A stretch of 26,503 nt of DNA from a virus: positions 1 to 26,503 of the IMG/VR virus record IMGVR_UViG_3300042924_008133; one strand, written 5' to 3'. Positions 1 through 26,503 of this stretch are shown piece after piece. The notes beneath the pieces were generated by a model, which made no database searches, was not told the origin of the DNA, and saw nothing but the letters and a program-made list of their open reading frames with translations. Position 1 is the stretch's first letter. Each line of letters starts with the position of its first letter. A program made the position numbers and the translations under genes.

Positions 1-338
1 GTTCCTGATGTGCCAGATGTACCACTTGTACCTGTTGTCCCTGATGTTCCGCTAGTACCAGATGTACCAGATGTACCACTTGTTCCTGAGGTACCAGATG
101 TACCATCTATTCCGGAAGACCCAGAAGTACCACTTGTACCTGTTGTGCCTGATGTACCGCTAGTACCAGAAGTTCCAGTTGTTCCGGATGTACCACTTGT
201 ACCTGATGTACCATCTATTCCTGAGGTTCCAGATGTTCCACTTGTACCCGTTGTTCCTGAAGTACCACTTGTACCAGATGTGCCGGAAGTACCACTTGTT
301 CCTGATGTTCCATCAATACCTGAACTTCCACTAGTTCC
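1..338 (-). repeat. Collagen-like GTS triplet repeat array
   Basis: On the minus strand this stretch encodes about 37 consecutive Gly-X-Y triplets. Most are GTS. GID appears at triplets 3, 14 and 26, giving spacings of 11 and 12 triplets, twice directly after GSS. GTT triplets recur between them, so there is a higher-order period of roughly 33-36 residues. Codons vary between units (GGA/GGT/GGC, ACA/ACT/ACC, AGT/TCA/TCT/TCC), so the array is maintained at protein level more than as identical DNA. It continues past base 1. Confidence 0.9.
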
Positions 339-1214
339 CGAGGTTGTTGAAATGGCTGTTACAGTAACTGTTATATTACCATTTCCATTGTCAGTTACAG
401 AAGCACCAACAAAGGTCATACCAGTTACACTGTTAACTGTTGTTACACCGTCACCAACTTGTAAATCAGCACCGGTAAATCCAGCAACATTTATGGAGGT
501 ACCATCACTGCTATTTAAAGTTAAAGTTTTAGTTCCGGTGTCAAAAGTTCCACCGGTAATTGGCGCAGTAAACCCTGTTATAGTAATTGTACCTCCAGTA
601 CTATTATCTAAAATTACATAATTCGAATTTGGGGTAGTTGCAGAATAGTATGTACCCCCTGTAATTTGTACGTCGGTACCCAAAAAAACTCTCCAACGAG
701 CATCTTGTCTCGAAACACCATTAACACCTTCAATAGTTGAACCAGTCCACGCAGAAATGAAATCTTGTCCAGCCTGGGAACGGTTGTTGATTGCCGTTGA
801 ATACTCAGAAATAGTTATTGCAGAGAGTCCTGTCAAGCCGGTTAAAACTGTCCATGCCGCGGTATAATCTGGAATATGGTATTGATAAACAGTGTCTGTT
901 TCTTGAACATAAACTTGCATACCTAATCTTCTTCTTCCAGACGAAATATTATCTGAATTTAAAAATAAGGTATCTCTAGAAAATGCGTTGTTTAGACCTT
1001 TAGTAAACTGAATCGGAATTGTGTTTCCCGATAACTGTACTGGGCCCTGTGTAACACTTCCAAAAGACCAAACCAACTCATCTAAACTATAAACTTCCAT
1101 GTATCCCCCCGTTTGTAAAACAGAGAAATTAGTTCCAAATGTAGAAGTTCTTGATACAGATTCAGAACCGGAAAGTTGAGCTGCGGTTATTGGATTTTTA
1201 TAAGGAAATGCCAT
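1..1214 (-). CDS. Tail fibre/adhesin with collagen-like Gly-Thr-Ser repeats (5' part; 3' end outside window)
   Basis: This open frame starts with MAFPYKNPIT at 1214 and runs off the left edge; 404 residues are visible. Residues 1-292 are a non-repetitive, Thr/Gly/Ser/Val-rich region that looks beta-structured. From residue 293 to the edge it is an unbroken run of Gly-X-Y triplets, almost all GTS, with occasional GTT, GSS and GID. Collagen-like triplets are common in trimeric phage fibres, where they form a rigid shaft before a receptor-binding tip, so the tip is probably encoded beyond the window. The ATG is preceded by an A-rich leader with no Shine-Dalgarno sequence and by the palindrome TATTTATAAATA. 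It is the last visible gene of the adhesion block, after the Pro/Thr-linker and SprB-like genes. The fibre role is inferred from repeats and context; no specific family was recognised. Confidence 0.8.
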   Translation of the reverse strand, partial: MAFPYKNPITAAQLSGSESVSRTSTFGTNFSVLQTGGYMEVYSLDELVWSFGSVTQGPVQLSGNTIPIQFTKGLNNAFSRDTLFLNSDNISSGRRRLGMQVYVQETDTVYQYHIPDYTAAWTVLTGLTGLSAITISEYSTAINNRSQAGQDFISAWTGSTIEGVNGVSRQDARWRVFLGTDVQITGGTYYSATTPNSNYVILDNSTGGTITITGFTAPITGGTFDTGTKTLTLNSSDGTSINVAGFTGADLQVGDGVTTVNSVTGMTFVGASVTDNGNGNITVTVTAISTTSGTSGSSGIDGTSGTSGTSGTSGTSGTSGTTGTSGTSGTSGIDGTSGTSGTSGTTGTSGTSGTSGTTGTSGTSGSSGIDGTSGTSGTSGTSGTSGTSGTSGTTGTSGTSGTSG

Positions 1215-1223
1215 TACTTTTTT

Positions 1224-1235
1224 TATTTATAAATA
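1224..1235 (-). promoter_or_regulatory. TATTTAT box (palindrome TATTTATAAATA) before the fibre gene
   Basis: The 12-base palindrome TATTTATAAATA lies about 9 nt upstream of the fibre ATG at 1214. Read on the minus strand it contains both TATTTAT, shared with four other late-gene gaps in this window, and TATAAATA, the T4 late-promoter consensus. A start site in the usual place downstream would leave a very short leader. The promoter role is inferred. Confidence 0.4.
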
Positions 1236-1264
1236 GGTTGTCTTTTACCGTTTATGATTTTTTT

Positions 1265-2272
1265 TTAGTATTTTGTGTCACCTTTGAAGAATAAACTTGA
1301 TGATAATGGTGGAGGTGGTACGGCTGACGGTTGTGTCGCGAATGAACCAAGCCATAATACCCTATAAGTTCCAGCGGGTATAGCAGCACCGGCGGTGACT
1401 ATAACATTTGTTCCAGCCAATGTTGGGTCAGGAATACCGTCAGATAAAATATTGTCACCGCAAGCTGAACCAGATGTAATGTCTACAGTTGTATTCGTCA
1501 TACTACCACCAACGCCAGCTAAAGGAATCCAGATACTATAATAGTATTGTTCATTGACATTTACCTGAGAGGTAGTAACTCTAATTGTACCGAATGTATA
1601 TTGATTTTGTGGACATCCAAAGCTATCAGTACCAGAACCAGCTGGTTGTCTTATTAGAGAGGTTAAGGAGGTTACTGGTGTAATAAATTCATCTACGCCA
1701 CCACTCCAACCAGGATATTGAGCGTAAGTATTTAAATTACTAGAATAATCGGTTGTTCCTGGAGTTCCAGTGTTATAATAACCAAACCAGGTCGCACCAT
1801 TGTCAAACATATATTGACCTAAATTGGTACCTGAAGTTGCGTCCAACGGTTCTGGGAACAAATATGCAAAGTAGTTTGCTTCTTGAGTTGGTGTTGGTGT
1901 TGGTGTAGTGGTGGTTGTTGGGGTTGGTGAAGGTATTACATCGTTTGATGGCGTTGGCGTTGGTGTTAGGGTACTAGTTGGTGTTGGTGTTAGGGTTACT
2001 GCTCCAGGTGTGGCAGTTGGGGTTGGTGTTGGAGTTGGTGTTTGAGTTCCCAAACATATTACAACACCAGCTATCATTTGTAGTCTGGTTTGAGACGTAA
2101 AGTAGGGTGTGGAGCTCAAGGAGTCTACATAGACGTCAAAGGGACCTACGGCATCACTCTCAGGGGGTATTCTAACTAAAAAGCACTCTACATCTACAAC
2201 AGTAATTTGTTGTACAACCGAATTGTTACAACCGGGAGCAGTATTGACAACGATTATATTTTGTAATGCCAT
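1265..2272 (-). CDS. Tail/adhesin-type protein with Pro-Thr linker, 335 aa
   Basis: Three parts are visible: an N-terminal globular region (about residues 1-75, MALQNIIVVN onward), a low-complexity Pro/Thr linker (about 76-129), and a C-terminal aromatic- and Gly-rich domain (about 130-335) with cysteines at 220 and 271. There is no signal peptide or membrane segment. The layout, a small mounting domain, an extended linker and a distal domain, fits a structural appendage or receptor-contact protein. A similar PT linker occurs in the 827-aa protein upstream, which ties the two to one adhesion cassette. It starts at ATG 2272 after a 128-base gap and is followed 50 bases later by the fibre gene. 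No named family was recognised, so the function is inferred from architecture and neighbours only. Confidence 0.75.
   Translation of the reverse strand: MALQNIIVVNTAPGCNNSVVQQITVVDVECFLVRIPPESDAVGPFDVYVDSLSSTPYFTSQTRLQMIAGVVICLGTQTPTPTPTPTATPGAVTLTPTPTSTLTPTPTPSNDVIPSPTPTTTTTPTPTPTQEANYFAYLFPEPLDATSGTNLGQYMFDNGATWFGYYNTGTPGTTDYSSNLNTYAQYPGWSGGVDEFITPVTSLTSLIRQPAGSGTDSFGCPQNQYTFGTIRVTTSQVNVNEQYYYSIWIPLAGVGGSMTNTTVDITSGSACGDNILSDGIPDPTLAGTNVIVTAGAAIPAGTYRVLWLGSFATQPSAVPPPPLSSSLFFKGDTKY
1886..2047 (-). repeat. Pro/Thr linker repeat in the 335-aa gene
   Basis: Residues about 76-129 are tandem Pro-Thr dipeptides broken by short Ala/Gly/Val/Ser segments. The plus strand shows repeated GTTGGT hexamers. 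It probably encodes a stiff, extended linker. The same kind of DNA repeat occurs at 4824-4925. Confidence 0.85.
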
Positions 2273-2400
2273 GATTTTCTATAATAAATACATAAGTTCC
2301 TAAGTTTTCTACCCCCCCTTTACTATCGAATTTCATTTCATTACCGATTTAAATCTGCTAGAATTTTTTTGGTTTGTTTTTCGAAGGAAATATTTTTATG
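2273..2400. other. 128-base intergenic gap with a homopolymer run of seven C/G
   Basis: This is the largest gap in the window, between the 101-aa and 335-aa genes. It holds a run of seven C on the plus strand (2312-2318), the small palindrome GATTTAAATC, and an ATAAATA/TATTTAT box near the 335-aa start. No hairpin with a T-tract, tRNA or credible small gene was found. Confidence 0.5.
2284..2290 (-). promoter_or_regulatory. TATTTAT box before the 335-aa gene
   Basis: TATTTAT on the minus strand lies 11 nt before the ATG at 2272. It is one of five late-region gaps carrying this box. The promoter role is inferred. Confidence 0.3.
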
Positions 2401-2706
2401 TTATGGCGTGAATTCTGTAACAGTCATGGTAAATGTACAGTCAACAGATTCAACAGAAATTGCAAAAGCACAACCGAACGTACAATCTAAAATTTCAAAT
2501 TTTTCACAACCCTCATTATCTAAAAGGATGAGCATAATTTGCGGAGCAGTATCAAATAACGCTGGAGGATAAAAATTTGCGTCAGGAGGAATAGCTCCAG
2601 TATTGCTAATGGTTCCAATTAAAACTCTATTGTTACCATATATGTCAGCAACAAATACACTTATCGGAACGTTTCCAGAAACTAAAGAAATTCTAATTTG
2701 TGTCAT
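2401..2706 (-). CDS. Small structural protein of the adhesion cassette, 101 aa
   Basis: The start is taken at ATG 2706 (MTQIRISLVS). This ATG overlaps the TGA stop of the 827-aa gene as ATGA, the classic arrangement for translational coupling, and it is preferred to a TTG three codons upstream. The product is a short, probably all-beta protein with no signal peptide and four cysteines in its second half (in ...NEGCEKFEILDC, ...FGCAF and ...DCTF). Coupling to the SprB-like protein suggests the two are made in fixed ratio, perhaps as partners in one appendage, or that this is a detached tail domain. I do not recognise the family. Confidence 0.7.
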   Translation of the reverse strand: MTQIRISLVSGNVPISVFVADIYGNNRVLIGTISNTGAIPPDANFYPPALFDTAPQIMLILLDNEGCEKFEILDCTFGCAFAISVESVDCTFTMTVTEFTP

Positions 2707-5186
2707 GTCAAGCAAATGATGTCGTATACTATAATTAGTTTGACGCTCAGTTCTTGACCAATGATGGAACTACCAGGATTAGCAGAAATTGAAATTTGAT
2801 TTGTCAGAGGGTTGATATTAACAGCAGTAACACCTTGGATACTTTGCAATAAGTTTGTTATGGTTGTAAACCACAGATTATCACTTGGCACATCAACCAA
2901 GGAATTACCAGTATAAAAAGTGTTGTTTAAGAAAGTATTTTGGGGTTGAATTTCAATTTGAGCCGTATATGTTGCTGATATTAAAATACATTCACTGTTA
3001 CCAGCAGTTAAATCATTAAACCCTTCAACAAGTATTTGATTAATACCATGTTTTGTTGGAGATAAAATGTTAAAAACCTCTGAACCCATTGAATAGGTCT
3101 GAAAGGTTACGCACTTGGCGGCACATTCTATAATTGTTTCTCTTGATAATGAACAACCATTCGCATCTTGCACAATTAACGAATATGTGCCACCGGAAAG
3201 ACCCTCAACAGTAATTTCTTGGGGGTTACCAGCAACGTTTGCACTCCAATTAAAATTAAAGGGTGCCGTGCCTTGGGTTATAAATGCTGTTATTATGCCC
3301 TCGTTTCCAGAACCACAAGAAGTCGAGTACAAAGAAAAGTCTACTGGTACCGAACTCGATATTGTGAACGGAGTGAAAATGGAACATCCTTCAGAATCAA
3401 CAACGGTCAATATGTGTTGCCCAGGACTTACGTTTGAAAACGTAACCCCATATAAATTAGAATCCACAATGTTGTTTGTCCCGTCAATAGAATAGGTTAA
3501 AGGCAAAACAGCTTCCTCACTTATGGATACTTGCAACACACCATCATTCAAGCCACAAGTAGCTGGTTGCAAAGAAATGGAAATTTCAAATTTATCCTCA
3601 GCAATCAAAGTCACTTCCGTGGTGTATACGCAACCTGTGGTATCTTCCACAAAAATTGAATATGTACCCGATTCCAAATTCGAAAAAATTTGTGTAGTTG
3701 TGTTACTGTTGACAGAATTCATATCCCCACCAGGATAAATTAATGTATAAACATAAGGAGCTACACCCCCAATAACACCAACGTTAATAGACCCATCATT
3801 CGCCGAACAAGTTGAATTAGTAGTAGAAACATTAACAGAAGAAATTCCACCAGGACTAGCAATCGAGGTCGTTGCCAAAAATTTACATAATCCAGCGTCA
3901 GTTACACTTATACTATAATTTCCATTACTTAAATTGGATAAGGTTAATGTTCTTAGATAACTTATCTCAGAATAACCTGTGCTGGCAGAATAATAAAAGG
4001 GGGGTGTACCATCAATAACAGTTATTGTAACGCTACCATCAGCTTCAAAACAAGTCGGAGATGTAGAAGTTATTGTCCCTAATGCAACCGGCTCCACCTC
4101 AGTGATAAGCGCATTTTGCGTTAATTGACACCCAAGCGAATCCGTAACTTGCACAGAATAAACACCAGGGGTCAATCCCGTAATGCTACTCTGTGTAGAG
4201 CTGTTATTCCACAAGTATGTAAAAGGGGGGGTGCCCGTAATTCCTGTCACGTAAATTTTACCTGAAGGTAAACCATTACACGAAGCATCAGGAACAACAT
4301 ACAACCCATAAGAAAGCGGAGTGGATTGCTCAACAATAAAATTAGCACTACGACCAGTTGCACCCCCCCCATCAGACCCAAATAAATAATAAGTTCCCGC
4401 AGAAAGATTATTAAATTCTACGGTACCAGTATTACTTGCTTGAGATTGTACCAATATATCATTATTGGTAAAAACCTGGTAATCAGTTATTGCAAATACA
4501 GAAGAAGAAGTTCCTGTCACAGAACCATTGTCCGAACCACAAGTAGTGGAATTTACATTTAATATTGAAACACATAAACATTCTGATATAGTAACGTTTA
4601 TAAAAAATTGCGCATTGACAGGGCTGGCTGAATCGTTAGCTCGAACAAAATAAGTTCCAGGTGCTAAATTTGTTTTTATAGGACCAGTGCCAAGTTCTGG
4701 ATTATACCAATCAAAAGTATACGGTCCTACCCCTCCAGTTGGGATGATTTCGGCACTACCAAAACCCGTTTCACAAGCACCAATAATATCAAGGGTGTAA
4801 TCAAAAATAACACCATTACCAAATGGTGTTGTTGTACTTAAAGTTCCCGTTGGGGTGGGGGTCACGGTTGGGGTAGGTGTGTTTGTAGGGGTTGAAGTAT
4901 TTGTCGGGGTTGGTGTGGGTGTGGAGCAGGTTTCTATTGATGTTATAACACCACCACCAGAACCAACCACATAAACGACTTGGGGATTTAAACTATCCAG
5001 AATATACCATCCATCGTTTGCTTCAGCGGATACACTGCAACCAGCACCATTGTAAATAATATCACCAATTGCGGGTGAAGAAGGAGTGACCTCATCAATA
5101 GAATAAATCTCTAAACTGGGTGAGGTACAAACTTCACTTAAACTTATAAAACTAAAATCAATTGGTCCTAGGTTACGACACGCCAT
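2703..5186 (-). CDS. Large phage adhesin-like tail protein with seven SprB-like repeats, 827 aa
   Basis: Domains in order: an N-terminal region (1-86), a Pro/Thr linker (88-121), about seven tandem repeats (136-688), and a C-terminal module (about 692-827). Each repeat follows one plan: a Cys followed by an acidic or Asn/Gly stretch and a short beta strand, then G-(T/V)-x-P-(F/Y) with an aromatic strand, then L-x-x-G-x-Y-x-(V/I)-x-V-x-D, and in most copies a closing G-C. This matches the SprB repeat family of flavobacterial gliding-motility adhesins. The paired cysteines of repeats 3-7 (C303/C353, C379/C434, C460/C519, C544/C601, C624/C678) lie about 50-60 residues apart. The C-terminal module resembles the C terminus of the preceding 1000-aa protein. 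There is no signal peptide, so assembly into the virion is more likely than secretion. It starts 15 nt after the 1000-aa stop, and its own stop overlaps the next start. Host-surface binding is inferred. Confidence 0.85.
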   Translation of the reverse strand: MACRNLGPIDFSFISLSEVCTSPSLEIYSIDEVTPSSPAIGDIIYNGAGCSVSAEANDGWYILDSLNPQVVYVVGSGGGVITSIETCSTPTPTPTNTSTPTNTPTPTVTPTPTGTLSTTTPFGNGVIFDYTLDIIGACETGFGSAEIIPTGGVGPYTFDWYNPELGTGPIKTNLAPGTYFVRANDSASPVNAQFFINVTISECLCVSILNVNSTTCGSDNGSVTGTSSSVFAITDYQVFTNNDILVQSQASNTGTVEFNNLSAGTYYLFGSDGGGATGRSANFIVEQSTPLSYGLYVVPDASCNGLPSGKIYVTGITGTPPFTYLWNNSSTQSSITGLTPGVYSVQVTDSLGCQLTQNALITEVEPVALGTITSTSPTCFEADGSVTITVIDGTPPFYYSASTGYSEISYLRTLTLSNLSNGNYSISVTDAGLCKFLATTSIASPGGISSVNVSTTNSTCSANDGSINVGVIGGVAPYVYTLIYPGGDMNSVNSNTTTQIFSNLESGTYSIFVEDTTGCVYTTEVTLIAEDKFEISISLQPATCGLNDGVLQVSISEEAVLPLTYSIDGTNNIVDSNLYGVTFSNVSPGQHILTVVDSEGCSIFTPFTISSSVPVDFSLYSTSCGSGNEGIITAFITQGTAPFNFNWSANVAGNPQEITVEGLSGGTYSLIVQDANGCSLSRETIIECAAKCVTFQTYSMGSEVFNILSPTKHGINQILVEGFNDLTAGNSECILISATYTAQIEIQPQNTFLNNTFYTGNSLVDVPSDNLWFTTITNLLQSIQGVTAVNINPLTNQISISANPGSSIIGQELSVKLIIVYDIICLT
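3123..4781 (-). repeat. Seven tandem SprB-like protein repeats
   Basis: Repeat starts are near residues 138, 216, 303, 379, 460, 544 and 624 of the 827-aa protein, giving a period of about 75-87 residues. The conserved core is ...DGS(I/V)...GGxxPYxY...L(S/T)xGxYxxxVxDxxGC. Repeats 1 and 2 are more divergent and lack the closing GC. DNA similarity between copies is low, so these are old repeats and not recent duplications. Confidence 0.85.
4824..4925 (-). repeat. Pro/Thr linker repeat in the 827-aa gene
   Basis: Residues 88-121 are tandem Pro-Thr and Asn-Thr units (TPTPTPTN, TPTPTVTPTP). They separate the N-terminal region from the SprB-like array. The DNA composition (GGTTGGGGT-type repeats on the plus strand) is like that of the linker at 1886-2047. 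Confidence 0.85.
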
Positions 5187-5201
5187 GTTTCTTTCTTATT
5201 A

Positions 5202-8200
5202 TTATGCAGGTTCTACCTGTCTTGTTATTGGACAATCTAAGGTTATGTTTATTCCAACATTTAAACTTACGTTTTGTAAAGAATTTTCCAATACGCAATT
5301 TAAATTTGTTATTGTCAAGAAGTTTCCGTTCAAAGTATAGGTATATCCGTACTGATATAAATTGTTAAGATTATCAATTAAAGTTTGCCTCCATAATAAC
5401 GACGTGGGAACATCGTTAATTCCTGAACCTTGATAAAAAAACACATCAATAATTGTTTGATTCCCAATTGTTAAATTCAAATACCATTGTGAGCTAATTG
5501 AATTAGGATTATAAAACCCAGCATTTGACCCGACTGAAATCAAATAATTATTAACCCTATTTATCAAAATAGCTTGGAAATCAGATACCGTAACATCACC
5601 ATTCAACCAAGGGTAAATAAAAAAATCAACATATTCTGTGTTGCAATCGTAATCAAATATGTTGGAGATAATAAAACAAGGTTGAGCTTCTACCGGAATT
5701 AATTGACAACCTCTTTGACGTCGATATACAAATTTTTGTTTTTGAAAAATAGAATTTTCCAATCTCACACCTGTATTCCAAAGTGTTGTTGCTGGAATCA
5801 TTTGTTCAATAAGTTTCATCCAATATGGGCCAATAGCATCCACGTATTCAATAAGTTTTTGATACGTGTACTTGTTGTTTGGTATACCAACAGTTTGTTC
5901 AGATTCTAGATATTTCCAAAACACCGATTGTAGAGTTGGGTAACCCCCCGTTTTGCCATCAGAAATAAACATTCTATTTCTGGTGTTAATCATGTTTTGC
6001 CAGAAAGTTTGATAAAATTCGAAAAAAGTTTTTTTCTGTGGCTCGGGGTCTATAAATGTATCATCAATTCCCCCTGGCGATGGAAAATTTGCTGTAAATC
6101 CAGACTCGGGTATCGGATAGTTAAACAACCTTGACTGGTCCCATACATCATACGCATAACCTTGTCCAACATTTAAAAACAAATCAATATTTTTGACATT
6201 AAGAACAAGTTTTTCATCGTCAGTAAAATAGTAAGCTTCATAACCACCTTCAGTATCAATTCGTAAACGATTATCTGTGGCAACCCATGATTTTTTGTTG
6301 TCAGCTATTTTTCTCAATTTAAACCCTTCTTGCATATAGGGAAATTGATTGAATCTGTCTAAATAAATTCCTCCGTAGGTAAATGGTTGTAATTGGGTTT
6401 GTACATCCACATTTTGCCCAGTGAATACGTCACCAGTAATGGTAATCTGATTTGGACTTCTGTGGTCTGGTGTGGATTCATACCATCCTGCCCCTTCTTG
6501 GAAAAAAACTCCATTTGTACCAGCGGGATTGGGTGCTTTTGGAAATCCTAAATCATCAACCGGATAATCATTTCTTCTTATATTAACGGTTTCAAAAGTT
6601 GAAGATGTTGTAAAGGCTGTAAAAATTTGACCTCTTATTGAAAATGTGTTTCCTGGTGACAATGCAGGTTGCTCATTCACATAAGTTCCACCAGACAATT
6701 GCGTAAACTGAGTATCGAACTTACTCATACTAATTCTCTGGTCAGCCAGATAAATATTTTCGTTGAATTCTATAAGAGCTTCTGGTGCGCCAATCAATCT
6801 TAATAAAAATTCTATTGAACGCCTTGTTCCTTTTGATTTAAAAAGGTATGCAGAGTTTAGAATTAAATTTCTATAAAACTGATAATTTAATTCAGTGGGG
6901 GTTTGTGCCCTAGCATAACCAGGATATTCTATTTGATTAGTATTCCCAAAGACACTGCCTAAAAAATCTTCATCGGTTATTGGTGAAAAATTATTACTCC
7001 AACCCAGAGTTTGTGATAAGTTAAAAAGTAACTGAGAAGGTATGTCGTTTTGCGGAACATAGTTAACAGAATTCATGTTTGCTAACGCATCGATATACTG
7101 CTTTACTTGGTCAAAACTTCTGCCATATATTTGTAGAATTTTTTCCACCTTTTGGTCCATAGTATCAAACTCTTTGATTGATGCTGTTACCAAAAATCTA
7201 GAAATCAAATTAGTTTTGTAAGTGTCCAAATCTTCTGCGACATCGGCTAATCTGGTTAGATATTCATCAAACCTAAAAGATGTGATGTCCAAGTTCCAGT
7301 CACCATCTTTGGGGAAGGTAATTTGAACATAGGAAGTATAAAACTGACCCGCTTGGTTTTGTTGAGGCACCTGGAAGTTTGCCGTGTACTCCGGTCGAAT
7401 CAATCGATTCATCAGAAATTGTTCAACCTCATCGAAGTTTTCTTGGAATACTTTGTCAACTATGTAATCACTCGGTCTAATTAAAAAGTTTTCCACAGTT
7501 GACGACGTACTAACTCCAAAAGGTGCTCCAGATACGACAAACACTAAATTTCCAGAAGATTGACTTGTTGAAGGTACAAAATCAACAACAGGATATTTTA
7601 TATCATCATAATCCAAAACATAATTCAAATAGCTTCGAGTTAGATTTCGATACTGGGATGCTTCAAGTTCTCTAACCATCAAGGCTGTGGTAGCACTTTG
7701 TGAAAACTCGATTAAAAATGGATTATATGCTTGTAATACTGGTACCGTAAAAGTTGTTTCTTTCTCAATTGGGTCGTATGAAATGTTTGTTGCTGTTTGA
7801 CCTGATGAAAAATCTGGCATCAGTCTTCTTACATCCAAAGCTGCCGGAAAAAAATTAATTATATGAGTGACCGATACACTTAATCTTTTAGCTAAAGAAC
7901 CATAAAGAGAAAAATTTAAGACCTGTGAAACATCATAACTAGGGTAAACTCTAAATTGCGTCTGTAAAATTCGTCTACTTTCCTCTAATGAATTTACATC
8001 CAAATCCTCAAGAGATATTGGGTTGGAAAAAGTACCAATTGAAAATGTCCGGTTAACTTTTTCAGTTACAGATGTTGTAAAATCAAAAACAGCAGATGTT
8101 AAACCGCCCCCCTCGACAACTTGAAATCCTACAATGTCGTCAAAAGTTCCAGCACCATTACCTGGGGTTGGTGGGTAGAAAAACTTCGTGCTATTTATCG

Positions 8201-8204
8201 CCAT
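5202..8204 (-). CDS. Large tail/baseplate structural protein, 1000 aa
   Basis: This soluble 1000-residue protein lacks a signal peptide and starts with MAINSTKFFY. Residues about 310-400 are helical and charged. Around 445-475 is the segment YLFKSKGTRRSIEFLLRLIG. Such K-(S/T)-K-G-T-x-x-(A/S)-(I/L)-x-x-L-L motifs are known in tail proteins of the P2 gpI/baseplate-hub type, where the chain attaches fibres to the baseplate. The C-terminal module (about 918-1000), with GSGINDVP followed by LWRQT, resembles the C terminus of the next protein (827 aa). Its ATG overlaps the TAA of the upstream gene as TAATG, so the two are translationally coupled. From position it may connect the baseplate to the adhesion cassette. 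The structural role is fairly sure; the exact equivalent in T4 or P2 is not. Confidence 0.75.
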   Translation of the reverse strand: MAINSTKFFYPPTPGNGAGTFDDIVGFQVVEGGGLTSAVFDFTTSVTEKVNRTFSIGTFSNPISLEDLDVNSLEESRRILQTQFRVYPSYDVSQVLNFSLYGSLAKRLSVSVTHIINFFPAALDVRRLMPDFSSGQTATNISYDPIEKETTFTVPVLQAYNPFLIEFSQSATTALMVRELEASQYRNLTRSYLNYVLDYDDIKYPVVDFVPSTSQSSGNLVFVVSGAPFGVSTSSTVENFLIRPSDYIVDKVFQENFDEVEQFLMNRLIRPEYTANFQVPQQNQAGQFYTSYVQITFPKDGDWNLDITSFRFDEYLTRLADVAEDLDTYKTNLISRFLVTASIKEFDTMDQKVEKILQIYGRSFDQVKQYIDALANMNSVNYVPQNDIPSQLLFNLSQTLGWSNNFSPITDEDFLGSVFGNTNQIEYPGYARAQTPTELNYQFYRNLILNSAYLFKSKGTRRSIEFLLRLIGAPEALIEFNENIYLADQRISMSKFDTQFTQLSGGTYVNEQPALSPGNTFSIRGQIFTAFTTSSTFETVNIRRNDYPVDDLGFPKAPNPAGTNGVFFQEGAGWYESTPDHRSPNQITITGDVFTGQNVDVQTQLQPFTYGGIYLDRFNQFPYMQEGFKLRKIADNKKSWVATDNRLRIDTEGGYEAYYFTDDEKLVLNVKNIDLFLNVGQGYAYDVWDQSRLFNYPIPESGFTANFPSPGGIDDTFIDPEPQKKTFFEFYQTFWQNMINTRNRMFISDGKTGGYPTLQSVFWKYLESEQTVGIPNNKYTYQKLIEYVDAIGPYWMKLIEQMIPATTLWNTGVRLENSIFQKQKFVYRRQRGCQLIPVEAQPCFIISNIFDYDCNTEYVDFFIYPWLNGDVTVSDFQAILINRVNNYLISVGSNAGFYNPNSISSQWYLNLTIGNQTIIDVFFYQGSGINDVPTSLLWRQTLIDNLNNLYQYGYTYTLNGNFLTITNLNCVLENSLQNVSLNVGINITLDCPITRQVEPA

Positions 8205-9112
8205 TAACTAACTATTGTTGTGAAGTTTTTAGTAAAATCAATGTTAGCTCCCCTGTCTTGTCGAACTTCATAAAGCAGTGCATTAAACTGGTCACGAATT
8301 TCAAATAAGTTGTATTGCTTGTAAATGTTATTTTCACTGTCATAGATTGTGTAGATACCATCATCAATACTTTTAGTTTGATTACCGTATAAAGCAATAG
8401 CAAGTGATGAAACATCATATTCAACCATGTCAATTTCGATAGAAACTGGATTAAAATATGTGTTTGTCATTATTATATTTTGTGCTGGCTGTCCTATGAA
8501 TGGAGTTGCATTAGGTTTGTTTGTTGGTGATGAAGATGGTGATAGCGTACAAAACATTAAATTTGTAACGCCTTCAACATATCTGTATCTGATTGCTTTT
8601 TGTGTGGTGTTAACTTGGTTAACAACTACAGGTTCACAATAAAAATTTGAAGTTACAATCCTAAAAAAGTTGGGTATTTTTGAGCCATCTGGATTCAAAT
8701 ATTCTACACGAAAACCTATGAGCCCTTGTGGTGTAAATTTGTTTCTAAATTGTGATGGCACATTATTTAAGTCTATTATAATTCCTTTTACGTTGGGTAG
8801 TGCTGACAACACCCCACAATCAGTTATCGATGTTCTTATCTGAGCAGGTCTCAACATCATAGTGTAAATCCCTACTTGATTAAAAACGTCAGCAGGTAGA
8901 GTTAAATTATAAAGACCCCCCAAAACCTCAACGTTTGCATTACCACCAGTATTTGCGTTATTAAAATAAGGTCTTAATACACTTGGAGAATCCAAAGTTG
9001 TGAGAATAAAATTTTCTGTTTCATCCCTAGATGGGGTGTAATTTAGGATGATTTCAACATCCTCCGGTGAAACATCCGCCGGTCTTAGGGTTCCATATGT
9101 GCCGATAGCCAT
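8204..9112 (-). CDS. Unidentified phage structural protein, 302 aa
   Basis: I do not recognise this family. The protein starts MAIGTYGTLR, is rich in Asn, Thr and Ile with scattered beta-type segments, and has no signal peptide, membrane segment or enzyme motif. A short Ser/Pro/Asn stretch (SPSSSPTNKPNATP, about residues 194-207) looks like a flexible linker between two domains. It follows the 356-aa gene by 29 bases. Its stop is fused to the start of the 1000-aa gene (TAATG), which suggests that they are made together. Position inside the late structural run supports a baseplate or tail role. Confidence 0.65.
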   Translation of the reverse strand: MAIGTYGTLRPADVSPEDVEIILNYTPSRDETENFILTTLDSPSVLRPYFNNANTGGNANVEVLGGLYNLTLPADVFNQVGIYTMMLRPAQIRTSITDCGVLSALPNVKGIIIDLNNVPSQFRNKFTPQGLIGFRVEYLNPDGSKIPNFFRIVTSNFYCEPVVVNQVNTTQKAIRYRYVEGVTNLMFCTLSPSSSPTNKPNATPFIGQPAQNIIMTNTYFNPVSIEIDMVEYDVSSLAIALYGNQTKSIDDGIYTIYDSENNIYKQYNLFEIRDQFNALLYEVRQDRGANIDFTKNFTTIVS

Positions 9113-9132
9113 CCTTAAAGTTTCTTATTTTA

Positions 9133-9139
9133 ATAAATA
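9133..9139 (-). promoter_or_regulatory. TATTTAT box before the 302-aa gene
   Basis: TATTTAT on the minus strand lies 20 nt before the ATG at 9112, inside the 29-base gap after the 356-aa gene. It is the same box as in four other late gaps. The promoter role is inferred. Confidence 0.3.
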
Positions 9140-9141
9140 GT

Positions 9142-10212
9142 TTATCCCTTATTTTCTATGGTATAATATCCATAACCATAGTTTATTAATCCAGAAAGGG
9201 TAGATACTTCACCCAATCTTTGAATCTGTTGATAAGCAGAATTTTTACCCCTTTCAACGTAAACATTAGTTACTATTTGAGGTTGGTCTTGAATTTTAAT
9301 CAATAACTCATCCTTCGTTATTGGAACTGCTGTTAACATGTCACTAGTAAAACCACTACTGTTTTGAAAATATATGCTTGTTCCATCAATATAGTCGTAG
9401 TACTCAGTGTCTTGTATAGTGTATGCTGTAAAGATTGGATTCATGTCTGTTATAACCCCATAAGGTTGTCCTCCAAAAAATACCGGAACACCAACTTGGT
9501 ATTGAATTTGCCCATAAAGAGCAAGTTCAGTTATTCTTGAACTAGTGTTGCCTGAAACTATAAAAGGTACTTGGGTGTAGCCAGAAGATATTTCACTTTC
9601 AACTGTGTTTACAGCATCTCCTGAAAAAATATAATCATAACTTACTGGCGTGTTTGCCCAGCTGCCTCCGAGTGGGGTAAAAAAAGCTCGACCCAGTGGA
9701 TTGTATATCACCGCGTTTGTAAACGGTATAGTAATTTTCTTTGAAACGTTATTCACACCAAACGGTGTTGTTTGTTTCATTGTAATGGTATAACCTGTGG
9801 GTGTATTCGGATAAGTATGTGATACAATATCCCCGATAAAAATTTCATCCGGGGTGTTATCACCCCAGTTTATAGTATAACTTGCCAATGAAAGATATGT
9901 AGCAGCTTTGTCTGAGGAATTGAATACTGTATAAACATATGGGGATTCTGTTGAAGAAGTAAAAATAAAATTTGTTACTACGTCTTTTTGCTCTGCCGCA
10001 CCATCAAATGGAGAATAATATCCCAAATCAATTGTAGTTTCAGTTAATAAAATACATAAACTTAATCCTGTCAAAATAGAATTTCCATTTGTACCCCCAC
10101 TTAAAACTTGAGTCATGGAAGAATAAACCCCCACAGTCTCACCACTTACATCTACGAAAGTTAAGTCAGAAGAAATACTTCCAGGTCCTATAGCAAATTT
10201 ATAATCAGTCAT
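9142..10212 (-). CDS. Phage structural protein with a PKD-like beta domain, 356 aa
   Basis: Residues about 80-165 carry a PKD-type immunoglobulin-like signature: YTINWGDNTP, then SHTYPNTPTGYTITM. These match the W-G-D-G and H-x-Y-x-x-x-x-x-Y-x-V-T landmarks of PKD domains, which serve as extracellular or virion-surface beta sandwiches. The C-terminal 40 residues (from YVERGKNSAY) are charged and Gly/Tyr-rich and may be a docking tail. There is no signal peptide or enzyme motif. Its ATG lies 8 bases inside the end of the 281-aa gene, which indicates coupled translation. A tail or baseplate role is inferred from the Ig-like domain and the neighbourhood. The protein as a whole was not matched to a named family. 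Confidence 0.65.
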   Translation of the reverse strand: MTDYKFAIGPGSISSDLTFVDVSGETVGVYSSMTQVLSGGTNGNSILTGLSLCILLTETTIDLGYYSPFDGAAEQKDVVTNFIFTSSTESPYVYTVFNSSDKAATYLSLASYTINWGDNTPDEIFIGDIVSHTYPNTPTGYTITMKQTTPFGVNNVSKKITIPFTNAVIYNPLGRAFFTPLGGSWANTPVSYDYIFSGDAVNTVESEISSGYTQVPFIVSGNTSSRITELALYGQIQYQVGVPVFFGGQPYGVITDMNPIFTAYTIQDTEYYDYIDGTSIYFQNSSGFTSDMLTAVPITKDELLIKIQDQPQIVTNVYVERGKNSAYQQIQRLGEVSTLSGLINYGYGYYTIENKG

Positions 10213-11050
10213 TTGGCCCTACGTATTCATACCATTTTATTGGCACATTTGTACCTACTCTACTAAAGGTTAATAAATCATAAACCAAATATTTTTCGCT
10301 CGGATAATCTAATTTATAGATGTAATAAAAATTAAACAAATTATTTACAGCGAAAGTATTAATGGTTTGCAAGTTTTGGGGTCTATTTATCATTCTTGTA
10401 AATTCACCAGTCTTTGCATTGTAAAATTTGCAACTAACATAAAATTGGTCAATATCGATATATTCTTTTGATTTTAACCAATAAATAAAAAAACCATCCG
10501 TATCTCCAACGTAATCTAGAGAAAACTTTGGTTTGTTAATTAACACATTTTGACCTTGCATTACTACAGGCATTTGTTCACCTTGCGTTGTTGGCAAAAT
10601 AATGGTCAAATAATTTTGCTGTTCAGATTCTGATGGTGTATCATAAAAATCCAACTTAAAGAAACTTCTTGTAAACCTTTGTGTGTAGTAATAAATTTCA
10701 TCATATGTGAAACCTTCAGCATTGTAATTTGAAATCCAATTTCCAGACGCTAAAGTATTATTCAAACTCCCCCCAGAAAAAAAATAAAATTCATAATTAA
10801 TACTAGTACTAAATGTTGTGTCTACAACTGTTTCTTCTGAACTTCTTTCCGTAAACGTATATCCAGAATGCGCAAATCTAGTTGTTTCAAAATCGATACC
10901 CAGGCCAGCAATGTCTTGATTAATTTGGGCTTCAAGTTTGTCTATTTCATTTTCTGTGTTTAACAATTCCCAATCTAACATAACAGGTACTTGAATAACC
11001 TTATCCGCGTTGTTAACACCTAATTTAATTTGAAACTTATTCGCAGTCAT
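10205..11050 (-). CDS. Unidentified phage structural protein, 281 aa
   Basis: I do not recognise this family. The start is placed at ATG 11050 (MTANKFQIKL), which overlaps the upstream gene by 14 bases; a GTG at 11083 would give a 292-residue protein and a 47-base overlap. An acidic, helix-prone stretch (about residues 24-40) is followed by an aromatic-rich, probably beta-structured body with many Tyr and Phe (for example YDEIYYYTQRFTRSFFKLDF). There is no signal peptide or catalytic motif. Short overlaps on both sides place it in the same translationally coupled block as the 564-aa and 356-aa proteins. That is the pattern expected for wedge or tail components made in fixed ratio. Confidence 0.65.
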   Translation of the reverse strand: MTANKFQIKLGVNNADKVIQVPVMLDWELLNTENEIDKLEAQINQDIAGLGIDFETTRFAHSGYTFTERSSEETVVDTTFSTSINYEFYFFSGGSLNNTLASGNWISNYNAEGFTYDEIYYYTQRFTRSFFKLDFYDTPSESEQQNYLTIILPTTQGEQMPVVMQGQNVLINKPKFSLDYVGDTDGFFIYWLKSKEYIDIDQFYVSCKFYNAKTGEFTRMINRPQNLQTINTFAVNNLFNFYYIYKLDYPSEKYLVYDLLTFSRVGTNVPIKWYEYVGPND

Positions 11051-12731
11051 CGATAATTGGTTGTATTGGTATATTGAATCCACTCAGAACCTCTTGATAA
11101 TTACTTCCTTCAGGAATTAATCTAAAAATTTGGTAAGAAAAAGAATAATGAGCCCTGTTCAGATACGGAAAATTAGTGCCCCTGTCCAGTTCATCAAACT
11201 CCCCATACAAATAGGGTTCTCTCCATCGGAATTGTTGGGCTTGTTCTGAAAAATATGCCCAAGTAGGAATATTTTCAACTTGATTTGAAGGTGCTGTTTC
11301 AATATAATCAGAGAAAACCCTTAAAACCATCGTATTGTGGGGTAGGTAATAGTAACCTTGTGGATTACCAGTTGGGGTTATTTCGGTAGTAAAAACTTCC
11401 TGATTATATTGTATTTTCTGTACGTATCTTGAAACAACAAGTTCATACTGATTAAAATCATTCCATTCACAAAAATCACCATCCAGTAACTCACCAGGAT
11501 TTAAAACTCTGTTATAATAAAATGTTTCAGTTGTACCGTTGGTTCTAGTGTAAGAATCTACTGGTATATTTGTGTAAGAATTTTGGTTGAATTCAGACCA
11601 CCATGGTGTGATTACATTATTGATATTAAAAACCCAGCCTTGTTTTAATCCAAATCCATTGCTTGATTTGTTAAAATAACCACTAAACCCTTTATTAATA
11701 ATTGATAAAAATATTTCTCCAACAGGTCTATTGTGATTGTCAGTAATACCACTTAAAACCAAATCTTTTGCTAATGTAACATTGTAAGTTAAAGAGGATG
11801 TTTTTTGTGAAATTCTAGTTATGTCATTTGGTGTAATCGAACTGAATTCTAATTTTTTTTCATTAGGAAATGCATTAATTTCAAATCCGGTTTTCGTAAC
11901 AATAATATCTTGTTCATTAAAAACTATACGATTTTTTCTAACATAATATTCAGACCGTGTTCCAACTAGATTATTCGGGTCTAAAACTCTTTTGAAAGTA
12001 CCTGTTATACCATCACTAAAAGTCGTGCCTGTATATCCAATGTCTAAAATGTTAAAAATATAATTTGAGCTTTCATAGTTTGAGTCGCCAAAAGAAAAAA
12101 TACCAAAAACATTTTCCCCTTCATAGGTTAATGATAATTCCACAAAATTATCTATAGTCAGATTGTGTGGCATTAAACACTGAAACGAAATTATATTAGC
12201 CCCACCTTGTGTTGATTTAAACACAATAAAAGGTATACCATCACCTGAAACCCAGTTAATAGTTTCACCCTGATAGGTTGCTTGCATGGGTTTGGTAAAA
12301 TCATTCTCTGCCGCATAACTTAGGTAATAAGTCCAGTTGTATGTATATGCACTTGACGCTCTATAATTTATATGTCCATCATCGATTCTTGGTCTAAAAA
12401 AATCGAATTCGTAGTATTGCGGAAACCCTTTCCAAATCCCACTTAGTTTGGATTGTGTTGGCTCTACATAGTAGAGATTATTTTTGAATGGGTTATATCC
12501 TGTAGTCCCAGTTAAAGTATTATCATAAAGATATTGAATTTTAAATGCAGGTCTAAATCTGGAAGAAGCTTGCCTTTCATCTTGGTATAATTGCTCCAAT
12601 GAAAGCGAATTGTTTCTCACATATTGAGTCAATTCTTTTTGAGTTTGATTTAACTCAATATTAACCTGTTGGTCAACTATTGGGGCTGACTTGAAACTTA
12701 AACTCGAGGGGACAATCTCAAACTTATTCAT
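11037..12731 (-). CDS. Unidentified baseplate-region structural protein, 564 aa
   Basis: This protein is not recognised. It starts MNKFEIVPSS with an N-terminal helical segment rich in Gln and Glu (about 20-55, NIELNQTQKELTQ). A long, aromatic, Asn- and Thr-rich body follows, with no cysteine clusters or membrane spans. The composition is typical of a beta-rich virion protein. The ATG lies 8 bases inside the end of the 1690-aa gene, and its own end overlaps the next gene by 14 bases. In T4 the baseplate wedge genes follow gene 6 in the order 7, 8, so by position this could be a functional counterpart of gp8. I see no sequence evidence for that homology. Confidence 0.65.
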   Translation of the reverse strand: MNKFEIVPSSLSFKSAPIVDQQVNIELNQTQKELTQYVRNNSLSLEQLYQDERQASSRFRPAFKIQYLYDNTLTGTTGYNPFKNNLYYVEPTQSKLSGIWKGFPQYYEFDFFRPRIDDGHINYRASSAYTYNWTYYLSYAAENDFTKPMQATYQGETINWVSGDGIPFIVFKSTQGGANIISFQCLMPHNLTIDNFVELSLTYEGENVFGIFSFGDSNYESSNYIFNILDIGYTGTTFSDGITGTFKRVLDPNNLVGTRSEYYVRKNRIVFNEQDIIVTKTGFEINAFPNEKKLEFSSITPNDITRISQKTSSLTYNVTLAKDLVLSGITDNHNRPVGEIFLSIINKGFSGYFNKSSNGFGLKQGWVFNINNVITPWWSEFNQNSYTNIPVDSYTRTNGTTETFYYNRVLNPGELLDGDFCEWNDFNQYELVVSRYVQKIQYNQEVFTTEITPTGNPQGYYYLPHNTMVLRVFSDYIETAPSNQVENIPTWAYFSEQAQQFRWREPYLYGEFDELDRGTNFPYLNRAHYSFSYQIFRLIPEGSNYQEVLSGFNIPIQPIIDDCE

Positions 12732-15700
12732 CTGCTAAGTATTTTGATTTGAATCTATCCAGCGAAGTAGCACCATTGATTAACCCAAAATAAAAATGAT
12801 TTGGAGCACCTATTGCAAATACACTAGGATAATTTCCTGCAGTAGCTGAGACATTTCCATTACCATCCACGTTAAAAATATATCCTCTGGCATACACATC
12901 ATTAAGTTGGGAATTAGAGCCTAAAAAGTAAGATGGCTGAGCGGGGTCTGTTCTATCAAGATTTTGGTAATTTTTATTGAAAATATCATTATTATCGGTA
13001 GCCCAGTTGTTACTTTGCGTACCAAAAATTCCAACTTCTGAACCTAAACTAAATGGTAGACTTATATTATTAAAAAATCTTGCATTGTCTTGCCTTTTCC
13101 AACGGTAGAAAGGCACTCTTTGAGATTTTAAATCATAATAGTAAGGGAAGGCGTTTGATGTTGGTGTTGGTCTGAAATTGATTCTACCAGGTGATAAATA
13201 ATCTTTGTATTGTAAATCTTCTGTTGTTGAAGAATAAAATATTCCCATCACAGAAAATCCATTTGGATTTCTAGAAATAAAAATTGGGTTGTCCGGATTG
13301 TTTGCAACATTAGTATAATTTTGTGAATTGAATTTAACAACACCAAATTCTGAGTTAATTGAAAGCATTTGAGTTATGTCACCATCTAATCTAAGTTGTC
13401 TTCGCGAAAACAAGGTATTAATCGCCAAATTTGTCCCAACAATTCCTGGATAATAATTAAGTAACAACCGCAAATAACCCGCATTTGTAATCCTTGAAAT
13501 AACAAATAAATTCAACAAGTCACTTGTGTCACCATAACTAGTGGGTGTAAGAGCGTCCATTACAAAACCATAATCAGAAGGGTTAAGTGTCAATTCCTTA
13601 AATACCGCTGTTTTAGGACCCAGATTCATTATTGTTGCTGGTGTTTTTAAGGCATAATCATTTATTGTACCAGTTAAAGGATTATTATCTTTACCAATAA
13701 AATTGTTTGTAGTCGGACTATAAGGGCTACTTCTATAATAAAAATTATTACTATCTTCATTGTAATAAATCAAATCTTTACAAAAAACCCTTCTAGAAAT
13801 TTGATTGTTTCCACCGTAAAGTGTTCTTACAGCAAAAGGAAATGTATACAAACTACCATTTACCCAATTGTTTGTAAAAGTTTGTGATACCACACCTTGA
13901 CATAACGCATAGAAAAATCTGTAGCGTAATCCCCACTCATTAAATGCAACCAAATCAAGAGGTAACCCTGTTATGAATTTTCTTGCAAAAACGAAACAAC
14001 CCCGTTCAATTCTATCCTTTTCAGCGCAATTAGTATCAACAACTATTGTATCCCCAACATTATCGTAACAATCCAAACTGACCATTGATTCACAAGAAAA
14101 AGTTGCAGTTACGTCCAAATAATCCGGCAAATCTTCGATGTCATTTCCAGTAATATCTGCCCCTGAGCCGTAGGTTGTTGTCACAATATTTCCATCTGGT
14201 GTATCGATAGTGTAAACCGTAAAGCCGCGATTCATTTGTAAAACCGGAACTACAGAATCCCAAGCGAAACCATCAAGAAAATCTGACGAAGGTAAACGGT
14301 CGGTTCTTAGAACATTTTTACTTTTATTGGAAATGTTTAATTTAGTATTGGTTGATGACACTGTTGGTAAAAGAGAAAAACTAAAATAAGTGCTAAAAGC
14401 TTTTCCGGGATTTTCACTTACCGCAATATAATAAAAATCAGCACCCGACAAATCTTCGACCGCATCGTATTTTGCTGGTGAAGGTAAAGAATCGAAAGCG
14501 TCATTTGCGTTTATACTTGTTACAATTTCGACTGCGTTATTTATAGGTGTATTTAATAATGATGAAACCCAAGGCATAGGACCCTGAAAAAATAGTGGAT
14601 TAGGGAGGGGAGGGCCTACAGAAGGGTTTTTATAAATAGAAAAATTTCTATTTGCATCTATTGCACTATAATACCCTACATTGCTGGTTGTAAATGCAGA
14701 AAACTCATTGGTTGGCTCGAAGAAATAAGATTGATAAAAAATATTATTCTGGGAGTTGTGATTTTGTACTGAAATTCCTCCAGCAGGAAGTGCTTGAATG
14801 GGAATATTCAACCTAGTTTGAGTTGTTATTGTTAAAGAGTTTTCATTTGGTAAACCCAAAATTTTACCAATACCATATTTGTTTGTGTATAACGGAGAAT
14901 AAGGGTCAACACCTCTTTGTAAAATTGTCAAGTATTGGTTATCAAACCCATCAAAGAATTCTCTCGTTTTTAAATTTAATGAAGGTCTATCATTCCAACC
15001 ACCTAAATTAAAATTTAAAATAGACCAATCAATTTTTGTTGAAGAGTTTAACAATTCAAGTATTCCACCAAAAGGATTAGGTGGCGAACATGGCCCTTGT
15101 AGTGTTACTGTCCCGCTTCCTTGTGTGATGATTGGTGTTGTAGAAGCGCACACTGTTTGAGACCCAGGGAGGTATTGGTTGATTGTATTATCATACGTCG
15201 ACGTTACATTTAACAACTGATTATTTCCAGAACAGTCAATGTAAGTAACATCGACCGAAAGCTGCGCATTTGGGTCAAAATCTGTTTCAATGAAATACGT
15301 GTTACAAATCGGTGTTCCCCCTCCACTAGCAAGAACAAACGCATCACTCAAAGTAATGGCTGTCAAAACCTGGTAATATTCGAGGTCTGCAGGAAATTTA
15401 TAATTTTCTATTGAGGAACCCGAATTAAGAAAATAACTTTGGCTTGTATTAGTTGTTTGACTCGTTGCATAAGTCACATTGATTTGCCCGGGACCTGGTA
15501 AAAGTGTATTACCACTAATCCCATTGAAAGTGTTACCCGAGTATAAAAAATTCTTGTCCTCCGTTTTTGCCAGGTCAACAAAAGTCAACAATGTTCCTGC
15601 CGGCAGAGCTGATTGAGTCAAAATTGTTAACGTGTTGTCAAAGTGTTGACTAGTTGTGTTATTTGGATTGTCAAAACTTACACTAATTTTGTTAACACCA

Positions 15701-17796
15701 TCAAAATATTTTTTCCTTGTGTTAAAAATATTAATTCTTTGCGCCATCGGAATATCCGAAGAGATTGCAAAAATCTTTTTTGCGATGTTAATAGAATTAA
15801 GAGTGTCCGGTAATCTTGATGTTTGTGATTGTGTGGAGTTGTCTTCTGCTAGTTTTTTTACTTCAGCTGTTCTTGTACCTAAAGCTTCAGAAAAAATCAA
15901 AGAAAGTGCCGAAACGTTAGCGCTACTTAAAACACCGTCATCCCCAATTTTTTCTGGTGGTAATAGTGGATAATTTTCCAAAGCTTCAAAGTAACGAACA
16001 CTTTGTGTAAGAGGTGTTAAAATAGAATTTGGAATCCCATTTTCACTTGTATCTAAATCTGGAGTAGCGCATTCACAATTTTGACACTCAGGATATGTAA
16101 TCATTGGTAATCTAATCGGTTTTAACTTAACCGAACCGATAGAAAGAATTCTTAATATCAAACCAAGGACATGGTACGCAATTAAAACAATTGGAAATAT
16201 TAACTGAATAAATTGCATCAAAATTGCAAATAGAAAAAATTGTGAACTAAAATTTTTAAACCCTTCATTTACTGGAAACTTATTAACCGTTGTTTCACAA
16301 TCGTTATTACCTATGTCTTTAACTCCAATGAACCTACCTCTACTAAATCCTCTTTTGTATTGGTCAATTAAACCAGCTGGGGTGTATACTTTATTGTATT
16401 CAAATTCATAAAAAGTATCCTCACAGTTTATTGCCGCTTGCAATTTTTTGTTAGAAACAGAAGTAAATTCAGCGTCTGTGTATCCAGTCCAATTCAATCC
16501 AAAATAATAAGAACTGGCTAATTCACGACTTGTGTCGAATGAGTTGTCATAATACGGGTCAATTGAGGAAACTCTCCACCCCCACTCTCTTACGTTTGGT
16601 AAAAGATAGTATCCCCTTTTTACCGGGTCGGTGTCATTAGGTGATTGTTGCCATTTTACTTTGAAGCGATATTTGGATTTTGTAGGAATACCAACTCGAG
16701 GGTCTCTCGAGAATATTCTCTGACCTTCTTCATTGGTTGTCACATAATCCAAATTCATGGGTATTTCAATCAACCAAGTTCCATTTTCATCTATAACATT
16801 ACCTGAGTTTTCAAGACGATATTCCTCAAGTATGGGCCTTCCTTGGTCATCCTGAACTATGGTTTGTCTTATGGCAAGTAACTGGCCTGGACCAGTAGTT
16901 AAGTCACAAAGGTTGCCCATGTTATCCTTTGGTTTACAACCGGCGGTGAGTATAGAAGGTGGGTCTTGACCAAAACCAAGAGGTGCTGCTATTTTGAATT
17001 CATCACCAGTAGAATAAATTGAACCCATGAAAACAGCTGTTGGTTGAATTTCAACGTTAGCTTCTTCTCTCAAATCAAAATCAATCCTACTGATTGAAGA
17101 TTGACAGATTGTTGGTTCGCCCCAGAAAGGGGCTACTTCAAAAATTTTTTCGACATGTATTATTTGCGGCAAAGTATCTAGGTCTGGTGAACTACGAAAT
17201 CTATCTCCAGCAACTTGAGATTCTGTTGCTAAACCAGTTCTAATTAAATCTTGAGGCGTAAGTGAGAATTCACCAATATCACTCAAATCTAAATCCATTA
17301 CAATAGTTTGTTGTCCTACTGGGACTCCAAGTATCATGAAGTCACCGCTATCATTTGTTTTTACAGTAAATTTGTAATACTTGTCATAAATTTCAACAAC
17401 AACTGGGTCTTTGAGAACATCTTCCCTAGATGGAAATGTCCCTGTTGCGGCATGGTTTGTATATGATTGTACGTAAGGGAGTAGATTAAACCTATACCCA
17501 TCATCATTTTTATCGTTTGGCTGAGTGTATGGGTATAACTGAACAATCCTATCATTTAAAGAGTCAATTTCAGTTATTGGTACGAATATTGAAATTTTTG
17601 CATTCGGGATTCCAAACCCCCCATTTGCCACAACTCTACCAGCCACCACCCCGTAATCAGCACAATCACGAGGGTAAACATCATTTTGAAAAATTTGAAG
17701 GGAAAGAATTTCTAAGAATTCAAAATCTTGGTCTAATTGAAATGATATATTTTTGTCTATACCAATGTTTGTGTTAATTCTAAAGGACTGTCCCAT
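12724..17796 (-). CDS. Giant baseplate-region protein with carboxypeptidase-regulatory-like N terminus and hydrophobic segment, 1690 aa
   Basis: This is the longest gene in the window, starting MGQSFRINTN directly downstream of the gp6-like gene. Residues about 48-72 (VAGRVVANGGFGIPNAKISI) and about 142-172 (TNDSGDFMILGVPVGQQTIV) together look like a carboxypeptidase-regulatory/transthyretin-like beta sandwich interrupted by a loop. Residues about 519-552 are strongly hydrophobic (FFLFAILMQFIQLIFPIVLI and onward), long enough for one or two membrane spans. A basic stretch and a cysteine cluster (C571, C574, C576) follow. The rest is Asn/Thr/Ser-rich and looks like virion structure. By position and size it could fill the role of T4 gp7, the large wedge protein, though no homology is visible. 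A membrane-type segment is unusual in a wedge protein. Confidence 0.75.
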   Translation of the reverse strand: MGQSFRINTNIGIDKNISFQLDQDFEFLEILSLQIFQNDVYPRDCADYGVVAGRVVANGGFGIPNAKISIFVPITEIDSLNDRIVQLYPYTQPNDKNDDGYRFNLLPYVQSYTNHAATGTFPSREDVLKDPVVVEIYDKYYKFTVKTNDSGDFMILGVPVGQQTIVMDLDLSDIGEFSLTPQDLIRTGLATESQVAGDRFRSSPDLDTLPQIIHVEKIFEVAPFWGEPTICQSSISRIDFDLREEANVEIQPTAVFMGSIYSTGDEFKIAAPLGFGQDPPSILTAGCKPKDNMGNLCDLTTGPGQLLAIRQTIVQDDQGRPILEEYRLENSGNVIDENGTWLIEIPMNLDYVTTNEEGQRIFSRDPRVGIPTKSKYRFKVKWQQSPNDTDPVKRGYYLLPNVREWGWRVSSIDPYYDNSFDTSRELASSYYFGLNWTGYTDAEFTSVSNKKLQAAINCEDTFYEFEYNKVYTPAGLIDQYKRGFSRGRFIGVKDIGNNDCETTVNKFPVNEGFKNFSSQFFLFAILMQFIQLIFPIVLIAYHVLGLILRILSIGSVKLKPIRLPMITYPECQNCECATPDLDTSENGIPNSILTPLTQSVRYFEALENYPLLPPEKIGDDGVLSSANVSALSLIFSEALGTRTAEVKKLAEDNSTQSQTSRLPDTLNSINIAKKIFAISSDIPMAQRINIFNTRKKYFDGVNKISVSFDNPNNTTSQHFDNTLTILTQSALPAGTLLTFVDLAKTEDKNFLYSGNTFNGISGNTLLPGPGQINVTYATSQTTNTSQSYFLNSGSSIENYKFPADLEYYQVLTAITLSDAFVLASGGGTPICNTYFIETDFDPNAQLSVDVTYIDCSGNNQLLNVTSTYDNTINQYLPGSQTVCASTTPIITQGSGTVTLQGPCSPPNPFGGILELLNSSTKIDWSILNFNLGGWNDRPSLNLKTREFFDGFDNQYLTILQRGVDPYSPLYTNKYGIGKILGLPNENSLTITTQTRLNIPIQALPAGGISVQNHNSQNNIFYQSYFFEPTNEFSAFTTSNVGYYSAIDANRNFSIYKNPSVGPPLPNPLFFQGPMPWVSSLLNTPINNAVEIVTSINANDAFDSLPSPAKYDAVEDLSGADFYYIAVSENPGKAFSTYFSFSLLPTVSSTNTKLNISNKSKNVLRTDRLPSSDFLDGFAWDSVVPVLQMNRGFTVYTIDTPDGNIVTTTYGSGADITGNDIEDLPDYLDVTATFSCESMVSLDCYDNVGDTIVVDTNCAEKDRIERGCFVFARKFITGLPLDLVAFNEWGLRYRFFYALCQGVVSQTFTNNWVNGSLYTFPFAVRTLYGGNNQISRRVFCKDLIYYNEDSNNFYYRSSPYSPTTNNFIGKDNNPLTGTINDYALKTPATIMNLGPKTAVFKELTLNPSDYGFVMDALTPTSYGDTSDLLNLFVISRITNAGYLRLLLNYYPGIVGTNLAINTLFSRRQLRLDGDITQMLSINSEFGVVKFNSQNYTNVANNPDNPIFISRNPNGFSVMGIFYSSTTEDLQYKDYLSPGRINFRPTPTSNAFPYYYDLKSQRVPFYRWKRQDNARFFNNISLPFSLGSEVGIFGTQSNNWATDNNDIFNKNYQNLDRTDPAQPSYFLGSNSQLNDVYARGYIFNVDGNGNVSATAGNYPSVFAIGAPNHFYFGLINGATSLDRFKSKYLADE

Positions 17797-17810
17797 TCAA
17801 GGTTTTAATG

Positions 17811-17822
17811 ATAAATATTTAT
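17811..17822 (-). promoter_or_regulatory. TATTTAT box (palindrome ATAAATATTTAT) before the 1690-aa gene
   Basis: The 12-base palindrome ATAAATATTTAT lies 14 nt before the ATG at 17796. On the minus strand it reads CATAAATA, an NATAAATA sequence like T4-type and cyanophage late promoters, overlapping TATTTAT. The spacing leaves room for a short leader. The promoter role is inferred. Confidence 0.45.
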
Positions 17823-17823
17823 G

Positions 17824-17842
17824 GTGTTTTTTTTAAAAACAC
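17824..17842 (-). terminator. Weak AT-rich hairpin downstream of the gp6-like gene
   Basis: The sequence forms a perfect 8-bp stem (GTGTTTTT with AAAAACAC) around a 3-base loop, in the 90-base gap between the gp6-like and 1690-aa genes. No T-tract follows on the minus strand and the stem is mostly A-T. It may be a weak terminator, an RNA-processing site, or chance. Confidence 0.25.
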
Positions 17843-17886
17843 TTTTATAAATGAAATATACCTAGTTAGGAAATTAAATAAAGATG

Positions 17887-19725
17887 TTAAGAAAATGATA
17901 CGTTTTGTAAGTTCTTAACTCTTACCACAATGTCTTTTTGTGGATATCTAACTTGATAAACCTGGTTTGGTTCGGCGAATATAGTGTCGTCTACTGGTTG
18001 AATTATTTTCAATTCAGGGTCAGAATATGTCATTGAGGTTTCTGCCCCTGAATATTGACCACCTACTTTGTTGGAGATTGTAATATCGGCAACTGTAATA
18101 ACACCTGTTTGATTTTGAACTATGCTTCTTAATTGTGACAGATAAACGTTTTGACCTAATTCCCTTACGATTGGATTAAAGTATTCAGAAATTCTATTAA
18201 CAATCTCTGAAACAACTTGTCCAGAGTTTTGGGTTGCATCAAGTACTACTGAAACATCTACACCTAAGTCAATTACGTTTGCTGTGGTGACTTGAATGTA
18301 GTCATTTATCATGCGATAATTTGAAAGGTAGTTAGCAACATTTTGTTTTAACGTATTGGATACAATATTTGTAAGTTTACCAGAGGTGTCAAACGACAAC
18401 AAGTTTATAAGAATTTTATTGTTATTTTCAGTAATAGAAACTTTTGCTGGAGCACCAAATTGACTTGGCATGTTTCTTAAAAGAGATTCATAGTCGTTAA
18501 CGGTGACAGCTCTTTTCTGTGCTGAAAAATTGAAGCTAACATAATTTCTTACTTCTTCTGTTGTGGGAACATTTGAACCGCCAATAGCCGCTGTTGGGTT
18601 GTTGCATCTCAAAGAGTTGATTACGGCAGAGTTAATTGTTTGGGATGGGCCATTAACAAAGAATGAAACTGTTCCAATCTGATTAATAACATTGGTTCCA
18701 ATATTAGTTGCAAGTCCCCCACCTATTCTGTATTGTATGAATAATGTTGAATTTGGAGATAATGTTGACCCTAAAGAAAAATTATTACTCAAAGATTGTA
18801 GATTCACAGGAACACCTAAATTGGTAAAAGCATTGAGTTGGTCTTGTGCAGATGTTGTTCCTCCACCAAATGTCATTTTTAAAAAACCCTCCGGGGTAAA
18901 TTCAGTTATAAAACGACTGTTTGTTTGAATGTATCTACCAACTTTAATACCTGGTTGGTCAGATACTTTAGTTGGGTCCTCTATAAAAACGCGGTCTTCA
19001 GCTAACGCATCAACCTCGAGCCATCTGTTTTCTAAGCCCAAGAATTCTGATGCTGTAGGAACGTTTGTATAATTAGTACCCGATTTCAACAAAACACTAG
19101 TAATCCCAAGAACATTTTTTTCAGGTAAAAACAAATCAAAAAAAGGTCTTACATCACTAGGATTAACTACCCTTTTGAAAACTTTAGTAATTCCATTCAC
19201 TACCAATTCTCTTTTAGTAATTGTATAGTTAATTAAATTACCATTAGCATCAAAGTTTGGTATTTTTGTTCTATTTGGAAATCCCGAGCTATTATATGGC
19301 GATGCAAAATCAACATCGTTTTGATTTTCAAATGCAATACCCGCACCGAAAACTTGGGAACCCCTAGTCAAAATACCCAAATATCTTTCATCTTCTTTGT
19401 CTCCAAACGCAGGGACAGTAATTGAATAATCAACCAATGCTACTGAAGGGCGTTGTCCGGGTACTTTTAGACCGTAGGTTCGGGCTATATTATAAATTGA
19501 AGACCTTTGCTGAGCATATTGTAGAACAGTTTCTTGTATACTTCTGTCAATATTATAATGAAGGTTGTCTGCAATTGCAGCATTCAAATCAAGAAAAACT
19601 GAAAACACCGAGGCATCATTAAAATCCTGGATTAATTCAGGATAATAAGTTCTGACATAATTTTGTAATTCAATTCTAATACTTTCGTAATCCCTAGCAG
19701 TATAAGATATTCTATTGTTAGCCAT
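17887..19725 (-). CDS. Baseplate wedge protein, T4 gp6 / baseplate J-like, 612 aa
   Basis: The N terminus (MANNRISYTARDYESIRIEL, then a long helix with DFNDASVFSVFLDLNAAIAD and NIDRSIQETVLQYA) is typical of gp6/J-like baseplate proteins. The length is close to T4 gp6 (660 aa). The middle and C-terminal parts contain the usual beta-rich core and the segment FSAQKRAVTVNDYESLLRNM, another recurring J-family feature. In T4, gp6 dimers form the inner ring of the baseplate together with gp25 and gp53. The gene begins 5 bases after the gp25-like stop, the expected partner. There are no signs of truncation. The product acts in the virion baseplate. Confidence 0.88.
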   Translation of the reverse strand: MANNRISYTARDYESIRIELQNYVRTYYPELIQDFNDASVFSVFLDLNAAIADNLHYNIDRSIQETVLQYAQQRSSIYNIARTYGLKVPGQRPSVALVDYSITVPAFGDKEDERYLGILTRGSQVFGAGIAFENQNDVDFASPYNSSGFPNRTKIPNFDANGNLINYTITKRELVVNGITKVFKRVVNPSDVRPFFDLFLPEKNVLGITSVLLKSGTNYTNVPTASEFLGLENRWLEVDALAEDRVFIEDPTKVSDQPGIKVGRYIQTNSRFITEFTPEGFLKMTFGGGTTSAQDQLNAFTNLGVPVNLQSLSNNFSLGSTLSPNSTLFIQYRIGGGLATNIGTNVINQIGTVSFFVNGPSQTINSAVINSLRCNNPTAAIGGSNVPTTEEVRNYVSFNFSAQKRAVTVNDYESLLRNMPSQFGAPAKVSITENNNKILINLLSFDTSGKLTNIVSNTLKQNVANYLSNYRMINDYIQVTTANVIDLGVDVSVVLDATQNSGQVVSEIVNRISEYFNPIVRELGQNVYLSQLRSIVQNQTGVITVADITISNKVGGQYSGAETSMTYSDPELKIIQPVDDTIFAEPNQVYQVRYPQKDIVVRVKNLQNVSFS

Positions 19726-19730
19726 ATATT

Positions 19731-20201
19731 TTAAATATTCAAAATGACAAAATCACTTTGGGCAAAAGTGTTATTATCTACAGCATAGTCAATTCTCACT
19801 TTTGCGGTGTATTCTGACGTGCCTTTACCAGGCACTCTAAAGACATTGTCTTTTGCCTGACCAGGAATACTTTCACCTCTAGCCAACGGTACTTCTTCAG
19901 AGGGGTCTGCGGGTTCGATGGTTATATTATTTATTAAAAGATTAGGCATAAATTGTTGTACGGAGTCTCTAATATCTGCTTCAATCGCATCAAAAGTTAA
20001 CCCGTCAAAAGGTTCAAATAAAAATTCATATAATCTAGTTCCAAAAGTTGGCAAGTAATATCTAGAACCTTTTCTGGTAAGTAATAAATGAATTAAATCA
20101 CTTCGAATTTGAGCAAACTGAGTTTCAGTTAATAAAAGAAAATCACCCCTACTGGAATTTTCAAATGGAAATGCTAAACCATATGTGACACCTTCAGCCA
20201 T
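19731..20201 (-). CDS. Baseplate wedge protein, gp25/GPW family, 156 aa
   Basis: This is a small wedge subunit of the T4 gp25 / P2 gpW family. Residues about 36-65 carry the family hallmark: LIHLLLTRKGSRYYLPTFGT followed by RLYEFLFEPFD. This region binds gp6-type partners and starts the tail sheath. The length is in the family range (T4 gp25 is 132 aa), with a modest C-terminal extension. It lies just upstream of the gp6-like gene and is the first gene after the strong terminator at 20241-20273, so it opens the late structural block. The ATG at 20201 follows the TATTTAT box closely, so the true transcript may start further up. Confidence 0.92.
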   Translation of the reverse strand: MAEGVTYGLAFPFENSSRGDFLLLTETQFAQIRSDLIHLLLTRKGSRYYLPTFGTRLYEFLFEPFDGLTFDAIEADIRDSVQQFMPNLLINNITIEPADPSEEVPLARGESIPGQAKDNVFRVPGKGTSEYTAKVRIDYAVDNNTFAQSDFVILNI

Positions 20202-20206
20202 ATACC

Positions 20207-20213
20207 ATAAATA
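20207..20213 (-). promoter_or_regulatory. TATTTAT box before the gp25-like gene
   Basis: TATTTAT on the minus strand lies 5 nt before the ATG at 20201, in the gap that separates the nrd genes from the baseplate genes. It is one of five late gaps with this box. Its closeness to the ATG argues against a simple promoter here. TATAAA lies about 20 bases further upstream on the minus strand. Confidence 0.25.
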
Positions 20214-20240
20214 TACCTTGAAAATTTTTATAAGAAATGT

Positions 20241-20273
20241 AAAAACCCCAACAAATTATTTGTCAGGGTTTTT
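20241..20273 (-). terminator. Strong bidirectional terminator after nrdA
   Basis: A perfect 15-bp stem (AAAAACCCTGACAAA with TTTGTTGGGGTTTTT, including two G-T pairs) encloses a 3-base loop. A-tracts and T-tracts flank the GC-containing core on both strands. It lies 24 bases past the nrdA stop and before the gp25-like start, so it probably ends the replication/nucleotide transcript and insulates the late genes. Confidence 0.88.
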
Positions 20274-20297
20274 ATTAATTTCCGTTTTAACGTTAAA

Positions 20298-22004
20298 TCA
20301 CGCCTCACATGATGCACAATGCAAATCATTCAAATTCAATTTTTTTCTAGCAAATGCCTGAGCCGAATTCATAGAATGTTGATAATAAAGAGTTTTGACT
20401 CCTAACTGCCATGCGTCTACCAAGAGTTTATTAACAGCTTTAGTGGGCAAATCCGGTGAAATCATAAGATTTAAAGACTGGGCTTGGTCGATAAAATCTT
20501 GTCTGATAGCTGCCTGGTTAATAATTGCGGATTGATTAATTTCAGCAAATGTTCTAAAAACTTCTTTTTGTTCATCAGTTAAAAACTCCAAATGTTGAAC
20601 TGAGCCATCATTCTTTTTAATACTATCCCAAGTTGACTTAGTGTCTTTACCCAAGTTAGCGAGTAGTTTTTTCAACACGGGATTTTTGATAGTAACTTTA
20701 ATTTTAGCTACGTCTTTCACATAACAATTTGACCAAATTGGTTCGATTGATTGTGATACTTGTCCTAAAATAAATGCAGATGATGTTGTTGGAGCAATTG
20801 CGTTTAAAGTGACATTTCTACGACCATAACCAACTAAAGTTTCTGGTTCGCCAAACATGTTGGCTAATTCAGCTGAAGCCTTGTATGATTTTTCCTTGAT
20901 AAGTTTGAATACTTCAATATTCAATTTAGCAGTGTCACGACAATCAAAGGGTAAACCTTTCGATTGCAATAAAGAATGCCAACCTAAAACTCCCAAACCA
21001 AGCGCACGCTGTTTTTTAGCAAAGTTGTAAGCTTTTTCTAAATAGAAAAAAGCACGTTGTCCTTCAATTGTCCCATTATTTCTAATAGTATCAATCTTTT
21101 CAATAAATTCTGTTACTACAGCGTCCAAGAAATAAATCATCATCTCTACAGCATCAGTATCTTTCCATTCGTCGTAATGCAAAACATTCATTGAAGATAA
21201 AACACATACAAAAGATTCCTCCTCCGAATTGTGAAGTGCAATCTCTGAGCATAAATTTGAATTATAAATCTTCATTCCTTTTTCCTGATAAACCTCAGGG
21301 GACTTTTTGTTCATTGTGTCAGCAAACATAATATATGGATAGCCGATTTCTCCTCTACGTTGGATAACTTTAGCCCAGATAGCTCGTTTCTTTTTATCAC
21401 CAGCAATCATTTCCTCCATAAACTGGTCAGAAACTGTTACTGCATGGGTTAAATCCTGAATAGGAAATCCTTCAGTACCTATTTCCAAAAATTCCATAAT
21501 GTCTGGATGTTCAACTGGAAGGTATGGTGAAAATCTACCGCGACGTGTTGAACCCTGAGAAATGTTGTCCACAACACTTTGGAACAAGTTCATAAAGTGT
21601 ACTGAACCTGGTGCGTGTCCGTTGTCTGTAATTTCAGCACCACGGCCACGAATGTTTCCAAAGTAACCTGAAGTTCCACCACCCATTTTACTCATCTCAC
21701 CGACCTCCGCTTGAGTGTAAAGAATTGACTCAATATTGTCACCAATATTTGAACCAAAACAACTAACGGGTAATCCACGCTTTTTTCCAAAGTTCGCCCA
21801 CACCGGTGAAGAAAGTGAGTACCACCCTTTACCCATATAATCGTAAAATTTATCCGCAAATCCTTCAATACCTAAAAGCTTTTCAGCGTGTTCAGCAATT
21901 GTTCTAATCCGTTCTAAAGAGTCTTCTCCTTCACTCAAATATCCTCGACGAAGAAATGTAATTGACTCATCATTAATCCAGTCAAAAGGTTCTCTATTTT
22001 CCAT
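20298..22004 (-). CDS. nrdA: Class I ribonucleotide reductase large subunit, without ATP-cone, 568 aa
   Basis: This is the catalytic alpha subunit that reduces ribonucleoside diphosphates to deoxy forms for phage DNA synthesis. Expected active-site residues are visible: C82 (LPVSCFGSN), N250-C252-E254 (NLCSE), C267 in FVCVLSSMNV (the partner cysteine), the radical-transfer tyrosines Y540/Y541 (KTLYYQ) and a C-terminal redox pair C563/C566 (CASC). It is much shorter than the usual 750-800 residues because the N-terminal ATP-cone is missing; it begins directly with the helical region MENREPFDWI. The cone is instead on NrdB, as in some flavobacterial enzymes. It follows nrdB by 24 bases and ends at the strong terminator. 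No intein is present and all key residues are intact, so the enzyme should be active. Confidence 0.96.
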   Translation of the reverse strand: MENREPFDWINDESITFLRRGYLSEGEDSLERIRTIAEHAEKLLGIEGFADKFYDYMGKGWYSLSSPVWANFGKKRGLPVSCFGSNIGDNIESILYTQAEVGEMSKMGGGTSGYFGNIRGRGAEITDNGHAPGSVHFMNLFQSVVDNISQGSTRRGRFSPYLPVEHPDIMEFLEIGTEGFPIQDLTHAVTVSDQFMEEMIAGDKKKRAIWAKVIQRRGEIGYPYIMFADTMNKKSPEVYQEKGMKIYNSNLCSEIALHNSEEESFVCVLSSMNVLHYDEWKDTDAVEMMIYFLDAVVTEFIEKIDTIRNNGTIEGQRAFFYLEKAYNFAKKQRALGLGVLGWHSLLQSKGLPFDCRDTAKLNIEVFKLIKEKSYKASAELANMFGEPETLVGYGRRNVTLNAIAPTTSSAFILGQVSQSIEPIWSNCYVKDVAKIKVTIKNPVLKKLLANLGKDTKSTWDSIKKNDGSVQHLEFLTDEQKEVFRTFAEINQSAIINQAAIRQDFIDQAQSLNLMISPDLPTKAVNKLLVDAWQLGVKTLYYQHSMNSAQAFARKKLNLNDLHCASCEA

Positions 22005-22028
22005 ATTGTTATTGTCGTTGTTTTTAAA

Positions 22029-23309
22029 TTAAAATAAATCGTTAAGTGTAATTGATTTTGACTTTTTGCTGTAATTTATACTGCGCTTGTTAAAGAAATC
22101 TGTATGCTTTGTTGTTAGAATTTCATCATCAAACCATTCGGTAGTTTCTAAAAGTTTTTCATTGACTTCAAAAATATTATCGATGTCAATTGAGTTCAAT
22201 GAAATGTTAAAACGGTGTTTAATGAATTCTATTGTTTGTGCTTTTGTAAGAAAATCCAAATCACCCTTTTCAAAAATCCATTCAACAATTTCTGATTCAG
22301 CCTCAAAAGCTTCCTTAGTCGCTAGAATTAAATCTTCAACTAACTCAGGAGTCCACCAGGTTGGGTTTTCCTTTTTGATTAGGTTAACTAAGTCAAATCC
22401 AAATTCAGCGTGAATGTTTTCTTCCTTAGAAGTTGCTTCAACTGCGTTACTAATGCCTTTCAAAACGTTTTTATGTTTGTTAAAAGACATGATTACTAGG
22501 AATTGCGAGAAGAGTGATACGTTCTCCACAAACATCGAAAACAACACCACCGATTCAAAGTAATCTTGGTTTTCCACTGACTTTGAATTATAAATTGATT
22601 TTTCCAAATATTTGATTCGTCTACGGATTGCAGGAACTTCAAGTAAATTTTCAAATTCCCCATTCAATCCCAATAACTGCAAAAGGTGTGAGTATGCATC
22701 AGCGTGTCGCACCTCAGATTCTGCAAAGGTTGCACCAACACTTCCAATTTCTGGTTTAGGCAATCTCTTGTAGATATCACCCCAGAACGTTTTAACAGCA
22801 ATCTCAATTTGCGAAATAGCAAGCATTGCACGTTGTACCGCCATCTTCTCCTTTTCATTTAAGTGTACCATAAAATCCTGAATGTCAGAAGTGAAATTAA
22901 ACTCAGTATGAACCCAATAGGAATGACGGATAGCGTCAACATATTCCACAAGTGCTGGGTACTCGTAGGGTTTGAGATTAGTTCTCTTCATGAAGATATT
23001 AGGTTGGTGCTTTGAGCGATAAATGATATATTCTTTAGCAACATCATTCAAAGCATTATCCATTAATTTGTTTTCCACCATGTCATGAATTTCATCGACA
23101 TGTGGTACCCCAATTTTATTATTCCTGAAGATACCCTTCTTAGTAATTCTTGCAATCTTTTCAGCCATTTCAACATCAACTTTGTTGATGCCACGCATAG
23201 CTTTGATAATTGCGTTTTTAATTTTTTCTTCTTCAAAAGGAACTTTATCGCCGCTTCGTTTAATAACGAAACGTTGTTCATTAAATGATTGTGTTTCTTG
23301 ATTTTCCAT
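22029..23309 (-). CDS. nrdB: Class I ribonucleotide reductase small subunit with N-terminal ATP-cone, 426 aa
   Basis: This is the radical-generating beta subunit. Residues about 12-100 form an ATP-cone (FVIKRSGDKVPFEEEKIKNA, then a helical part ending near YRSKHQ), the domain that senses ATP/dATP and normally sits on the large subunit. The ferritin-like part follows, with likely metal ligands E169, E199, H202, E262, E297 and H300, and a tyrosine (Y206) four residues after H202 in the radical position. The tail TLNDLF is the usual peptide that docks on NrdA. The size, about 100 residues above a plain NrdB, is explained by the cone. An ATP-cone-NrdB of this kind is known in Leeuwenhoekiella blandensis, where dATP inhibits through NrdB tetramers. 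A possible host-type promoter lies upstream at 23335-23342. Confidence 0.95.
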   Translation of the reverse strand: MENQETQSFNEQRFVIKRSGDKVPFEEEKIKNAIIKAMRGINKVDVEMAEKIARITKKGIFRNNKIGVPHVDEIHDMVENKLMDNALNDVAKEYIIYRSKHQPNIFMKRTNLKPYEYPALVEYVDAIRHSYWVHTEFNFTSDIQDFMVHLNEKEKMAVQRAMLAISQIEIAVKTFWGDIYKRLPKPEIGSVGATFAESEVRHADAYSHLLQLLGLNGEFENLLEVPAIRRRIKYLEKSIYNSKSVENQDYFESVVLFSMFVENVSLFSQFLVIMSFNKHKNVLKGISNAVEATSKEENIHAEFGFDLVNLIKKENPTWWTPELVEDLILATKEAFEAESEIVEWIFEKGDLDFLTKAQTIEFIKHRFNISLNSIDIDNIFEVNEKLLETTEWFDDEILTTKHTDFFNKRSINYSKKSKSITLNDLF

Positions 23310-23334
23310 AGTTTAAATAATTAGTAGCGGCAGA

Positions 23335-23342
23335 CAAATTTA
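23335..23342 (-). promoter_or_regulatory. Possible Bacteroidota-type -7 box before nrdB
   Basis: TAAATTTG on the minus strand fits the Bacteroidota -7 consensus TAnnTTTG and lies 25 bases before the nrdB ATG. No TTG -33 element is found at the usual distance, so the site is only partly supported. If real, host polymerase would transcribe nrdBA separately from the helicase gene. Confidence 0.35.
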
Positions 23343-23384
23343 AGTTTTGTAATTGAATATTTTAATATCATAACATCAAGATTT

Positions 23385-24764
23385 TTAAAGATTTGAGTTT
23401 TGTTCTCTCTGTTTACGTTTTTCAAATAATTCTTTTACTCTATCACTCTTACGTTGCTCTTGTTGTTCTTCAAAACCTAAGAATGTTACTGATGACTCTG
23501 TGTCAATAATCAATAACTCATTGTCAAATTTGCAGTTTTCAAAAACAACACCATCTTGTCCCAAACGAGATTTAGTGATTGCTATGGTTGCAAGCTTCAT
23601 TTCTTTTTGTTGCATAGTTTTTGCAACAGAAATAATTACGTGACCAACTTGTGCTTTTTTGATTGAGCCACCCATTTGGTCTGTTGTAACAACCTCAGAT
23701 GAAATAGATGACCGATTACCTTGAGTTGCTGTCCATCCAGCAATTTCAAGTTCATGACACATTGCCTCAAAGTGTCTCATTACAGAACCTTCAGCTTTCC
23801 ATTCGTCATTTTTAGTGTTTTCAGGTACAACACAATCAATATAATCTAAAGTAATCATGTCAATTTTTGTACCATCCGCAATCATTTTACGAACTTGATT
23901 TTTTATTTGTGCCATGGTCATTGTGTCTGATGGCAGCTTTTTCAAAATCAACTTATTAGGCATTGTATTTTGGATTGCGCCAACTTTTTCCATAACCTCT
24001 TCTTTTCTTGAAGAGAGATTATCCGGTTCAATGCCTGTCCAAATTGTAAAGTGTTTACGTTGAATGATTTTGGGATTGTCCTCGAAAAAAATCTGAAGTA
24101 CATTGTAACCCAAATTAAATGCAGAGTTTGCAATCTTTGTCATCAGTGTTGTTTTACCAACACCGGTTGGTGCAAGTATAACCCCGATTTCACCTTTGGC
24201 AAGGCCACCTTTAAGAAGTCTGTCAATACCATCAACACCCATTGGTATTGGGTGTCTGTAATCATCATTTAAAACGTCATCCAGGCCATTAAATACGTCC
24301 AAGACACCAGATTCTCTTTCACCCACTTGTAGTGCTTCTCGAACCATCCCTTCAACCTGGTCGTAAGACTCAAAATCACCATTAGTGATAATTTTTTGTG
24401 CCTTGTCCATGGCTTTTTGTAATTCTTGTTGCTTACAAAATTTTAATGCCTTTTCTTGAACAAAAACCCCACCTTCAAATGGAGCTTCTTGGATTTGCTT
24501 AAGAGTGTCCAAGACAATCTTAAGGGCTAGTTCTTGACTTATCTCCGCTTTGGCAATTTGGTCAAGTGTATCATAGGTGGGTGTAGATTGATATTTTGAA
24601 TAATATTCTCTTACCATTTGAATCACAAGTTTAAAATACTTGTTATCAAAATAAGATGGTTCTAAAACATCAATAATGGACTGAGCAAATTCTTTATCTA
24701 AGATTAATTGATTTAATAGTTGAAGTTGAAATGTATTTCCTAGATAGTCAAAATTTTTAGTCAT
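23385..24764 (-). CDS. Replicative DNA helicase, DnaB / T4 gp41 type, 459 aa
   Basis: This is a hexameric helicase that unwinds the replication fork. An N-terminal helical DnaB-N-like domain (about 10-110, FQLQLLNQLILDKEFAQSII) is followed by a RecA-like core. Walker A is APTGVGKTT (198-206), Walker B is MITLD (303-307), the ATQGNRSS motif is at 346-353, and the late TKSRLGQDG (397-405) matches the C-terminal loop of DnaB helicases. The length is close to T4 gp41 (475 aa). There is no intein or frameshift. It follows the unknown 150-aa gene by 25 bases and precedes nrdBA, so the fork helicase and precursor supply lie together. No primase domain is present in this protein. Confidence 0.93.
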   Translation of the reverse strand: MTKNFDYLGNTFQLQLLNQLILDKEFAQSIIDVLEPSYFDNKYFKLVIQMVREYYSKYQSTPTYDTLDQIAKAEISQELALKIVLDTLKQIQEAPFEGGVFVQEKALKFCKQQELQKAMDKAQKIITNGDFESYDQVEGMVREALQVGERESGVLDVFNGLDDVLNDDYRHPIPMGVDGIDRLLKGGLAKGEIGVILAPTGVGKTTLMTKIANSAFNLGYNVLQIFFEDNPKIIQRKHFTIWTGIEPDNLSSRKEEVMEKVGAIQNTMPNKLILKKLPSDTMTMAQIKNQVRKMIADGTKIDMITLDYIDCVVPENTKNDEWKAEGSVMRHFEAMCHELEIAGWTATQGNRSSISSEVVTTDQMGGSIKKAQVGHVIISVAKTMQQKEMKLATIAITKSRLGQDGVVFENCKFDNELLIIDTESSVTFLGFEEQQEQRKSDRVKELFEKRKQREQNSNL

Positions 24765-24789
24765 ATAATTGTAATGTATTCAGTAAATA

Positions 24790-25242
24790 TTACCGAGATA
24801 GGTCGTATTCCATGTACTCGAAAGACAAATATTCTGCTGAAAAAATGTCAGTCAGTCCTTTCAGAATGTTTTTCAAGCTGGGACGTACATCTACAGTGTA
24901 TCTAACTTTTGGTGGGTATATTTTTGCATCAAAAATTCGATGAAAGATTTTTTCGTCTGCCACTTTGACATACATATTAAAGTATTCCGCTTCGTCAGTA
25001 TTTGATGTGTTTAACACCTCAGGGTCAAGATAAATAGCTTCCTGATTGTCCATCATGTACATAACTGTTTTCATTTTTAAATCAGAGATAAAATCATCTT
25101 CAACTTGCTTCATAAAAAAGGCAAGGTCGGCTGAGCGAGCTGCTTGTGAGTTGTAATTGCGGACATTGAAAAAACGTTGCACTACAATATTTTCATTCAA
25201 CGTCAAAAGGAATTCCATCTTAAAAAGAGTTTCTTCTTTCAT
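24790..25242 (-). CDS. Unidentified protein between nuclease and helicase genes, 150 aa
   Basis: I do not recognise this family. The protein (MKEETLFKMEFLLTLNENIV onward) is acidic, mixed alpha/beta, with one cluster of charged helices (about 35-60), a conserved-looking segment IFDAKIYPPKVRYTVDVRPS (about 104-123) and an acidic C terminus. No zinc site, P-loop, signal peptide or membrane span is present. It starts only 2 bases after the RNase H stop and lies 25 bases before the helicase gene, so it is almost certainly co-transcribed with replication genes. In T4, rnh lies near genes 33 and 59, and gp59 loads the helicase. A helicase-loading or replication-accessory role is therefore possible by position only. 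Confidence 0.7.
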   Translation of the reverse strand: MKEETLFKMEFLLTLNENIVVQRFFNVRNYNSQAARSADLAFFMKQVEDDFISDLKMKTVMYMMDNQEAIYLDPEVLNTSNTDEAEYFNMYVKVADEKIFHRIFDAKIYPPKVRYTVDVRPSLKNILKGLTDIFSAEYLSFEYMEYDLSR

Positions 25243-25244
25243 AA

Positions 25245-26249
25245 TTAATTATTTTTTTTAAATTGTCGTTTTTCTTTTCTTGTTAATTTTAAAAAAGGTT
25301 TTAAAAATTCAACGAACGATTCGTCGGTTTTGGGGAGAAATTTGAAGAAGCCATCTTCCATCATCATTTCAATTACTTTCTTTGTTTCCCTACCTTCTGG
25401 GTCAAGAGACTCTGAGTAATATTGTGTAACAATTTTTTTGGATTCTTCATCAATCAATGGAAGTTTCAAGTCCATCAATTTTTGATTTACTAAGTAATAC
25501 TCATTTTCTAATTTACCATTTTTCGTTAAACCATCTAAAATATTTTGTAGAACTTTTTGTTTAGGGTTTTCCATCGACAAGTTTTTTGTTCTTGTTAAAA
25601 TATCATCAATAGAAATGGGTTTTTCAAGTACCTCGGGAAAAACTTTCATAAAAGTTTTTTCACCTAGTTGTTTAATCCCTTGGATATTATCACTTTGGTC
25701 TCCCAAAAAAATTTTTGCCACAAGAATATTTTGGTGTGGAATGTAAAAATTACCAAATTTCACTAAATCACCATTTTGATAAATGAACTTTTGTAGAGGG
25801 GAATAAACGGAAGTAGTTTCATCAATTAACTGAAGTAAATCTTTATCAGATGAAAAAATCATTTTATGTTCATCAGTAGATATTTGACAGTAATATGCTA
25901 TCAAATCGTCTGACTCATTACCATCGATTTCTATTTGTCTAACAAAAATTTCTTCTAGATATTGTTTTACCCTGTTTTTTTGAAAAAAATATGACTCGAG
26001 TTTCTCCTCCGTCATATTATTATTCCGGTTTAATTTATATGCTGGATATAAATTACGTCGAGTTTGGGAGTTATGTTTTCCATCCCAAAACACAACGACT
26101 TTGTCGTACTCGTTGTCCACGAGTTGTTTTCTAAGGGTGTTAAGAAAGTGATAGATGCCCCCAATGTGGTTACCGGCAACAAATAGTTCTCGAACTCCAT
26201 GGAATCCGATTTTGAATAAATTATCTCCATCTACTAATAGAGTTTTCAA
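25245..26249 (-). CDS. 5'-3' exonuclease / RNase H of FEN family (T4 Rnh-like), 334 aa
   Basis: This is a flap-type 5' nuclease that removes RNA primers and 5' flaps during lagging-strand synthesis. Metal-binding acidic residues appear in family order: D7 (LLVDGDNLF), D56 (VVFWDGKHN), E112/D114/D115 (GNESDDLIAYY), D135/D137 (SSDKDLL) and D184/D187 (FLGDQSDNI). The last group opens the helix-hairpin-helix region GIKQLGEKTF. The length is near T4 RNase H (305 aa). The start is a TTG at 26249; the codon just before it is an in-frame TAA and the next in-frame ATG is far inside the protein, past D56. The gene follows a strong terminator, so it probably has its own promoter. It is followed by the 150-aa gene after 2 bases. 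Alternative name: T5 D15-like exonuclease. Confidence 0.92.
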   Translation of the reverse strand: MKTLLVDGDNLFKIGFHGVRELFVAGNHIGGIYHFLNTLRKQLVDNEYDKVVVFWDGKHNSQTRRNLYPAYKLNRNNNMTEEKLESYFFQKNRVKQYLEEIFVRQIEIDGNESDDLIAYYCQISTDEHKMIFSSDKDLLQLIDETTSVYSPLQKFIYQNGDLVKFGNFYIPHQNILVAKIFLGDQSDNIQGIKQLGEKTFMKVFPEVLEKPISIDDILTRTKNLSMENPKQKVLQNILDGLTKNGKLENEYYLVNQKLMDLKLPLIDEESKKIVTQYYSESLDPEGRETKKVIEMMMEDGFFKFLPKTDESFVEFLKPFLKLTRKEKRQFKKNN

Positions 26250-26284
26250 TTATTTTTTTTTTCAAATGTTATACAAAAAATGAA

Positions 26285-26314
26285 ATGGTTGGCTGGTATT
26301 TCCAGCCACACCAT
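26285..26314 (-). terminator. Rho-independent terminator upstream of the RNase H gene
   Basis: On the minus strand, ATGGT-G-TGGCTGG, a loop of AAATA, and CCAGCCAACCAT form a 12-bp stem with one bulged G. TTCATTTTTT follows (26275-26284). It lies 32 bases past the stop of the partial gene at the right edge and 35 bases before the RNase H start, so it separates two transcripts. Confidence 0.9.
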
Positions 26315-26346
26315 TAGTCATTCACTAACGAACTCATTAAGCATCA

Positions 26347-26503
26347 TTAGAAGCTCTCTGGGTCTTTTTCTTCCTTCAAAGTGAAGTCACCATCACTACC
26401 AATGATTTCCTTCCAGTAATCAGAATATTCTTTCTTGTAAGTTTCAATCGATGTTTTTTCTTCAGTAGTATCTTTACCCGCAATAAATCCATGTGGTGTT
26501 ACA
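26347..26503 (-). CDS. C-terminal end of an unidentified protein (5' end outside window)
   Basis: Only the last 51 residues are visible, from VTPHGFIAGK to the stop TAA at 26347. They are highly charged: a Lys/Glu-rich helix with Tyr and Trp (ETYKKEYSDYWKEIIG) and an acidic tail ending KEEKDPESF. The frame is open to the edge and is followed by a good terminator, which supports a real gene. An acidic C terminus next to replication genes could belong to a DNA-replication or binding protein, but I see no diagnostic motif and give no name. Confidence 0.7.
   Translation of the reverse strand, partial: VTPHGFIAGKDTTEEKTSIETYKKEYSDYWKEIIGSDGDFTLKEEKDPESF

Follow-up and report, generated by a model that had tools for sequence, protein, structure and literature searches.

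Our analyses of a 26,503-base virus record, the whole stretch of DNA referred to here as the window, identified an 827-aa protein (minus strand, positions 2703 to 5186; open reading frame with a match to PF13573) that carries seven tandem repeats of the SprB type. The repeats form a fixed array, their gene is constantly linked to baseplate genes, and the protein has no recognizable sorting signals. It is probably an adhesive rod of the virion that stands on the baseplate, in T4-like phages that form a large group without cultured members. In the order of transcription, the minus strand encodes an exonuclease, a DnaB-like helicase, and the small and then the large subunit of ribonucleotide reductase; these are followed by a gp25-like baseplate wedge (positions 19731 to 20201; phrog_261, 3e-16), a gp6-like baseplate wedge (positions 17887 to 19725; phrog_6, 4.5e-22), and several large proteins without assignment. 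The last part of the order consists of a 1000-aa protein (positions 5202 to 8204), the SprB protein, a small conserved protein whose ATG overlaps the stop codon of the SprB gene (positions 2401 to 2706), a protein with Thr/Pro linkers (positions 1265 to 2272), and a collagen-like fiber protein cut by the window edge (positions 3 to 1214; Pfam Collagen, 4.5e-16; PHROGs tail fiber, 1.1e-12).

Seven SprB-type repeats in a row

A scan of viral contigs with the SprB protein yielded 326 relatives, 80 of which were retained and examined (loci L041 to L120). Alignment A5 comprises 43 proteins, namely, the window protein and 42 of the 45 cluster representatives (L041, whose contig sequence is that of the window, L050, and L069 were omitted); a further alignment, A6, comprises 28 of 31 representatives plus the window.

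The SprB assignment, originally predicted from the sequence of the window, was confirmed by a match of the whole protein to PF13573 at 70.5 bits (E value of 8.9e-20; curated cut-off of 28), and the location of the repeats at residues 126 to 686 nearly coincides with the predicted span of 136 to 688. A six-frame search matched five of the seven repeats singly at an E value of <=0.001: R1 (residues 126 to 204, positions 4575 to 4811; 1.6e-7), R3 (residues 293 to 368, positions 4083 to 4310; 3.6e-9), R4 (residues 369 to 448, positions 3843 to 4082; 2.4e-7), R5 (residues 449 to 532, positions 3591 to 3842; 1.4e-8), and R7 (residues 613 to 686, positions 3129 to 3350; 4.6e-4). Only R3 and R5 exceed the family cut-off individually; 14 control genomes gave no PF13573 match in the identical search. 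R2 (residues 205 to 292, positions 4311 to 4574) and R6 (residues 533 to 612, positions 3351 to 3590) miss this E value singly and are joined to the other repeats by profile-profile comparison alone (probabilities of 96.6 to 97.2 for R2 with R5 and 98.5 to 98.6 for R6 with R5); the predicted structure delimits both, as it does R1. The same family is matched at an E value of <=0.001 in 43/43 proteins of A5, and the window protein has no match to Ig_3 at an E value of <=1 in Pfam. The array thus consists of full repeats framed by a Cys pair, except that R2 of the window protein has Ala276 in place of its second Cys, a column occupied by Cys in 34 of the 43 aligned proteins; the framing pair of R3 to R7 is present in all 43. 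A profile of the phage repeats (84 positions) matches repeats of Bacteroidota over almost their full length (best E value of 2.7e-20) and finds 35/35 host loci, these loci having themselves been gathered with PF13573.

Structure prediction, one of the checks proposed with the original prediction, gave a series of beta-sandwiches. In the AlphaFold2 model, they succeed one another over residues 126 to 686, mostly at pLDDT values of 80 to 93, and are followed by a separate C-terminal alpha/beta domain of moderate confidence (pLDDT blocks of 49 to 89). Residues 1 to 124 are modeled at pLDDT values of <50 and are read as disordered; they include an N-terminal extension missing from most aligned relatives (residues 1 to 87, positions 4926 to 5186) and a Thr/Pro linker evident from the sequence (residues 88 to 121, positions 4824 to 4925). 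Among PDB entries, the model is matched best by fragments of GhpA, the grappling hook of Aureispira (Foldseek, 2.1e-19 to 9flp), which, unlike the phage protein, belongs to a bacterium. With VIA, GhpA (Z score of 12.1) and fibronectin type III (11.5) nearly tie, and the GhpA match, with an rmsd of 42.9 over 507 residues, reflects a shared beads-on-a-string build. This comparison barely covers the C-terminal domain, for which VIA lists no match. At the level of sequence, the window protein has no match among PDB chains at an E value of <=1, and the A5 profile found nothing among PDB sequences at 0.01.

A conserved place in the baseplate cluster

The gene had been predicted to lie within a baseplate/tail cluster, and the gp25-like and gp6-like genes of the window, together with the comparison of loci, agree with this. 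In all 80 loci retained from the 326 relatives, the gene for the 1000-aa protein lies directly upstream on the same strand, with a gap of -10 to +15 bases in 79/80 (246 bases in the remaining one) and a one-base overlap with the SprB gene in 65/80; in L095, it is split into two frames. Downstream, among those of the 80 loci that are long enough, the small gene is present in 75/76, the Thr/Pro gene in 70/72, and the collagen-like gene in 39/39. A search with the 1000-aa protein retrieved 34 viral loci (L006 to L039). The SprB gene is next in 27/27 that reach far enough to be scored; six of the other seven end within the gene for the 1000-aa protein, and L017 ends within the N-terminal extension. 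The small gene scored in 19 of 24 of these loci, and in the remaining five, a related N terminus is fused to the Thr/Pro protein. As these contigs overlap with L041 to L120, the main counts were taken on the latter set. The SprB protein thus belongs to the conserved content of a baseplate gene cluster in phages, and its array is not a stray capture.

This constant location bears on the possibility that the protein decorates the capsid in the manner of Hoc, as an Ig-like rod on the head with weak surface binding. Among the PHROGs families, just one gives a low E value, and this is indeed the Hoc-like head decoration family phrog_2973 (3e-9, over three stretches); one host SprB fragment (L227) matches the solved decoration proteins 5lxk (2.9e-4) and 8zvi (5.8e-4). 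The SprB gene nevertheless follows a gene of the baseplate cluster in 80/80 loci, and its product ends in a domain that resembles that of its upstream neighbor, so that we regard a place on the head as improbable.

A C-terminal domain resembling that of the upstream protein

The 1000-aa protein and the proteins matching it have no Pfam or PHROGs family, and it has no match in the phages collection. Its residues ~298 to 482 match large proteins of Microcystis phage Mel-JY01 (3.8e-11) and Flavobacterium phage immuto (1.5e-4), whose genes lie two or three places beyond gp6. An identity with gp7 was considered and set aside, as there is no family match and the matches are partial; "gp7-like" describes its position only. 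Its model is poor outside the C-terminal domain (mean pLDDT of 39.8); when a viral library was searched with it, a single protein of an uncultured phage, at 47% identity, stood out from otherwise weak rows.

The C-terminal domains of the SprB protein (residues 690 to 827, positions 2706 to 3119) and the 1000-aa protein (residues 840 to 993, positions 5226 to 5687) resemble each other in profile comparison and in their models. Shallow profiles of the two domains aligned with a p value of 1.3e-4 and an hhalign probability of 53%; deeper profiles scored 19.5, with an hhalign probability of 8.8%, whereas none of 55 decoy windows taken from the locus exceeded 8.2 and none of 60 column shuffles exceeded 11.0. 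When the full-length proteins were compared, the best alignment paired the two C-terminal ends (p value of 0.0033; hhalign probability of 9.7%). Both models have the element order strand, helix, two strands, helix, three strands, short extra helices apart. Given the low hhalign probabilities, common descent of the domains is supported without being certain, and the evidence that the two proteins share a C-terminal domain is moderate. The likeness suggests that the SprB protein docks on the baseplate through this domain, probably on or beside the 1000-aa protein.

An old array of fixed length

The core of the protein, formed by the seven repeats and the C-terminal domain, measures 702 to 712 aa in 43/43 aligned proteins. 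Each of the 301 repeats in these proteins finds its best match outside its own protein at the equal array position, and in the tree, each repeat position forms one clade on a long stem (support of 93 to 100), which indicates that the array is old and fixed. In cellular genome G098, in contrast, many repeats within one frame score identically. The array thus predates the diversification of the group, with neither growth nor shrinkage among the members examined. The ends are more variable: repeat 1 is preceded by at most 8 residues in 35/43 proteins and by 22 to 386 in 8/43, the C-terminal domain is followed by 152 to 422 residues in 6/43, and the N-terminal end carries Thr/Pro linkers and Cys-rich modules in several phages.

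Such constancy might be expected of a mere tail spacer, in which the repeats would serve as a ruler that keeps the collagen-like and Thr/Pro fibers off the baseplate without binding anything themselves. The very constant core length, the 35 of 43 proteins with next to nothing at the N terminus, and the fiber genes that follow in nearly all loci of sufficient length all fit this function. We nonetheless consider it rather unlikely that spacing is the whole role of the protein, because 8/43 proteins have at least 22 residues in front of the array and 6/43 have at least 152 behind the C-terminal domain; large modules added at either end are what would be expected of an exposed end.

The proposal that the phage may have taken adhesin modules from its host reads as a recent capture, against which the age of the array argues. 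Comparing the repeats phylogenetically with those of host adhesins, as had been suggested, resolved clades for the array positions but named no donor. The tree was built by a quick method from 82 columns and 122 of the 149 collected repeats (8 of the 43 phage proteins and no more than two repeats from each of the other sources), and it singles out no donor; 73 of its 119 inner branches are open. A single clade for all phage repeats is not rejected (p-AU of 0.894), and the tree with the phage repeats held together scored 38 log units above the result of the free search. A scan of genome_contigs with A1 gave no relative (12 stretches fit the pattern, none of them confirmed). NrdA has 115 relatives in genome_contigs, and among the best 80 of these, 40/80, as counted from titles, come from genera that we take to belong to the Flavobacteriaceae, mostly at 63 to 65% identity; a Paenibacillus occupies the first row, and Patescibacteria groups account for many others. 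NrdA thus gives a weak hint of a possible Flavobacteriaceae host. Searches of the phages collection with gp6 and DnaB reached at best 27 to 28% identity.

Sorting signals and probable presence in the virion

In agreement with what had been predicted, the window protein has no type IX sorting domain that scores above the respective cut-off. CHU_C was not found with Pfam, Por_Secre_tail scored 26.0 bits against a cut-off of 27 and was placed inside the repeats, and NCBIfam TIGR04183 scored 17.1 bits against 23. Within A5, Por_Secre_tail is reached at an E value of <=0.001 in 2/43 members, again with no sorting domain over the cut-off. The predicted absence of a signal peptide fits 35 of the 43 proteins, in which no more than 8 residues precede repeat 1 and there is no room for one, whereas 125 residues stand before repeat 1 in the window protein; this judgment was made by length and by eye. 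The place of the gene in a baseplate/tail cluster, the lack of sorting domains over the cut-off, and the lack of room for a signal peptide in 35/43 make it likely that the protein goes into the virion, as originally proposed. One further candidate for a phage with SprB repeats, LR756502.1, was rejected. Its protein has 13 repeats, a CHU_C domain (5.1e-14), and PKD, and its gene lies beside those for gyrase A and B, SpoVR, and glutamate synthase; we take this protein for a host-type adhesin, and it was left out of the phage set.

Relationship to host adhesins and to other phage proteins

The phage protein shares with the SprB-type gliding adhesins of Bacteroidota the tandem repeats of ~75 to 80 aa, the motif plan, and the Cys pair. 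It differs from them in having no sorting domain over the cut-off, a fixed repeat number, and a gene in a baseplate cluster. Two Cellulophaga baltica proteins with SprB repeats are encoded by frames of 4141 and 4827 aa, and PF13573 is carried by 50/198 genomes sampled from the phylum of the C. baltica genome G002.

That phages carry Ig-like domains is well established. Fibritin whiskers of the pseudotevenviruses RB43, Margaery, and KKP_3664 are likewise virion proteins of the T4 type whose Ig domains match PF13573 (7.4e-11, 4.8e-12, and 2.5e-13, respectively; only these three whiskers were scanned). Unlike the window protein, these whiskers carry Fibritin_C, and Ig_3 matches them better than PF13573 does; their gene sits between those for the short tail fiber and the neck. 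Neither Fibritin_C nor the Phage Tail Collar domain was found in the window protein at an E value of <=1 with Pfam. With the C-terminal 174 residues of the KKP_3664 whisker as the query, 1071 phage records were matched at an E value of <=0.001, which indicates that Ig-like domains of this sort are common in phages. Together with the resemblance of L227 to decoration proteins, these matches suggest that SprB repeats and the Ig domains of phages belong to a single broader Ig-like set.

The nearest named phages by gp6, Mel-JY01 and immuto (27% identity), have no PF13573 match in their records. Within ~10 kb downstream of the large protein that corresponds to the 1000-aa protein, Mel-JY01 encodes a laminin-G protein (Laminin_G_3, 3.2e-14), and immuto encodes gp104, with a collar match (2.8e-4) and Gp10_C, both below the cut-off. 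The lectin-type match and the weak collar-type matches fit a region of receptor-binding genes. The BACON and other Ig-like adhesins that PMC13370021 describes in gut phages are similar to the SprB protein in that they are modular, Ig-like, encoded near structural genes, and assigned to Bacteroidota hosts by CRISPR matches. They differ in their modules, which in the accessible text are BACON, PKD, Big2, and unspecified Ig-like domains; "SprB" occurs 0 times in the main text of that paper.

A possible role in adsorption

Our results are best explained by a rod in which seven SprB-type beta-sandwiches in a row would form a spacer of fixed length, with the C-terminal domain on the baseplate and the N-terminal end facing outward. 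Such a rod would most likely adhere to a glycan or protein of the cell surface at adsorption, along with the neighboring Thr/Pro and collagen-like fibers.

A more specific use of the gliding system can be envisaged, in which the rod would bind the glycans of host SprB, or SprB or its track, and ride on moving adhesins. In its favor, the phage repeats are almost full-length homologs of the Bacteroidota repeats, whose family is found in a quarter of the genomes sampled (50/198), and PMC13288928 states that phages can use gliding proteins to adsorb, with SprB and RemA as possible receptors. According to PMC7345892, the receptors of Flavobacterium columnare phages probably belong to the gliding machinery. 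We judge this use unlikely: repeats 1 to 7, being old and fixed, do not resemble a recent copy, and three enterobacterial T4-type whiskers match PF13573, so that such repeats alone do not imply a gliding host. A putative scheme in which the baseplate rod binds SprB ligands or SprB repeats and the moving adhesins then bear the particle to the injection site is likewise improbable.

As far as our search results show, no SprB repeats have been described in a phage protein, and none of these results reports a fixed array of such repeats among the core components of a baseplate cluster. The SprB literature found otherwise concerns gliding, fish pathogens, a Bacteroidetes toxin class, and unrelated genes of the same name. 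What SprB repeats bind in gliding adhesins is, to our knowledge, an open question, and the compact form with seven repeats and a fixed length offers a tractable protein for finding their ligands. The gene for the array can also serve as a marker for this uncultured T4-like group. The SprB-array protein is a real, conserved, and widespread variant of the Ig-like adhesins of phages.

Matches to the SprB family (PF13573) were also found in proteins other than the seven-repeat SprB protein of the window and its close counterparts. In the fibritin whiskers of Citrobacter phage KKP_3664 (L238:1429-3990), RB43 (L239:2207-4495), and Margaery (L240:2198-4486), the whole-protein score exceeded the PF13573 cutoff; the Ig domains that follow Fibritin_C in these whiskers match. 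The relative phage of virus record G204 encodes, besides its main SprB protein, another protein that matches PF13573 weakly (4.3e-6 and 2.2e-4), carries Thr/Pro linkers as well, and is adjoined by a similar linker protein (L245:4376-6694 and L245:7015-9483, both on the minus strand). The main SprB gene lies about 15 kb away, and the product of L245:4376-6694 matched no family at 0.05 in the Pfam scan. The 1,670-amino-acid SprB protein with CHU_C (L040:13231-18243) belongs to LR756502.1, a 642-kb record named "uncultured phage"; the stretch around it, where genes for gyrase, SpoVR, and glutamate synthase adjoin, looks cellular.

In the window SprB protein itself, repeat 2 lacks its second Cys, at residue 276; Cys is kept there in 34 of the 43 aligned proteins. 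The collagen-like fibre of the same cassette (window 3-1214) contains GTSG-type repeats, whose length varies greatly among relatives; long spurious ORFs arise there because other frames remain open across the repeat. Among the matches listed for the window NrdA (gene at 20298-22004), identity to Flavobacteriaceae NrdA was about 65%, and Patescibacteria records came close after.
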